Source of the DNA: Pedobacter chinensis
GTDB taxonomy: Bacteria > Bacteroidota > Bacteroidia > Sphingobacteriales > Sphingobacteriaceae
Assembly (NCBI RefSeq): GCF_003339865.1
Contig: NZ_QPKV01000008.1
Location: 124,001-188,000, forward strand
Direction: 5' to 3'
DNA: 64,000 nucleotides
Each line of letters opens with the position of its first letter. Position 1 is the first letter of the stretch. The translations under genes and the position numbers were made by a program. The notes under the pieces were generated by a model, which worked only from the letters and a program-made list of their open reading frames with translations, ran no database searches and had not been told where the DNA came from. Below, piece by piece: positions 1-64,000 of the stretch.

Positions 1-357
1 GACTTTGGCAATGCCTTTTCTAAAGATACCGATCTCTTTTGCTGCACTTTCTGACAGATCAATAGCTAGTCTTTTTGAGAATGGGCCTCTATCGTTTACT
101 TTGACAATAACTGATTTTCCATTATCTGGATTGGTTACTGTGATCATTGTTCCCATCGGTAATGTACGATGAGCGGCTGTGAATTTTTTAGCCCTGTATT
201 TTGCGCCGCTTGTTGTTCGGCGACCTTCGAACTTTCTGTGATAATAAGTGGCAAGAACTGTTTTTTTGATGCTATCCGGCTCATTTGAGGAATCAGAATT
301 TTGTGCTTTACCTTGTAAAAACAGGAAACAAAAACTTAATAACAGAAAATACTTCAT
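1..357 (-). CDS. RlpA-like septal ring / double-psi beta-barrel protein, partial
   Basis: The reverse strand reads from an ATG at 355-357 into a short signal peptide (MKYFLLLSFCFLFLQGKAQ) and then an RlpA-type double-psi beta-barrel. The visible motifs are ATYYHRKFEGRRTTSGAKY, the stretch AAHRTLPMGT, and VKVNDRGPF. RlpA-family proteins are exported and bind or cleave denuded peptidoglycan glycan strands. The gene runs off the left edge, so the C-terminus, including any SPOR domain, cannot be judged; 119 codons are present. It is read away from the neighbouring msrB with about 140 bases between them. Confidence 0.85.
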   Translation of the reverse strand, partial: MKYFLLLSFCFLFLQGKAQNSDSSNEPDSIKKTVLATYYHRKFEGRRTTSGAKYRAKKFTAAHRTLPMGTMITVTNPDNGKSVIVKVNDRGPFSKRLAIDLSESAAKEIGIFRKGIAKV

Positions 358-500
358 AGGCTAAAATTTCTTTATCGAGCCTGCAAATATAAGCATTTAG
401 TTTATAATCAGTAAATTGTGGAAAAACACTTTGATTTTCAGCAACAAAAAAGGCGTACAACTTTCGCTGTACGCCTCTACCTAACCCTACTATACCCACC

Positions 501-1004
501 TTATTTTTGATCAGGTACGAAATTCATAGAGATGGAATTTACACAGTGACGAGTGTCTTTATTGGTAAATCCTTCACCTAAAAATACGTGACCTAAGTGC
601 GCCCCACAATTGGCGCAAACAATTTCTGTACGGGATCCGTCCGCATCCGGAATTCTTTTAACCGCACCTTTTATTTCATCATCAAAAGCCGGCCAACCGC
701 AACGGGCATCAAACTTACTTTCCGATCGGTATAATGGTGCATCACAACGTTTACAGGTATATGTTCCTTTATCAGTGGTGTGTTCATATTTACCAGTACC
801 AGGATATTCAGTACCTTTATTTACGATTACTCTTTCTTCTTCAGGTGTTAACGGATTCCAGTTCATTTTCTTTTTTGGTATAATATTTTCTGATTGCTGT
901 GTCTGCTTTGTTTCTTTTTTATCTTGCTTTTGTGCACAAGCCGAAAGCGTAGTGATTAAAACAACAGTTGAGATCAAAAATAGTTTATTTAACATCGTTT
1001 TCAT
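501..1004 (-). CDS. msrB: Peptide-methionine (R)-S-oxide reductase MsrB, lipoprotein form
   Basis: This enzyme reduces methionine-R-sulfoxide in proteins. The 167-residue product starts with a lipoprotein signal ending in the lipobox LSAC (Cys23), so it should be anchored in the envelope rather than cytoplasmic. After a short charged linker comes a complete MsrB fold. Zinc-binding pairs are CKRC (Cys84, Cys87) and CANC (Cys130, Cys133), the RCGWPAF motif follows Cys102, and the catalytic cysteine is Cys154 in RHCVN. An ATG three codons downstream would also leave an intact signal peptide. It appears monocistronic, with the repeat array of 1104-1815 upstream. Confidence 0.93.
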   Translation of the reverse strand: MKTMLNKLFLISTVVLITTLSACAQKQDKKETKQTQQSENIIPKKKMNWNPLTPEEERVIVNKGTEYPGTGKYEHTTDKGTYTCKRCDAPLYRSESKFDARCGWPAFDDEIKGAVKRIPDADGSRTEIVCANCGAHLGHVFLGEGFTNKDTRHCVNSISMNFVPDQK

Positions 1005-1103
1005 ATATCAATATACGCTATAGATTTTATTTTGGTTTGCTGGTTTAAGGGTTTGGAATAGTGTTTACAATGGGATGATAAATGAGTTTGTAAATTAAAT
1101 GTT

Positions 1104-1815
1104 TTTGCCACGGAAACACGGAATACACGGAAAATCATTTCAAAAACAATACATATTATGCACAAGCTTCAAACATGATGTGAGCATGATGGCACTCAAG
1201 AGACAAATTAACATTTGCCACGGAAGCACTGAATACACGGAAAATCATTTCAAAAACAACACATGACATGTTATACCCAAGAATCAAACACGCTTTGAGC
1301 ATGACGGCACTTAAGGGACAAACTAACATTTGCCACGGAAACACGGAATACATGGAAAATCATTTCAAAAACAATACATGTTATACATAAGCTTCAAACA
1401 CGATGTGAGATGATGGCACTCAAGGGACAAACTAACATTTACCACGGAAGCACTGAATACACGGAAAATCATTTCAAAAACAACACATGACATGCTATAC
1501 CCAAGAATCAAACACGCTTTGAGCATGACGGCACTTAAGGGACAAACTAACATTTGCCACGGAATACACGGAAAATCATTTCAAAAACAATATATGACAT
1601 GTTATACCCAAGAATCAAACACGCTTTGAGCATGACGGCACTTAAGGGACAAACTAACATTTACCACGGAAGCACTGAATACACAGAAAAATTATTTTAA
1701 AAACAATACATGTTATGCACAAGCTTCAAACACGATGTGAGATGATGGCACTCAAGGGACAAACTAACATTTACCACGGAAGCACTGAATACACAGAAAA
1801 ATTATTTTAAAAAAC
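1104..1815. repeat. Array of seven degenerate ~110-bp repeats
   Basis: Seven units begin with TTTGCCACGG or TTTACCACGG at about 1104, 1214, 1329, 1438, 1553, 1660 and 1770, giving periods of 107-115 bases. Each has an ACGG-rich head (CCACGGAAACACGGAA), a stretch like TCATTTCAAAAACAA, and a tail in two versions. One tail has GATGTGAG and GGCACTCAAG; the other has GCTTTGAGCATGACGG and CACTTAAG. The order is A-B-A-B-B-A and then a truncated seventh unit. The seventh unit runs into the 3' end of the GxxExxY gene and supplies its stop codon. Open frames across the array are artefacts of the repetition. Confidence 0.85.
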
Positions 1816-2199
1816 AACACGCCTTATTTCTAAGGTTGGTTTCCCAAAGTTTAAAACTAAACCAACTCTGCAATCTGAGCATTTTAAATAATTAATCGTT
1901 TGAGCCAGATCTTCATTTGCTATTCCACTTTTAGCCTTGATTTCCAATATAACAGTATCAAAAATTATAAAGTCGGCATAAAAGCTATGTGGTAATAAAA
2001 CATCTTTATAGTAAACAGAATAGCGCTTTTCTCTTTCATAAAAGTAGCCTCTGCCATCCATTTCTATGCAAAGTGCATCTTTATAAACAATCTCTAAAAA
2101 GCCAGCGCCCAGATTCCTGTGAACCTCAATTGCCGCATTGATAATTAAATCTGTTTCATTTTTATAGGGACGATTATCTGAGTTAACATGATAATCCAT
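1807..2199 (-). CDS. GxxExxY-family protein (predicted PD-(D/E)XK nuclease fold)
   Basis: From ATG at 2199 the product is 130 residues; an upstream in-frame ATG at 2328 only adds translated repeat and hairpin sequence, so it was rejected. The name-giving motif is GAGFLEIVY. Downstream are YADFIIFD and LEIKAKSG, which match the acidic and ExK elements of the PD-(D/E)XK nuclease superfamily to which this family has been assigned. Its biological role is unknown. ACGGAA-type repeats lie on both sides: one copy just upstream and a seven-unit array downstream that overlaps the stop codon. The family is known to occur often in repeat-rich intergenic settings. Confidence 0.8.
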   Translation of the reverse strand: MDYHVNSDNRPYKNETDLIINAAIEVHRNLGAGFLEIVYKDALCIEMDGRGYFYEREKRYSVYYKDVLLPHSFYADFIIFDTVILEIKAKSGIANEDLAQTINYLKCSDCRVGLVLNFGKPTLEIRRVVF

Positions 2200-2253
2200 A
2201 ATTAATATTTTAACTAAAATAATTATAATTTCAATATTTTTCTCCTTTTTCTT

Positions 2254-2282
2254 TTCCGTGCGTTCTGTGTTTCCGTGGCAAG
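2254..2282 (-). repeat. Solitary CCACGGAAACAC repeat upstream of the GxxExxY gene
   Basis: On the minus strand this reads TTGCCACGGAAACACAGAAC followed by GCACGGAA. It is the same head motif as the units of the 1104-1815 array but in inverted orientation, so the GxxExxY gene sits between inverted copies of the motif. Confidence 0.7.
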
Positions 2283-2291
2283 TCTTTAAAA

Positions 2292-2338
2292 CGAAAAAGC
2301 GCCTCGAAATTAATCGAAACGCTTTCATTTATGTAAAT
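2292..2338. repeat. Copy of the sucD terminator hairpin, 500 bp away
   Basis: About 46 bases nearly identical to 2791-2838, including the stem AGCGCCTCGA / TCGAAACGCT and the flank TTTCATTTATGTAAAT. The offset is 500 bp. The differences are one missing A in the A-run and one G-to-A change that weakens the stem. It lies upstream of the GxxExxY gene and next to the solitary ACGG repeat. Confidence 0.8.
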
Positions 2339-2790
2339 GCCTAATGCTTTACCATCAGTGGCAACTTTATGTTTCTATCCATTGAGCATAATTCCTTTCT
2401 TCTAAGAGGAACAGCAATTATTTGTCAAACCACTAACTTAAATAGGGAGAGTTAAAAATCAGACACATAAACCTCTCCCTGACAAAGTTTGTAAGTTATG
2501 CTCTTTTCTGCAAGTCCCTCTCCTTAAAGAGAGGGAAACAAAGTTGGTGGTTTAAACCTAAGTTAGACTATATGTCCAGGCATCTTTTTTAGCGTTTGTT
2601 ATGAATTGTCGTTACCCTGAATTTATTTTAAGGTCTGTAGCTGAAATAATCTCAATGGGGTTTACTTGCCAAAGAAGAGTGACGGTAATTATTTACCAAA
2701 CTACTCTCTTTGTTGGGAAAAGATAATTTTTTCTTTGTGTTCTTTGCGTATCTGGAGCCATAATAGTCTTAGCGTTTCTTTGCGGTTAAA
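2339..2790. other. Gene-free spacer between GxxExxY gene and sucD
   Basis: No convincing gene on either strand. It contains a small hairpin around 2514-2534 (CCCTCTCC TTAA AGAGAGGG). At the sucD side (about 2735-2790, minus strand) is a second low-complexity repeat type with CGCAAAGAAACGC and GCAAAGAACACAAAG. The segment is bracketed by the two 46-bp hairpin copies at 2292-2338 and 2791-2838. Confidence 0.6.
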
Positions 2791-2791
2791 C

Positions 2792-2825
2792 GAAAAAAGC
2801 GCCTCGAAATTAATCGAAGCGCTTT
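2792..2825 (-). terminator. Rho-independent terminator of sucD
   Basis: The minus strand reads AGCGCTTCGA, a short AT-rich loop, then TCGAGGCGCT followed by TTTTTTCG. It lies just past the sucD stop codon. A near copy lies 500 bases away at 2292-2338. Confidence 0.75.
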
Positions 2826-2847
2826 CATTTATGTAAATTTTAAAATC

Positions 2848-3720
2848 TTACTTTGCTAATTCTTCTGCCATTGCAGCGCCAATTTCAGCAGGACTTTCTA
2901 CTACACGGATACCACACTCAGCCATAATTTTCATTTTAGCAGCTGCAGTATCATCAGCACCACCAACGATAGCGCCAGCGTGGCCCATTCTACGTCCCGG
3001 AGGCGCAGTTTGACCAGCGATGAAACCTACTACAGGTTTAGTACCGTTTTCTTTAATCCAACGAGCAGCCTCAGCTTCCATTCCACCACCAATTTCACCA
3101 ATCATGATGATCCCGTGAGTTTCAGGGTCGTTCATTAATAATTTAACGGCTTCAACAGTTGGTGTACCAATAATCGGGTCACCACCAATACCAATAGCTG
3201 TTGTGATACCTAAACCAGCTTTAACAACCTGGTCAACCGCTTCGTAAGTTAAAGTTCCAGATTTAGAAACCACACCAACGTTACCTTTTTTGAAGATAAA
3301 ACCTGGCATGATCCCAATTTTAGCTTCATCAGCAGTAATAATACCCGGGCAGTTCGGACCAATTAAAGTAACATCACGATCCGAAATATATTCTTTAACC
3401 TGAATCATATCCTTAGTCGGGATACCTTCAGTAATACAAACAATCACTTTAATACCACCTTCTGCGGCTTCCATAATGGCATCAGCAGCAAAAGCCGGTG
3501 GAACAAAAATGATCGATACATTTGCTCCCGTTTTATCAACGGCATCTTTAACAGTATTAAAAACAGGCTTATCTAAATGCAATTGCCCACCTTTGCCAGG
3601 CGTTACACCACCAACTACGTTTGTACCATAGGCCAGCATCTGCTCAGCATGGTAAGTTCCTTCGTTTCCGGTAAAACCCTGAACGATAACCTTAGAATCT
3701 TTATTTACTAAAACGCTCAT
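2848..3720 (-). CDS. sucD: Succinyl-CoA ligase [ADP/GDP-forming], alpha subunit
   Basis: This TCA-cycle enzyme subunit (290 residues, normal length) binds CoA and carries the phosphohistidine. Visible features are the N-terminal CoA-binding Rossmann domain with [17 protein letters not shown], the stretch IGPNCPGI, and near the C-terminus [12 protein letters not shown] with the phosphorylated His. The beta-subunit gene (sucC) is not adjacent; separate sucC and sucD loci are common in this phylum. A strong sigma-ABfr-type promoter and a terminator bracket the gene, so it is monocistronic. Confidence 0.97.
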
Positions 3721-3738
3721 GTATCAATTTTTTTTGTG

Positions 3739-3769
3739 CAAAGCTAATATTATTGACTGGAAAGTCAAA
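3739..3769 (-). promoter_or_regulatory. Bacteroidetes-type promoter of sucD
   Basis: On the minus strand a -33 element TTTG (3766-3769) is followed after 19 bases by a -7 element TAGCTTTG (3739-3746). This fits the phylum consensus TTTG-N19/20-TAnnTTTG. Transcription would start near 3732, about a dozen bases before the ATG. Confidence 0.75.
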
Positions 3770-3865
3770 CCGAAAAGCATATTATTTACCCCATTTTTTC
3801 AGGGAAATGTAAGGAATTGGTTTATGGCTACTTCAGCCCCGCTTTCACTTCAATCTTTAATTTAT

Positions 3866-3911
3866 AGAGTTGACAACTTTCTTTCAGTTCGCTATTAAAG
3901 TTGTCAACTCT
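3866..3911. repeat. Perfect 15-bp inverted repeat
   Basis: The arms AGAGTTGACAACTTT (3866-3880) and AAAGTTGTCAACTCT (3897-3911) are perfectly complementary, with a 16-base loop. It lies in the divergent spacer between sucD and the gene at 4011. No T-run follows on either strand, so it is not an obvious terminator; it could be an operator or an extragenic palindrome. Confidence 0.7.
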
Positions 3912-4010
3912 TAAAACAAATCAAGCACATCAAAGCAAATAATTTGCATTTACAAGCATTTATCCCCATATTAGAATGAAATGCTGTTTAACAATTAACC
4001 ACATTTAATC

Positions 4011-4571
4011 ATGAAAAAATTTCTATTTCTACTATTATTATCTGGACAAATAGGATTTGCTCAAACTAATCTACAAGCTCTTAAAGAAGAAAACAATAAA
4101 TTAAAAAGTCAAAATCAAACTTTACAAGATGAACTGACCACATTAAAGAAACAAAATGATTATTTTAGAGAAACTTTAAAAATATTTGAGGAGAAAATAA
4201 AAACCATTTCCAATTCAAAAATTGACTGTACCATGCTCAGTTGTGAGGGCAATAAACAGGATCAGACGGTTAAACTACAATTTTTGCTTACCAACAATGA
4301 TATAAAGAAGAATCTTTTGTTTTCGCCAGACAGCTACGGAAAAGCAATTGATTTACAAGGCAATACGTTAAAAGCAAATAACATAATTTTCGGACCGAAT
4401 AAATACGCTGCCGACTTAGAAACAGATATACCAACTAAACTAACCATTGTATTTCCTGGCATTCTTCCTTCAACAGCTTTATTAAAAATGATTGAGCTGA
4501 AATGCACAACAACAAATGATTTCAAAAACCTAAACTTTGTTTTTAAAGATATTTCGATTATTTGGAAGTAA
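4011..4571 (+). CDS. Exported coiled-coil protein of unknown function
   Basis: The product has 186 residues. A signal peptide (MKKFLFLLLLSGQIGFAQ) is followed by a coiled coil at about residues 22-65 with heptads such as LKEENNKLKSQNQTLQDEL. A compact C-terminal region has paired cysteines (CTMLSC) and beta-rich sequence ending in IWK. I do not recognise the C-terminal domain. It is probably periplasmic. The cupin gene at 4619 follows 47 bases later on the same strand and may be co-transcribed. Confidence 0.7.
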   Translation: MKKFLFLLLLSGQIGFAQTNLQALKEENNKLKSQNQTLQDELTTLKKQNDYFRETLKIFEEKIKTISNSKIDCTMLSCEGNKQDQTVKLQFLLTNNDIKKNLLFSPDSYGKAIDLQGNTLKANNIIFGPNKYAADLETDIPTKLTIVFPGILPSTALLKMIELKCTTTNDFKNLNFVFKDISIIWK

Positions 4572-4618
4572 AATTTAAAGACAAAACACCAGTTTTACAT
4601 AGACTTTAAAACCTTTGC

Positions 4619-5050
4619 ATGAAATATTACTTTCTATTTGCAGTATTTTTATTTTCAGTTGTTGGTTTCTCAACCTTATCTGCAAACGCACAACAAACTG
4701 ATACCACTAAATACATCCTTCAAAACGATACAGAAGTAGCAAAAACAGAACCTGGAACACATCATGGCAGTGGCGAAACCATTGGCTATAACTTCTTCGG
4801 CGATGTTAAGAATCTTAAAACAATTTTTCGGAAAAGGATTTTAAAATCAGGTTCATCCATCGGTTATCACTTACAAAAAGAAGATGAAATTTATTATGTG
4901 ATCAGCGGAAACGGAATAATGCAAATGAATGACAAAACTTTTCCGGTAAAACCCGGAGATGCCATTTTAACCCGCCCCGGAAGCTCGCATGGCATTGCAC
5001 CAAATAAGGATAATGATTTGGTCATTTTAATTGTTTATGAGAAGAAATAA
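4619..5050 (+). CDS. Exported cupin-domain protein
   Basis: The product has 143 residues. A signal peptide ending near SANAQQ is followed by a single cupin barrel. The first cupin motif can be seen in SSIGYHLQKEDEIYYVISG and the second in PVKPGDAILTRPGSSHGI, with the usual metal-ligand His and Glu residues. Cupins of this size bind a metal and may act as isomerases, dioxygenases or storage proteins; the substrate cannot be read from sequence. Export to the periplasm is unusual for simple cupins but common in this phylum. Confidence 0.78.
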   Translation: MKYYFLFAVFLFSVVGFSTLSANAQQTDTTKYILQNDTEVAKTEPGTHHGSGETIGYNFFGDVKNLKTIFRKRILKSGSSIGYHLQKEDEIYYVISGNGIMQMNDKTFPVKPGDAILTRPGSSHGIAPNKDNDLVILIVYEKK

Positions 5051-5051
5051 T

Positions 5052-5086
5052 AAAAAAGCCAGACAAACTTTAGTTCATCCGGCTTT
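5052..5086 (-). terminator. Terminator between convergent cupin and rlmF genes
   Basis: Stem AAAGCC-A-GA / TC-C-GGCTTT with one internal mismatch. On the minus strand it is followed by a T-rich run (CTTTTTTATTATT), so it mainly serves rlmF; on the plus strand it may also stop the cupin transcript. Confidence 0.6.
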
Positions 5087-5128
5087 GCTTATACTTTACT
5101 CGTTCGCCAGTGACTAAAGACTCCGAAC

Positions 5129-6100
5129 TCAAGACTTATTCCATCCCTTTGCCCACTCCGCCTGCGCATCATCATCCTGGAAAGTCCAGGCTACAAAACG
5201 ACTTATTTTTTGGCCCTGACTCATTTGAACCGTGCGAACTTCGAAAGCATTTGCATTAACCAAAGCACTATAAATACTCTTTAAATTTGCGCTTTTCGAA
5301 ACCAAAGAGGTAAACCATAAAACCTGGTTTTTAATTTGTGCACTCTGAATAATCATCTGCTCTACAAAAGCACGCTCGCCACCTGGGCACCAAAGTTCAG
5401 CTTTGTTTCCACCGAAGTTTAAAACATGTTTTACTTCTTTTTCATTGCCTCCCAAATTACGCCATTTCTGTCGGGTGCCTTGTTCTGCCTCTTTTAAAGA
5501 TGCATGGAACGGCGGATTACAAACAACAGCATCAAAACGCTCTTTAGCACCAACAATACCTCTAAAAATACCCATTTTTGAAGATTGCTGACGAATTTCA
5601 ATAGCGCCCTGCAAAGGTTTGTTTGCATCAATAATACGCTTAGCAGAATCAACAGAAAGTGGGTCAATTTCAGAACCAACAAAGTTCCAACCATATTCCT
5701 GATGGCCAATAATCGGATAAATGCAATTTGCTCCAACACCAATATCAAGCACGTTCACGTTAGCACCTTTAGGTATTTTACCTTTAGCACTTGAGCCTAA
5801 AAGATCGGCAACATAATGGATATAATCTGCCCTGCCCGGAATAGGCGGACAAAGAAAATCTTTAGGAATATCCCACTGAGAAATGTTATAAAAATATTTT
5901 AACAATGCCCTGTTAAGCGCTTTAACTGCACTTTGATCGGCAAAATCAATTGAATCATCATTGTGTTCGTTTTTGAAAACATAACGTTTTAATTCTTTTG
6001 ATGCAGCGGTAAGTTGTTTGAAATTGTAACGCGAACGGTGTTTGTTGCGCGCATGTAACTCGCTTTTTTCTTTGCGGTTATTTTGTTCTTGTTGGGCCAA
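5129..6100 (-). CDS. rlmF: 23S rRNA (adenine(1618)-N6)-methyltransferase RlmF
   Basis: This SAM-dependent enzyme methylates A1618 of 23S rRNA. The 323-residue product has the RlmF/YbiN-type start with a basic leader (ARNKHRSRYNF), the SAM-binding NVLDIGVGANCIYP, and the N6-adenine methyltransferase catalytic motif NPPF in VCNPPFHAS. It is cytoplasmic. The start at 6100 is supported by the family alignment of the basic leader and by a TACCTTTG -7 box about 45 bases upstream. It converges with the cupin gene. Confidence 0.93.
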   Translation of the reverse strand: MAQQEQNNRKEKSELHARNKHRSRYNFKQLTAASKELKRYVFKNEHNDDSIDFADQSAVKALNRALLKYFYNISQWDIPKDFLCPPIPGRADYIHYVADLLGSSAKGKIPKGANVNVLDIGVGANCIYPIIGHQEYGWNFVGSEIDPLSVDSAKRIIDANKPLQGAIEIRQQSSKMGIFRGIVGAKERFDAVVCNPPFHASLKEAEQGTRQKWRNLGGNEKEVKHVLNFGGNKAELWCPGGERAFVEQMIIQSAQIKNQVLWFTSLVSKSANLKSIYSALVNANAFEVRTVQMSQGQKISRFVAWTFQDDDAQAEWAKGWNKS

Positions 6101-6144
6101 TGTGATCTGGATTAATTAAACAAGCTGTGTGCATGTTTCTGCTA

Positions 6145-6152
6145 CAAAGGTA
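6145..6152 (-). promoter_or_regulatory. -7 promoter element of rlmF
   Basis: The minus strand reads TACCTTTG, a match to TAnnTTTG, about 45 bases upstream of the rlmF ATG. No clear -33 element is visible at the expected spacing. Confidence 0.5.
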
Positions 6153-6176
6153 GTTTAAATAGTTTGGAGTTGTGAG

Positions 6177-6339
6177 TTTTTAGTTATGAGTAACCTAACA
6201 ATTAAAATTATTGCCTATTATATTCAAAAGTCTTAGCGAGACGCTAAGACCAGGATTGTGTTTTTAGTTGTGAGTAACCTAACAATTAAAATTACTGCCT
6301 ATTATATTCAAAAGTCTTAGCGAGACGCTAAGACCAGGT
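6177..6339. repeat. Two direct copies of an 84-bp unit carrying a palindrome
   Basis: Two nearly identical copies, 84 bases apart, start near 6177 and 6261. They share GAGTAACCTAACAATTAAAA and end with GTCTTAGCG AGA CGCTAAGAC (6230-6250 and 6314-6334), a perfect 9-bp stem with a 3-base loop. They fill the spacer between rlmF and the symporter gene. No coding potential is seen. Confidence 0.8.
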
Positions 6340-6407
6340 TTGTTGGATTAGGTATTGGAAGCTTAAGAATGGGCATCCAAAACTCCAAGCCAAAAACTCC
6401 AAACTCA

Positions 6408-7676
6408 CTACTCTTCCTCATTCTTTTCTATTGCCGCAGGCTGAATGGCCTTTAAATACTTAGCTTCATCAAATTGATTTTCGCTTTTAGCAATTACAAT
6501 GGTAGCTATGCCATTTCCAATTACATTAGTAATGGCCCTGGCTTCGCTCATAAAGCGATCAACACCAATCAATATGGAAATATGCTCAATCGGCATAATT
6601 TTAAGTGCGGTTAATGTAGAAACCAATACAATAAAACCGCTTCCGGTAACACCCGCAGCACCTTTTGAAGTTACCATGAGCACGCCCAAAATAGTAATTT
6701 GCTGGCCAATGGATAAATCGACATGGAAAACCTGACATAGAAATATCACGGCCATCGCCAGGTAAATCGCGGTTCCATCCAGGTTAAAAGAATAACCCGT
6801 GGGAATAACCAGTCCAACCACTGATTTATCACAACCAATGGCTTCCATCTTTTGCATCATACTTGGCAGTGCAGACTCTGATGAAGAGGTTCCCAACACA
6901 ATTAAAATCTCCTGACGGATATATTTTAAGTACTGCCATAAACTAAATTTATAGTATCGGCATATTCCATTCAGAATTACAAAAATAAACAAGAAACAGG
7001 TCAGGTAAACAGAACCCATTAATTTGGCCATCCCGAAAACACTTTGTAATCCATGCGTCCCGATGCTGAAAGCCATTCCGCCGAAGGCTCCAATTGGGGC
7101 TAAACGCATAATTATTTTCATGATTTTAAACAATACTTTTGAGATTTTATCAAAAGCATTTAAAACAGAAGTACCTTCTCCTCCAAGTTTATTAAGCCCA
7201 TACCCGAAAAGAATTGCAAATAATAATATCTGTAAGATATTGCCTTCTGCAAAAGCGGCAATCACATTATGCGGGATGATGTGCAAGAAAAATTCTGCCC
7301 AATTCATATCTTTTGCCTGCTCTGCATAGCCAGCAATTTTTGTTGTATCGCCTGTTTTTGCCACCATCCCTGCTCCGGGTTTAAGCACATTGGCAACCAG
7401 CAATCCAACTGCAATGGCAACAGTACTTACAATTTCGAAATATAATAAAGCCTTTCCGCCAACTCTGCCTACTTTTTTCATATCGCCCATGTGGGCGATG
7501 CCCAAAACAATGGTAAAGAAAATAATGGGCGCAATAAGCATACTGATCAGGTTAATAAAACCCTGACTGATTAATTTGGCCGTTGGCGCAAAACCTGGAA
7601 AATACGCGCCAACTATAATGCCTATAGTAATGGCCACCAAGACCTGGAATGTTAAATTGGAAAGAATTGACTTCAT
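6408..7676 (-). CDS. Dicarboxylate/amino acid:cation symporter (DctA/GltP type)
   Basis: This is an inner-membrane importer of C4-dicarboxylates, aspartate or glutamate with H+ or Na+. The product has 422 residues, the normal length for the DAACS family, with about eight hydrophobic segments. The serine-rich re-entrant motif GTSSSESALP and the conserved IPTGYSFNLDGT and MSEARAITNVIGNG motifs are present. It lies downstream of the cyanophycinase/isoaspartyl peptidase genes on the same strand, which suggests aspartate as cargo. A strong terminator at 7757-7792 separates them, so it probably has its own promoter. Confidence 0.93.
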   Translation of the reverse strand: MKSILSNLTFQVLVAITIGIIVGAYFPGFAPTAKLISQGFINLISMLIAPIIFFTIVLGIAHMGDMKKVGRVGGKALLYFEIVSTVAIAVGLLVANVLKPGAGMVAKTGDTTKIAGYAEQAKDMNWAEFFLHIIPHNVIAAFAEGNILQILLFAILFGYGLNKLGGEGTSVLNAFDKISKVLFKIMKIIMRLAPIGAFGGMAFSIGTHGLQSVFGMAKLMGSVYLTCFLFIFVILNGICRYYKFSLWQYLKYIRQEILIVLGTSSSESALPSMMQKMEAIGCDKSVVGLVIPTGYSFNLDGTAIYLAMAVIFLCQVFHVDLSIGQQITILGVLMVTSKGAAGVTGSGFIVLVSTLTALKIMPIEHISILIGVDRFMSEARAITNVIGNGIATIVIAKSENQFDEAKYLKAIQPAAIEKNEEE

Positions 7677-7756
7677 TTATTGTTTTCGAAAATGAAATAT
7701 AGAATAATTTTTCTTTTGCTTAAAATTTATAAGAATGAGGAATTTCGATTTAAAGC

Positions 7757-7792
7757 AAAAGGCGTGCTCTGATTGCTCAAAACACGCCTTTT
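7757..7792 (-). terminator. Terminator of the cyanophycinase operon
   Basis: Ten-bp perfect stem AAAAGGCGTG (7757-7766) / CACGCCTTTT (7783-7792). On the minus strand it lies just after the stop of the 7808-8650 gene and ends in TTTT, marking the end of the sus-cyanophycinase transcript. Confidence 0.8.
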
Positions 7793-7807
7793 CATACCAA
7801 GGTTAAA

Positions 7808-8650
7808 TTATGGCTTAATATCAATCACATCTCCGGCAGTAAAAATTCCGAATTCAGCCTGATTGAATTTCAATAAACCTTTATCTGTTTTCTTAAGTTC
7901 TTTTGGATTGGCCATACGAATAACCTGACTATCACCTGCTACAGTTGCTTTGTTGCCATGAACAATAATAGCAGTACTCTCATCAATCCCAACACAAACC
8001 AAATCAGGATGGGCCGCCAAAGCAGAAATCAATCTGTTATAGCGGTTACGTTTTAAAAAATGTTGATCGATAATGGTGTTTTCCAGCAGCCCCATGCCTG
8101 GAGAAAAATCCACGTTTTTATCCCATAGTTTATTAAAAGTCTCTGTGTAAGCGGTATCGAGCAACTGCTTTCCGGTAATCATATATTTACTCATTACTGC
8201 TGCACCAGCGCTTGTTCCGGCGATGGTTGAACCATTTTGATAAGCTTTATGGATTGCCGCATAAACCGGTGTATTTAACACCACTTTCATAAAACGGCTT
8301 TGATCACCGCCCAAAATGTAAATCAATTTTGCACCAGCTAAAGAATCAATCCATTTTTTATCATTTACATCATGTTTGGCAAAATTGAAATTTCTGATCG
8401 TTCTGTTATCCAGCTTTTTCAATTGAGCAGAAATACTTTTAAAACCAGAATCGGGAATCTCACTGGCCATTGGTAAAATGATAATATAGTCATTGGCTTT
8501 CAAAGCAGCAGTATTCAGCATTTCTTTCATTAAGGCATCAGAACGATTTCCTCCGCCAATAATAAACAAATTGCCCTTTGCAGCTTTACTTTGTGCATTT
8601 AACATCAAAGCTATTCCAAGAAAAATGGTTAGCAGAAATAGTTTTTTCAT
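7808..8650 (-). CDS. Exported cyanophycinase-family peptidase (S51)
   Basis: This S51 serine peptidase (280 residues) has a Sec signal (MKKLFLLTIFLGIALMLNAQ). Cyanophycinases cleave the cyanophycin backbone (multi-arginyl poly-aspartate) to beta-Asp-Arg dipeptides. Visible motifs are LFIIGGG at residue 28, LGGDQ at 113-117, and the nucleophile elbow AGTSAGA with Ser147. The length fits cyanophycinase better than peptidase E, which has about 230 residues. It is the last gene after a second S51 protein and an isoaspartyl peptidase. Activity on cyanophycin is inferred from family and neighbours; another beta-aspartyl peptide is possible. Confidence 0.85.
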   Translation of the reverse strand: MKKLFLLTIFLGIALMLNAQSKAAKGNLFIIGGGNRSDALMKEMLNTAALKANDYIIILPMASEIPDSGFKSISAQLKKLDNRTIRNFNFAKHDVNDKKWIDSLAGAKLIYILGGDQSRFMKVVLNTPVYAAIHKAYQNGSTIAGTSAGAAVMSKYMITGKQLLDTAYTETFNKLWDKNVDFSPGMGLLENTIIDQHFLKRNRYNRLISALAAHPDLVCVGIDESTAIIVHGNKATVAGDSQVIRMANPKELKKTDKGLLKFNQAEFGIFTAGDVIDIKP

Positions 8651-8735
8651 CTATTTAGTTCGTTTTCATTTGTAGTGAAGCAATCATGACTTTAGTTTCT
8701 TTTAAGAATTTAGTCAAATCATGATGGTTTCATTA

Positions 8736-9761
8736 TTATTTATAAATGCTCACTTCAATTTTACCATCAGCCGTAATTGCGCCTCTATACATGCCTTCAG
8801 TATTAAAAGGCATAGCTATATTACCTTTCTTATCCAGAGCGATTAAGCCGCCATCACCGCCCATTTTACCTACTTTTTCCAATGCAATTTTTGAGGCTTC
8901 GTTAACCGATAATCCTTTATACTCCATTAAATCGGAAATGGTTTTTGCCACCACATTACGAATATAAAATTCGCCCCAACCTGTACAGGAAATAGCAGCT
9001 GTTTCATTATTGCAGTAGGTTCCGGCACCAATAATCGGTGCATCGCCCACACGGCCATATTTTTTATTTGTCATTCCACCGGTTGAAGTTCCCGCAGCCA
9101 GGTTACCTGCCTTATCTAATGCCACACACCCTACTGTACCAAATTTGTAATCGTGGTTTTTACTTCCCAATAACTCTGATTTTTTACTTCCGTGATCGAG
9201 AACAGCCCTGGTAGAATCTTCCTTAATGGCATTCAGTAAACCATCCCAACGCTCTTTAGTCCAGAAATATTTTGGATCTACAATTTCCAAACCTACTTCT
9301 TTGGCGAACTGATCTGCACCCGCGCCAACCATCATCACATGTTCAGATTTTTCCATTACTGCTCTTGCGGCTGAAATTGGATTTTTGATCGTAGTTACTC
9401 CGGCAACAGATCCTGCCATTAAAGTTTTTCCATCCATAATGGCGGCGTCCAGTTCGTTTCTACCATCATGCGTAAAAACAGCACCCTTACCCGCATTAAA
9501 ATGAGGGTCGTTTTCCAAAACGTGAATGGTTGCCTCAACAGCATCAAGACTTGATTTACCGGCTTTAATTTCTGCATAACCTGCGTTCAACGCTTTTGTT
9601 AATGCAGCAATGTATGCGGCTTCCTTTTCAGGAGTCATATTTTTCTTCAGAATGGTACCCGCACCGCCGTGAATAACCATTACATATTTTTTCTGTTGCG
9701 CAGAAACGTTTAATGCCAGTACTGAAAGAAACAGCACTGCAAATAATCTTAATGATTTCAT
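8736..9761 (-). CDS. Exported isoaspartyl peptidase / L-asparaginase (Ntn hydrolase, T2)
   Basis: Plant-type asparaginases of this family self-cleave and hydrolyse beta-aspartyl dipeptides such as beta-Asp-Arg, the product of cyanophycinase. The 341-residue product has a signal peptide ending NVSAQ, the opening motif VIHGGAGTI, the autocleavage site GTVG with nucleophile Thr209, and the substrate-binding stretch TSTGGMTNKKYGRVGDAPI. Export places it in the periplasm. It lies 6 bases after the upstream S51 gene and 85 bases before the next one, so the three are likely co-transcribed. Confidence 0.92.
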   Translation of the reverse strand: MKSLRLFAVLFLSVLALNVSAQQKKYVMVIHGGAGTILKKNMTPEKEAAYIAALTKALNAGYAEIKAGKSSLDAVEATIHVLENDPHFNAGKGAVFTHDGRNELDAAIMDGKTLMAGSVAGVTTIKNPISAARAVMEKSEHVMMVGAGADQFAKEVGLEIVDPKYFWTKERWDGLLNAIKEDSTRAVLDHGSKKSELLGSKNHDYKFGTVGCVALDKAGNLAAGTSTGGMTNKKYGRVGDAPIIGAGTYCNNETAAISCTGWGEFYIRNVVAKTISDLMEYKGLSVNEASKIALEKVGKMGGDGGLIALDKKGNIAMPFNTEGMYRGAITADGKIEVSIYK

Positions 9762-9767
9762 ATTCTT

Positions 9768-10865
9768 TTATTGATCTTTTTTATTTAACACTCCATTATC
9801 AATCCACCACCAATACCATTTTCCACCGGTAGCTTCACTGGCCTTAAAGTTAGCAACATTAAAGTTTCCACCACCATTTACCGATGCAGGAATTTCGTAA
9901 ACTGAAACTGCTTTTTCGCCATTGTTCCAGATTGTTTTTTTATAGGGCTCCATTTGCTCTGGCTGTTTACCTGCATCAGAAATAATGAAATAGGCATAAC
10001 TGTATGGTCTTGTGACAGCGTAATCACCAAAAACCTGTGCCTTTCCATCGTTGTCAATACAAACAGCTGTTCTTTCATCTGCTGCAATACATTTTGCCGG
10101 TACTTTCCAATCTTTGTTGATTCTACCTAGAAACACCACAGATCTTCCTTCCCGATCGCGGGTTAAATAATGCTGATCGGTAATTACATTTTGCAAATAC
10201 GGTGCTTTTAGGAAATCATTGTTGTAAAGTGTAACGTTAGTATCATAAGGATTTGCAAGCGCTTGAGCCGAAGTTAATCCGCCGGTTTCGCCGCTATAAT
10301 AAAAACCACCCAAAATGGCACACCCAGCACTCGTGCCACCAACAGGAGCCTTTTTATCATTTAAAAGATAATTTAAAGCTTGCTCAGTTTTCGTTCCTTT
10401 CCAGTATTTCATGTAATCAGATTGATCACCCCCGGCAATAAAAACCATTTCAGCATTGCGGATAATGTAGGCCACGGTATCATTATTAGCCAATTCTTTA
10501 GTATTGATTAACAAGGTTTCCACAGAGTTCACGCTACCTAACCCATTCACGTAAGGGTTATAGGCATCAGTGCCGGTAGCGCGTAAAATCACAACATCAC
10601 CACCTCCACTTCTCTCAATCATCCATTTAAACGCGGCATCAACATCGGTACCACCACCCATTAAAACCATACCTCCATTGGTAGCCTTAACAACATTACT
10701 GCTATCACCAACAATTCCTATTGATGCAGGGCGTTTTTTTGCTACCGGAGTTGTTGGGGGAATTGTGCCACCGTCCCCTGTACCCGGGGTTGGATTATCT
10801 GATTTTCCACACCCTAAAGAAGATATGCAAAATGCCATCAATAAAACGATAAGTAATTGTTTCAT
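9768..10865 (-). CDS. Cyanophycinase-like S51 lipoprotein
   Basis: This is a second S51 family member (365 residues), diverged from the one at 7808. It has a lipoprotein signal (SSLGC, Cys19) and a Gly/Pro/Thr-rich linker at about residues 20-42 that would hold the enzyme off the membrane. The motifs are VLMGGG, FIAGGDQSDY at about 143 and the nucleophile elbow GGTSAGC with Ser179. Lipidation next to SusD suggests surface or outer-membrane location, where it could make the first cut in an extracellular polymer. Placement directly behind susD supports one uptake locus. Confidence 0.85.
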   Translation of the reverse strand: MKQLLIVLLMAFCISSLGCGKSDNPTPGTGDGGTIPPTTPVAKKRPASIGIVGDSSNVVKATNGGMVLMGGGTDVDAAFKWMIERSGGGDVVILRATGTDAYNPYVNGLGSVNSVETLLINTKELANNDTVAYIIRNAEMVFIAGGDQSDYMKYWKGTKTEQALNYLLNDKKAPVGGTSAGCAILGGFYYSGETGGLTSAQALANPYDTNVTLYNNDFLKAPYLQNVITDQHYLTRDREGRSVVFLGRINKDWKVPAKCIAADERTAVCIDNDGKAQVFGDYAVTRPYSYAYFIISDAGKQPEQMEPYKKTIWNNGEKAVSVYEIPASVNGGGNFNVANFKASEATGGKWYWWWIDNGVLNKKDQ

Positions 10866-10877
10866 AAGTTGATTTTA

Positions 10878-10910
10878 ATATTCTGGCGAAAAAAATATCC
10901 GCCAGAATAT
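10878..10910 (-). other. Intercistronic hairpin between susD and the S51 lipoprotein gene
   Basis: Perfect 11-bp stem ATATTCTGGCG (10878-10888) / CGCCAGAATAT (10900-10910), lying a few bases after the susD stop codon. No T-run follows on the minus strand, so it may be an RNA-stabilising or attenuating stem rather than a full terminator. Confidence 0.6.
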
Positions 10911-10915
10911 AATTC

Positions 10916-12307
10916 CTAGTAACCAGGATTTTGAACTGTATTTTTATTCACTGAAATTTCTGATGCCGGAATTGGAAATGAATATTGAGCTTGTGTTGGT
11001 AACAAAGTTACTGCACCTGATGCATTTACGGCATCAGCAGCTAATCTGGCAACAGGTAATGATCTTCTTTTTAAATCAAAGAAACGGTGCCCCTCAAAAG
11101 CCAATTCCTTATACCTTTCTTCCATTATTGCGGCAATTAAAGTTGCTTTATCTGCAAAAGTTGCATTAACATAAGCATTAATGCGAGCCGCTCGTAAAGC
11201 ATTCAGATCTCCTGCAGCATCACCGGTAGATTCTGCTCTGGCTTCTGCTCTAATTAAATACATTTCTCCGGTACGAAATAATTTAATATCTGTTAAACCC
11301 GGAGCGGTTGAGGTACCGCCAATGTATTTATTAACCAAATACTGCGATTTCGGAGCAACGCGAGTGGCATCATATTTAATATAAGCTGGAAAACGAATAT
11401 CATTTATCTGATCAAAAGATGCAATTAATTTAAAGGCAGGAGCATAAAGTACAATACCTCCAGTTTGACGATAATAAAAATCTCCCAATCTGGAGTCGGT
11501 TGTACCTACACGTTTAGCTTTCCAAATTACTTCGCTGTCATTAGCATCAGTCCACAAACCTGGGAACTGTGCTTTAGTAGCCAAAGGAAAAGCATCTATA
11601 GCTTCTGTAGAGTAAGTAATGGCTTCTCCCCAATTTTTCTCATACAATGCAACACGCGCCTGAATAGCTGAAACACCAGCTTTGGTAATACGTGTTTTAT
11701 CGGTAAAGGTTGTTGGGATTAACGGTTTTGCAGCTACTAAATCGACCTTTACATTCGCAATAACCACTTCGAAATTATCTCTTGATGGGTAACTAATTTT
11801 AGATTCATGCATATATGGCACTCCCAAAGCACCAGTTTGATACGATGCAGCATAATTGCGTAAAAGCTCGAAATGAAAATAGGCACGCAAAGCTAATAAT
11901 TCACCACGGTAACGGGCACCCAAGGTAACATCTGCGCCTGTTAAAGTTAACGCATCTAAACCTGCGATGGTTCTGTTTATGCGATCAATAGCAACATAAA
12001 AGGTTCCATATTGTGAAGTTACCGAGCCACTTCCAGCTGTATATAACCATCTAAAAGCATCACTGTTTCCAACCGTATTTTCTGTAGGAAACGTGGCTTC
12101 ATCAGAAACTGTCGACACAACGCCGATAGTTCCACCATCCAGCAGCGCATAAACACCCAAAATGCCTAAATTTATGTCGCTTATATTCCTATATGCTTTA
12201 TCTGGCGAAATTGTATCCGTTGGCACCAAATCTAACTTTGTACAAGATGCGGTAATAAACAATAACGAGAATATAAGTATGTATTTTTGATATATTTTAT
12301 TAATCAT
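10916..12307 (-). CDS. RagB/SusD-family outer-membrane lipoprotein
   Basis: SusD-type proteins form the lid of a SusC channel at the cell surface and bind the ligand. The 463-residue product has a lipoprotein signal with FITASCTK, the N-terminal SusD region with RINRTIAGLDAL, the RAYFHFELLRNYA helix typical of the family, and the C-terminal EERYKELAFEGHRFFDLKR motif. It follows the SusC gene by 11 bases. The genes behind it suggest that the ligand is cyanophycin or a beta-aspartyl peptide. Confidence 0.94.
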   Translation of the reverse strand: MINKIYQKYILIFSLLFITASCTKLDLVPTDTISPDKAYRNISDINLGILGVYALLDGGTIGVVSTVSDEATFPTENTVGNSDAFRWLYTAGSGSVTSQYGTFYVAIDRINRTIAGLDALTLTGADVTLGARYRGELLALRAYFHFELLRNYAASYQTGALGVPYMHESKISYPSRDNFEVVIANVKVDLVAAKPLIPTTFTDKTRITKAGVSAIQARVALYEKNWGEAITYSTEAIDAFPLATKAQFPGLWTDANDSEVIWKAKRVGTTDSRLGDFYYRQTGGIVLYAPAFKLIASFDQINDIRFPAYIKYDATRVAPKSQYLVNKYIGGTSTAPGLTDIKLFRTGEMYLIRAEARAESTGDAAGDLNALRAARINAYVNATFADKATLIAAIMEERYKELAFEGHRFFDLKRRSLPVARLAADAVNASGAVTLLPTQAQYSFPIPASEISVNKNTVQNPGY

Positions 12308-12318
12308 TGCTGTAATTA

Positions 12319-15300
12319 TTAAAAGTTAACATTTAAACCAGCGGTATAAGTTCTGGTGTTTGGATATTGAAAACGACCATAAACGGCGTTATTTTCTGGA
12401 TCTAATCCTCTCCATTTCGTCCAGGTAAATAAATTTTGCCCTTGAACAAAGATTTTTACTCCCTTAATGATCCGCGTTTTTTCCAAGATGGTTTTTGGAA
12501 TAGAATAACCAATAGTCAGGTTTCTCAATCTTAAGAAAGATGCATCCTGAATATCTTTTGAAGTAAAGTTTCTTGGAATATCAAACCTTTGAAGAATAGC
12601 ATCATTACCTGTATCGCCAGCAACCTGCCATCTGTTCTCCAACATTCTTACTGTTTGGTTACTGGTTGCATAACGCTGGTTTTCATTGTAGAAATCTTCG
12701 TTGTTCCAACGCATCACATTTGATACAAATGAGAATAATGCAGAAGCCGTAATGCCTTTATAACTTAATGAAGTGTTAAAGCCTCCTGTAAATGTTGGAT
12801 ATAAGCCTCCTGAGTTGGTTGTGCTTTGAGTATTCACATTATAATTTGTGGTAATAGATCCATCAAGATTATAATATTGAGCCTCTCCAGTTTGTGGATT
12901 TACACCTGCCCAATCTGGAGCATAATAAGTTCCGTAAGGTAAACCTACTTTTAAAATACGGGTATCACCGTCAGGATATGAATCCACCAAATCAGTAACA
13001 TGCAGAATTTTATTCTTGTTGTAACCTGCATTAACCCCTAATGTCCAGATAAAATCTTTAGATCTGATCACATCTCCGCTTACCTCAAACTCCACACCTC
13101 TATTTCTCATTATACCAGCACTCAAGTTTAATTCACTAAAACCAGATGTTGCAGATAATGGTTGATTGATAAACATGTTGGTTGTTTTTCTATTATAGTA
13201 ATCAACAGTTACACGCAATCTGTTTTTGAACATTGCTAAATCGAACCCGGTGTTAAATTCCTTTACGTATTCCCAGTCAAATTCAGCATTTCCAGGGGTT
13301 GTTGCTCTTATTGCAGCTACACCACCATAAGAAGTATTCACAGCATAGGTTGGTAAGTATAAGAAATCACCACCAAATGGACTTGCGGTGATACCGTAAC
13401 TACTGCGGATTCTTAAATCAGAAATCAAATCAGATGATTTTAAGAATTCTTCAGCCTTAGCATTCCAATTGGCACCAACCGAATAGAAACCATGCCATTT
13501 GTTTTTCGGCGCTACTCTTGTCGAGCCATCATAACGGTAACTTCCTGTTAAGGTATATTTCTCATCATAAGTGTATCTGGCAACCCCCATGAATGATGCT
13601 AGTGCATTTTTGGTTTTACCGCCCGTTGTAGATGGTAAAAATGTTGCACTGCCGTTTGTTGCCCCTGCTGGTGTCTCCGGTAAACGCCCATCAATACCAT
13701 AAGCGCTAAAGCCGAATGAGTTATAGTTGTTGTAAACATACTCATAGAAAGCTGAAGCTTCAAAATCATGAACTTCATTAAACTTCTTGGCATAAGTTAA
13801 GCCCGTAGTGGAAATGATGTTGAAATTTCTTCTGCTTGCATCGGTTAAACGCCCTTTGCCACCTAAGGTATTGGCCACACTTCTTGATCCATAATAAGAA
13901 TCAGGATTGATAAATACCTGATCTGTTGATTGTCTGTAATCAATACCTGCTCTCGTTGTGATTTTTAATTCAGGCAAAATTTGATATGCAAATGATGTAC
14001 TGATAATAGATTTTAACTGATCTGTTTTATCTGATGAATTTAGTAAACGCTCTAACGCCTGACTTCCCTCTCTTTGATCTAAAATAAAATATGAAGATCT
14101 ATTTCCAGGATGTACCAAAGTTCCATCAGATGCATAGGGTTTTTCGTAGGGCAGAGCATAGTAAACGGCCGACATAGCAGTTCCCACACTTGTAGAACCC
14201 TCTCCTTCGGTAAAGCTAGATTGAGAATATCCTAATGAAAGGTTAACACTTCCGCTAAATTTATCATCCTTAAAATCCAAATTACTTCTTAGTGAGTAAC
14301 GATCTAAGCCGGTACGTTTTGCTACGCCTTCCTGGCTGTAATAATTTAATGAGTTATAGAAACGTAAATTTTCATTACCTCCGCTAATGCTCACTTGTTG
14401 CTCCTGAAATTTACCTCTCTGAAAGAAAATATCTCTCCAGTCGGTATTTATTTGTCTTAAACTATCCAAAATAAAATCAGCACGGGCACGAGTTGCTGCT
14501 GTTCCTGTAGCGTAAGTTGGATTTTTTGGAGAATAAGTCCATCCTGGTCCAATGTTACGACCAAAGCTTGCTCCAATTTCTTCTTCAAACTGCAAACGTT
14601 GTTGTGTGTTCATCATTTCAAAATTTGGCCTGCTTAAATTAGAGAAACCATATTGAGAAGTATAATTCACGGCCAATTTACCTGCTCTACCTTTTTTGGT
14701 TGTCAATACAATCACACCATTCGAACCCCTTGATCCATAAAGCGCTTTTGCTGACGCATCTTTTAAAACCGTTGCCGATTCAATATCTTCAGGATTGATG
14801 GTTTGAAAATAACCTGCTTCAATTGGCACACCATCTAAAACAAAAAGTGGTGCAGAAGAACCATTTATACTACCAATACCACGAATCACAACAGCGGCAC
14901 TTTGCCCGGGTTGCCCTGATGTAGAGATTACACTCATCCCCGGAACACGACCTTGTAGAATCTGATCAACAGTTAAGCCAGGAACATCATTTATTTTATC
15001 AGCAGTTACTAATGAAGTTGCATTAGCCGATTGCGCTTTAGTATAATTGGTATAGCCTGTAACCACCACATCGCTCAAACTCCCTGTGGCTGGGGTTAAT
15101 TTAACTGAACCTAATTGTGCTTTAGCAATTACTTCTTTATCTGCATAACCAATATAAGAAATAACCAATACTGCATTTTCATCCACATTTCTGATCATGA
15201 AATTTCCGTTACCATCTGTTACGTAAATTGCCGATTGGCCTTTAACACGTACTGAAGCACCCGGCATTGGATTTCCGTTTTCATCTACGATTTTACCCGT

Positions 15301-15540
15301 AACATCAATGGCTTTTACGCTTTCACCAATGTTTGCTTTAGGAAATATTAAAATGGTATTTTCTTTAATTTCCCAACCGAAGGGTTGTGATTTTAAAGCT
15401 TGTGTTAACACATCGGCAAGCTCTGCATTTTTTAAATCGATGGTTACCGGTTTAGATTTTTGCTGAACTATATCTGTATCATATAGAAAGAAATAACCCG
15501 TTTGGCGTTTAATTTCTTTTAAAACACGCACTAAAGGCAT
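12319..15540 (-). CDS. SusC/RagA TonB-dependent receptor with STN domain (leader interrupted)
   Basis: The intact frame gives 1073 residues: an STN domain at about 1-65, a carboxypeptidase-D-like beta-sandwich at about 80-155 (GKIVDENGNPMPGASV), a plug with GSINGSSAPLFVLDGVPI and LYGSRGSNGVI, and a C-terminal barrel ending TAGLNVNF. STN domains signal to FecR-type anti-sigma factors, and a FecR/sigma pair lies just upstream. The first ATG of the open frame (15540) falls after the expected signal peptide. The upstream in-frame sequence encodes a normal leader broken by one TAG (see 15541-15630). As it stands the receptor would lack an export signal. Confidence 0.88.
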   Translation of the reverse strand: MPLVRVLKEIKRQTGYFFLYDTDIVQQKSKPVTIDLKNAELADVLTQALKSQPFGWEIKENTILIFPKANIGESVKAIDVTGKIVDENGNPMPGASVRVKGQSAIYVTDGNGNFMIRNVDENAVLVISYIGYADKEVIAKAQLGSVKLTPATGSLSDVVVTGYTNYTKAQSANATSLVTADKINDVPGLTVDQILQGRVPGMSVISTSGQPGQSAAVVIRGIGSINGSSAPLFVLDGVPIEAGYFQTINPEDIESATVLKDASAKALYGSRGSNGVIVLTTKKGRAGKLAVNYTSQYGFSNLSRPNFEMMNTQQRLQFEEEIGASFGRNIGPGWTYSPKNPTYATGTAATRARADFILDSLRQINTDWRDIFFQRGKFQEQQVSISGGNENLRFYNSLNYYSQEGVAKRTGLDRYSLRSNLDFKDDKFSGSVNLSLGYSQSSFTEGEGSTSVGTAMSAVYYALPYEKPYASDGTLVHPGNRSSYFILDQREGSQALERLLNSSDKTDQLKSIISTSFAYQILPELKITTRAGIDYRQSTDQVFINPDSYYGSRSVANTLGGKGRLTDASRRNFNIISTTGLTYAKKFNEVHDFEASAFYEYVYNNYNSFGFSAYGIDGRLPETPAGATNGSATFLPSTTGGKTKNALASFMGVARYTYDEKYTLTGSYRYDGSTRVAPKNKWHGFYSVGANWNAKAEEFLKSSDLISDLRIRSSYGITASPFGGDFLYLPTYAVNTSYGGVAAIRATTPGNAEFDWEYVKEFNTGFDLAMFKNRLRVTVDYYNRKTTNMFINQPLSATSGFSELNLSAGIMRNRGVEFEVSGDVIRSKDFIWTLGVNAGYNKNKILHVTDLVDSYPDGDTRILKVGLPYGTYYAPDWAGVNPQTGEAQYYNLDGSITTNYNVNTQSTTNSGGLYPTFTGGFNTSLSYKGITASALFSFVSNVMRWNNEDFYNENQRYATSNQTVRMLENRWQVAGDTGNDAILQRFDIPRNFTSKDIQDASFLRLRNLTIGYSIPKTILEKTRIIKGVKIFVQGQNLFTWTKWRGLDPENNAVYGRFQYPNTRTYTAGLNVNF

Positions 15541-15630
15541 GTTTTTTTGGCTAATATTTATGCGTTGTGAAAATGCATTGGCACTTACCTAGACGCATAA
15601 AACAGTCATTAAAAAAATAAAAAGTTTCAT
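15541..15630 (-). pseudogene. SusC signal-peptide region broken by an in-frame TAG
   Basis: Read in the susC frame from ATG at 15630, this encodes MKLFIFLMTVLCV, then TAG (15589-15591), then VSANAFSQRINISQKN, running straight into the STN domain. Together it is a textbook Bacteroidetes SusC leader in which the position before VSANA is commonly Gln. A single C-to-T change of CAG would give this stop. Either the gene carries a nonsense mutation, or this is a base-call error. Confidence 0.8.
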
Positions 15631-15800
15631 AGCCCTAATAAATTGTTGGTTTAGATAATTTGCAGTAAAGCGCATTGGTTTATTCGCCGCGGGATGACTA
15701 CTTCGAGTGTAAAAGTTCATACATTCAGTTTGGTTTAAAGTTTAATTGATTAGTTTTTGTGTTCTCTGGTTTTGATGCTATTTCATTATTTTGCCATAGG

Positions 15801-16979
15801 CTATTGATTTTCCGGTAATACTTTTAGCTGACGGTTTTCTTTTAGTTCAAACCTGATGTTTCCTGTTTTCTCCAGCATTTTTAAAACTTCAGATAGTTTA
15901 GATTTGCGGGGAACCATTCCATTATATCTTTTATTAGGGATTGAAGAATAATCAATCTTAATATCATACCATCTTTCCAGCTGGCTAAGGATGATTTTCA
16001 GGTCCGAATCATTAAATTGAAATAGTCCGTTTTTCCAGGCGGTTTCATCGTCAGTGTCAACATCCGTTACTAACCGGATGGCAGAATTTCCAGACAAACC
16101 CGCTACGGCTTGCTCTCCTGGCTTCAAAATCCTGGTTGATTTGAGGTTGCTCACTTTCACACTTCCCTCTAACAAGGTTGTTTTAATGATTTCATCATCC
16201 ATGTAACCATTAATATTGAAATGCGTTCCAAGCACTTCAACATCCTGATTCAGGCTTTTTACATGAAAAGGCATTGCCTTGTTTTTGGCAACTTCAAAAT
16301 AGGCTTCTCCCGTAAGCACAACTGAACGCTGATTACCAACAAATGCTTCAGGATATTTTAAAGATGATGCAGCATTTAACCAGACTTTAGTGCCATCGGG
16401 CAAAATAACCTGATATTGGCCACCTTTTGGCGTTTGAATGGTATTATAAGAAACATTTTTTTTATCAAAATTCTCCCGGTTAAGAACAGTATAAACCAAT
16501 TGACCATCTTTAGTCTTAGTGATTTTGATTCCATCTTTATCACTGATATTGGCAGAAGTTTTTTCATCAAGAACAATCTTTGAGCCATCTGCCAGCGTTA
16601 AAATAGCTTTATCTGTTCCTGGTAAAACATCCAGGTGTTTGTTTACTGTTAAATTTGATGTTTTCGAAATAGAATCGGTTTTTAAGAAAAAGTAAAAACC
16701 ACTACCTATTAAAATCAATATTGCAGCTGCAGAGGCATACCTGTAGAACGAAATCGTTTTTGACTTTTTAAATGAAGCTATTTTTTGTTGAATAGCTTTA
16801 AAGTTTTCCTCTTCCAGCTTTTGAATTTCATCAACATTGCCGGAACTTAAGTCATCTTCAGCTTTACCTAAAAATTTATAGTATTCTTCAACAAAAAGAA
16901 TTTCTTCTGCTGTTGCCTTGCCAAACAAGTAGCGTTCAATAATCTTTTGTATGTCTTTTTTGTAATGAAAGGGATTCAT
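15801..16979 (-). CDS. FecR-family anti-sigma factor
   Basis: This inner-membrane regulator relays the state of a TonB-dependent receptor to an ECF sigma factor. The ATG at 16979 was chosen (392 residues) because the longer frame from 17057 adds an atypical hydrophobic stretch before the conserved MNPFHYKKDIQ start. The cytoplasmic N-terminal helices are residues 1-75, the single membrane span is about 81-99 (YASAAAILILIGSGFYFFL), and the periplasmic FecR domain contains LPDGTKVWLNAASSLKYP. A DUF4974-type C-terminal domain follows. It is 92 bases after the sigma-factor gene and 170 bases before the SusC leader. Confidence 0.92.
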   Translation of the reverse strand: MNPFHYKKDIQKIIERYLFGKATAEEILFVEEYYKFLGKAEDDLSSGNVDEIQKLEEENFKAIQQKIASFKKSKTISFYRYASAAAILILIGSGFYFFLKTDSISKTSNLTVNKHLDVLPGTDKAILTLADGSKIVLDEKTSANISDKDGIKITKTKDGQLVYTVLNRENFDKKNVSYNTIQTPKGGQYQVILPDGTKVWLNAASSLKYPEAFVGNQRSVVLTGEAYFEVAKNKAMPFHVKSLNQDVEVLGTHFNINGYMDDEIIKTTLLEGSVKVSNLKSTRILKPGEQAVAGLSGNSAIRLVTDVDTDDETAWKNGLFQFNDSDLKIILSQLERWYDIKIDYSSIPNKRYNGMVPRKSKLSEVLKMLEKTGNIRFELKENRQLKVLPENQ

Positions 16980-17071
16980 TTTTTCTGGTTTATGATAGTA
17001 TGTACCAGAAAAAGGAAAATATCCCAAAAGAATTTTAAATATTTTACAAATCAGCAAAAAATCTGAAAATA

Positions 17072-17659
17072 TTATCTAAAAAAAGCAGAATAAAAAGCCA
17101 CCGCAACTAAAAACAAATGAGTTAACCGGAATTTTAAAGCATGAGTTGCCGTTGTTAATTGATTTTGAACGGTTTTTTGAGATACATTCAACTGAACTGA
17201 AATTTTAGCGGTTGATAAGCCTTCAAAATAATGCAGCAAAAAGATTTTTCTCCTTTTTTCAGGCAATGCTTTTATAAATAATTCAATTAATCCTTTAACC
17301 TCCCGCTCTAACAATTCCCCATCAGCCTGCAAAGGAGAAATCAACTCGTTTTCGAAAGATTGAGTGAAAAAATTGTTTTTGGGTGTTCTGGCAATGTGTT
17401 TTAAAACCTGAAAGCGAACAGCGGTATGCAGGTAAGCCAATGGGTTTTCTAAATTCAATTCGGCTTTTCTATTCCATAAATCGGTAAAAACATTTTGAAT
17501 CACATCCTGGCATTTTTCTTTTTCAGGCAATCGCTTATAAGCGGCATTGTAAAGATCTAGCCAGTAAAGCTTGTAAATTTTGCTAAATGCAGCCTCATCT
17601 CCTTGCTTTAATAAGTCAAAAAGTGCTTTATCGTTTTCACTATTTCCTGAGGCTTTCAA
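17072..17659 (-). CDS. ECF sigma-70 factor (Bacteroidetes FecI-like)
   Basis: The 195-residue product has a sigma region 2 at about 20-90 (EAAFSKIYKLYWLDLYNAAY, with CQDVIQNVFTDLWN) and a region 4 helix-turn-helix at about 120-175 (LSTAKISVQLNVSQKTVQNQ). It ends with an unusual hydrophobic tail, LFLVAVAFYSAFFR, that could touch the membrane or the anti-sigma factor. With FecR and the STN-bearing SusC it forms a cell-surface signalling trio, presumably switching on the sus-cyanophycinase operon when ligand is bound. Confidence 0.94.
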   Translation of the reverse strand: MKASGNSENDKALFDLLKQGDEAAFSKIYKLYWLDLYNAAYKRLPEKEKCQDVIQNVFTDLWNRKAELNLENPLAYLHTAVRFQVLKHIARTPKNNFFTQSFENELISPLQADGELLEREVKGLIELFIKALPEKRRKIFLLHYFEGLSTAKISVQLNVSQKTVQNQLTTATHALKFRLTHLFLVAVAFYSAFFR

Positions 17660-17680
17660 AAATTACGTTTGTTAGGAAAC

Positions 17681-17688
17681 CAAACATA
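17681..17688 (-). promoter_or_regulatory. Possible -7 element for the sigma-factor gene
   Basis: The minus strand reads TATGTTTG (fits TAnnTTTG), 21 bases upstream of the sigma-factor ATG and inside the 36-base gap after the ABC transporter gene. No good -33 match is seen at the usual spacing. Confidence 0.4.
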
Positions 17689-17695
17689 ATCATTT

Positions 17696-19468
17696 TTAAG
17701 AACTTTTAGCTATACCTTCTGAAGAGAATTGCAGATCGTAAAGCTTTTTGTAATAACCGTTTAGCTTAAGCAATTGCTGATGGGTGCCGCTCTCTTTTAT
17801 TTCCCCTTTATCAAGTACAATAATCTGATTTGCTTTCTGAATGGTTGATAACCGGTGTGCAATCACAATTGAAGTTCTTCCTTCCATTAAATTATCAATC
17901 GCTTTTTGAATCAGTAATTCGGTTTCAGTATCTACCGATGAGGTAGCCTCGTCTAAAACCAGAATAGCAGGATTGTGGACCAAGGCTCTGATGAAGGAGA
18001 TTAACTGTGCTTGTCCGGCAGAAAGTGTAGCACCTCTTTCCATCACATTATATTGGTAGCCACCTGGCAAACGCTCTATAAATTCATGGGCACCAACTTT
18101 CTTTGCAGCATTAACCACTTCATCGATGGAAATATCCGGATTATTTAAAGTGATGTTATTGAGAATGGTATCTGAAAATAAAAACACATCCTGAAGAACT
18201 GTAGCGATATTTTTGCGCAGATAATCCAGATCGAAATCTTCAATCCGAATGCCATCAATGGTAATTTCTCCTGCTTTCACTTCATAAAAGCGATTTAGAA
18301 TATTAATGGTTGATGATTTTCCCGCACCCGTTGCGCCTACCAATGCCACTGTTTCGCCAGCTTTTACATTAAAAGTTAAATCTTTTAAAACATAAGCATC
18401 ATTGGTATAAGCAAACCAAACGTTTTTGAAAACAATGTTTCCAGTTAAATTTTCAGGTTTCTGGATTCCCTCGTTTGGTGTCTTTTCATCAGTATCCAAC
18501 ACCTTGAACACACGTTCTGCACCAACCATTCCCATTTGCAGGGTGTTAAACTTATCTGCCAACTGCCTGATCGGTGTAAAAACCATTCCCAAATACATGA
18601 TAAACTGAGTAATGGTACTTGGTGTAACATCTAACGGTTTAGCTAAAATACTTTTGGCACCATACCAAACCAGTAAACCTAAAGACATGGCCGAGATTAA
18701 TTCCACAACGGGAAAAAATATTGAATAATACCAGTTAGAACGGATATTGGCATCGCGGTAACGCTTATTAATGTTATAGAATTTTTTATACTCCTGGCGT
18801 TCTCTTGCAAAATATTGTACAATTGAAACTCCTGAAATATGCTCTTGTAAAAAGGTATTTAAATTAGAAACCTCATTTCTAACTTCCTGAAAAGCAACTT
18901 TAATGGCCTTCTGAAATTTTCTTGTCGCAATGATCAATAGTGGAATGGGCAAAAGCACCACTAAACTTAATTCCCAATCGGTATAAAGCATTACACCAAC
19001 AATAACCACTACCTGCAACGAGTCACCGATCATGGAAATTAAACCTTCTGAAAATATATCGGCAATGGTTTCCAAATCAGAAACGGTTCTGGTAATGAGT
19101 TGTCCTATTGGTGTTTTATCAAAATATTTTAAACGGAGACTGGTAATATGATTAAAAACCCTTATTCGCAAATCTCTAATAACCGATTGCCCTAAAGTGT
19201 TTGTTAAGAGTGTGTGACTGTATTGAATCAGTGTTTGCAGGATGAGCATGAAAATCATGAGCAGGGTCATATTGACCAGGCCAGAATATTTGCCCGTTAA
19301 AATATAATGATCGAGGGTGTACTTGATCAAAAAAGGCCGAACAGGAGATATTCCGGCTAACAAAATGGTTAAAATCACCGACCAAATAAAAACAACACGA
19401 TAAGGCTTTACATATTGAAAAATACGTTTCAGTAATCCTGTGTTGTATACGTCGCCTGTTACTGCCAT
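17696..19468 (-). CDS. ABC exporter, fused permease and ATPase (MsbA-like)
   Basis: The 590-residue half-transporter has an N-terminal six-helix exporter membrane domain at about 1-330 and a C-terminal ATPase. Motifs are Walker A GATGAGKSS, Q-loop ATVLQDVFLF, signature LSAGQAQ, Walker B ILVLDEATSSVD and switch His in IAHRLST. The signature has A in place of the usual second G (LSGGQ). Such proteins flip lipids or export drugs; the substrate cannot be told. It lies upstream of the sigma-factor gene on the same strand but is probably unrelated to the sus locus. Confidence 0.92.
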   Translation of the reverse strand: MAVTGDVYNTGLLKRIFQYVKPYRVVFIWSVILTILLAGISPVRPFLIKYTLDHYILTGKYSGLVNMTLLMIFMLILQTLIQYSHTLLTNTLGQSVIRDLRIRVFNHITSLRLKYFDKTPIGQLITRTVSDLETIADIFSEGLISMIGDSLQVVVIVGVMLYTDWELSLVVLLPIPLLIIATRKFQKAIKVAFQEVRNEVSNLNTFLQEHISGVSIVQYFARERQEYKKFYNINKRYRDANIRSNWYYSIFFPVVELISAMSLGLLVWYGAKSILAKPLDVTPSTITQFIMYLGMVFTPIRQLADKFNTLQMGMVGAERVFKVLDTDEKTPNEGIQKPENLTGNIVFKNVWFAYTNDAYVLKDLTFNVKAGETVALVGATGAGKSSTINILNRFYEVKAGEITIDGIRIEDFDLDYLRKNIATVLQDVFLFSDTILNNITLNNPDISIDEVVNAAKKVGAHEFIERLPGGYQYNVMERGATLSAGQAQLISFIRALVHNPAILVLDEATSSVDTETELLIQKAIDNLMEGRTSIVIAHRLSTIQKANQIIVLDKGEIKESGTHQQLLKLNGYYKKLYDLQFSSEGIAKSS

Positions 19469-19679
19469 TTTTATGGTTTAAGGTGTAAGGTTAGGGTTTA
19501 AAGTTCCGTTCACTTTACACAAATTTTCAAAAAATTATCTAGTTCATCTTTAAGGCGATGACTGGCCTGTTTATGGTTTAGCGGTTAGGGGTTAAGCCTC
19601 AAATACCCACATAAGTTTTAAACAATATCAAGCCCATCTTAATAGGATAATAAACCTTCTACCCTACACCTTCCGCCTT

Positions 19680-20432
19680 CTACCTTAAATATGGGTATTC
19701 TACTTTTACCAAATATAAACCGCAAGCGGGTACCGATTGACCAGCATTGCTCCGGTTTTTACTTTCTATTATCGTTTTAAAATCTTCCAGGTTAATTTCA
19801 TGCTTACCAATTCTCACCAACGTTCCCATTATTGCCCGAACCATGTTTCGCAAAAAACGATCAGCCTGAATGGTAAATACCAATCCATTTTCTTTCTCTT
19901 CAAAAACAGCTGTTGTAATTTTGCAATTATTGGTAAAAGTTTGTGTATTCGATTTACTGAAACAAGAAAAATCAGTATAATCTAACAACAATTTTGCGGC
20001 TTGATTCATCAAATCAACATCCAACTTATCTTTAACCAGCCACGATCTGTTTAATTTAAAAGGATCTTTTTCAAAATGGATATAATACTTGTACGCTCTG
20101 GAAATGGCGTCAAAACGAGCATGAGCATCATCGCTTACCGGAACAATTTTTTTTGCTGCTATTTGATAAGGTAACATTGCATTTATTCCTGCAACTGCAT
20201 TTAGCACTTTTGATTCTTCAAGATTCTCCACATCGAAATGCGCATAAAAACCTGTGGCATGTACACCGGTATCCGTTCGGCCGCAACCCAAAGTTTCTAT
20301 CGGTTGGCGGTAAAATGTTGACATGGCTTTATCAAGCAACTCCTGAACAGTAATTGCATTGGGTTGAATTTGCCAACCATGGTATAAGCTGCCATCATAA
20401 GCGATTTGTATGAAATATCTTTTTTTAATCAA
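19680..20432 (-). CDS. truA: tRNA pseudouridine(38-40) synthase TruA
   Basis: TruA makes pseudouridine at positions 38-40 of the tRNA anticodon stem. Motifs are IQIAYDGSLYHGWQIQ at the start, the catalytic Asp in GCGRTDTGVHA, and C-terminal FLRNMVRAIMGTLV. A TTG at 20432 was chosen, giving 250 residues beginning IKKRYFIQIAYDG. The open frame reaches an ATG at 20543, but that extension is translated simple-sequence repeat (SQLRTPNSQLRTP) and is not plausible protein. Confidence 0.92.
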   Translation of the reverse strand: MIKKRYFIQIAYDGSLYHGWQIQPNAITVQELLDKAMSTFYRQPIETLGCGRTDTGVHATGFYAHFDVENLEESKVLNAVAGINAMLPYQIAAKKIVPVSDDAHARFDAISRAYKYYIHFEKDPFKLNRSWLVKDKLDVDLMNQAAKLLLDYTDFSCFSKSNTQTFTNNCKITTAVFEEKENGLVFTIQADRFLRNMVRAIMGTLVRIGKHEINLEDFKTIIESKNRSNAGQSVPACGLYLVKVEYPYLR

Positions 20433-20474
20433 AACGATGCAAAAGTACGGTTTAAAGAGGAAAGTCGGAAGTCG

Positions 20475-20515
20475 GGGAGTTCTGAGTTGAGAGTTGGGAG
20501 TTCTGAGTTGGGAGT
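20475..20515. repeat. GAGTT-rich simple repeat
   Basis: Repeated words such as GGGAGTTCTGAGTT and GAGTTGGGAGT in a row. This low-complexity sequence is of a kind common between Sphingobacteriaceae genes, and it produces a false N-terminal extension of truA. Confidence 0.6.
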
Positions 20516-20547
20516 CCAAAGAGTAAAAAACAACTAATGGCAAATGA

Positions 20548-20610
20548 CTATTGAACTAATGAACCCAATGAACTATTGAACTAATAGAACCAATGGCTAT
20601 TGAACTAATG
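20548..20610. repeat. Three tandem copies of CTATTGAACTAATG, period 24-25
   Basis: Copies start at 20548, 20573 and 20597 with short spacers containing GAACCAATG-like words. The last copy overlaps the -33 element of the promoter for the gene at 20650. Confidence 0.6.
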
Positions 20611-20630
20611 ATATAAATAAGCTAATTTTG
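20600..20630 (+). promoter_or_regulatory. Bacteroidetes-type promoter of the DUF4293 gene
   Basis: TTG at 20600-20602, a 20-base spacer and TAATTTTG at 20623-20630, an exact TAnnTTTG. The predicted start is about 13 bases before the ATG at 20650. Confidence 0.7.
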
Positions 20631-20649
20631 CCATAAATTTTAAATTAAC

Positions 20650-21117
20650 ATGATACAAAGAATACAAACCATCTGGTTTTTTTTAGCGGCTTTAACTTTG
20701 GTTTTAATGTTGTTTTTGCCTATTGCGACTAAAGATATTGCCGGAACTGAATCTGCAGTATATACCACGGGACTATATCAAACCCTTACCATAAAAGCAG
20801 GAATAGCTTTAAAAACTCAGTCGTTTTTGCCTTTAGTGATCACTAATATTGCAGTTGCTTTTATATGTTTAATTAATATTTTCAATTATAAACGCAGAAG
20901 TTTTCAAAAAAGAATTGCAATATTATCTATTGTGTTTATTGGCGCATTTGCATTTTGGTGCAGCGTTTATGCAAAAAAACTTCCTAGTGGAATTGAAGGT
21001 GCCAGTTTTGGTGTTGGCGCTTATTTACCAGCATTAGCCATTTTATTTGTTGTCCTCGCTATTTTCGGGATTAATAAAGATGAAAGATTGATTCGTTCGG
21101 CGGAAAGATTACGTTAG
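20650..21117 (+). CDS. DUF4293-family membrane protein
   Basis: The product has 155 residues and four hydrophobic membrane segments at about 7-27, 58-78, 88-108 and 123-143. It begins MIQRIQTIWFFLAA, characteristic of the Bacteroidetes family DUF4293. Function is unknown. It starts close behind a clear promoter and has a divergent neighbour (truA); the DEAD-box helicase gene lies 380 bases downstream. Confidence 0.85.
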   Translation: MIQRIQTIWFFLAALTLVLMLFLPIATKDIAGTESAVYTTGLYQTLTIKAGIALKTQSFLPLVITNIAVAFICLINIFNYKRRSFQKRIAILSIVFIGAFAFWCSVYAKKLPSGIEGASFGVGAYLPALAILFVVLAIFGINKDERLIRSAERLR

Positions 21118-21178
21118 GGTTTGATTGTAAACTTCATATCCAGAAAAATACTTTTTAATCTGCAGCAACCTTGAAGAT

Positions 21179-21246
21179 GCTGTCATGCTGAGGCACGAAG
21201 CATCCCTCTCCGATGAAACAGATGCTTCCTGCCTCAGCATGACAGC
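21179..21246. repeat. 26-bp near-perfect inverted repeat (REP-like)
   Basis: The arms 21179-21204 and 21221-21246 contain GCTGTCATGCTGAGGC and its complement with one mismatch over 26 bp and a 16-base loop. The core TCATGCTGA is shared with the repeat families at 43.9-44.5 kb and 52-53 kb. The rest of the 21118-21496 spacer shows only the promoter of the helicase gene. Confidence 0.75.
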
Positions 21247-21463
21247 TAAATGAAGCCTGATTTATCCAGCCCCCTACAGCATTTCCTTTTTCAAAAAATT
21301 AAAAGTCAGCAAGTTCCAATCAGGGAAATTGATGTTGATTTCAAGCCAATCCTTCCTCTATTTCCCCTCATACATCTCTCCTAATTTCTTTCTCCCTTAT
21401 TTTCAAATCATTAGCAGCAAAAACTATTTACTTGACTCTCTGTGAAATACCAAATATTAACCG

Positions 21464-21471
21464 TACCTTTG
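21464..21471 (+). promoter_or_regulatory. -7 element of the DEAD-box helicase gene
   Basis: TACCTTTG, an exact TAnnTTTG, lies 26 bases upstream of the ATG at 21497. A TTGAC at 21432 is too far upstream to be the normal -33 element; TGTG at 21441 is closer but weak. Confidence 0.5.
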
Positions 21472-21496
21472 CGGCTCAATTAAAATAAAAAGACGA

Positions 21497-23380
21497 ATGA
21501 CAAACCCATTTCAATTATTGGGGATAAGTGATGACGTCGTTAATGCCGTAAAGGACCTTGGATTTGAAACTCCAACGCCTATTCAGGAGCAAAGTATTCC
21601 TGTACTGTTAGAAGGCACTAATGATTTTGTTGGTTTGGCCCAAACAGGAACAGGAAAAACAGCCGCATTTGGTTTGCCGCTGTTAGAACTAATCGATTTT
21701 AAAGTTAATAAACCACAGGCATTGATTTTATGCCCTACCCGTGAGTTATGCTTGCAAATCGCTAACGACCTTAAAAACTTTTCTAAAAACGTTGCTAATG
21801 CCCACGTTGTTGCCGTTTACGGTGGCGCGAACATTATGCAACAACTACGTGAAATACGCCAAGGCGTTCAAATCGTAGTGGCCACGCCCGGCCGTATGTT
21901 GGATATCATTGGCCGTAAAGCCATTGATTTTACAAGCGTTAAATATGTTGTGCTTGATGAAGCTGACGAGATGTTAAACATGGGTTTCCAGGATGACATC
22001 AACGACATTTTATCAACCACTCCTGATGACAAAAAAACCTGGTTATTCTCGGCTACAATGCCTGCAGAAGTTCGCCGTATTGCTAAAAAATACATGAACG
22101 ACCCTGTAGAATTAACCATGGGCACAAAAAACACCGGTAACGTTAATATCGAACACGAATACTATATTGTTCGTGCCCGTGATAAATACGCTGCCTTAAA
22201 ACGTATTGTAGATTTCAACCCTGAAATTTTTGCTGTAGTATTTTGTAAAACCAAATTGGATACACAGGATATTGCTGAGCATTTAATTAAAGATGGTTAC
22301 AATGCTGATGCTTTACACGGTGATTTATCGCAACAACAACGTGATAAAGTAATGCAACGTTTCCGTGAGCGTAACATGCAATTGTTAATTGCTACTGATG
22401 TTGCTGCTCGTGGTATCGATGTAAACAATGTAACTCACGTAATCAACTATTCTTTACCTGATGAGATTGAAAGTTATACCCACCGTTCTGGCCGTACTGG
22501 TCGTGCAGGGAAAACCGGTATTTCGATCTGTATCATCAACTCTAAAGAATTGGGTAAAATCCGTCAGTTAGAGCGTATTATTGGTAAACAATTTACCAAA
22601 GCCGAATTACCTACAGGATTTGATGTTTGTGAAAAACAATTATTCTCATTGGTACACAAAGTACATAATGTAGAAGTTAATAACGAACAAATCGATCAGT
22701 ACATTCCTCGTATTATGGATGAATTTGCTGATTTATCAAAAGAAGATGTGATCAAACGTTTTGCTTCATTAGAGTTTAACCGTTTCCTTGATTATTATTC
22801 TAAAGCGCCAGATTTGAATGCTGCGGTTGGTGATGATCGTGGAGAAAGAGGCGAACGAGGTGAGAGACGCGGACGTGGTAGCGAAGGTTATACTCGTTTG
22901 TTCATCAACCTGGGCTCTGTAGATGAATTTACCCGTGGCGATATGTTATCATTTATCTGTAACAACGGAAAAATTGCTGGCAAAAGCGTTGGTAAAATCG
23001 ACCTTAAAGGTGTCTTTTCTTTCTTTGAAGTAGAAGATGATGTTGCTGATAAAGTTTTCGAAGGTTTCAAATCTGTTGAATTCAATGGCCGTCAGGTACG
23101 TATCGAAAAAAGCGGAGATGGTGGACGTGAAGGTGGTGAAAGACGCGGTGGCGGAGAAAGACGTGGTGGTTTCGGCGGAGAACGCAGAGGCGGAGGCGGC
23201 GGTTTCCGTGGCGGCGACAGAAGATCTGGTGGTAGCGGAAGACGTGAAGGTGGAAACAGCGGTGGTGGTTTCAGAGATTTCTCTGGACGTAGCCGTGATG
23301 ACAAAGGTGGAAATTCTGGCGGACGCAGAGAAGGCGGAAATCGTGAAGGTGGAAGCGGCGAACGCAGAAAAAAATGGTAA
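21497..23380 (+). CDS. DEAD-box ATP-dependent RNA helicase with RGG tail
   Basis: The product (627 residues) remodels RNA, probably in ribosome assembly or cold adaptation. Helicase motifs in order are Q-motif PTPIQEQ, Walker A AQTGTGKT (48-55), PTREL, TPGR, DEAD at about 155, SAT, ARGID and HRSGRTGR. A DbpA-type RNA-binding domain follows at about 465-540, and then a long Gly/Arg-rich tail ending ERRKKW that should bind RNA non-specifically. A strong terminator follows. The last bases of the gene are duplicated about 2.4 kb downstream. Confidence 0.95.
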   Translation: MTNPFQLLGISDDVVNAVKDLGFETPTPIQEQSIPVLLEGTNDFVGLAQTGTGKTAAFGLPLLELIDFKVNKPQALILCPTRELCLQIANDLKNFSKNVANAHVVAVYGGANIMQQLREIRQGVQIVVATPGRMLDIIGRKAIDFTSVKYVVLDEADEMLNMGFQDDINDILSTTPDDKKTWLFSATMPAEVRRIAKKYMNDPVELTMGTKNTGNVNIEHEYYIVRARDKYAALKRIVDFNPEIFAVVFCKTKLDTQDIAEHLIKDGYNADALHGDLSQQQRDKVMQRFRERNMQLLIATDVAARGIDVNNVTHVINYSLPDEIESYTHRSGRTGRAGKTGISICIINSKELGKIRQLERIIGKQFTKAELPTGFDVCEKQLFSLVHKVHNVEVNNEQIDQYIPRIMDEFADLSKEDVIKRFASLEFNRFLDYYSKAPDLNAAVGDDRGERGERGERRGRGSEGYTRLFINLGSVDEFTRGDMLSFICNNGKIAGKSVGKIDLKGVFSFFEVEDDVADKVFEGFKSVEFNGRQVRIEKSGDGGREGGERRGGGERRGGFGGERRGGGGGFRGGDRRSGGSGRREGGNSGGGFRDFSGRSRDDKGGNSGGRREGGNREGGSGERRKKW

Positions 23381-23404
23381 ATCACTAAAACCAAATATTT
23401 TACT

Positions 23405-23439
23405 AGCCGGTTTCGTTTATTCGAAACCGGCTTTTTTTT
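23405..23439 (+). terminator. Terminator of the helicase gene
   Basis: Perfect 11-bp stem AGCCGGTTTCG / CGAAACCGGCT with a 6-base loop, followed by eight T. The stem AGCCG start is shared with the second terminator at 25789. Confidence 0.9.
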
Positions 23440-23502
23440 ATTTATATATTGTTAAATTAAAACTCATTAGGTAAATTCACTGTAAAATTTAAAATACAGT
23501 AA

Positions 23503-25026
23503 ATGAAAAATTGCGCTCCAAACCTCTCTTTACAAAAATTAATATCAAAGAATCTATTACTGTTTGCGCTTATATTAATTTTTTCTTGCAAAAAAGATAA
23601 ACATGAAGAAAGTATTTTTGAAAATAAAAATACAACTCAGCTAAACCAATGGTATAATGGCCTTATACAACAGCAAGATCAATCTATTTTTTTATACCAA
23701 TTAAAACCCGATTGGGGTTCAGTTTATATCAGCAAACACAATGGGCAAACGGTATATGAAATAAATTGTAAAAACCCTAACAAATTTACTTTTGGCAAAG
23801 AATTAACTGATGATACCAAAAAACAAGCGCAATTTGAGCATACCACTATAAAGCTCTTACTGTTTCAAAATAGCGATAATATTTTGAGTGGTGCTTTTAT
23901 GATGATTAAAGCAACGGGAAATATTACAAAGAAACTTAACTATAAAGATTTACCAGGTTTTACCGGAACAGTTATATATTACACCTTAACCGGTAAATTT
24001 GCAAATGGCTGGGTTTACAATAGTGGAAATATTACCCACACCATTGCCCCAGCTACAGATGCTGATCTTGGTTCAATCAAAATTAATGCAGACCATACTG
24101 CCTTTGACAGGGGTGAGAAATTAATGTTAGAAAACATTAATTGTGTAATATCTGCTCAACCTGTTTATGGCCAACAATGCATTACTATAGACCCTATACC
24201 AGAAATACCTGAAAGCCAAAGCTACACAACATGCGTTTGGGTTATAGTAGATGTGAGTTATACCGTGCAATGCTACTCAACCGGAGGTAGCGAGGGAGGC
24301 TCGGGCGGCGGGGGTTACAACCCACCGGTTACACCACCACCAACTGTACCAGAAGACCCACCGAAACCTGATCCATGCGCTAAAGCTAAGGCTTTAAATG
24401 AAAACACAAATTACAAAGATGAAACGAATGATTTAAAAAATAAAGTTGCTGACGTGAATTTACAACGAGAAGTCGGTTATATCAAAAAAGTTGGTTCTCC
24501 GGCAGTTTATAGCGATCCAGGAACTACTGGAATGCTTTTTAATATCCCACAAATCGGTGAGTTAACTGACCATTCTTTAGAATATATTACTCATACTCAT
24601 TATGTTGATTCTACTGCATTGAGTATATTCGGTTTTGATGATTTTTTTACATTCGGAAAATTTTTAGGATCAAATAAAGTTGCTGATGTCAATACATTTA
24701 GCCTCGGAGTAACTACTAGTTACGGCACCTATACTTTAGTGCTAGATGATTGGAATATATTTAATTCATACCTGCAAGACACAATTAACGATTTTTCAAA
24801 TTCACTCAAACTATATCAATCTTTTAATGCTGCAACTGGCGGTATCCTAGAGACAAATTCAGGAAGCATTAATGAAATCAATTTGCTAAAAATTTTAAAA
24901 AATAGCGGAATTAAATTACTTAAAAAAGATTCATCAACAGGCAATTTTAAAGTTTTAACGCTTGATGCCAATGGCAACCTTGTCATAATTAATTGTAGTG
25001 GTGTTGGTACAGGAAGTGTTGAATAG
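23503..25026 (+). CDS. Large lipoprotein with Gly/Pro linker and HTH...D C-terminal domain, function unknown
   Basis: The product has 507 residues. A lipoprotein signal with IFSCKK is followed by a beta-rich N-terminal domain (about 35-255). A low-complexity hinge at about 258-292 contains GGSEGGSGGGGYNPP and a PPPTVPEDPPKPDP stretch. The C-terminal domain (about 295-507) contains EYITHTHYVDSTALSIFGFDD, which resembles secreted Bacteroidetes proteins with an HxH...S..D arrangement similar to the JAMM metal site. Here spacing differs and the Ser position appears to be Gly, so activity is uncertain. It lies in a module bracketed by duplicated helicase-gene ends, just before a small exported protein. 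Confidence 0.7.
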   Translation: MKNCAPNLSLQKLISKNLLLFALILIFSCKKDKHEESIFENKNTTQLNQWYNGLIQQQDQSIFLYQLKPDWGSVYISKHNGQTVYEINCKNPNKFTFGKELTDDTKKQAQFEHTTIKLLLFQNSDNILSGAFMMIKATGNITKKLNYKDLPGFTGTVIYYTLTGKFANGWVYNSGNITHTIAPATDADLGSIKINADHTAFDRGEKLMLENINCVISAQPVYGQQCITIDPIPEIPESQSYTTCVWVIVDVSYTVQCYSTGGSEGGSGGGGYNPPVTPPPTVPEDPPKPDPCAKAKALNENTNYKDETNDLKNKVADVNLQREVGYIKKVGSPAVYSDPGTTGMLFNIPQIGELTDHSLEYITHTHYVDSTALSIFGFDDFFTFGKFLGSNKVADVNTFSLGVTTSYGTYTLVLDDWNIFNSYLQDTINDFSNSLKLYQSFNAATGGILETNSGSINEINLLKILKNSGIKLLKKDSSTGNFKVLTLDANGNLVIINCSGVGTGSVE

Positions 25027-25062
25027 TTTAATTTATTCATAAAATAACTAATTATAAAAAAA

Positions 25063-25542
25063 ATGAAGCATATAACCATACTCGTAACCTTATTACTTTT
25101 GATGTTTACAGCTAAAGCGCAAGGTGTAGATGACGACACAAAATCAGGTAAATATTTTAAAAATCCATTTGTAAAAAGGTTTACAGGTAAATGGACAAGT
25201 AATAACCGCGAATTGGAACTGGTAATTACAACAAAAAAAACTCGGCATAATTACAAAGAGGATGATTATTATTACGATCCTATCTATGTAAAAGTAACCA
25301 AGTGTATTTATAAAGAGGATGATGTGGCCAAAAAATTAAAGGAACCATTTATGTTTTTGGGTAATGCAACTAGTTACGGAAGTGTTCTTCTCAAAGACCC
25401 CATTACTGGCGATGATATCATTATTAAACTTTATTATATAGATAAAAACACTTTAAAATTAAATGTAAATACCAGGTATGCCCCGGGTACTTCAACTATC
25501 TTCCCTTTAGGAGATACAATATTGAGAAGAAAAATAAAGTAA
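25063..25542 (+). CDS. Small exported protein resembling DUF6705
   Basis: The product has 159 residues: a signal peptide (ending FTAKAQG) and a beta-rich domain with the pattern FTGKWTSNNRELELVITTKK. This resembles the DUF6705-type lipocalin-like families of Bacteroidetes. Function is unknown. It lies 36 bases after the lipoprotein gene and is probably co-transcribed. A partner or protective role for the lipoprotein is possible but is only a guess from position. Confidence 0.65.
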   Translation: MKHITILVTLLLLMFTAKAQGVDDDTKSGKYFKNPFVKRFTGKWTSNNRELELVITTKKTRHNYKEDDYYYDPIYVKVTKCIYKEDDVAKKLKEPFMFLGNATSYGSVLLKDPITGDDIIIKLYYIDKNTLKLNVNTRYAPGTSTIFPLGDTILRRKIK

Positions 25543-25629
25543 AACTTCTTTTACACCTGTTCTTTTTCGATGAAGGAGAAAATTGTATGATTTTTTAATA
25601 ATTATTCTATCTACTGCTACAAGCATCAA

Positions 25630-25692
25630 GCTTTAAAATTAGATTACAATTCTGGTGCGTTTAGAGTTTTACAAATGGATGCCACATTATGA
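25630..25692 (+). pseudogene. Remnant of a second copy of the lipoprotein C-terminus
   Basis: In one frame this reads ALKLDYNSGAFRVLQMDATL then TGA. It resembles the end of the 23503-25026 product (IKLLKKDSSTGNFKVLTLDA). No start or upstream domain remains. The match is short and was found by eye. Confidence 0.35.
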
Positions 25693-25736
25693 AAAAACGA
25701 TCGTTATAATTTGTTTAATAACATTTTCTAAAGAAT

Positions 25737-25793
25737 AAGCAGCGAACGCAGAAAAAAATGGCAAATCACTAAAACCAAATATTTTACAAGCCG
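25737..25793 (+). repeat. Second copy of the helicase gene 3' end
   Basis: About 57 bases match 23353-23409 with three mismatches, covering the last codons of the helicase gene (GCGAACGCAGAAAAAAATGG) and the spacer up to the terminator stem. The offset is 2384 bases. In this copy the stop codon TAA has become CAA. The two copies bracket the accessory lipoprotein module. Confidence 0.85.
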
Positions 25794-25820
25794 ATCTCAA
25801 AATGAGATCGGCTTTTTTTT
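25789..25820 (+). terminator. Terminator ending the accessory module
   Basis: Stem AGCCGATCTCA / TGAGATCGGCT with a three-base loop followed by eight T. Its position relative to the duplicated helicase end is the same as that of the terminator at 23405, but the stem sequence differs. The rest of 25543-26087 shows only the fragment at 25630 and no gene. Confidence 0.85.
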
Positions 25821-26087
25821 CCTGAAATTTTATATTCAAACTTTATTAAATAATTATGAATAAAGGCTGGCATATTTCCTTTCAATAATATTTTCCTCTC
25901 GGATGTATTATTAATCTCTTAGGCTCCGCATTACAAGGCGTCAAATAATTTTGAAATTGGAGAGTTATCGATCAAACCTTATAATAGGTTTTAGTGTAAT
26001 GAAGCATTTCTAGAACAAATACGTTTATTTATTCATATTTGCCTGCACATAAAAATTGCATTATATTGCTTATCTTAAATACCCTTA

Positions 26088-27278
26088 ATGAAGAAAGTCC
26101 TTTATCTAGCCATTTTCATCTCCTTATTTATTTCTTGTAATCCGGTTAGGAGAATCCTAAATACAGGGAATTTGAGGCAAACTGAATTTATAGAGAAAAT
26201 TCCCTTCAATTTTGATTTCGGTGTACCGATTATTAAAGTAAATATTGGTAACAAAAGTTATAATTTCTTATTCGATACCGGCGCACCAACTACACTATCA
26301 CCAGAGCTGGCACGAACTTTAAATTTAAAATCACTACAAAAATCAAAAAATTCTGATTCGCAAGGTTATGAGAAAAAAGAGGATGTTGTTATTATTCCTG
26401 AAATAAAAATTGGGAATCTTATTTTTGAAAATACTGGAGCCTTGATCATCGACATGAAAAAGACTTTCCAAATGGCATGCTTAAATGTAGATGGAATTAT
26501 TGGTGCTAACCAGATGTCAAAAGCGATATGGCAACTCGATTATAAGAACAAGATAATCACTGCAACGAATAACTTATCAAATTTTGAGATCCCAAAAGAT
26601 GTCAAAACAATAGATTTTCTTCCTGTAAAAATTCAAAATACACCTCTTATACCTGTAACCGTTAATTCAAAAACAACCTACATTACATTTGATACCGGAT
26701 CAAACGGAGATCTTAATTTAGGCTTAACAGGCTATCTGGATGCTGTTAAAAACTTAAAAAAAGCAGAGTCGGTTGGCATTGGTGGTACAGGTGTTTATGG
26801 AGAAGGCAGAGAATCAGTTACAACCTATATAAAAGTTCCTGAAATGCAAATCGGCACATTAAAATTAATCAACCAGATTGTACCTTTCAGAAATGGAAAA
26901 TCAGGTAATATTGGCAACGGCATTTTACAACACTATAAAGTGATAATTGATTGGAATATGCACAAAATATATTTGCCTGAGGTATCGAATTTCGATTTCT
27001 CAAAATTAAATCGTTTTGGAATCGGATTAAAATTTATAGAAAACAAAACTGTTATTGCTTCCATCTTTAAAAACACGGATGCAGAACAATTGGGCATGGC
27101 TGTTAATGATGAGATTGTAGAAATCGATGGCCGAAACGTATCTAATTTTACTGAGGCAGATGCTTGTTATTTTACATTTACCAATATCTTCAGGGGAAAA
27201 GATTCATCAAAAGTTACCATATCGAAGAACGGGAGAAAAATAAATTTTAATTTAAAAAGGGCAATTTTGTTAGAGTAA
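26088..27278 (+). CDS. Retropepsin-like aspartyl protease with PDZ domain, lipoprotein
   Basis: The product has 396 residues and a lipoprotein signal (FISCNP). Two aspartyl protease half-domains are visible, each with its own catalytic motif: FDTGAPTT (Asp63) and FDTGSNGD (Asp202). Both active-site Asp residues are in one chain, unlike retropepsin dimers. A PDZ domain follows at about 310-390 (DAEQLGMAVNDEIVEIDGRNV). It is probably an envelope protease for peptides or misfolded proteins. The gene follows the accessory module and precedes the fucosidase gene by about 90 bases. Confidence 0.85.
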   Translation: MKKVLYLAIFISLFISCNPVRRILNTGNLRQTEFIEKIPFNFDFGVPIIKVNIGNKSYNFLFDTGAPTTLSPELARTLNLKSLQKSKNSDSQGYEKKEDVVIIPEIKIGNLIFENTGALIIDMKKTFQMACLNVDGIIGANQMSKAIWQLDYKNKIITATNNLSNFEIPKDVKTIDFLPVKIQNTPLIPVTVNSKTTYITFDTGSNGDLNLGLTGYLDAVKNLKKAESVGIGGTGVYGEGRESVTTYIKVPEMQIGTLKLINQIVPFRNGKSGNIGNGILQHYKVIIDWNMHKIYLPEVSNFDFSKLNRFGIGLKFIENKTVIASIFKNTDAEQLGMAVNDEIVEIDGRNVSNFTEADACYFTFTNIFRGKDSSKVTISKNGRKINFNLKRAILLE

Positions 27279-27366
27279 GAAACACCAAATGCCGTTTCAT
27301 CCAAAAAAACGTTGAACAAAAGTTCTAAATATTACATTTCAATCTTAAAGAAATTATATTCATATT

Positions 27367-29214
27367 ATGCGGGCTTTGAAACTTTTTATTACAATCATAT
27401 TCCTTTCGCAAAGCACAAATCTTTTCGCACAACAAACCGAATCAAAACAACAAAAAATGGAATGGTTTGCCGATGCCAAGCTTGGAATCTTCATCCATTG
27501 GGGAGTATATTCTGTAAATGGAATTTCTGAATCGTGGTCGTTTTTCAACAATTATATTAACCATGATGCTTACCTGAAACAGCTCAATGGTTTTACCGCT
27601 GAAAAATATAATCCAAAGGAATGGGTAACGTTGATTAAGGAAAGCGGCGCCAAATATGCCGTGATTACAACCAAACATCATGATGGCGTAGCATTATGGA
27701 ATACACAAACAGCAAAAGCTACAAGCACAGTTAAAAATAGCGCAGCAAAAAAAGATCTGATCAGCCCATTCGTAAATAATTTGAAACAAGCTGGTTTGAA
27801 AACGGGATTGTATTTCTCACTCCCCGATTGGAGCTATCCGGATTACGATGTTTTCACACGCGAAAGAAAACGATACGACATCAATACAGAACCGAAAAGG
27901 TGGAATGCTTTTTTAAATTATTATCATGGACAGCTTCAAGAACTGTCCACACAATATAACCCAGATTTGGTTTGGTTTGATGGAGACTGGGAACATACCC
28001 CAGCTGAATGGCAAACCGACAAAGTACGCCACTTATTAAAGGCTAAAAACCCAAACATCATCATCAACTCCAGACTCGATCAACACGGCGATTATGATAC
28101 ACCAGAACAAGGTGTTCCTGTTGTAAAACCAACAGCCAGGTATTGGGAGCTTTGCTACACCATGAACGATTCATGGGGATATCAACCCTATGATCATCAT
28201 TATAAATCATCGAATATGATCATCAGAACGTTGGTTGATTGTATCACAATGGGTGGAAATTTATTATTAGATATTGGCCCGAAAGCCGATGGAACCATTG
28301 CAACGGAACAAGTTAAAATTTTAAAAGATTTGGGCCGGTGGACTAAAAAACACAGTGAAGCCATTTATGAAACACAAACCGGGATACCCAACAATCATTT
28401 TTCAGGCAAAACATCATTGTCAAAAGATAAAAAAACCTTATACTTATATATAGATTACCACACTAAAAACGGTTTTTTACTAACAGGAATAAAATCTAAA
28501 ATAACAAAAGTAGAATTGGTTGGAAGTAAGGAACCGGTAAGCGTTGCGGATTTAAATGGAACAGATTACTTTCTCAACTTTAATGATGCTGGTTTTGATA
28601 GCGATGTAACCGTTTTAAAAGTTACCCTGAATGAAGCGATTGAGTTATCTGAAGATAAGCCTGAAGCCATTTCTTTAGCAACTTTATTTGCTGCTCCCCA
28701 GCAGCCTGATTTAACCAATTTCAATTTAAGAAAACTTGCCAAAAACCTGAATGATGGCATAAATATATTTCAAAACACCAATTTGGCAGCTGATGGTTTA
28801 GATTTTAAATCAGGCATAAAAAACTTTAATCCAAAAATTAATAGCTGGGTAATTAAAAATGCAGAAGCATTATATAAAACAAGCGCTGGAATTCCCGAAG
28901 GTCATTATATAGGCAATACAGTGCTTTCTGCTGATAAACAAACTTTATATCTTTTTGTAGAAGGCATACCAACTGGTCCTGTTGCCATTAAAGGATTGGC
29001 TAACAACATCAGCAGAATAAGGATTGTGGGAGAAGGAACAATGCTTAATCACGAAATTTACAATAAACTTTATTGGAGTAAAATACCGGGCATGGTTTAT
29101 ATTGATATTCCAAAAGATAAACTTGATCGGGAATTAACCATTATTGCAGTTCTATTGGATGGCCCGATAAAGTTGTATCGTGAAAAAGTAGGCGCCATTG
29201 AAAGTAATTTGTAA
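27367..29214 (+). CDS. Exported alpha-L-fucosidase, GH29
   Basis: The enzyme removes terminal alpha-L-fucose from glycans. The 615-residue product has a signal peptide ending NLFAQ and a GH29 barrel at about 28-330: WFADAKLGIFIHWGVYSV, TTKHHDG, and the catalytic nucleophile Asp205 in VWFDGDWEH. After the barrel, two related beta modules are seen, about 333-430 (GIPNNHFSGKTSLSKDKKTL) and about 501-605 (GIPEGHYIGNTVLSADKQTL). This looks like a duplicated C-terminal domain and makes the protein longer than simple GH29 enzymes. No SusCD pair lies on the same strand next to it. Confidence 0.93.
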   Translation: MRALKLFITIIFLSQSTNLFAQQTESKQQKMEWFADAKLGIFIHWGVYSVNGISESWSFFNNYINHDAYLKQLNGFTAEKYNPKEWVTLIKESGAKYAVITTKHHDGVALWNTQTAKATSTVKNSAAKKDLISPFVNNLKQAGLKTGLYFSLPDWSYPDYDVFTRERKRYDINTEPKRWNAFLNYYHGQLQELSTQYNPDLVWFDGDWEHTPAEWQTDKVRHLLKAKNPNIIINSRLDQHGDYDTPEQGVPVVKPTARYWELCYTMNDSWGYQPYDHHYKSSNMIIRTLVDCITMGGNLLLDIGPKADGTIATEQVKILKDLGRWTKKHSEAIYETQTGIPNNHFSGKTSLSKDKKTLYLYIDYHTKNGFLLTGIKSKITKVELVGSKEPVSVADLNGTDYFLNFNDAGFDSDVTVLKVTLNEAIELSEDKPEAISLATLFAAPQQPDLTNFNLRKLAKNLNDGINIFQNTNLAADGLDFKSGIKNFNPKINSWVIKNAEALYKTSAGIPEGHYIGNTVLSADKQTLYLFVEGIPTGPVAIKGLANNISRIRIVGEGTMLNHEIYNKLYWSKIPGMVYIDIPKDKLDRELTIIAVLLDGPIKLYREKVGAIESNL

Positions 29215-29269
29215 TTATTTAACAATTGTAAAATAGTTATTCAGCTTTATGATTATCCCTAAATTGCAG

Positions 29270-29277
29270 TACTTTCG
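29270..29277 (+). promoter_or_regulatory. Possible -7 element of bshC
   Basis: TACTTTCG, one base off TAnnTTTG, lies 7 bases upstream of the bshC ATG. It is so close that the transcript would have almost no leader. No clear -33 element is seen. Confidence 0.3.
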
Positions 29278-29283
29278 CTAATT

Positions 29284-30870
29284 ATGCAGGCAAAATATAT
29301 CTCCTATCAGGAAACCGGTTCATTTTCAAAATTGGTTTTGGATTATATCAATAACGAGGAACAGCTAAAGGCTTTCTACAGTTATCGTCCTGATATGAAG
29401 GGTTTAGCCGAAGCTATAGATAAAAGGCATTTCCTGGGTGATAGAAATATTCTGGTTGAGGTTTTAAAAAGCCAGTATCAACATTTAACACCTAATAAAT
29501 CGGTTTCTAAAAACATTGAGCTTTTAAGTCTTGATAATACTTTTACAGTAACCACGGGTCATCAGCTCAACCTTTTTACCGGCCCGCTTTATTTTATTTA
29601 CAAAATAGTAACCACCATCAATTTGGCCATCGAACTAAAAATGGCTCATCCTGATCAAAACTTTGTTCCTGTTTATTGGATGGCAACAGAAGATCATGAT
29701 TTTGATGAGATTAATCATGTTAGTGTTGATGAGAAAAACATTAGCTGGATTCAAACAACTAATGGAGCAACCGGAAGATTGAGCACTAAAACCGTTGCCG
29801 CAGCGGTTACCGCATATAAAGGTTATTTAGGCATTTCAAAAAATGGCAAACACATTGCCAAACTTGTAGAGCGTGCTTATTTAAACCATGATAATTTAGC
29901 AGATGCAACCCGTTATCTGGTTAATAAATTATTCGAAAAATATGGTTTGGTCATTGTAAATGCCGATGAACCATCACTCAAAAAGCTTTTCACAAATATT
30001 ATCACTTCAGATATTATTGAACACAATAGTTCAAAAAACATTGAGCAAAGCTCTAAAAACCTGGAAGAACTGGGATATAAAACACAGGTTAATGGTCGCG
30101 ATATCAATTTCTTTTATTTGAAAGATGATTTACGCGAACGATTAATTTTTGAAAACGGGAAGTATGTGGTGAACCACACTGAAATTCGTTTTTCAGAAGA
30201 AGAACTAAAAACTGAAATCAATACCCATCCGGAACGTTTTAGTCCGAATGTGGTGATACGGCCTATGTACCAGGAGGTTATTTTACCTAACATCGCTTAC
30301 ATTGGTGGCGGTGCAGAAGTGGCTTACTGGATGCAACTGAAAGCCAACTTCGATTTTTATAAAGTTGATTTCCCGGTGTTGCTGTTGCGAAATTCGGCGT
30401 TGTTGATAGATAAGCGGAGTGCTGAAAATTTATACAACTTAGGTTTTTCATTAGAAGATGTGTTCTTGCCTCTGGAGGAATTGAAAAATCTTTGGGTTCG
30501 AAAAAACTCTACCGCACAATTAAGCTTATCCGATGAAATCAGGGCCATCAACAGCATTTTCGATCAGATTAAACTGAATGCTTATAAAATTGATAAAACC
30601 CTTTCTGTTTCTAGTGATACAGCAAAACAGAAAACCAACCGTTTACTGGAAAATCTGGAAAAAAAACTATTCCGGGCCGAAAAACGCAAACATGAAACCG
30701 CTCTGATTCAAATCGAGAATGTTAAGAGAAGGCTTTTCCCGAATGGAACCTTACAGGAGCGCATCCTGAACATTGCACCTATGTATGTTAATTATGGCGA
30801 AGATTTTCTTTCATCATGTATAGAAAACTTTGAACCGCTCGGAGGAGATTTCACGTTACTTTTACCATAA
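29284..30870 (+). CDS. bshC: Bacillithiol biosynthesis cysteine-adding enzyme BshC
   Basis: BshC adds cysteine to glucosaminyl-malate in the last step of bacillithiol synthesis. The 528-residue product matches the family length and carries TGHQLNLFTGPLYFIYKI, PVYWMATEDHDFDEI and the C-terminal coiled coil (about 440-490, LENLEKKLFRAEKRKHETAL). It is cytoplasmic. bshA and bshB are not in the window. The gene points to bacillithiol as the low-molecular-weight thiol of this organism. Confidence 0.95.
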   Translation: MQAKYISYQETGSFSKLVLDYINNEEQLKAFYSYRPDMKGLAEAIDKRHFLGDRNILVEVLKSQYQHLTPNKSVSKNIELLSLDNTFTVTTGHQLNLFTGPLYFIYKIVTTINLAIELKMAHPDQNFVPVYWMATEDHDFDEINHVSVDEKNISWIQTTNGATGRLSTKTVAAAVTAYKGYLGISKNGKHIAKLVERAYLNHDNLADATRYLVNKLFEKYGLVIVNADEPSLKKLFTNIITSDIIEHNSSKNIEQSSKNLEELGYKTQVNGRDINFFYLKDDLRERLIFENGKYVVNHTEIRFSEEELKTEINTHPERFSPNVVIRPMYQEVILPNIAYIGGGAEVAYWMQLKANFDFYKVDFPVLLLRNSALLIDKRSAENLYNLGFSLEDVFLPLEELKNLWVRKNSTAQLSLSDEIRAINSIFDQIKLNAYKIDKTLSVSSDTAKQKTNRLLENLEKKLFRAEKRKHETALIQIENVKRRLFPNGTLQERILNIAPMYVNYGEDFLSSCIENFEPLGGDFTLLLP

Positions 30871-30911
30871 ACGTCAGTCCGGAGTCGGTAGTCCAAAACC
30901 CACAGTTGAAC

Positions 30912-30939
30912 TTGATACTTGATACTTGATACTTGATAC
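30912..30939. repeat. Four tandem copies of the 7-mer TTGATAC
   Basis: Perfect 4 x 7-bp microsatellite directly upstream of the Ldh-family gene start. Because the unit is 7 bp and lies in the leader, copy-number change would alter spacing upstream of the ATG at 30944. Confidence 0.85.
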
Positions 30940-30943
30940 TAAA

Positions 30944-32038
30944 ATGAACTTCATAACCTTCACAGAATCACACCTTAGAACCTTTACTTACCACGTTTTT
31001 AAAAAAATGGGGTGTTCAGATGAACATGCAACTTTAGCTACTGATGTATTAATCCGTTCTGATTTACGTGGAATTGATTCGCATGGTGTGGCCCGTTTGA
31101 GTGGCTATGTTCGTTTATGGGAGAAAAAAAGAATTAATGCAACACCGAACATTAAAATCGTTCATGAAACACCAACAACAGCAACTGTTGACGGAGATGC
31201 GGGTTTAGGTTTGGTTGTTGCTCCTTTTGCCATGCAGGTAGCTATCGAAAAGGCAGAGAAATATGGCAGTGGATGGGTATCAGTTAAAAACTCAAATCAC
31301 TTTGGTATTGCGGGTTATCATGCTTTAATGGCGGTTGAAAAAGATATGATCGGCATTAGCATGACGAATGCCAGTCCACTTGTTGCTCCTACTTATGCAA
31401 ATGAAAGATTATTGGGAACCAACCCGATGTGTTATGCTTTTCCAGCTGGAAAATACCCACCCGTGATTGTAGATATGGCCACTGCCGCAGCTGCAAATGG
31501 AAAACTGGAAATTGCACAAAGGGCAAACAAAAATATTCCGGACGGTTGGGTGCAGGATAAAAATGGAGCAGGCTCAACTGATCCTAACGAGTTAAAAAAT
31601 GGTGGCTCACTTTTACCTTTAGGAAGCGATAAAGATCATGGTAGCCATAAAGGTTACGGTTTAAGCGCCACAGTTGATATTTTATCGGCTGTGCTTTCCG
31701 GTGCCAATTACGGGCCATGGGTTCCTCCTTTCGTGGCTTTTTTAGAGCCCTCCGCAAATCCGGTTGGCGAAGGTTTAGGACACTTCTTGGGTGCCATGCG
31801 TGTTGATGGTTTCCGCCCGGTTGAAGATTTTAAAAATCATTTAGATAATTGGGTAGAACGTTTCAAAAGTGCAAAAACGGTAAATCCCGATAAAAAAGTA
31901 ATTATTCCAGGCGAACCTGAACATGAATTTGAACTGGAAAGAAAAGTGAGCGGAATACCGCTAATTGATGTGGTTGTTAAAGATTTAAATGAACTGGCTG
32001 ATAAGCTTGGAATTACAGGTTTAAATTCGTTTAACTGA
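30944..32038 (+). CDS. Ldh-family (malate/L-lactate/ureidoglycolate) NAD(P)-dependent dehydrogenase
   Basis: This type-2 malate/lactate dehydrogenase family enzyme (364 residues) oxidises 2-hydroxy acids with NAD(P). Visible motifs are RSDLRGIDSHGVARL, VSVKNSNHFGIAGYHA with the catalytic His, DMATAAAANGK, and DKDHGSHKGYGL. The exact substrate is open (malate, sulfolactate and ureidoglycolate are known in the family). The ATG at 30944 was chosen; a TTG at 30926 lies inside the 7-mer repeat. It converges with the SusD gene at 32146. Confidence 0.9.
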   Translation: MNFITFTESHLRTFTYHVFKKMGCSDEHATLATDVLIRSDLRGIDSHGVARLSGYVRLWEKKRINATPNIKIVHETPTTATVDGDAGLGLVVAPFAMQVAIEKAEKYGSGWVSVKNSNHFGIAGYHALMAVEKDMIGISMTNASPLVAPTYANERLLGTNPMCYAFPAGKYPPVIVDMATAAAANGKLEIAQRANKNIPDGWVQDKNGAGSTDPNELKNGGSLLPLGSDKDHGSHKGYGLSATVDILSAVLSGANYGPWVPPFVAFLEPSANPVGEGLGHFLGAMRVDGFRPVEDFKNHLDNWVERFKSAKTVNPDKKVIIPGEPEHEFELERKVSGIPLIDVVVKDLNELADKLGITGLNSFN

Positions 32039-32095
32039 TTTTTCAGGTTGAATAAGAAAACTTTTCTGTGATTTTTTGTTAAAAAATCCGGGCAT

Positions 32096-32128
32096 AAAAA
32101 AGCCGTGAGTGTAACCAGCACTCACGGC
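32096..32128 (-). terminator. Terminator of the second SusCD operon
   Basis: Perfect 10-bp stem GCCGTGAGTG (32102-32111) / CACTCACGGC (32119-32128). On the minus strand it is followed by TTTTTT, just past the susD stop codon. Confidence 0.85.
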
Positions 32129-32145
32129 GATAACTAACTAAGTAC

Positions 32146-34056
32146 TTATGGTTTTTTAGCCCACCATAAAGGGGTTAACACTCCATCTGGCCCTCCAAGA
32201 GCTGTAACGGCTTGCGTATAACCGGCGCTATTAGTATTTGGCAAAGTTGATGGATATCTTAATCTCTGAGGAAAGAAACTTACACTACTGGTCATGTAGG
32301 TGCTTGTGGTTAAAGCAGGTAAGTTTGGTAAATTATTTTCTATTGCAGGGTTTTCAAAAAATGGCAATCCTAAACGTCTTTGATCGCTCCAGGCCTCAAG
32401 CGGCAGCCAAGGTGTTTGCGCAATATATTTTTGTGTAATAATCTTCGTTAACAAATCATTTTTAACCGTTCCGCTTTTATAAAGATCATTTTTAGGATAA
32501 ACTAAAGTTGCTGTACCTGCAACATTTGTATTACCATCCACATAATTTACAGTATAACTTGCCGGTGGCTCTGTGGTATGGTTCCAGCTCACTGAAGTTC
32601 CTGTTCTGCTATAGCTGGTTGAAGCTAAATAAGCAGCAGCGAAAGATGAAACTCCCCAATAATCGAAACTTGCTTTCACACCGGCCTCATAAGCAGCCTG
32701 CCCGCCCATTGGAACTGTCCAACCCCTTACTGAAGCTTCAGCCAATAAGAAATAAGTTTCCCAGGGTGCAAACCAGATACGCTGAGAAGCACTTGCTCTA
32801 AATTGATTGCTTAAACGTGGTGTTGTGCCCTCATAGCCTAAAAGTTGATTTTGAGAGCCTTTTGTACCCCAATCTCCTGTTACACCTGTATTCCAAGTAT
32901 TCTTAGCTTCTATGGTTTTAACAACCGCACCACTTGCATTTAATAAATTACGAACAGTAATTTTTGCATCATCAGTCCAGGATGGGTAGGAGTTAAAGTT
33001 TGGATTGGTAAAATCGCCAGGAATAATGAAGGTTTTATAAGCTCTTGGGTCAATAGTATTTGGTAATCCATCTAACCAATAACCAGCCGAAGGATCATTG
33101 GTTCTGGTAGTAAATTGATCAGTAAATCTTAAACCAATATAGTTAGCAGGTTTAATAGCACTTGCAAAAGATGCATCCAATTGATCTTGCGATTGAATTC
33201 CGCCTAAACCAATGTAAATATTGTTTAAAGTTGTTGATAAAAACTGAGCATTCCACTCTCTACTCATTACACCAGTTAAAGCATCCCATCCACCTTTTTC
33301 AGCAACTTTGAAAGTGTGGTCAGTTGTGGTAATGTATTTAGAACCGCTCGCTGCATCCTCAAATTCTGCTTTTGCTTTGGCTGCATCCACTTCTGATAAA
33401 CGCATAGCTAATCTCATTCTTAATGAGTTACCATATCTTTTCCATTTATCATAGTTATATCCATAAGCAGGATCTAAGTTTGATAAGTTACCTGGATTAA
33501 CAACACTTTCATCAATTTTTGAAACTGCATCTTTAATTTCTGCCAGGCAGTAGTAATAAACAGATTTCACATCAACAAACTCAGGATTAGTGCCATTAAA
33601 TGCATTAATTGGAACCGGACCAAAATTATCAGACATTTCACTTACCAGATAAGCCCTCCAAATGCGTCCGATTTGAACCAGATTTTTAGTGTAAACCTTA
33701 ATATTATTATCAGCAATTTGTTTTTCGCCAATTTGAATCCCCGTATTTACAGCGTTTAACCAATCAGCTACTTGATTATAGTATGCAATTGTCCAGCCAT
33801 CGTTATAAGTTCCTGATGATAAACCACCGTTTCTGTGTTGATGCGCAGCCGTTTTCCAGTAAAGAATAAATGACCTTTCTGCCACATCCGGATTCATTTG
33901 TGCTTGAATGATCGAATTATTTAGAAAATATTCTACCTGAACCTGATCTGCGGTTGCCGCAGTAGGGCTTACATTTATTTCATCAAATTTTTTGCAGGAA
34001 GAGACCGCAATAACAGCCGCGATTAGCAAAGTTGATTTTTTGAATATATTTTTCAT
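32146..34056 (-). CDS. SusD/RagB-family lipoprotein (SusD-like_2 type)
   Basis: The 636-residue product is longer than the classical SusD. The lipobox is VSSCKK, followed by FDEINVSPTAAT, and the alpha-helical TPR-like region has YDKWKRYGNSLRMRLAMRLS, typical of the SusD-like_2 branch. It should act as the surface lid of the SusC at 34075, from which it is separated by 18 bases. No glycoside hydrolase or peptidase shares the operon, so the ligand cannot be guessed. A terminator follows. Confidence 0.92.
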   Translation of the reverse strand: MKNIFKKSTLLIAAVIAVSSCKKFDEINVSPTAATADQVQVEYFLNNSIIQAQMNPDVAERSFILYWKTAAHQHRNGGLSSGTYNDGWTIAYYNQVADWLNAVNTGIQIGEKQIADNNIKVYTKNLVQIGRIWRAYLVSEMSDNFGPVPINAFNGTNPEFVDVKSVYYYCLAEIKDAVSKIDESVVNPGNLSNLDPAYGYNYDKWKRYGNSLRMRLAMRLSEVDAAKAKAEFEDAASGSKYITTTDHTFKVAEKGGWDALTGVMSREWNAQFLSTTLNNIYIGLGGIQSQDQLDASFASAIKPANYIGLRFTDQFTTRTNDPSAGYWLDGLPNTIDPRAYKTFIIPGDFTNPNFNSYPSWTDDAKITVRNLLNASGAVVKTIEAKNTWNTGVTGDWGTKGSQNQLLGYEGTTPRLSNQFRASASQRIWFAPWETYFLLAEASVRGWTVPMGGQAAYEAGVKASFDYWGVSSFAAAYLASTSYSRTGTSVSWNHTTEPPASYTVNYVDGNTNVAGTATLVYPKNDLYKSGTVKNDLLTKIITQKYIAQTPWLPLEAWSDQRRLGLPFFENPAIENNLPNLPALTTSTYMTSSVSFFPQRLRYPSTLPNTNSAGYTQAVTALGGPDGVLTPLWWAKKP

Positions 34057-34074
34057 TTGATTATTTTTTATCGA

Positions 34075-37000
34075 TTAGAAACCTAGAGATAAATTAAAGA
34101 AATAAGATCTCGTTGTTGGAGGGCTACTGTTTTCAAACCCTACAGCATTTGTACCTGTTGCAAAAACAGATTCAGGATCAATACCATTCATATGGCTTTT
34201 GATCATCCATGCATTATTAACGGAGAAACCGATTTTAGCTCGCTGTATAGGAGTTTTAGCCAATATTTTACCAGGAAGATCATAGCTTAGGTTAATTGTT
34301 CTTAATCTGATGTTACTGGCATCGTATAAGTTTGCCTCAGTAATACCAATATTTCCATTAGCAGCTACCGCTTGCCAATATAATTGCGGAGAGATTCCTT
34401 TTGTGTTTTTCTCATAAGCATTGGTGGCAGGATTCAAAAATACCCCATCTGCTACAATATTTGCACGCTCGCCATTTACAACTGTTACTGCTGCTGTACC
34501 ATTCGCCTGCATTAAAGCATTGGATGCTGAGAAAATCTGACCGCCAAAACGTGCATCAACCTGGAAAGATAAGCTTATACTTTTGTAAGCAAATGTATTG
34601 TTTATGCCCAACAGGCCCGTTGCACCTTGATTACCTAACTTCACTGGGTTAGAATCTTTTAATGGAATACCACTTGCATCTACAATGATTTGGCCATTGA
34701 AAGGACTGGAAGGGTCGGTTACTCTTGAAAAACGACTCCCGTAAATTTCGCCATATCGCTCTCCGGTCACCGCACGAATGCTCACATCATCATAACCGCC
34801 TAAGTTGTATTGTGTAATGTCGTTATAAATATCTTTTACTGTATTGTTGTTTTTAGAATAATTTACACTTAAATTCCAATTGAAGCTATTTGGATTATTG
34901 AGAATTCTGGCATCTGCTGAAATCTCAAATCCTTTGTTTTGTAAGTCGCCGGCGTTGATTTTCATTGAATTATAACCACTCAGCGGATCGAGTGGTAAAT
35001 TGATCAACTGATTGGTTGCATTCGATTTGTAATAGGTAAAATCAATTCCGAAACGGCTTTTGAAAAATCTGATCTCTGTACCAAGTTCGAAAGATTTAAT
35101 AAATTCATTTCTTACGTCAGGATTGTAAAGAACCCCATTTCTACCTGCCGTGGTATTGCCATTTGGATCTTTCCCCAAAGAATAGGTATTGTATAATTGA
35201 TATGGTTCCATATCATTACCTACTTCAGCGTATGAAGCTCTCAATTTAGCAAAGCTTAACCAATTAGGTAGCGTATTTCCATTTTTCGAGATCATATCAG
35301 TAATTACATACGATAAACTAACTGATGGATAAAAGAATGAACGGTTATTTTTGCTTAATGTGGATGTCCAGTCATTCCTAAAAGTCGCATCTAAAAATAA
35401 ATATTCATCATAATTAAGTTGTGCCGATCCAAAAACAGAATTAATCCTTTTTTTACTAAATCCCTGATCAACCACCGCAGCACTAATTCCGTTATTTAAA
35501 GAGAAAAAGTCGGGTACATTTAATTCTCCAACGCCTCCAGATAACGAACTAAAGTTTCTCGACATTAAGTTGACCCCCACCATAGCTGCTCCACCAAATT
35601 TTCCAAAAAGATCATCTTTACGGGCATTTAACATACCACTGTAGTTACTTTCGGTAAAGTTTTGTTTGCCGGTTCCATAACTTCCATTGGTTGGACTTGG
35701 ACTACCTGAAAAAGTTTTATTTTCTGTGGTAACCGAATACATATCTGCCCCACCCCTTACTTCTGCATTTAACCAATCAGTAAAATTATATTTAATGGCA
35801 CCATTTAAAATATAACGGTCACGAACATCATTATTGGTGTTGTACATGTTATTCCAGTATGGATTTTTTTGATTACCACCACCATACCAGATCATCTTAC
35901 GATATTGATCTGTTGCTGCCGAGAATTGAGTAACATCCAGAGATCTTGGCAAATTGTAAATCGTCCAGAAAGTATTTTCCCCCCTGGTTCCTGAAACTGG
36001 TCTGTTTACTGCATCCGAATTGCTGTACTGGATTTTAGTATCTACCGACCACCTGTCATCTTTACCAAATTTTGTATTGGCCTTTGCCATTAAGTTTGTT
36101 CTGGTTAGTTTTACCCCAGGAATCATGCTTTTATCGTCCATTCTATTGAAGGAAGTATAAACCGAAGTATTTTTATATTGCTGCTGGAAAGCAACACTAT
36201 TATTTAAAGAAACACCAGTTCTGAAGAAATTTTCAACGTTATCATATGCAGTTAATGGCACTTGTGAACCATCCCAGTTCTTAACAGTTTGACCAGCAAT
36301 TTTTGGCCCCCAGCTTAAATTAGATCGTTCATCATAAATACCATTTAGTCCTTGTCCGAAATCGTTTTGCATTTCCGGATTTGTAAAAATATTTTCAATA
36401 CCAGTACTCGATGAAACAGAAATACCTAAACCTTTTTGACTGCGACCCGATTTTGTAGTAATTAAAATAACACCATTACCTGCTCTTGATCCATAAAGTG
36501 CTGCTGCCGCACCGCCTTTTAAAACGGAGATCGATTCAATGTCTTGTGCATTTATGTCTGAAATACCATTACCCATATCCAATGATGGGTTCCAGAAATC
36601 ATTGTTGTTTGCACCTGTAAAGTTTTCAACCGGCACTCCATCCACAACCAGCAAGGGCTGGTTAGAGCCTGTTAATGAATTATAGCCACGTAAAACGATT
36701 TTAGAAGAACCGCCAGGACCGTTGCTCGACCTTGTTACCTGCAAACCTGCAACCTTACCCGTTAAAGCATTTGCCAGGTTTGGCTCTCTGGCTTCAACCA
36801 AAGTTTCACCTTTCACTTCCTGAACGGCATAACCTAATGATTTGCGTTCTCTTTTGATTCCTAAGGCAGTTACCACTACTTCATTTAAATCATTGTTTGC
36901 CGCATCGAGGCTGATATTCAAACTGCTTGATGTGCCTACACTCACTTCTTTTGATTGATAGCCCAAATAGCTAAAAACCAAAGTATTGCCCTCATCTGCT

Positions 37001-37188
37001 GCAATTGAAAATTTTCCGTTTCCATCAGTTTGAGTAGCCTTAGTGGTTCCCTTTACGGAAACGCTAACACCAGGCAGCGGGCCTGATGCATCCATTACCG
37101 TTCCGGTAATTGTTTTTTGTGCGAAAGCTGTCATTGTTAAACAAGTTAACAACAATATACTTAAACACTTTAAGTACATTTTTTTCAT
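34075..37188 (-). CDS. SusC/RagA-family TonB-linked outer-membrane receptor
   Basis: The product has 1037 residues. The signal peptide ends TMTAFAQ. Next are a carboxypeptidase-D-like domain (about 26-100, GTVMDASGPLPGVSVSVKGT) and a TonB-dependent plug with NQPLLVVDGVPVENF and AAALYGSRAGNGVILITTKS, then the C-terminal barrel ending FFNLSLGF. There is no STN domain, so unlike the 12.3-kb receptor it should not signal through an anti-sigma factor. The ROK regulator gene lies immediately upstream and may control it instead. Confidence 0.95.
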   Translation of the reverse strand: MKKMYLKCLSILLLTCLTMTAFAQKTITGTVMDASGPLPGVSVSVKGTTKATQTDGNGKFSIAADEGNTLVFSYLGYQSKEVSVGTSSSLNISLDAANNDLNEVVVTALGIKRERKSLGYAVQEVKGETLVEAREPNLANALTGKVAGLQVTRSSNGPGGSSKIVLRGYNSLTGSNQPLLVVDGVPVENFTGANNNDFWNPSLDMGNGISDINAQDIESISVLKGGAAAALYGSRAGNGVILITTKSGRSQKGLGISVSSSTGIENIFTNPEMQNDFGQGLNGIYDERSNLSWGPKIAGQTVKNWDGSQVPLTAYDNVENFFRTGVSLNNSVAFQQQYKNTSVYTSFNRMDDKSMIPGVKLTRTNLMAKANTKFGKDDRWSVDTKIQYSNSDAVNRPVSGTRGENTFWTIYNLPRSLDVTQFSAATDQYRKMIWYGGGNQKNPYWNNMYNTNNDVRDRYILNGAIKYNFTDWLNAEVRGGADMYSVTTENKTFSGSPSPTNGSYGTGKQNFTESNYSGMLNARKDDLFGKFGGAAMVGVNLMSRNFSSLSGGVGELNVPDFFSLNNGISAAVVDQGFSKKRINSVFGSAQLNYDEYLFLDATFRNDWTSTLSKNNRSFFYPSVSLSYVITDMISKNGNTLPNWLSFAKLRASYAEVGNDMEPYQLYNTYSLGKDPNGNTTAGRNGVLYNPDVRNEFIKSFELGTEIRFFKSRFGIDFTYYKSNATNQLINLPLDPLSGYNSMKINAGDLQNKGFEISADARILNNPNSFNWNLSVNYSKNNNTVKDIYNDITQYNLGGYDDVSIRAVTGERYGEIYGSRFSRVTDPSSPFNGQIIVDASGIPLKDSNPVKLGNQGATGLLGINNTFAYKSISLSFQVDARFGGQIFSASNALMQANGTAAVTVVNGERANIVADGVFLNPATNAYEKNTKGISPQLYWQAVAANGNIGITEANLYDASNIRLRTINLSYDLPGKILAKTPIQRAKIGFSVNNAWMIKSHMNGIDPESVFATGTNAVGFENSSPPTTRSYFFNLSLGF

Positions 37189-37274
37189 AATTTTTGTTTT
37201 TAGTTAGTATTGATTAGTTTAAGGATTTTCGGAGCTCAGCTGTTCTTTTTTACTTCATAAGCTTAGGTTTATGG

Positions 37275-38465
37275 TTATTCAAATTGGCTATTTTCTACCA
37301 TCAAACTTGCCGCTGCCAGCAACTCTGCTTCATCAGTCAGGGTAGATAATTTTATGGTGGTTTGTTCTGCTATTCTAGGAATACAAAACTCATTAATCGC
37401 TTGTTGTATAGGAGGCAGCAACATTTTCCCGGCTTTTGCCCCTCTGCCACTCAGCACAATACATTCAGGATTTAAAATATGGATCAGCGTGGCCAAACCT
37501 TTCCCAATTTGAAAGGCGGCTTTGGAAAGAATTGAAATTGCTAGTGGGTCTTGGGCTTTTACGGCATCTAAAAAGTGATCTCTGTGATGCTTGCTTTTAT
37601 CCTTGAATAACTCCTGCATGCTCGATTCGGCACCCTCTGCCAATGCTTTTTCTGCCTTTTCAGCCATAACCAGTAGTGAAGTATCAACCTCTAAACAGCC
37701 ACGCTTACCACAAGAGCACAAGTTATTGGTATCTGACAATGGAATATGACTAAACTCACCAGCATAACCGCTACTGCCCCGATATAACTGCCCGTTTACG
37801 ATCATGCCAAGACCGGTTCCCCAACCAATGTTAACTACCATTACATCTCGCAAATTAACCGCCTCGCCAAAATTCAATTCGGCCAGTGCAATCAAACTGG
37901 AGTCATTATCAATAAATACCGGAAGTTTTATTTTTTTAGTCAGGTATTCACGAAGGGTCGATCCGTCTTTTATGAAAAGATATGACGAATTAATTCCCTG
38001 TTCTGCGTTAACGAATCCGGGCATTCCGATTCCAACACCTATAATATCGCTACGCTTAATTTTAGATTGGTTAATACTTTCGTTTATGAAATCAATAAGA
38101 ATATTCACATCACATGCCTCATCAGACATGTTGAAATCGAGATTTTGAATGGGTAAAACTTCCTGGCGGGAAAGATCATAAATAGTTAATCTCGTAATCA
38201 ATTGATCCATTGCAACCGCAACAATGTATTTTTTGTGACTTGGATTAAGCAAATACATGGAAGCCCTCCTACCGCCTGTTGACGGTGCCAAACCTTGCTC
38301 TATAATATATCCCTCGCCGATTAATCCATTTACGACTGAAGTAACCAACGGCAAACTTTTCTTGGTAAGCTTACTCAAATCGGTTAACGATAATACTCCC
38401 TTATAATAAAGACACTTAATAATATCGGCCCGAAGCCGCTGACCTTTCTCGATTATAACAGACAT
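37275..38465 (-). CDS. ROK-family transcriptional repressor (NagC/XylR-like)
   Basis: The product has 396 residues. The N-terminal winged helix-turn-helix (about 10-65) is followed by a ROK sugar-kinase fold. The glycine-rich GVGIGMPGF, the FIDNDSSLIALAE element and the zinc-binding motif CSCGKRGCLE are visible. ROK repressors usually bind a sugar or sugar phosphate. The gene stops 87 bases before the second SusC start on the same strand, so it probably regulates that pair and hints at a carbohydrate ligand. Confidence 0.9.
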   Translation of the reverse strand: MSVIIEKGQRLRADIIKCLYYKGVLSLTDLSKLTKKSLPLVTSVVNGLIGEGYIIEQGLAPSTGGRRASMYLLNPSHKKYIVAVAMDQLITRLTIYDLSRQEVLPIQNLDFNMSDEACDVNILIDFINESINQSKIKRSDIIGVGIGMPGFVNAEQGINSSYLFIKDGSTLREYLTKKIKLPVFIDNDSSLIALAELNFGEAVNLRDVMVVNIGWGTGLGMIVNGQLYRGSSGYAGEFSHIPLSDTNNLCSCGKRGCLEVDTSLLVMAEKAEKALAEGAESSMQELFKDKSKHHRDHFLDAVKAQDPLAISILSKAAFQIGKGLATLIHILNPECIVLSGRGAKAGKMLLPPIQQAINEFCIPRIAEQTTIKLSTLTDEAELLAAASLMVENSQFE

Positions 38466-38482
38466 TTTATTTGGTTTTTAAA

Positions 38483-38490
38483 CAAACTTA
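38483..38490 (-). promoter_or_regulatory. Possible -7 element of the ROK regulator gene
   Basis: The minus strand reads TAAGTTTG (fits TAnnTTTG), 18 bases upstream of the ATG. No -33 match is seen. The flanking sequence is very AT-rich with repeated TTAAAACTTA words at 38501-38520. Confidence 0.4.
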
Positions 38491-38550
38491 ATAAATAATT
38501 TTAAAACTTATTAAAACTTATTAATTTTTTTTAAAAGTATTTTTCCCAAT

Positions 38551-38584
38551 AAAAAAAGGCTTAAATCTCTTTAAGCCTTTTTTT
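38551..38584 (-). terminator. Bidirectional-looking terminator downstream of lepB
   Basis: Perfect 15-bp stem from AAAAAAAGGCTTAAA (38551-38565) and its complement (38570-38584) with a TCTC loop and T-runs on both strands. On the minus strand it lies after the lepB stop codon. Confidence 0.9.
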
Positions 38585-38605
38585 ATATTGAATTTGAAGT
38601 AAAAA

Positions 38606-39799
38606 CTAGTGAATTCCTCTGAATAATCTGCTCCAACGTATTTTACTAAAGAAAGATGCTTCGCTATCCCAACTCATCCAGATAAACAATGCCTTACCTA
38701 CAATGTGATCTTCCGGAACAAAGCCCCAATAGCGGGAATCTGCTGAATTATGTCGATTATCACCCATCATCCAATAATAATCCATTTTGAATGTATAATT
38801 TGTTGCTACCTTATCATTGATATACCATATACCGTCTTTTTTTTCAACCTTGTTGCCTTCGTAAGTTCTGATTGCTCTATAATAAAGTGGCATGGTAACA
38901 CTATCAATTTTTACTGTCCATCCTTTTGCAGGAACCTTAATTGGCCCAAAGTTATCTCTGTTCCAGCTTCGGTTTGGATCATGAGGAAAAACGCCACCTT
39001 GTTCAGGCCCAACCGGATCGGGACTCAAGGTTACGGATTTTACAAAATCAAAGGTTTTAAGCTTATCTACAATTTCAGGCGATGCATTAATCACATACGT
39101 GTTCTCAGCAACAGCAGGACTATTTCCTAAATCCAGTTTAAATTCATCAAGTACAGCATAATTAAAATCCATTGTTTTAAACTCGACACGATAAGGCATC
39201 ATCCCTGTGTTTTTTAATGGTTCTTGTTTGCCGTTTACGCTTGCGACACCATTACTCATAGCTATTACATCGCCTGGTATGGCAATGCAACGCTTAATAA
39301 AGTTTTCACGTTTATCAACTGGCCGATCAACTATGGTAAAACTATTTCTTACCTGTTCACGTCCCATGTTACGAACCATATTGTAGTAACTGTCTGCCTG
39401 GTTTTCCACGGCAACGGTATCACCTTCCGGGAAGTTGAACACCACTACATCATTTCTCTTAATCTCTGATAAGCCTGGCAAACGATGATATTTCCATTGA
39501 ACGCCATCCCAATAAGCCTTGGTTGATGTTGTTAGTGGCATGGTATGATGAGCAAAAGGGAAGGCCACCGGTGTCATCGGGATACGTGGACCATAATTCA
39601 CTTTACTTACAAAAAGAAAATCACCAATTAATAAAGAACGTTCCATTGATCCGGAAGGAATGGTGTAAGCTTCAATGAAGAAAACGCGAATAATAGTTGC
39701 CGCTACCACCGCGAAAACAATTGCATCTACCCATTCTCTTGATTTAGATTTTTTCTTTTTTGTGACATCCTTTTTTCGCTGCCAGAATTTATAATTCAT
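38606..39799 (-). CDS. lepB: Signal peptidase I
   Basis: This membrane-bound serine protease removes signal peptides from exported proteins. The 397-residue product has a basic N-terminus, a single membrane span (about 23-42), the catalytic serine in IPSGSM (Ser51), the general-base lysine in FIKRCIAIPGD (Lys169), and the late GDNRHNSADSRYWGFVP box. A long insertion between Lys169 and the GDNR box is typical of Bacteroidetes LepB. It lies downstream of dapB, with about 180 bases between them. Confidence 0.95.
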   Translation of the reverse strand: MNYKFWQRKKDVTKKKKSKSREWVDAIVFAVVAATIIRVFFIEAYTIPSGSMERSLLIGDFLFVSKVNYGPRIPMTPVAFPFAHHTMPLTTSTKAYWDGVQWKYHRLPGLSEIKRNDVVVFNFPEGDTVAVENQADSYYNMVRNMGREQVRNSFTIVDRPVDKRENFIKRCIAIPGDVIAMSNGVASVNGKQEPLKNTGMMPYRVEFKTMDFNYAVLDEFKLDLGNSPAVAENTYVINASPEIVDKLKTFDFVKSVTLSPDPVGPEQGGVFPHDPNRSWNRDNFGPIKVPAKGWTVKIDSVTMPLYYRAIRTYEGNKVEKKDGIWYINDKVATNYTFKMDYYWMMGDNRHNSADSRYWGFVPEDHIVGKALFIWMSWDSEASFFSKIRWSRLFRGIH

Positions 39800-39980
39800 A
39801 TATTTTATTTTTTTCCTTCGGAATGAACCGATTTTCGTTTAGTCTTTTCTTTCGGTGTGAATCACATAGATTAAGTGATTCCACTGGTTTGTTTTGTATT
39901 ATTACTTGCTCTTCAGATTCTGCATACTAATCTTCAGACCACCGTCTTCGGACTTCTCTTCAATTTGTTGTCTATCAGTT

Positions 39981-40715
39981 TTATTCAAAAATATCGGTAA
40001 TGCTAAAAAAGCCTTTTTTATCTTTTACCCATTCTGCTGCTACAACTGCACCTAAAGCAAATCCTGCTCTGCTATGTGCGGTGTGTTTGATTTCAATTTC
40101 ATCTACTTCACTACTATAAATTACCGTATGCGTTCCTGGTATATTTTCAATACGATGCGATTCAATAAGCAACTGTTCAGCTTTTGGAAAAAGTTCAACA
40201 TCTGTTCCTACAACCTCATTCAGCCATTCCGATTTACGATCCAGGTTTTCTACAATACCTTCTGCCAAAGTAATGGCCGTTCCACTGGGTGCATCGAGCT
40301 TTTGTGTATGATGAATCTCCTCTACCTGCACTTCATAAGCAGGATAATTGTTCATCAGCTTTGCCAATGTTTGATTTAATTTAAAAAATAAATTAACACC
40401 AATGCTGAAGTTAGACCCATACAACAAAGTATTGTTACTGGTATTGCAATCATTTTTAACCTCCTGCAATTTCCCGTACCAACCAGTTGTGCCCACCACA
40501 ACAGGAACATTGGCATCGAAACAGGCGTTGATATTATTCAGAACTGAATCGGGTGTGCTAAAATCAATTGCAACATCAGCCGTTTTCAAGTTCTGCCTGG
40601 TCAAATCTTGCTGATTATCAACTGATATTTTTAAAACGATTTCGTGACCACGTTCAAGGGCAAATTTCTCGATAATTTGTCCCATTTTACCATATCCTAA
40701 AAGCGCAATTTTCAT
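39981..40715 (-). CDS. dapB: 4-hydroxy-tetrahydrodipicolinate reductase
   Basis: DapB catalyses the NAD(P)H-dependent step in lysine and diaminopimelate synthesis, feeding peptidoglycan. The 244-residue product has the dinucleotide-binding start ALLGYGKMGQ, the stretch VVGTTGW, and the active-site motif EIHHTQKLDAPSGTA with the catalytic His and Lys. It lies 10 bases after the DUF5683 gene in the block parA-parB-DUF5683-dapB-lepB, an arrangement often kept in this phylum. Confidence 0.96.
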   Translation of the reverse strand: MKIALLGYGKMGQIIEKFALERGHEIVLKISVDNQQDLTRQNLKTADVAIDFSTPDSVLNNINACFDANVPVVVGTTGWYGKLQEVKNDCNTSNNTLLYGSNFSIGVNLFFKLNQTLAKLMNNYPAYEVQVEEIHHTQKLDAPSGTAITLAEGIVENLDRKSEWLNEVVGTDVELFPKAEQLLIESHRIENIPGTHTVIYSSEVDEIEIKHTAHSRAGFALGAVVAAEWVKDKKGFFSITDIFE

Positions 40716-40725
40716 GATTCAAAAT

Positions 40726-41451
40726 TTAAAATGTTAGAGAAAGTTTTACTGCCGGCGCAGCATTAAAACTATACATGCTATTTGAATTAATCATTGTTGG
40801 AACTACCTTGAAAGATAGTTTATCATCAATATTAAAGAAGTGTAAACGAGCAGCCACATAAGCATCAACCACGTTGGCAAAATAAACCAAACCATAAGAA
40901 AAAAGCACAATTTGCTTATTTCTGCGATAGGTATCTTTTGCGGTTGTTACACCTTGTGTTGAATATCTTGCGTATGGACTATTGGGAGGAGGCTGATCAT
41001 TATTGGCATTGCGATATTGAAGCTCTTCTAAAAATGCCGTATAATTTTTACTGCTTTCTATATACGACATGGTTAACACCGTAAAACCGCCATAAATAGC
41101 GCCAATTTTACCGATGGTATAAATTCGCTGGAATGTTTGGCTTTTACCAGCCCTTGTTCCATAACCATCATTCAGCAACTGCATATTATAAACCTGCCCC
41201 AGCCCGGGAAGAATTAATGATTTGATTACCGCTTTTCTGCCTGCTACCTTACCCGGGTTAACGTACCGGGTTTTCATAGAATCTTGCCGGGTCATTACTT
41301 TAGGTGGTGTTGCCGTTCCAATTGGCTTTACTACACGATTTTTTAAGGTATCAGTAGATTTTAACACCGTATCTTCAACCTGGGCTGAAGCCTGGCCTAC
41401 AAGAAAAAATGTAAATAAAGAAACCAGTATTAAAAGCTTATTTAATCGCAT
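40726..41451 (-). CDS. DUF5683-domain protein, exported
   Basis: The 241-residue product has a signal peptide (LFTFFLVGQASAQ), a variable region at about 25-65, and the DUF5683 core with AVIKSLILPGLGQVYN. It also has hydrophobic segments near 112-130 (IGAIYGGFTVLTMSYI) and 182-200. Function is unknown. Its start codon overlaps the last base of parB, so the two are translationally coupled. Confidence 0.87.
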   Translation of the reverse strand: MRLNKLLILVSLFTFFLVGQASAQVEDTVLKSTDTLKNRVVKPIGTATPPKVMTRQDSMKTRYVNPGKVAGRKAVIKSLILPGLGQVYNMQLLNDGYGTRAGKSQTFQRIYTIGKIGAIYGGFTVLTMSYIESSKNYTAFLEELQYRNANNDQPPPNSPYARYSTQGVTTAKDTYRRNKQIVLFSYGLVYFANVVDAYVAARLHFFNIDDKLSFKVVPTMINSNSMYSFNAAPAVKLSLTF

Positions 41452-42359
41452 TACCAGTCTAATAATTCTAAAATCCTGTTTAAATCATCATCACTCATAA
41501 ATGGGATTTCGATTGCCCCTTTACCATTCTGACTTACTTTTAATTTCACACGGGTAGCAAATTTCGATGCCAAATCATCTTGTAACTTTTGATATTGAAA
41601 AGAAACGGCTTTAGCTTTGGGCTTATCATCCGTTTTTAAGGGTGCATGCTGTAAGTTTCGAACCAGTTCTTCAACCTTACGAACTGACAATCCTTTTTCC
41701 AAAATCTCCTGATGAATGAATAATTGTTTGTCTACGCCATCAACATTAATTAAAGCTCGGGCATGCCCCATCGTAATTCGCTGATCGCGGATGGACGCCT
41801 GAATTGCTGGCGGAAGTTTTAACAAACGTAAATAATTGGTGACGGTAGTACGATTCTTACCCACTCTTTCGCCCAACTGCTCTTGTTTTAGTCCAACTTC
41901 ATCAATCATCCGTTGAAAACTCAAAGCCACTTCAATTGCATTCAGGTTTTCCCTTTGAATGTTTTCAATCAGCGCCATTTCCAACATTTGTTGGTCGTTA
42001 GCACTGCGGATGTAGGCTGGAACCTGCGTTAAACCAGCTAGTTTAGAAGCTCTGAATCTCCGTTCACCCGAAATTAACTGATATTTATTTGCAGCTAATT
42101 TTCTAACTGTGATAGGCTGTATCAAGCCTTGCACTTTAATAGAGTCTGCCAGCTCATTTAAAGCCACCTGATCAAACTCCGTTCTGGGTTGATAAGGGTT
42201 GGTTTCAACTTCTGTTAAACTTACGTGACTGATATTGCCAATCTGTTCGGTTTCGCTTACAGGATTTACATTCTGTTTCGGCGGATGAGAAGATTCACTA
42301 TCATCTAAAAGCGCACTTAGCCCTCTTCCTAAACCTGTTTTTCGCTGAAAAGATGTCAT
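41451..42359 (-). CDS. parB: Chromosome partitioning protein ParB
   Basis: ParB binds parS sites near the replication origin, spreads on DNA and guides segregation with ParA. The 302-residue product opens GLGRGLSALL. The ParB/Sulfiredoxin-like CTPase domain has NPYQPR and LISGERRFRASKLA, the helix-turn-helix has VGKNRTTVTNYLRLLKLP, and a C-terminal dimerisation region ends LLDW. It follows parA by 8 bases. No parS-like palindrome was noticed in the window. Confidence 0.96.
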   Translation of the reverse strand: MTSFQRKTGLGRGLSALLDDSESSHPPKQNVNPVSETEQIGNISHVSLTEVETNPYQPRTEFDQVALNELADSIKVQGLIQPITVRKLAANKYQLISGERRFRASKLAGLTQVPAYIRSANDQQMLEMALIENIQRENLNAIEVALSFQRMIDEVGLKQEQLGERVGKNRTTVTNYLRLLKLPPAIQASIRDQRITMGHARALINVDGVDKQLFIHQEILEKGLSVRKVEELVRNLQHAPLKTDDKPKAKAVSFQYQKLQDDLASKFATRVKLKVSQNGKGAIEIPFMSDDDLNRILELLDW

Positions 42360-42367
42360 CTATAAAT

Positions 42368-43171
42368 TTATAAAGTTGCTGTATCTATGTTTTCTTCTTC
42401 CTTTAACAAGCCGTTTTTCTTTACGATTTCGCGGGCAAGATTCAGGTAATTGATAGCGCCTTTGCAATTGGCATCATGCATGATTACCGAAACACCATAG
42501 CTTGGTGCTTCACTTAAACGCGTATTACGTTGAATAATCGTATCGAAAACCAATTCATGGAAGTGAGTTCTTACTTCTTCAACCACCTGGTTTGATAAAC
42601 GTAAACGAACATCATACATGGTTAATAGAATACCTTCTATTTCCAGTTCAGGGTTTAAACGATTTTGAACAATTTTAATTGTGTTTAATAATTTGCCCAA
42701 GCCTTCTAACGCGAAATACTCGCATTGAACAGGAATGATCACTGAATCTGCGGCAGTTAAAGCATTGATGGTAATTAAACCCAGTGAAGGCGAACAATCA
42801 ATGATAATAAAATCGTACTGATCTTTAACCTTCTCTAAAACCGCTTTCATTTTATATTCGCGGTTATTCAGGTTAATCATTTCGATTTCAGCACCTACCA
42901 GATCAATATGTGCAGGAAGTAAATCTAAATTCGGTGTATCCGTTTTCTGAATCGCCTTATTAGGATCAATGTCATTGATGATACATTCGTAAATACTATC
43001 TTTAATATTTCGGGGATCAAAACCAATGCCTGAAGTTGAATTCGCCTGAGGATCAGCATCTACCAATAAAGTTTTGTATTCTAACACGGCTAAACTCGCA
43101 GCCAGGTTTATTGATGATGTTGTTTTACCAACACCACCTTTTTGATTTGCTAATGCAATAATTTTGCTCAT
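42368..43171 (-). CDS. parA: Chromosome partitioning ATPase ParA (Soj)
   Basis: This Walker-type ATPase works with ParB in chromosome segregation. The 267-residue product carries the deviant Walker A KGGVGKTTSSINLA, the DADPQAN motif, and IIIDCSPSLGLITINAL. It heads the block running to lepB. The divergent spacer to 43354 has no perfect promoter by eye. Confidence 0.96.
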   Translation of the reverse strand: MSKIIALANQKGGVGKTTSSINLAASLAVLEYKTLLVDADPQANSTSGIGFDPRNIKDSIYECIINDIDPNKAIQKTDTPNLDLLPAHIDLVGAEIEMINLNNREYKMKAVLEKVKDQYDFIIIDCSPSLGLITINALTAADSVIIPVQCEYFALEGLGKLLNTIKIVQNRLNPELEIEGILLTMYDVRLRLSNQVVEEVRTHFHELVFDTIIQRNTRLSEAPSYGVSVIMHDANCKGAINYLNLAREIVKKNGLLKEEENIDTATL

Positions 43172-43353
43172 CTATCTATCCGAAATTTACTTAACGTTTA
43201 TTTGGGCGCTGTTTATTTATGCCTTTTAATCGACAAAAAGTTCTATTTTTGCGTTGTTTACGCCCTTTTTCTCAATCAGCTAAGATACAAACTATATGGC
43301 AATTTTAGCAATAAGGGCTCTCGGGTTTTAAACATCTTATTAACAATTTACCC

Positions 43354-43875
43354 ATGATTACAATTATAGCTGCCACCAACAGACCCAATAGCAATACGTT
43401 AAAAGTTGCCCAATATTACAAACAACAACTTGAAATTAGAGGTGTACAATCTAACTTGTTCAGTCTGGAGCATTTACCTGCCGATGTATTAAATACAGAT
43501 ATGTATGGTAAACGATCTGAGGATTTTCAAAAAATTCAAGACTTAATTTCTGCCACTGATAAATTTATTTTCATCATGCCAGAATATAACGGAAGTTATC
43601 CAGGCGTTTTAAAAGTGCTGATTGATGCCTGTAATTTCCCTGATAGTTTTTATGATAAAAAAGCCGCTCTTGTTGGCGTTTCATCAGGTAAATATGGGAA
43701 TATACGTGGCGTAGATCATTTTACCGGTGTTTGCCATTATATCCACTTGCATGTTTTGCCCCTGCGTTTGCACATTCCAAACATCAGAACTGAATTAGAT
43801 GACAATGGAAATTTAATAAAAGAGGATACGATTAAATTTACAAATGAACAGATTGATAAGTTTGTGAAATTCTAA
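43354..43875 (+). CDS. NAD(P)H-dependent FMN reductase-family flavoprotein
   Basis: The 173-residue flavodoxin-like protein has the FMN phosphate-binding start ATNRPNSNTLKVAQ, the PEYNGSYPGVLKVLIDA motif typical of the NADPH-dependent FMN reductase family, and VGVSSGKYGNIRG. It probably reduces flavins or quinones in the cytoplasm. It is divergent from parA and stands alone. Confidence 0.9.
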   Translation: MITIIAATNRPNSNTLKVAQYYKQQLEIRGVQSNLFSLEHLPADVLNTDMYGKRSEDFQKIQDLISATDKFIFIMPEYNGSYPGVLKVLIDACNFPDSFYDKKAALVGVSSGKYGNIRGVDHFTGVCHYIHLHVLPLRLHIPNIRTELDDNGNLIKEDTIKFTNEQIDKFVKF

Positions 43876-44519
43876 CCAGGGACTTGTAATACGGGAGGGT
43901 GCATTTAACGTAATGGTTGCACAAACGCCTAAAAAGCTATACACGAACGGTCGTCATCCTGAACTTGTTTCAGAACCTTAATGATATGAACGCATAGCAG
44001 GAAAGATGCGACCACGATTAGCTACAAGACCTTAAATATTAACACTTGTAAAACGAGTTTCCAGCTGTACGGTAGCCTGAAACCAATTCTCATCATTGCG
44101 AACTGAAGCAGGAGCTTGCGAGGTGGTGTGAAGCAATCTTTCCAATACTGAACATTGCTACAGCAAAACAGATTACTTCGTCGTTCCTCCTCAGCAATGA
44201 CGTTGCGGAGATGAGCCACTTGGAACATCTATCCCGTGGTTTGTGTCTCACAGACTATTTATTACTTCGTTATGTCGCCATAAACCGCATAGAAACCCTC
44301 GTAATTTTTGGAAATATGATAAACCTGGAATACGAAATCATTCCCCGATCCCCTATCGGTAATGATTGTGGCAATCCCCTGCCTGAAAACAGCATTATTA
44401 GCAATGAGATTGCCACAGCCAATGAAGGATTATCTTCGCAATGACGCCGCCTAAATAAGCAAAAAAGCTAAGTGTTTCGATCAAGTATGAGAATATAAAC
44501 CAATAATCTGCGGCGGCAA
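43876..44519. repeat. Gene-free spacer built of dispersed palindromic repeats
   Basis: No gene is visible over 640 bases. It holds pieces of extragenic repeat families: a GTCATCCTGAACTTGTTTCA unit near 43953; a block at about 43990-44035 that is the inverted copy of 51948-52000 (AGCTACAAG / CTTGTAGCT with GCATCTTTCCTG); and a block at 44342-44446 that is the inverted copy of 53153-53240 (TCATTGCGAAG, CAATCCTTCATTGGCTGTGG). The 77-residue frame across it is a by-product. Confidence 0.7.
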
Positions 44520-45593
44520 CTATTTCTCTAATGCATAAACTGCAAAAGATGCCAGCCAATGATCTCCACCATAATTGCCGGCAAACACCAAAGGCAAAGC
44601 ATTAGCTAAAAACCGATCTGCTGTTACCTCAAAATGCTTTTTCCATTTATGATTTTTAGGCAGTTCTTTTGCTATTCCTTTCATACACCACGCTCTGGTA
44701 AACGATAAGCCGACCAAATGAACGCCTTGATAATCGTTAATATCACTAATTACGGGTAAATCGCTAATCCGATCGATACTTCGTTTTTCGTAGAATTTAT
44801 TAAGCCACTTAACAAATTCCTGGTTAGGCAAAACTCTCCTCATTAAATCGGCAATTTCCAAACTTGGCGAAAAGAAATCCGATCCATCTGGTTCCAGATA
44901 AGCTGGTGTTGCACTGTTATCCAAATAAAAAGCTTTGGCTTTATCATCAATCAGCTTTCCGAAAGCGGTATCTTTAAAAGTTCTTGCCCAATCTAAAGCG
45001 AAAACCAAACCGAATGCAGTATTGGGATGAACGCCTGTTCTGTTAGGATAAGTTTGTTTAGGCAGGTAGGCTTTCCAAAGTTTTAAAATTTGTTGTGTTA
45101 AAGGTTGCAATGCTGCATACCATTTCTTAGCATCCGGATCATCCCAGGTATATAATTCCTGATCCAGTTTTAATAACCAGGCCCAACCATAGGTACGTTC
45201 ATAAGTATTCGCAACCTGATATTTAGTGAAATATTCTGCCTCTGCTCGTATTTTTTCAGGTGTAAAGGTGTTGTTTAAAACCGCAACGATTTCAGGTTTA
45301 TTCGAAAGACCCGGAACTGTTTTAAGCAACCTCAACAACATCCAATGACCGTGAACTGAACTGTGCCAATCTAAACAACCGTAAAAAGCCGGATGCAGCT
45401 CACTTGGCAACAAGCGACCATCAACTGCGGTATTCGCAACGTGAGAAGTTTTATTAGGAAATTCCTGACCAATACAACCAATTGGCATTTTAGAAAGTTT
45501 CTCAGCAACATCAGCGGTTAAGGTTGGAACCACCTGAGCATTTGACGTGAAACATAAAAATACCAGAACACAAATTATTATAAATTTCCCCAT
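44520..45593 (-). CDS. DUF2891-family exported protein
   Basis: The 357-residue product has a signal peptide ending TSNAQ and an alpha-helical fold with the DUF2891 motifs HPAFYGCLDWHSSVHGHWML near the start and GVHPNTAFGLVFALDWAR in the middle. The early SVHGHW stretch looks like a catalytic or binding site, but no activity is established. It is probably an alpha/alpha-toroid periplasmic protein. It is a single gene between repeat-rich spacer and a divergent pair. Confidence 0.88.
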   Translation of the reverse strand: MGKFIIICVLVFLCFTSNAQVVPTLTADVAEKLSKMPIGCIGQEFPNKTSHVANTAVDGRLLPSELHPAFYGCLDWHSSVHGHWMLLRLLKTVPGLSNKPEIVAVLNNTFTPEKIRAEAEYFTKYQVANTYERTYGWAWLLKLDQELYTWDDPDAKKWYAALQPLTQQILKLWKAYLPKQTYPNRTGVHPNTAFGLVFALDWARTFKDTAFGKLIDDKAKAFYLDNSATPAYLEPDGSDFFSPSLEIADLMRRVLPNQEFVKWLNKFYEKRSIDRISDLPVISDINDYQGVHLVGLSFTRAWCMKGIAKELPKNHKWKKHFEVTADRFLANALPLVFAGNYGGDHWLASFAVYALEK

Positions 45594-45707
45594 GATCGAA
45601 TTGTTGGTAATTAAAAATTACTGATTGTTTAGATCTGTGAATACACAAACACAGACCCATCAATTGTTTGCTAACTGAACCCTTAAACCTTCCTGCCCTC
45701 TAACTTT

Positions 45708-46160
45708 TCAGGCTCCAAACCTAATCCATTTATCGCCCTCATGCCCAAAAATGAATGATCCTGGATGTAGCATCTCGGCCATATCTTCTATCAATGAAAC
45801 TGCATTTTCAGCTGAGCGTTCGCGATTTACATCATCATTGAGCAGAATAATTCTATTGTTTTTAACTGCCTGCCAATCTGAATCTAAAACAGATGGGATT
45901 TCACGCATCAAATCTGTAAGTGTTTTACCAGGTTCATAATAAATAATGAATACCGCACTTAATATGTCTGATTCAACCATACCACCCGCCAATGCAATTT
46001 CTTCCGAAAGCAGGTAACTCGGATTATTGTTTACATCCAGTAAAGCCACTGGCATTTTATCCATAAACTTAATTTTATGCGCCACAATATCTAAACGTTC
46101 TTGTAAATCTTCTTGCTTTGCGGCATCCAGGCCAATAAATAAATCGTTTAAAAAAGACAT
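45708..46160 (-). CDS. Short protein resembling one lobe of an iron/B12-type substrate-binding protein
   Basis: From the ATG at 46160 the product has 150 residues and no signal peptide. The sequence WQAVKNNRIILLND with the later LIEDMAEMLHP looks like the C-terminal part of BtuF/FepB-like periplasmic binding proteins, where the final helix commonly reads LAEILHP. The N-terminal lobe and export signal are missing. It could be a cytosolic derivative of the fold or a misread family. It is divergent from the peptide-binding lipoprotein gene 46 bases away. Confidence 0.45.
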   Translation of the reverse strand: MSFLNDLFIGLDAAKQEDLQERLDIVAHKIKFMDKMPVALLDVNNNPSYLLSEEIALAGGMVESDILSAVFIIYYEPGKTLTDLMREIPSVLDSDWQAVKNNRIILLNDDVNRERSAENAVSLIEDMAEMLHPGSFIFGHEGDKWIRFGA

Positions 46161-46206
46161 CTGCATTAAATTTATTAATTTGTGCAAAAATAACATTCCT
46201 TATCGC

Positions 46207-47841
46207 ATGCGAGGCTCATTTAAGTATATATTTTGGATTTTTTGTTGCATTATCATTATCTCCTGCAAACAAAATAGCGACCACAACGAAAAAAAAATCT
46301 TCAATATCAATCTGGATCAAGGCTTAACTTCAATGGACCCGGCTTTTGCCCGTAATCAAAATGCAATCTGGATGACCAATCAAATTTTTAATGGTTTGGT
46401 TCAGATAGATTCCTCACTGCAAACAATTCCTTGTATTGCCAGGAGCTGGCAGGTTTCTGCTGATGGATTGACTTATACTTTTAATCTTCGTAACGATGTT
46501 TACTTCCAGGATGATCCGATTTTTAAAAATGGCAAGGGCAGAAAGGTTGTTGCTGGCGATTTCTCATACTCGTTTTATCGCTTAATCGATCCGAAAGTAG
46601 CCTCATCGGGTGGCTGGATTTTTAGTGATAAAGTTAAAGATCAAAGCAGTTTCATTGCGCTGACCGACTCTACTTTCCAAATCAAACTCGTTCGCCCGTT
46701 TCCTCCTTTTATGAATTTGCTCACCACGCAATACTGCTCTGTAGTACCAAAAGAGGTTGTGGAACATTATGGAAAAGATTTTAGAAGTCATCCCGTTGGT
46801 ACCGGCCCGTTTAAATTTAAGTACTGGAAAGAAGGCGAAATTTTAGTTTTACTAAAAAACGAACATTATTTCGAAAAGGATAAAAAAGGCATTCAATTGC
46901 CTTATCTTGATGCGGTAAAGGCCACATTTATTACCGATAAGCAAAGTGGCTTCATGAGTTTCTTAAAAAAAGACTTAGATTTTTATTACAACGTTGACGG
47001 AAGTTATCGCGATGATATTTTAACCAAAAGCGGCAACATGAGTTCGAAATATAAGGGAAAGTTCAGCTTAACAAAAAGCCCTTATCTATGCACTGAGTAC
47101 GTTGGAATTTTAGTGGATACGAATCTCGCTATTGTCAAAAAATCGCCGTTAAAGCTCAGGAAAATCAGGCAGGCCATCAACTATGCCATTGATCGCAGTA
47201 AATTGATCAGATATTTAAGAAATGGGATTGGTATTGCCGCAACATCAGGTTTCATTCCAAAAGGAATGCCTGGCTTTGATAGTCTGGCTGTGCACGGTTA
47301 TGCTTATAATCCGGCTCTATCTGCTAAATTATTAAGTGAGGCCGGATTTCCGGATGGAAAGGGGTTACCAGAAATTACCTTAAATACAACAACAACCTAT
47401 AAAGATTTAATTGAATTTATTCAAGGAGAACTGACCAATGTTGGAATCAAAGTTAAAATTGATGTGAGCCCTAGCGCTAGTTTAAGAGATTTAATGTCGA
47501 AAAACAGTGTTAATTTTTTCCGTGGCTCATGGCTTGCTGATTATGCTGATGGCGAGAATTTTCTTTCCATGTTTTATTCTAAAAACAAAGTTCCGTACGG
47601 CCCTAACTATTTTGCATTTTATAACAAGGAGTTCGATAAATTATTTGAGCAAAGTTATTACGAAGTTGATGATGAAAAACGTTTTGAGCTTTATCGTAAA
47701 ATGGATCAGATGGTTATGGACAATGCCCCTGTTGTTCCATTATTCTATGATCAATCGGTAGTGATGTTGCAAAATAACATTAGCGGATATGCTTTTAATG
47801 CATTAAGCTTAATGATCCTTAAGAATATTAAGAAGGATTAG
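46207..47841 (+). CDS. Extracellular solute-binding lipoprotein, family 5 (peptide type)
   Basis: The ATG at 46207 gives 544 residues with a lipoprotein signal (IIISCKQ); the frame open from 46027 overlaps the divergent gene and was rejected. The SBP family 5 fold shows LDQGLTSMDPAFARNQNAIW, AGDFSYSFYRLIDP, HPVGTGPFKFKYWKEGE and IRQAINYAIDRSKL. Such proteins bind oligopeptides or similar solutes for an ABC importer, but no permease or ATPase genes are adjacent. Confidence 0.92.
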   Translation: MRGSFKYIFWIFCCIIIISCKQNSDHNEKKIFNINLDQGLTSMDPAFARNQNAIWMTNQIFNGLVQIDSSLQTIPCIARSWQVSADGLTYTFNLRNDVYFQDDPIFKNGKGRKVVAGDFSYSFYRLIDPKVASSGGWIFSDKVKDQSSFIALTDSTFQIKLVRPFPPFMNLLTTQYCSVVPKEVVEHYGKDFRSHPVGTGPFKFKYWKEGEILVLLKNEHYFEKDKKGIQLPYLDAVKATFITDKQSGFMSFLKKDLDFYYNVDGSYRDDILTKSGNMSSKYKGKFSLTKSPYLCTEYVGILVDTNLAIVKKSPLKLRKIRQAINYAIDRSKLIRYLRNGIGIAATSGFIPKGMPGFDSLAVHGYAYNPALSAKLLSEAGFPDGKGLPEITLNTTTTYKDLIEFIQGELTNVGIKVKIDVSPSASLRDLMSKNSVNFFRGSWLADYADGENFLSMFYSKNKVPYGPNYFAFYNKEFDKLFEQSYYEVDDEKRFELYRKMDQMVMDNAPVVPLFYDQSVVMLQNNISGYAFNALSLMILKNIKKD

Positions 47842-47847
47842 TTTTCA

Positions 47848-47912
47848 GTTGGCAATTGGCAATTGGCAGTTATCAGTTGGCAGTTATCAGTTGGCAGTTG
47901 GCAGTTGGCAGT
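47848..47912. repeat. GGCAATT/GGCAGTT simple-sequence repeat
   Basis: Runs of TTGGCAATTGGCAATTGGCA, then TTATCAGTTGGCAG and TTGGCAGTTGGCAG. It lies directly after the substrate-binding protein stop codon. The rest of the spacer to 48239 shows no gene. Confidence 0.75.
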
Positions 47913-48239
47913 TTAAGTGCAAATATCAAGAATTATTTAGTGCTGGGCCTCATTTCGTTTTGAACTTGCACAGGAAAGACGACGTTGATATGGCGTTTTG
48001 TCATTTCCAGCTTGATTGGAAATTAAAGCACTGGATAAATTTTCCATGATTCTTTTAAAGACCCGTCTGTGCTAATCATATTGATACATATTAAGGATTC
48101 TGTGTCACATCCCATTAATTGGATATCTTCTAATTTGTTTTTCAATAGAGAAAGCTTTAAGATTATCTTCGATGAGCAATGGGACGAAAGGAAGGGATAC
48201 GAGAGATTAACTTGCCTCATAATCATTAATAGATTATAA

Positions 48240-48815
48240 TTATTGTATTGTTAACACAACTCGATACATTATACCCTTTTCAGTATTCTCCTTATTATGT
48301 TTTAAAGTCAACCCATTTTTTTTCAGAGTAAACACTTCATAACCTGAAAGATCAGGTTCATTTTCATCAGACTCTTTGAAACCTTCATTTTTAGCATCCT
48401 TAATAACTCTCAAATACGTATTTAAATTATAAGTTTTAAATGTTATAGTTTTATATTTTTGATTAGAATCTGGAATGAAATCTTTGGGATATTCTAAGGA
48501 ATCTTTTTTGACTTTAAAAGGAATACCAAATTCATCAAAACTGCTTAGATCAATTAGGTCTCTTTTATCTTTTACAATATATGAATCTAACGTATCTGTA
48601 TTATATTCATTAGAAACATGAGTACTTTTTAAATAATAAATCCTGCCACTCTCGTTTGCACCAACCCATTTATAACCTAACTTATCAAAATAATCATCAT
48701 ACTCACTAGGTTTTAGCTCGTGACCAACATATTCCATTATTGAAGTATTTGTTGGACGTTTCTTACATGAATAAATTAAAACAGTTAGAAATAAAAGAAT
48801 GTAATTAAATTTCAT
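48240..48815 (-). CDS. Lipoprotein of unknown function
   Basis: The 191-residue product has a lipobox (LIYSCKK) and a mixed alpha/beta sequence rich in Lys, Asp and Tyr. No motif or family is recognised. Composition is more AT-rich than its neighbours. It stands alone; 48816-49147 upstream of it holds no visible gene. Confidence 0.65.
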   Translation of the reverse strand: MKFNYILLFLTVLIYSCKKRPTNTSIMEYVGHELKPSEYDDYFDKLGYKWVGANESGRIYYLKSTHVSNEYNTDTLDSYIVKDKRDLIDLSSFDEFGIPFKVKKDSLEYPKDFIPDSNQKYKTITFKTYNLNTYLRVIKDAKNEGFKESDENEPDLSGYEVFTLKKNGLTLKHNKENTEKGIMYRVVLTIQ

Positions 48816-49147
48816 TTGAAATATTTTAAATTAAAGTTAAAGATATATGACTAAAAGAATTAATAAATATAATATTTCTCCCGTATCCAACGTGATCAAC
48901 ATATACAAATCTACAATTAGTCTCTTCGTGGTTTAAATACTTAAATTATATATTTTTTTTATCATCATATCAGTCCTTCAGACATAAAACACCACAGAAT
49001 GATGGATTATCATAAAAAATGATTGGTAAACTGTTATCAAATATTGAAAGGAAGACATTGCACAATTCTCGAGCCCACATTAACTTAATGACATTGGGTT
49101 CCACCTTCGCGGAAATAATGTTGAGCAGAAAACAGAAAATCTTAAAC

Positions 49148-49175
49148 ACAAAAAATCCCCGGTTTGCACCGGGGA
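49148..49175 (-). terminator. Terminator of the TonB-dependent receptor gene
   Basis: Stem TCCCCGGT (49156-49163) / ACCGGGGA (49168-49175) with a four-base loop, followed on the minus strand by a T-run. It lies just past the receptor stop codon. Confidence 0.85.
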
Positions 49176-49201
49176 CCTTAAATTTATATTGATTGGGTTT
49201 T

Positions 49202-51625
49202 TTACTGTTGTACGCCGCCCATACCACCTTGTTGCTGATCTTGCTTAACATCGTCATTTTTGATTTTTTTCTTCTCCGTAAATTTCAGTTTACCGAAACT
49301 ATAGCTGAAGTTAACACCGAAAGAGCGCAACGGGTAATAGACATTTTGACTTTGATAAACTGATCCGGAGGCGTTTACCGAATTATTTACGGTTTGAATA
49401 TGAAGATCTTTTGTAAATGGATTTAAACAGTTTACACCGATAGATCCTTTTTTATTCAAGACATCTTTTTTAAATGATGCTCCATAAAAAATCATAGCAT
49501 CGGTTTTACCCTGATAAGTTCTTCTGGGCGAGTTCACTACACCAAATAATTCGAAATTATAACCTTTACCAAAACCATATGCGGAACGGGCAAAAATGTT
49601 ATAATTTAAATATGTTCCTGTACTTAAATTGCTTGCATTGTTAAAAACTTCATAAGTATTTAGTCCCAAATTACTCATTAAAGTCCATTTTGGTTTAGGG
49701 TTATATGAACCAAAAACATTGAAACCATAAGTTTGGCCGGTACCCACATTAATATAAGTGGTTAATGGAGTATTCCCACTGGTTGTAGTTAGAGAACTTT
49801 CGATAATCCCTCCCGTACGCCTGTAAAACACCGATGCGTTTATTACCGAACCTTTAATAAAAGTGCTATAACCCAGTTCTAAATTATCGCTAAGTTCCGG
49901 ATTTAAATAAGGATTTCCTTGCATTAGGTTAATTGGATTACTGTCGTTTAAGAAAGGGTTTAAGTAATTTTGTCCAGGTCTTTGTAAACGACGGTTGTAG
50001 CTTAGTTTTAAGGTTGCATTTCCCTTTAAGGTTCTTGATAAAATTGCGCTGGGAAACAAGTTTAAATAGTCATTTTTTTGGATTCCGTTAGCCTGGGTGT
50101 TAAAGTTTATTGTGGTGTATTCCATTCTTAAACCACCTTTAAACTTAAGTTTTTTGGTCAAATTAAAACTCATCACACCATAGGCTGCTGCAACGTCTTG
50201 ATTATAATCAAAATCCTGTGATGAAACATCGAACTGGCTTTTAATCTTACGGAAAATTCCTTTTGCACCAATTTCTAAAATTGAAGATTTGCTAAATGGA
50301 TAAGTATAATCTGTTTGAATGGTATATTCATTATTTTTACTGGTATTATTTCTTATCGTGGTATTACCTACGGTGGCTCCTTCAGGAATTAGCGTATTGC
50401 TAAAGCTTTGTGGCGTACGTCCGGTTGATAACTGTGCTGAAAGAGAAAATTCCTCCCCTTCTTTTTTAGATGTTTTTTTGTAGTCGATATTCCAATCCAT
50501 ATTATTAAAGGACATGTCCATATCGCTAATGTTTCTTTGAACAATGTTATTGAAAACAAAAGCCGATTCGCCCGGGCCACCATTCGAAAAACTGTTAAAC
50601 TTTACATTTGAGCTAATGTTATTGTAGGCATTAAAATCATAATCAACACCTAAACTTCCATTTAAGCCTTCTCTGCTCCATTTAGAATACCCATCTTGTG
50701 AGATATTGTTAAAACCACCATTGTTAAGTTGTGTATTATTCACAATAACTACTCTCGAATTTTGCGCGTAAGCAAAATTACCTCCTAAGGCAGTATTCAA
50801 GCTCAAACGGCCTGTTTTAGCCGTTAAATTAAATGCGCCATTATTCTGGCGTGTACCGACTGAAGTATTTACTGTTCCACTTACGCCCTGTGCATTTGAT
50901 TTTTTGGTTATGATATTAATGATACCACCTGAACCTTCTGCATCATATTTTGCTGATGGACTTGTAATTACCTCAACACTTTTAATCTGTTCAGCAGGAA
51001 TCATTTTCAAAGCATCGGAAACGCTGCTGGCCATTGTTCCTGAAGGTTTACCGTTGATTAGAACCCTAACCGCACCACCACGTAACTGAACATTTCCGTC
51101 TACATCTACAGAAAGCATTGGCACTTTGCGCATCACATCTGTGGCATCGCCACCAGCATTTGTTCCATCTGCTTCAGCATTGTAAACCATTCTGTCAATT
51201 TTATTTTCGATGACTGCTTTTGTTCCCTGAACCTGAACATCGGCTAATGTATTTTCAGATGATGAAATGTAAATATTACCTAAATTATTATCAGGCTTTG
51301 AAGGTGTAGTGGTTACCAAAACAGATTTGGTTTTATACCCCATAAAACCAATCATTAACTTATATGAGTTTGGAGAAACATTTTGTAATGAGATTTTCCC
51401 CTTCGGGTCGGTTACTCCTCCGTTCACTGATTTATTATCCTTAACATTAATTAATGATATTGTTGCATAATCTATAGGTTGTTTTGTAATGGAATCTAAA
51501 ATGACAGCTGAGATTCGTCCTGTAACTGTAGATTTTTGAGCACCTCCACCAAAGCCAGCAGGAAACTGCGCCTGAGCTTTAAAGAATATTCCAAAGATGA
51601 AGGTTAAGAGTAGAATTTGTTTCAT
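49202..51625 (-). CDS. TonB-dependent receptor-like outer-membrane beta-barrel protein
   Basis: The 807-residue product has a signal peptide ending FKAQAQ. A carboxypeptidase-D-like domain (about 35-125, TKQPIDYATISLINV) is followed by a plug with VDVDGNVQLRGGAVRVLING and SAKYDAEGSGGIINIITKK, and an outer-membrane barrel of the OMP_b-brl_3 type. It is not SusC-like and has no SusD partner. The C-terminal tail DDVKQDQQQGGMGGVQQ is low-complexity and extends beyond the expected last beta strand (SYSFGKLKF). The ligand is unknown. Confidence 0.9.
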   Translation of the reverse strand: MKQILLLTFIFGIFFKAQAQFPAGFGGGAQKSTVTGRISAVILDSITKQPIDYATISLINVKDNKSVNGGVTDPKGKISLQNVSPNSYKLMIGFMGYKTKSVLVTTTPSKPDNNLGNIYISSSENTLADVQVQGTKAVIENKIDRMVYNAEADGTNAGGDATDVMRKVPMLSVDVDGNVQLRGGAVRVLINGKPSGTMASSVSDALKMIPAEQIKSVEVITSPSAKYDAEGSGGIINIITKKSNAQGVSGTVNTSVGTRQNNGAFNLTAKTGRLSLNTALGGNFAYAQNSRVVIVNNTQLNNGGFNNISQDGYSKWSREGLNGSLGVDYDFNAYNNISSNVKFNSFSNGGPGESAFVFNNIVQRNISDMDMSFNNMDWNIDYKKTSKKEGEEFSLSAQLSTGRTPQSFSNTLIPEGATVGNTTIRNNTSKNNEYTIQTDYTYPFSKSSILEIGAKGIFRKIKSQFDVSSQDFDYNQDVAAAYGVMSFNLTKKLKFKGGLRMEYTTINFNTQANGIQKNDYLNLFPSAILSRTLKGNATLKLSYNRRLQRPGQNYLNPFLNDSNPINLMQGNPYLNPELSDNLELGYSTFIKGSVINASVFYRRTGGIIESSLTTTSGNTPLTTYINVGTGQTYGFNVFGSYNPKPKWTLMSNLGLNTYEVFNNASNLSTGTYLNYNIFARSAYGFGKGYNFELFGVVNSPRRTYQGKTDAMIFYGASFKKDVLNKKGSIGVNCLNPFTKDLHIQTVNNSVNASGSVYQSQNVYYPLRSFGVNFSYSFGKLKFTEKKKIKNDDVKQDQQQGGMGGVQQ

Positions 51626-51947
51626 GTTAATTTGTTAGTCTTTGTTATTTAGTCTGCGCAAGTTGCAATTTGTTACAATGTTATAAACTACTTTTTGCGC
51701 GACTGCGTTAATTTGGTCGGCAAAGTTGCAACTTTTATCGGTAAAAGAATAATGAAAATGAATGAGTTAAATAACTCCGCTTGCAAAGAGGGAACGATGA
51801 AGCAAGCTATTTTGACATTACTGATCCAATTTACAGGAGTTAAAGAGTGTTTCACTCCGATGCAAAACCTTTCCTTCAGTTCGACGAAAATGGTTTCAGA
51901 CTATTGTTCTGCTGAACTCTTTTTACAATAGTGAGTATTAATTTTAA

Positions 51948-52062
51948 TCTGCCTTGTAGCTAATCGTGGCCAGCATCTTTCCTGTATGCGTTCATACTAT
52001 TAAGCCCTGAAATAAATTTACTTCGTAGCTTTCCGCTTCGCTACAGGTCAGGATGATGAGCG
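51948..52062. repeat. Partial inverted copy leading into the 199-bp array
   Basis: Contains TTACTTCGTAGCTTTCCGCT and CGCTACAGGTCA, the reverse complement of the core found in every unit of the following array. Its first part (CTTGTAGCTAATCGTGG, GCATCTTTCCTG) matches the inverted block at 43990-44035. The spacer 51626-51947 before it shows no gene; a 78-residue frame there has no features. Confidence 0.65.
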
Positions 52063-52067
52063 TTTAT

Positions 52068-53060
52068 GTATGGCGTTAGGCGCCCCCAACCAGCCACCAC
52101 GTCATGCTGACCTGTAGCGAAGCGGAAAGCTACGAAGTAAATTTATTTCAGCATCTTTCCCGCCCTGGACTCATGCATTAAGGCCCTGAAATAAACGGCG
52201 CAGCCCCCTTGAATACCAATAAAAACTTACAAACAAATAAAAAATTAAGGATGACGACCGTTTATGTATGGCGTTAGGCGCCCCCAACCAGCCACCACGT
52301 CATGCTGACCTGTAGCGAAGCGGAAAGCTACGAAGTAAATTTATTTCAGCATCTTTCCCGCTATGGGCCCATGCCATTAAGGCCCTGAAATAAACGGCGC
52401 AGCCCTCTTGAATACCAATAAAAACTTAAAAACAAATGAAAAATTAAGGATGATGATCGTTCATGTATGGCGTTAGGCGCCCCCAACCAGCCACCACGTC
52501 ATGCTGACCTGTAGCGAAGCGGAAAGCTACGAAGTAAATTTATTTCAGCATCTTTCCCGCTATGGGCTCATGCCATTAAGGTCCTGAAATAAACTGCGCA
52601 GCCCTCTTGAATACCAATAAAAACTTAAAAACAAATGAAAAATTCTGGATGATGATCGTTCATGTATGGCGTTAGGCGCCCCAAACCAGCCATCACGTCA
52701 TGCTGACCTGTAGCGAAGCGGAAAGCTACGAAGTAAATTTATTTCAGCATCTTTCCCGCTATGGGCTCATGCCATTAAGGTCCTGAAATAAACGGCGCAG
52801 CCCTCTTGAATACCAATAAAAACTTAAAAACAAATGAAAAATCAAGGATGATGAGCGTTTATGTATGGCGTTAGGCGCCCCGACCAGCCACCACGCCATG
52901 CTGACCTGTAGCGAAGCGGAAAGCTACGAAGTAAATTTATTTCAGCATCTTTCCCGCTATGGGCTCATGCCATTAAGGTCATGAAATAAACGGCGCAGCC
53001 CTCTTGAATACCAATAAAAACTTAAAAGCAAATGAAAAATTCAGGATGACGACCGTTCAC
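52068..53060. repeat. Five tandem units of 198-199 bp
   Basis: Units start at GTATGGCGTTAGGCGCC near 52068, 52266, 52465, 52664 and 52863, a period of 198-199 bp, with only scattered substitutions. Each unit holds CGTCATGCTGACCTGTAGCG, then AAGCGGAAAGCTACGAAG with the short stem GTAGC/GCTAC, then TTATTTCAGCATCTTTCCCG and a tail AATACCAATAAAAACTTAAA. The sixth start (about 53062) has diverged. No open frame is conserved across units. Confidence 0.9.
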
Positions 53061-53152
53061 ATGCATGGGGTTTTATGCACTATGCTTAACCGCCACGTTC
53101 TTGCCTAAATTTAGCATAAAAAAGGAAATGTGATCATTTTGCCTAAATCGGT

Positions 53153-53240
53153 CGTCATTGCGAAGCCAATCCTTCATTGGCTGTGGCAATCTCATTGCTA
53201 ATAAGGAATTGCTACAATCATTACCGATGAAGGATCGGAG
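53153..53240. repeat. Inverted copy of the 44342-44446 repeat
   Basis: Starts CGTCATTGCGAAGCCAATCC and continues with CTTCATTGGCTGTGGCAATC and GCTACAATCATTACCGATGA. The same words occur on the opposite strand at 44342-44446, showing a dispersed extragenic element. Confidence 0.75.
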
Positions 53241-53363
53241 AATAATTGCGCCATGACAAGAGGCCAACTTAATGTTTCTTAATATTAATTAAAACATTGA
53301 TTTAAGTTCATCCAATCATGGGATCAACATCCCCAAACAATGAAATCATTCCTTAAAAAGAAA

Positions 53364-54092
53364 TTAAACCTTTCTAATCTTGATAATCCTTACCCAGTGC
53401 AAAACTTTCATAACCGGATATGTTGGATCAAACTCCCACCATTTAGTGGCAAAATTCGGGCTGTTTGGTTTTTTATGATGATTGTTTTGAAACAATTCAC
53501 CCATCAACAGGAAATCCCATGGAAGGGAATTCTTACTGTGATCATCATTATCATGATTGGAGTAACCATATTTATGTCCGCACCAGTTAACAATTGCACC
53601 ATGCAATGGTCCCATTAAAAAGTGAATTGGCAATAAAAGATACATCCACCAGTAATTTGCAAAAGCAATATAAAATCCGATATAAAATAATCCGCAACCT
53701 ATTCTCCAAAACCATGAGTCGCCGATTTTATCAATCAATGGCCATTCAGGATAATTCCCTCTGAATGCAGGTTCTGGTTCGATTTTAAAATGAAGATAAT
53801 TCATATACATGTTTTTCGTTGCAATCATCATCCCAAAAACATCCTTAAAAAAATGAGGTGAATGAGGGTCTTTTTCAGTATCACTGTAAGCATGGTGCAT
53901 GCGGTGTAAGATTGCATAAGCCCTTGGGTTTAAAAATGATGAACCTTGTGAAATCAGCAACACCAGATAGAAAAATTTCTCCCAAAAAGGTTCCATTTTA
54001 AACATTTTGTGTGATGAATAACGGTGGAGAAAAAAGGTTTGGCTGAATAAGGACAAAAACCAATGGCAAAGAAAAAAAATGAAAATGATCAT
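53364..54092 (-). CDS. Membrane fatty acid (acyl-CoA type) desaturase
   Basis: The enzyme introduces a double bond in acyl chains using a di-iron centre. The 242-residue membrane protein carries the three histidine boxes: HRYSSH (23-28), HRMHH (63-67) and NNHH in [12 protein letters not shown]. Four hydrophobic segments can be placed around them. The size fits the short bacterial stearoyl-CoA-desaturase-like group. It stands alone next to the 199-bp array. Confidence 0.92.
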
Positions 54093-54180
54093 GTAAGAAA
54101 TATATACTTTATAAACGTAATTAAGCTACGTTTAGTTTTGACGGATAGAAACCGGCTAATTGGGAATGTTAGAATAAGAA

Positions 54181-54206
54181 GATTCCTGTTCATCAAAACA
54201 GGAATC
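54181..54206 (-). terminator. Terminator of the cupin gene at 54218
   Basis: Perfect stem GATTCCTGTT (54181-54190) / AACAGGAATC (54197-54206), with a modest T-rich tail (TTCTTATTCT) on the minus strand. Confidence 0.6.
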
Positions 54207-54217
54207 AAGAAATATTA

Positions 54218-54715
54218 TTATCTGCCGAAATCGTCTTGAACTCTTACGATATCGCTTTCATCTGATGGATTGGAAGCATCTGTATGTTGCCAGATTTCTG
54301 CAACAACACCCCAATCATCCAAACCGATTAAACGGTGGCGTTCTCCTTGTTGTAATTTGATCTGATCTTTTGGTTCATATTTTTTCAATTCACCTTCCTC
54401 ATCAGTTTCGCTGGTTTTAATACCAACAGTTCCGGTAACCACTTGCCAAATTTCGGCTCTGCGATGATGGTATTGCCAGGAAAGACGAGTATTTGGGGCA
54501 ACAATTAAAATCTTAGGGCTTAATTTGCCACCAATTTTTAAGCTTTCAACATCTAATCCATCAAAATAAGTATCGGCAAATTGCTGAGCCTGTGCCTCAT
54601 CAATAACAAAGAAACCACCCCAAGGACGAGTTTCATCGCGGTTTACTACATTAAAACCTTCAATTTTTAAACGTTGTGCAACGCTATCGAATATTTCTTT
54701 TTTGTCGTTTTCCAT
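54218..54715 (-). CDS. Cupin protein like the C-terminal domain of type II phosphomannose isomerase
   Basis: The 165-residue cytoplasmic protein has RPWGGFFVI near residue 25, the metal-binding cupin motif SWQYHHRRAEIWQVVTG, and the second motif LQQGERHRLIGL. This arrangement is that of the cupin domain of mannose-6-phosphate isomerase/GDP-mannose pyrophosphorylase. In Bacteroidetes similar stand-alone proteins are sometimes labelled phosphoheptose isomerase. The substrate is not proven by sequence. Confidence 0.8.
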   Translation of the reverse strand: MENDKKEIFDSVAQRLKIEGFNVVNRDETRPWGGFFVIDEAQAQQFADTYFDGLDVESLKIGGKLSPKILIVAPNTRLSWQYHHRRAEIWQVVTGTVGIKTSETDEEGELKKYEPKDQIKLQQGERHRLIGLDDWGVVAEIWQHTDASNPSDESDIVRVQDDFGR

Positions 54716-54783
54716 AATTGCCGTAAAAATAATGCTTTGAAATTAAAAAAACCCTTTCAGGCTTTTTATTTTTTTTCGGTTGA

Positions 54784-55428
54784 TTATTTTATATCATTTA
54801 TGGTTAAATCCAGTTCATTTTCTTTGTTATGGTTAACACTTACATCAGGAATATTAATTTGAGCCATTGCCATTTCAATAGTTATAGAAGCATTTGGTTT
54901 TCTGGCTTTTGCGGCAATGTTAGCGGTTATTGAAGATAATTGTTTAAGTGCAGAAAAATACTGACGATCAATGGCTTTAATATATTGCAGATCTCGATTT
55001 TCTCTATTGTATTCTGCATTCACACTTTCTGAACAATCTTTTTGGATGCGATCTAATAAGGTTATTCTCTCTGTTATCGCGGTCAAAGCCGCTTTGGAAA
55101 GCTGAACACCTTTAATCTCTACAATTTGCCCGTTATTAAATAGATAATCATGACCATCAAAGGTTATAACCGACTGGTTTCCTTTAAGAATAAACCTTGT
55201 TTGGGGCAACTGAGCAATACGGTTTGAGTGTCTGATTAGATTCTTATTAAAAAGATAACGCTCTTTAAACAATACTTCAATTATTTGGTTACCATCAATC
55301 TTTTCATTGATGGCAAATTCCTGATGATTAAAATTATCAATCGAACCCTGTGCTAAGGCATTGTAAGTGATGCAGGTTGTGAGCGTGATCAAAATAATTA
55401 CGATTGAATAATAGATGTTTCTCATCAT
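54784..55428 (-). CDS. Exported protein of unknown function
   Basis: The 214-residue product has a signal peptide (ITYNALAQG). The middle contains NQSVITFDGHDYLFNNGQIV, a beta-hairpin-rich stretch, then a helical segment (about 110-180) with LTAITERITLLDRIQKD. No family is recognised. About 70 bases separate it from the cupin gene on the same strand. Confidence 0.6.
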   Translation of the reverse strand: MMRNIYYSIVIILITLTTCITYNALAQGSIDNFNHQEFAINEKIDGNQIIEVLFKERYLFNKNLIRHSNRIAQLPQTRFILKGNQSVITFDGHDYLFNNGQIVEIKGVQLSKAALTAITERITLLDRIQKDCSESVNAEYNRENRDLQYIKAIDRQYFSALKQLSSITANIAAKARKPNASITIEMAMAQINIPDVSVNHNKENELDLTINDIK

Positions 55429-55596
55429 GAATGAATAAACATCAAAATTAAGTTTATACTTTTTGGCTGATGTAAAATTTGCTGCACAATCGGGTTTACA
55501 ATTTTACGCGTAGAAGTTGTAAAATTTTAAGCAACTGATTGTTTTGCTGACCTTAATAGAAATATATAAAACAACTTCATCACTATTTTTTGTCTT

Positions 55597-57288
55597 TTAT
55601 TCAGGTTGCCCTGTGTAATCAAGCAACTTTATGAGCGATTTGATAAGAACAGTTTTAGGAATGGTTATAGTAGCAGTCCTGCTGAACCTTGCAATATTCA
55701 TCCCATAAAAACCGCCTTCCCAATCAAAAACCGGTGAACCACATGCATCGGCCTTAATGGCAGCATCGTGGGCAAAAACAGTATTAAAACCATCTCTCCG
55801 TTCTGATTTTCCACCCTGAAATTTCTCTGCAGGATGATTAAAAGCCGGCTGTACCCGTCCGTCGAGCCTAAAAGATTTGTCCATTTTACCGGCAGGATTT
55901 GTCCATTCAAAACTGACTTCATCGCCTGCCCAATACTTCATTATTTCAGGCGCAAACTCACTTGCTTTTTCGATACGTTTTCCATTGATACTGATCAGTT
56001 CATCGCCAACTTTAATACCTGCTTTTTCAGCCGGACTTCCCTCTTTAATTAATGAAAACTGAACAGGGCTGGAGTTGTAAACCACCATTGCACCTAAATA
56101 GGGCTGACTGCTGATTTTAGGTAAACTAAATACCGCACTAGATAAAACGCTGCGAACCTGCTTACCGTCATGCGAAACGGTACATAAAAACCTTCCCATT
56201 TCTATTTTAGCTGTATCACCGGCAGAGAAATCTAAATTAATGCCTCCTGGTTGTTTCTCCATGGCCTCAAACAAAACCAGGTCGTTATCCTGATCTCTTC
56301 CCACCAGCTTGAGCGGAACAACCGATCCATTGTTATAACATTGTACGTTTTCACCAACCATGGTGTCCTTACTAAACAAAAACTGTTTTTTATTCCCGGC
56401 AGCCGTTTTGACGTTCAGTAAAGTTGCTTCTATTTCCTGAGTTTTCCCTTTTATAATACTTTTGATCAAAAGGCAGCTGCTTTTAATATCGGGCACATCA
56501 AAATCCGGATGCAAAGCTTTTTGTTTGTTTTTTTTTTGGATTACCGGCAGCAAAGGATCCACTTCAACAATATCCATTTTTTCTGGAAAAGCTGTATAAA
56601 GCGTTTCGCTGTTTAAGGCTGTCCAATAGCGACGGTAAAGATCAACAGGAATTTCAAAATTCATTTCTTCTGAAACATCAATGGCACTATGTAATCCAAT
56701 AACACGACCGTAATAATCAAACAATGGGCCACCGGAATCGCCAGGCTCCATTTTGCAGGTTGAGCGGATAAAACCATATTCGTTTTTTACCTCAGCCACA
56801 TTGCCCAATCTTAAAGTTGGCAAAGTTTGATTTAAGCTTTCCGGATAGGAAATGCTAATGCAAGGTTCATTTTTAATCAAACTGGCAGAGTAACCCATCT
56901 CTGCAAAAGGCCAGGTTCCGCTATCGGTAATTTTCATCATACCCACATCTGGAATACCTGGGGTTTCTCTGTTTTCTATTTTACCCAAAGCCATCGCAAT
57001 ACATTCGCGCCCATCAGGGAAAAACACCTTATAATTTTTACCCGGTTGAATCGTGTGTGCAGCCGTGAGGATATATCCATCTGCACTAACCACTACCCCA
57101 CTAAACTGGCCACTGGTTCTTTGGTTCTGCTGCACATCAAAGCCCCAGATACGGACACTTGCCGGATAAGCTTTTTTAACGGCTGCTGAAACGATGGTTT
57201 CTATCTTTCTTATTACCTTATCTTGTGCGAAGACTTTTGAACAAAGGAATGCCAGGATCAAAATGGTCAGCCTAAAATATCTATTCAT
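55597..57288 (-). CDS. Periplasmic HtrA-like serine protease with PDZ and a second, degenerate protease-like domain
   Basis: From the ATG at 57288 (563 residues) the order is: signal peptide ending SKVFAQ; a trypsin-like domain with the triad His78 (TAAHTI), Asp114 (GIPDVGMM) and Ser185 (EPGDSGGPLFD); and a second trypsin-like region. In the second region VVPLKLVGRDQDNDLVLFEA is followed by a PDZ domain (about 395-475), and the Ser site reads DACGSPVFD, with no clear His. The second unit is therefore probably inactive. It may serve envelope quality control or peptide processing. It follows the TlpA genes after a terminator. Confidence 0.85.
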   Translation of the reverse strand: MNRYFRLTILILAFLCSKVFAQDKVIRKIETIVSAAVKKAYPASVRIWGFDVQQNQRTSGQFSGVVVSADGYILTAAHTIQPGKNYKVFFPDGRECIAMALGKIENRETPGIPDVGMMKITDSGTWPFAEMGYSASLIKNEPCISISYPESLNQTLPTLRLGNVAEVKNEYGFIRSTCKMEPGDSGGPLFDYYGRVIGLHSAIDVSEEMNFEIPVDLYRRYWTALNSETLYTAFPEKMDIVEVDPLLPVIQKKNKQKALHPDFDVPDIKSSCLLIKSIIKGKTQEIEATLLNVKTAAGNKKQFLFSKDTMVGENVQCYNNGSVVPLKLVGRDQDNDLVLFEAMEKQPGGINLDFSAGDTAKIEMGRFLCTVSHDGKQVRSVLSSAVFSLPKISSQPYLGAMVVYNSSPVQFSLIKEGSPAEKAGIKVGDELISINGKRIEKASEFAPEIMKYWAGDEVSFEWTNPAGKMDKSFRLDGRVQPAFNHPAEKFQGGKSERRDGFNTVFAHDAAIKADACGSPVFDWEGGFYGMNIARFSRTATITIPKTVLIKSLIKLLDYTGQPE

Positions 57289-57305
57289 GTTTATTGGAAT
57301 CATGT

Positions 57306-57337
57306 AAAAAAGACATGCCGGTTAAAACCGACATGCC
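57306..57337 (-). terminator. Terminator after the TlpA-like genes
   Basis: Stem CATGCCGGTT / AACCGACATG with one mismatch; on the minus strand it is followed by six T. It separates the redoxin genes from the HtrA-like gene. Confidence 0.8.
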
Positions 57338-57358
57338 AGGAGTTAGGTAGATGTGACG

Positions 57359-58492
57359 TTAATTATTAAAGATCTCTGCTAGTTTTTTGTTCAATGGCTC
57401 GCCTCTTAATCCATTTGCGATGATTTTCCCGTCCGTATCAACTAAAAAGCTTGCCGGAACAGCCCTTACACCATATAAACGACCTACCTCGTTGTTCCAA
57501 CCTTTTAAATCAGATATATGGATCCAGTCCAAACCATCTTTTTCAATTGCTTCCAGCCAACGCTCTTTAACATTATCTAATGAAACAGAAATAATTTCGA
57601 AGCCTTTATCTTTATAAGTTTCATACTGCTTTACAAGATTTGGATTTTCTGCCCTGCATGGTCCGCACCAGCTTGCCCAAAATTCAACCAGTACAACTTT
57701 TCCCTTTAAACCGGCTAATGAAACTGGCTTACCTACCACGTTGTTCTGGGTAAAAAGTGGTGCTACATTTCCAACAGCAGTAATTTCACTTGCAGCAATG
57801 CGCTGCGCCAGTTCTTTACCCATGTCGGTTTCGCGGTACGCTTTGTTCAAAGCATTAAAAAGGGGTTGAACTTTGGCTACATCTACCTTACTTCCGGCTG
57901 CTTCTGATAGTGCCACCAGCGCGAAGTAAGAAGTTGGGTGTTCTTTTGCAAATTGAAACTGCTTATCTGTTCTGTTCTGGATGTTTTTCCGGTATCTTGT
58001 ATCTACTGCTTTTATGTAAGCGGTATCTTTTTGCTGTTCTGGTGTACCACGATTAAAATCGATATTAACCGCCTTGGTCAGGGCCATAATGGTACCTCCT
58101 ATAGCTTTATTATAGGCATCATATTCCTGATAAACTTTTGAGCCACTGAAAACAGCATTTTCTAAGGAATCTTTTGAAGTGATGTTAATTTGCTCCTTAC
58201 CAAAATAAAAATAAATCACATCTCCGGTATAAACCGCCTTACCTTTACCGCCACCAGTATGATCAAGTGCCATACGGGCATAGGCATTGCCGGAAATATG
58301 CCCGGCAAACTTAAAACTTCCATTAACAAGGGCTACAGAATCTTCGTGACTCACACCATTATCCATGTAATCGATATAAGCCATTGCCGGAGTGCCCAGT
58401 GTGCCTATTTTACCTGTTAAACTAAAATTTGGAGCCTGTGCCAAAGCTAAAAACGGCAACAATACAATAAGGATTAAAAATCTAATTTTCAT
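57359..58492 (-). CDS. TlpA-type thiol-disulfide oxidoreductase with DUF4369 domain
   Basis: The 377-residue periplasmic protein has a signal peptide ending LALAQ, a DUF4369-type beta domain (about 22-125), a helical linker, and a C-terminal thioredoxin fold with the redox motif FWASWCGPCR (Cys276, Cys279) and the cis-proline region VRAVPASFLVD. It probably reduces disulfides in exported proteins. It is a paralogue of the next gene upstream (58655-59797); such tandem redoxins often follow SusCD loci in this phylum. Confidence 0.92.
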   Translation of the reverse strand: MKIRFLILIVLLPFLALAQAPNFSLTGKIGTLGTPAMAYIDYMDNGVSHEDSVALVNGSFKFAGHISGNAYARMALDHTGGGKGKAVYTGDVIYFYFGKEQINITSKDSLENAVFSGSKVYQEYDAYNKAIGGTIMALTKAVNIDFNRGTPEQQKDTAYIKAVDTRYRKNIQNRTDKQFQFAKEHPTSYFALVALSEAAGSKVDVAKVQPLFNALNKAYRETDMGKELAQRIAASEITAVGNVAPLFTQNNVVGKPVSLAGLKGKVVLVEFWASWCGPCRAENPNLVKQYETYKDKGFEIISVSLDNVKERWLEAIEKDGLDWIHISDLKGWNNEVGRLYGVRAVPASFLVDTDGKIIANGLRGEPLNKKLAEIFNN

Positions 58493-58654
58493 CTATAAAA
58501 AGTTTATAATTGACTACTCAAAGTCAACAATTAATATTTCTGTTAATGTTAAAAAGCACTGGGTTTGCAAATTTCAACTTCAAACGCCATGCTTGTGCTG
58601 AGCTGAACAACAACGGGTTTTATGATGTAGGCTTTATTTAACGTATTTTCTCAG

Positions 58655-59797
58655 TTAATTTAGCAGTTCGGCCAGCTTTTTATTTAAAACCTCACCCATC
58701 AGGTGCGAGCCTATTATTTTACCCTCAGGGCTTATCAGAAAATTTGCGGGCACGCCTGATATGCCATACACTTTACGTGCTTCATTGTCCCATCCTTTAA
58801 GATCGGAAATCTGAGTCCATGTTAATCCATCCTTTTTAATAGCATCTACCCATTTGGCCTTATCTCCATCAACTGAAACGCCGAGTATTTCAAAACCCTT
58901 ATCTTTATAAGCTGCATATTGTTTCAAAAGATTAGGGCTCTCGGCGCGGCATGGCGAACACCAGCTTGCCCAAAACTCTATCAACACATACTTCCCTTTA
59001 AAATCTGAAAGAGAAACCGGTTTACCATTGACATCATTTTGGGTAAAATTAGGAGCAGCAGCACCCAATGCTGTTACGGTATGGGCATTTAAAAGCTTAT
59101 AAAGTCCTTGTCCTCCATAAGATAAGCGTAGTTTTTCACTCAGATTGTTGAATATGGGTAATGCGATGTCAGATTTTGTGGAATAGCCACTTACCAGCTC
59201 TGATAAACTCTGCAATGCGAAATAAGAGTTTGGATTAGTTTTCGCAAATTCCAGCATTTTTTCGCCTCTCGATTTTCTGAAAGCCTGTACCTGCTTGTCG
59301 AGTGCTTTAAAATAAAGTGTATCATTCTGCTGTTCTGGTGTGGCCCTGTTTATGGTCACATTGGCGTTATGGTGCACTGTCATTACAGTTGGTCCCACCA
59401 GTTTTTCAAAAGCTTTCATTTCATTGTAAACCTTAGAACCTGTCCATTTTGCATTGTATAAGGAATCTGCAGAGTTGATCCGGATGTTTTCAGGACCAAA
59501 ATTGACATAAATAACATCACCCAATCCTTTAGTGCCATAAATTTCCTTGTCACGAATACCTTCTCTCGATAAGGTGATGCGTGAGGAGGCATAGCCGGTA
59601 ATATTACCGCTGAATTTAAATGCACCATTTACCAGTTCACATGAATCGGAACCGCCTTTACCTTCTGAAGTATAGTCTAAATAGATCTTGGCGGGTTTGT
59701 TTAAGTTCCCAATTTTACCTGTTATGGTAAAATTGGGGGTTTGTGCCGCTACGATGACAGGAGCCAGTGCAGCGAAGATTAAAAGCTTTATTTTCAT
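58655..59797 (-). CDS. TlpA-type thiol-disulfide oxidoreductase with DUF4369 domain, paralogue
   Basis: The domain order is the same as in the neighbour at 57359: signal peptide, DUF4369 (TITGKIGNLNKPAKIYLDYT), linker, and thioredoxin fold with FWASWCSPCRAESP. The middle residue of the CxxC is Ser instead of Gly, which may shift redox potential. The ATG at 59797 (380 residues) aligns with the paralogue start; ATGs at 59812 and 59827 give longer leaders. A tandem duplication is likely. About 160 bases separate the pair. Confidence 0.9.
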   Translation of the reverse strand: MKIKLLIFAALAPVIVAAQTPNFTITGKIGNLNKPAKIYLDYTSEGKGGSDSCELVNGAFKFSGNITGYASSRITLSREGIRDKEIYGTKGLGDVIYVNFGPENIRINSADSLYNAKWTGSKVYNEMKAFEKLVGPTVMTVHHNANVTINRATPEQQNDTLYFKALDKQVQAFRKSRGEKMLEFAKTNPNSYFALQSLSELVSGYSTKSDIALPIFNNLSEKLRLSYGGQGLYKLLNAHTVTALGAAAPNFTQNDVNGKPVSLSDFKGKYVLIEFWASWCSPCRAESPNLLKQYAAYKDKGFEILGVSVDGDKAKWVDAIKKDGLTWTQISDLKGWDNEARKVYGISGVPANFLISPEGKIIGSHLMGEVLNKKLAELLN

Positions 59798-59913
59798 TTG
59801 TTTATTTTTCATTTTCTCCATAATCAAATGGAGCTTACCATGGTTAAATAATTATTTCGGTGTTTAATAATTAACTTCATCATGGATGGTTCATATTGTT
59901 ATTTTAGTTTAAC

Positions 59914-61332
59914 TTATCTGATGGCTATATCTACAGGAACGCCCGGAATTCCTTCAATCTTCTTAATTAGTATACCATTCATTCCGGTAGTTATATTTAG
60001 AAATGAAACAGTTTCTTCTGTTCCTACCATCAGCGTTTCTTCATTTTCGGTAAGTTTTAACATGGTAATCGTTTTTCCGCTAAAGCTAGTGGCCAATTCT
60101 CTCAGTTCTTCATTTACAGGGTTGTATCGATAAACCCTACTGCCATTGGCAATATAGATTACCCCATTTTTAGCACCGCGCCATTTTGTATTTTCATTAA
60201 TTAACTCCTGGCGCACAAAAGAACGTTTATGTTGAGGTGTAAAGGTAAATGGGCCGTTAAACTCAACATTGAACTTTAATTCATAAATCTTACCATCGGT
60301 TCCTTTACAATAGGCAAAACAATCTGCATTATTAAGTTGCTCCAAATGAACAAGGTCCATACCTACATTTATAGGATCGAAAGCATTTGTTGTGGTAACT
60401 GAGTACTGGGTACCAAAATAAACAGGAGCTCCGTAAAGATTAATTCGGACAAATTGCTTTCTGTTTCGGTCGAAACCAATAAAATAAGTAGCCGATTGTG
60501 TAAAGGCCATCACAAAAGACGGAGCCAGTTCATAGTCACCCTCAGCAGGTAAACCAAACATTCCATAAGTAGCAGCCTGATCCCAGGTACTTGTTGTTCC
60601 GCCATAAAATTTACCATTTACAACCCCCATCATTACCCCCTGGGGATGAGAGATAAGTGAACCAACTTCAAGATCATTTGGCTGCGTAAAGAAGTTTTCT
60701 TTTAGTGTATTTGGATATTTTGGATCTTCCTGCATGGTATTTGGTTCCAGCCTGATTCCGCCATTTTTTGTAATAATCCAATAGCCCAATAACGTACCGC
60801 CCGTAAATGTATTCTTAAGCAAAAATAAATTTGTGGGGTTTGCAGGCAAATCTTTCCCCTGCATTACCCTGTACAAACGTGCTTGCACACTACCATCTGG
60901 TTTTACAAATGAAAACTGTGTTATTCCATTTTCAACGCTTAACACCGTTGTTCCGCTGGCAAATTCGGTTCCGCCGTCTATATAAAATTTATGGAAATAT
61001 TTCATTCCATTCGCTTTGTTGAAAACCGTAAGACGGGCAGCGTATCTTTTAGCCTGCAAACCGAATATGATCCTTAAAGCGGGTCCGGTATATAGAACGT
61101 CATTGCCTTCTATTACACTGATTCTCCATTGAAGTTCTATATTTGCAGCATCGGCACCTTCTATTTTTGGTTTGATGATCAAACTATCGCCCACGCTTGC
61201 AGTGTACACGGAATCGAGATTAGACAATTTAGGCTCAATGGGCAGATTGATGTCATAATTGCCCAGATCTTTATGGCATGCAGCGAGAGAAACCACACCA
61301 ACTATTAACAAGATTAATTTTTTAATATTCAT
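59914..61332 (-). CDS. PKD-like lipoprotein of a SusCD locus
   Basis: From the ATG at 61332 (472 residues) the product has a lipobox (SLAACHK), an N-terminal immunoglobulin/PKD-like region (about 25-115, SVGDSLIIKPKIEGADAANI) and a C-terminal beta-propeller-like region with repeated GKFYGGTT, GKIYELKF and GVIYIANG turns. It belongs to the PKD-like surface lipoproteins that accompany SusCD pairs. It lies 10 bases after the DUF4843 gene, in one operon. It probably binds ligand at the surface. Confidence 0.82.
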   Translation of the reverse strand: MNIKKLILLIVGVVSLAACHKDLGNYDINLPIEPKLSNLDSVYTASVGDSLIIKPKIEGADAANIELQWRISVIEGNDVLYTGPALRIIFGLQAKRYAARLTVFNKANGMKYFHKFYIDGGTEFASGTTVLSVENGITQFSFVKPDGSVQARLYRVMQGKDLPANPTNLFLLKNTFTGGTLLGYWIITKNGGIRLEPNTMQEDPKYPNTLKENFFTQPNDLEVGSLISHPQGVMMGVVNGKFYGGTTSTWDQAATYGMFGLPAEGDYELAPSFVMAFTQSATYFIGFDRNRKQFVRINLYGAPVYFGTQYSVTTTNAFDPINVGMDLVHLEQLNNADCFAYCKGTDGKIYELKFNVEFNGPFTFTPQHKRSFVRQELINENTKWRGAKNGVIYIANGSRVYRYNPVNEELRELATSFSGKTITMLKLTENEETLMVGTEETVSFLNITTGMNGILIKKIEGIPGVPVDIAIR

Positions 61333-61342
61333 GTTTCTATAT

Positions 61343-62152
61343 TTAAATGACCTCATTGCCGTTTTCATCTATAAAATAATATTTACCATTCTGTATGTTT
61401 TTTCTCAGAAGCGTTTTTTTCGCCGGATTACTTTTATTGTAGAAATAATAGCTATCGGTATTGCCCGCGGTTACCTCTTCAATCACATACCCTTTTGCTA
61501 CATTTTGAGTTACCCAATTAAATGGATTGTTTAGCATAGTGGTTAATAAACCCACATAGTAAAGGTTTTTTGGTGCATCCAGTCCGTCGGTAGTCAGAGA
61601 GGTCTGTCCGGTTACCAGAAGAAACAACTCGTGCTTGGTTCTCGAATAAGGAGGAAGAGGCCAGGTATCCCACCAATCTGGTTTTTCCAGTTTGGAGGAG
61701 AATACCACTTTCGCCCTGATCATATAAGGGATTTCGATACCCAGATCTGGTGTGCCGGTTAATTTGATCAGGATCGAAACCGACCGGTTTTCAAGTTCCT
61801 TATCCTTGTTATAAATGACCACCGGAATGTATCCTATTCCTCTATTTGGAAGGATTGAATATTGAGCTTTCAAAGCTTCATAATGAACTCCGGGAGTGGC
61901 GGTAGAAGAATCAGTGTCTACCCGTGCACTAAATTTCCGCTCTGCATCGGTTCTGATTCCGGATAAACGTACCGGTAGCCATACGGTATCCTGAGCCAGT
62001 GTAGGATTATAGGCAAAGGTTCTTACTATACTGTCTTTATCAGCATTATAAATATCGAAATAGACATTAGCACTGTGATCAAAACGCATTTCTTCTGCTT
62101 TCTTGCAGGAAACAAGACAGATGATTGCGAATATTAATATATATACTTTCAT
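61343..62152 (-). CDS. DUF4843-family surface lipoprotein
   Basis: The 269-residue product has a lipobox (CLVSCKK) followed by a DUF4843 beta-sandwich with VYFDIYNADKDSIV near residue 30 and WLPVRLSGIRTDAERKFSAR. Function is unknown; members sit in SusC-SusD-DUF4843-PKD operons as here. It lies 30 bases after the SusD gene. Confidence 0.88.
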   Translation of the reverse strand: MKVYILIFAIICLVSCKKAEEMRFDHSANVYFDIYNADKDSIVRTFAYNPTLAQDTVWLPVRLSGIRTDAERKFSARVDTDSSTATPGVHYEALKAQYSILPNRGIGYIPVVIYNKDKELENRSVSILIKLTGTPDLGIEIPYMIRAKVVFSSKLEKPDWWDTWPLPPYSRTKHELFLLVTGQTSLTTDGLDAPKNLYYVGLLTTMLNNPFNWVTQNVAKGYVIEEVTAGNTDSYYFYNKSNPAKKTLLRKNIQNGKYYFIDENGNEVI

Positions 62153-62182
62153 AATTTACTATTAATAGGATTTCAAATTGTT

Positions 62183-63673
62183 TTATCTGCCACCATAAAC
62201 AATCTCATCGTTAGGAAGAGGAAGTACAAAAATGTTATCGGAAGCAGGAATGATTACACCGGTTTGTCCTACGATGCCTCTGTTAAGCCGTTTGTACATA
62301 TAGAACAATTGTCCTTCTGCCAACCATTCCTTACGTGCATCTTTAAGCAGTTCTTTTAATAAATCTTCTTCGTTATTTATGGTCAAAGGATCGCCTATCT
62401 GTCTCGCTTCACGAACCTGTTTAAGATAATTGACTGCATCAGCAGGATTGGTTGCATATGTACACTCGGCAGCGATGTAATACATCTCACTAAGCCTGAT
62501 TGCAGGGGCCATCAGATAATGTAGATTTGCATTTGCCTCAGTGCTTAAGGGATTTCTGCGGTATTTAACAATGTCATAAGATCTCGATGATTGGTTGGAG
62601 GTAGCGGATAACCAGTATTTATAACGAGAATCACTTGCTCCGGCTGTTGCCTTTTCATAAATATAATCAGCGGCATCCTCAATCAAATAAAAACCTCTGG
62701 TACCACTTTGAAACCAATTTTCTTTGATGTCTTTTGCAGCTCCCGGTATGTACCATCCAAAAACAAGTTCTTTATAAAGGATACGGTCTTTTTTGGAATC
62801 TTCAAATGCCTCAAAATCACTTTTTGCAGTCCAGGGGAATTTTTTTGAGTCGATTACTTCTTTAGCATTAAATAAGGCTTTAACCTTATCATTTTTATAA
62901 AGGTAAACTCTGGCAAGCGTTCCGCATACAGCATAATAATTCAGGCGATGCCTTCTGTTCTGCAAAAAAAGACTTGGGCTCTTCTGTTCTGTATTTTTCA
63001 GCGTATCGGTAACTAAGGGATAGTTTACAATATAACCGGCACTTCGAATCGGATCGACAACTAATAGTTGTTTTGCTTCTTCCAAATCTTTGACGATCAG
63101 ATCGATGGTTTCTGACACTGTAGAAAGAGGCGTAACATCCTTGGTGTATTTGTTTGCATAGGGAATTCCTTTGGCAGAGGGATTTCTCAAATAAGAAGGA
63201 GCAAAAAGGCGCAACAGGTCGAAATGTAAATACGCCCTTAATGCAAGTGCTTCTCCTTTAATGATGGCGTAATTGGAACCGCTAAAAATGTTCTTTTTTG
63301 CATCCACATTCTCCAGGATCAGATTACAGTTTACAATTCCGTTATATAAGCCAGCCCATATTTTATCCTTACGTTTGATAAACTCTCCATGTTTATAATT
63401 GTACAGTGAGGTTTGCCTGTAATCCTGTCCGTCTTCACGCATAGAAAAGTTTTGGGCCAGTACTTCTGTTGTACCAAATGTAAGTTCTTTACCATACAGA
63501 TCTGATTCTGTACTGCGGTTATATACTCCATTTATTGCCTCCATAAAGCCATTTTCGGTACTGAATAAAATTGGAGCGGCTATTTCTGATTCCGGCTCAA
63601 CTTCCAGCCATTTCTTGCAGGAGCTAAATAGTCCTGTTACTAAGATGAGGCAGATTAACAATCTAATATTCAT
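62183..63673 (-). CDS. RagB/SusD-family lipoprotein
   Basis: The 496-residue product has a lipobox (LFSSCKK), then WLEVEPESEIAAP and the N-terminal SusD domain with AINGVYNRST, the RAYLHFDLLRLFAPSYLR helix, and the C-terminal motif DARKEWLAEGQLFYMYKR. It should cap the SusC whose end is at 63708. With DUF4843, PKD-like, two redoxins and a protease downstream, the locus may deal with a peptide or protein-derived ligand, but this is inference. Confidence 0.94.
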   Translation of the reverse strand: MNIRLLICLILVTGLFSSCKKWLEVEPESEIAAPILFSTENGFMEAINGVYNRSTESDLYGKELTFGTTEVLAQNFSMREDGQDYRQTSLYNYKHGEFIKRKDKIWAGLYNGIVNCNLILENVDAKKNIFSGSNYAIIKGEALALRAYLHFDLLRLFAPSYLRNPSAKGIPYANKYTKDVTPLSTVSETIDLIVKDLEEAKQLLVVDPIRSAGYIVNYPLVTDTLKNTEQKSPSLFLQNRRHRLNYYAVCGTLARVYLYKNDKVKALFNAKEVIDSKKFPWTAKSDFEAFEDSKKDRILYKELVFGWYIPGAAKDIKENWFQSGTRGFYLIEDAADYIYEKATAGASDSRYKYWLSATSNQSSRSYDIVKYRRNPLSTEANANLHYLMAPAIRLSEMYYIAAECTYATNPADAVNYLKQVREARQIGDPLTINNEEDLLKELLKDARKEWLAEGQLFYMYKRLNRGIVGQTGVIIPASDNIFVLPLPNDEIVYGGR

Positions 63674-63707
63674 GTTTTTATATTTTAAATCTGTTAATTA
63701 ATATCGC

Positions 63708-64000
63708 TTAGAAAGCGGCTCTGATTGAAAAGGTCAAACTCCTTGTAAATGGATAATTAATTCCCCTTTCTTCTTTTACTGATGACCAACGCACCAGATC
63801 ATTGGCTGTTACCTGAAACATAAGGCTCGACATCGCTAATCTAGAGGCGATTTTTTTATTCATATCATAGGAAAGGTTAAGCGATTGAAGATTGATCAGA
63901 TTATCAGGCTGTATAAATCTCGAACTTACATCAGTCTCACCATTGTCTGCTATATTTTTATAAAAAGAGAGGTCGCCAGATTGCTTCCATTTTTCTTCGA
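63708..64000 (-). CDS. SusC/RagA-family TonB-dependent receptor, C-terminal part
   Basis: Frame read by hand: the visible 97 residues contain LINLQSLNLSYDMNKKIA, LMFQVTANDLVRWSS and end TRSLTFSIRAAF with stop TAA at 63708-63710. These are the last barrel strands of a SusC protein. The gene continues beyond the right edge. It lies 34 bases upstream of the SusD start. Confidence 0.9.
   Translation of the reverse strand, partial: EEKWKQSGDLSFYKNIADNGETDVSSRFIQPDNLINLQSLNLSYDMNKKIASRLAMSSLMFQVTANDLVRWSSVKEERGINYPFTRSLTFSIRAAF

Follow-up and report, generated by a model that had tools for sequence, protein, structure and literature searches.

The locus and its genes

The window (the whole 64,000-nucleotide stretch of Pedobacter chinensis DNA that was analysed) carries a cyanophycin-utilisation locus in which a cyanophycinase, an isoaspartyl peptidase and transport genes are clustered, with synteny in relatives. 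Its features are these.

6408..7676, minus strand: dicarboxylate/amino-acid symporter of the DctA/GltP family (PF00375; NF002461), syntenic in several relatives
7808..8650, minus strand: cyanophycinase, intact (TIGR02069, 161.9 bits against a cut-off of 126.6)
8736..9761, minus strand: isoaspartyl peptidase of the asparaginase-2 (IaaA) type, intact (PF01112; the beta-aspartyl-peptidase model falls below its cut-off)
9768..10865, minus strand: peptidase S51 / cyanophycinase-like protein, intact, 365 aa (PF03575), full length in relatives
10916..12307, minus strand: susD partner, intact, 463 aa (PF07980, PF14322), with full-length matches in relatives
12319..15720, minus strand: susC, a SusC/RagA TonB-dependent receptor gene interrupted by TAG (TIGR04056, Pfam, orthologues)
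12319..15540, minus strand: the longest ATG-started frame left after the stop, starting within the mature N-terminal region and without a signal peptide
15589..15591, minus strand: in-frame TAG, susC codon 44, CAG (Gln) in 17 of 18 orthologues
15718-15720, minus strand: conserved susC start codon ATG, shared by orthologues
15801..17057, minus strand: FecR-type anti-sigma factor, intact (PF04773, PF16344)
17072..17659, minus strand: ECF sigma factor, intact (PF08281; TIGR02937 sigma70-ECF above cut-off)

The order sigma factor, FecR, SusC, SusD, S51 peptidase, isoaspartyl peptidase, cyanophycinase and symporter is kept in many Pedobacter, and the SusC-SusD-peptidase core reaches Sphingobacterium, Hymenobacter and other Bacteroidota. 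The placing of this SusC in a cyanophycin locus, as proposed in a preliminary description made from the letters, is supported by the cluster of cyanophycinase, isoaspartyl peptidase and SusC/SusD genes. The second S51-family protein (9768-10865) is a weak cyanophycinase match, at 58 bits with TIGR02069 and below the cut-off of 126.6, yet it is kept in most relatives' loci. The genome also holds a full cyanophycin synthetase (C2:103198-105783; TIGR02068, 1259 bits against 850), and so the organism may both make and scavenge cyanophycin.

Start and extent of susC

Read from 15720 to 12319, and with the TAG counted as a residue, the susC frame gives a 1133-residue SusC/RagA receptor, the product of which scores 746 bits with TIGR04056 (cut-off 368) and contains by Pfam the STN, carboxypeptidase-regulatory (CarbopepD_reg_2) and Plug domains; the adjacent susD (SusD_RagB) completes the picture of a SusC/RagA TonB-linked receptor. 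All 18 orthologues of the codon alignment open with M[NKE]FY or MNLY, the pattern MNFYT..(30 codons)..MKLF.. is shared by orthologues in the susC frame, and most have AAACCAAACTGAATGT directly 5' of the start ATG. Given this common N-terminal extension and the element before it, the susC start is almost certainly ATG 15720, 30 codons upstream of ATG 15630. The latter had been taken as the start of the gene in the preliminary description, and is indeed in frame, but the orthologues begin at ATG 15720. Conservation of AAACCAAACTGAATGT among orthologues is strong (15721-15736, minus strand, in the window) and does not extend farther upstream; no second copy of the exact string CTGAATGTATG is present in 1.9 Mb of this genome, and the element may possibly have a translation-initiation or regulatory role.

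The stop codon in the leader

The minus-strand triplet 15591-15589 is TAG and shares the frame of the 1073-codon open reading frame 12319-15540; counted from ATG 15720 it is codon 44 of 1134. Within the SusC signal sequence it falls close to where the hydrophobic segment ends, MKLFIFLMTVLCV being followed by the stop and then by VSANAFSQ, and from ATG 15720 onward the susC frame has no other stop until its terminal one. Protein identity to orthologues (91-74%) runs from residue 1 to 1133 and so spans both sides of the TAG, which rules out a chance reading of non-coding sequence and leaves a premature in-frame stop with homology on either flank, as in a recent nonsense pseudogene. Letters, frame and orthologues therefore all agree with the earlier claim of a TAG at 15589-15591 inside the signal peptide of an otherwise undisrupted cyanophycin-locus SusC.

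Comparison was made with 145 Pedobacter genomes, one genome per species, in which SusC orthologues were counted at E <= 1e-290. An orthologue is present in 54 other genomes and none of these 54 has a stop inside susC, the gene being open at codon 44 in these congeners. Stops flagged near the SusC gene starts of five genomes (G018, G092, G059, G026 and G013) all lie upstream of the start codons, among them the TAA flagged in G092 and G059, and these were set aside. The closest relatives at the locus are Pedobacter species, the nearest being P. agri with a SusC identity of 91%. Of the 18 aligned orthologues, 17 carry CAG at codon 44 and the other carries AAT, and so, judged from the alignment, the stop is accounted for by a single C-to-T transition, CAG to TAG, which makes firm the Gln that had been supposed for this site.

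The remainder of susC shows little or no further decay. In triplet comparisons the window branch (dS 0.49-0.62) has a dN/dS of 0.044-0.060 and the sister branch one of 0.040-0.060, with overlapping bootstrap intervals. A release from constraint lasting beyond a small fraction of the branch would be expected to raise dN/dS, and the lack of relaxation thus points to a stop that is either very recent or, through assembly error, absent from the actual organism. The very recent loss that the preliminary description had suggested is in keeping with this strong constraint. A redundant susC copy taking over was considered and rejected, the genome having no second SusC orthologue and a best paralogue of 34% identity.

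A fresh nonsense allele or a base error

A recent nonsense mutation in susC with loss of export is the best explanation of these observations, with a probability of roughly 80%. The main remaining uncertainty about the stop is sequencing error: the true base could be C and susC intact, the T being an error of sequencing or assembly or a minority allele, or the culture being a mixed one. We consider this a much less probable account, though the only one of the alternatives with appreciable weight. It would suit an isolated substitution in a gene without decay, the strong constraint across the rest of susC being expected also if the gene were wholly functional and one base had been miscalled, and the assembly is a draft (24 contigs, 5.45 Mb).

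In two further genes of the genome a frame that is open elsewhere is broken by one stop due to a single substitution. These count in favour of the nonsense explanation, as examples of the same kind of event in this isolate, and they bear on the question of error as well. An acyltransferase-like gene at C15:509722-510645 (plus strand), which on reading we take to be of the lipid-A acyltransferase type, has an in-frame TAG at 509947 in place of the Ser (TCA, TCG or TCC) of most aligned relatives; its tandem paralogue, which comes next at 510735-511628, is open. A second SusC-family gene at C12:134261 (minus strand), otherwise open over about 1126 codons, has a single TAA at a codon that in most relatives encodes Tyr (TAT or TAC). 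These two isolated single-base stops, against no single-stop case among the SusC matches of two close relatives, would fit base errors in the assembly, but random base errors are rare in a finished draft, it is ordinary for an isolate to carry a few fresh nonsense alleles, and the affected genes may tolerate loss, two belonging to the large SusC family and one to a tandem acyltransferase pair. With so few cases, no excess of fresh stops specific to this genome can be claimed. A dicodon scan for interrupted genes over 1.9 Mb of the genome returned mostly ordinary gene ends and is not a census; it missed the window's own susC stop, the leader scoring as non-coding. Weighed together, the susC stop is probably genuine, a nonsense allele that arose very recently in a single isolate, and events of this kind are ordinary.

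Readthrough, recoding and switching as unlikely readings

It is most improbable that the TAG is read through, by amber suppression or recoding, with SusC made at a reduced and perhaps regulated level. Such readthrough would be in keeping with a susC that is otherwise intact and strongly constrained, and with the second in-frame TAG in the otherwise intact acyltransferase gene of the same genome. Against it, a CUA anticodon is absent from all 47 tRNA genes (found with the Rfam tRNA model and each read by ARAGORN), the genome has an uninterrupted RF1, and TAG is an ordinary terminal stop, ending 175 of the 924 long open reading frames in the 1.9 Mb examined (19%). The amber suppression put forward earlier, and the suppressor tRNA that it would need, thus find no support, and neither does a reassignment of TAG. 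The TAG of susC is shared by no relative, and the replaced residues differ, being Gln and Ser at the two TAG codons and Tyr at the third fresh stop, a TAA. Stops of two kinds at three different residues make recoding unlikely, and the three look like scattered nonsense mutations or base errors. Fainter still is the idea that a partly read-through leader amber codon acts as a translational brake, holding SusC deliberately low for cyanophycin uptake. Phase-like switching, also raised in the preliminary description, is unsupported, the change being a plain substitution inside a coding stretch; the aligned orthologues differ at codon 44 by substitution only, with length unchanged, and the sporadic pattern of the three stops does not fit phase variation either.

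Probable consequences for export and for the locus

That an exported protein is made from another start downstream of the TAG, so that the stop is harmless, can be dismissed almost entirely, for although an in-frame ATG exists at 15540 there is no ATG, GTG or TTG in frame between the stop and that codon, and a start there omits the entire hydrophobic leader possessed by all orthologues. With the stop inside the signal peptide and no leader-restoring start downstream, SusC export should fail in this isolate, as far as can be read from the gene. Under the preferred reading, a recent amber nonsense mutation (CAG to TAG) at codon 44 would have struck a conserved cyanophycin-utilisation locus. Translation from ATG 15720 would stop after 43 residues, inside the signal peptide, and a restart at ATG 15540, the only one nearby and lacking an export signal, would place little or no SusC at the outer membrane. 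The neighbours of susC are intact, as had been stated: the frames of SusD, both S51-family proteins and the isoaspartyl peptidase are open, as are those of the sigma/anti-sigma pair. Growth on external cyanophycin would presumably be lost, and transcriptional polarity on susD and the peptidases is possible. The locus is thus probably impaired in this isolate. Of the earlier proposal that it is silenced at its entry point, loss of SusC export is arguable from the sequence, and silencing of the whole locus would be a further, inferred step.

A real stop would make this isolate a naturally occurring susC-null strain for a conserved cyanophycin locus, and paired with an intact relative it could serve to test the need for SusC in the use of external cyanophycin. 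It is otherwise a routine fresh pseudogene. A caution for annotation is that a shortened susC may be called from 15540, without its signal peptide.

Comparison with known systems

In the literature searched, no paper deals with this SusC or with a stop within its leader. The gene resembles recent nonsense pseudogenes in its one-substitution stop, the absence of other damage, the intact sister species and selection that is not yet relaxed, and is set apart only by the place of the stop, which is the signal peptide encoded by a receptor gene. Clusters for cyanophycin scavenging that combine cyanophycinase and isoaspartyl dipeptidase with transporters have been described before (PMC10206079, citing Ben Hania et al. 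2017). As far as the locus of Ben Hania et al. 2017 is described through PMC10206079, the likeness lies in the clustering of cyanophycinase, isoaspartyl peptidase and transport genes. The Pedobacter locus differs from that locus, so described, in relying for transport on a SusC/SusD pair, accompanied by an ECF-sigma/FecR regulator, and in having a peptidase of the asparaginase-2 (IaaA) type.
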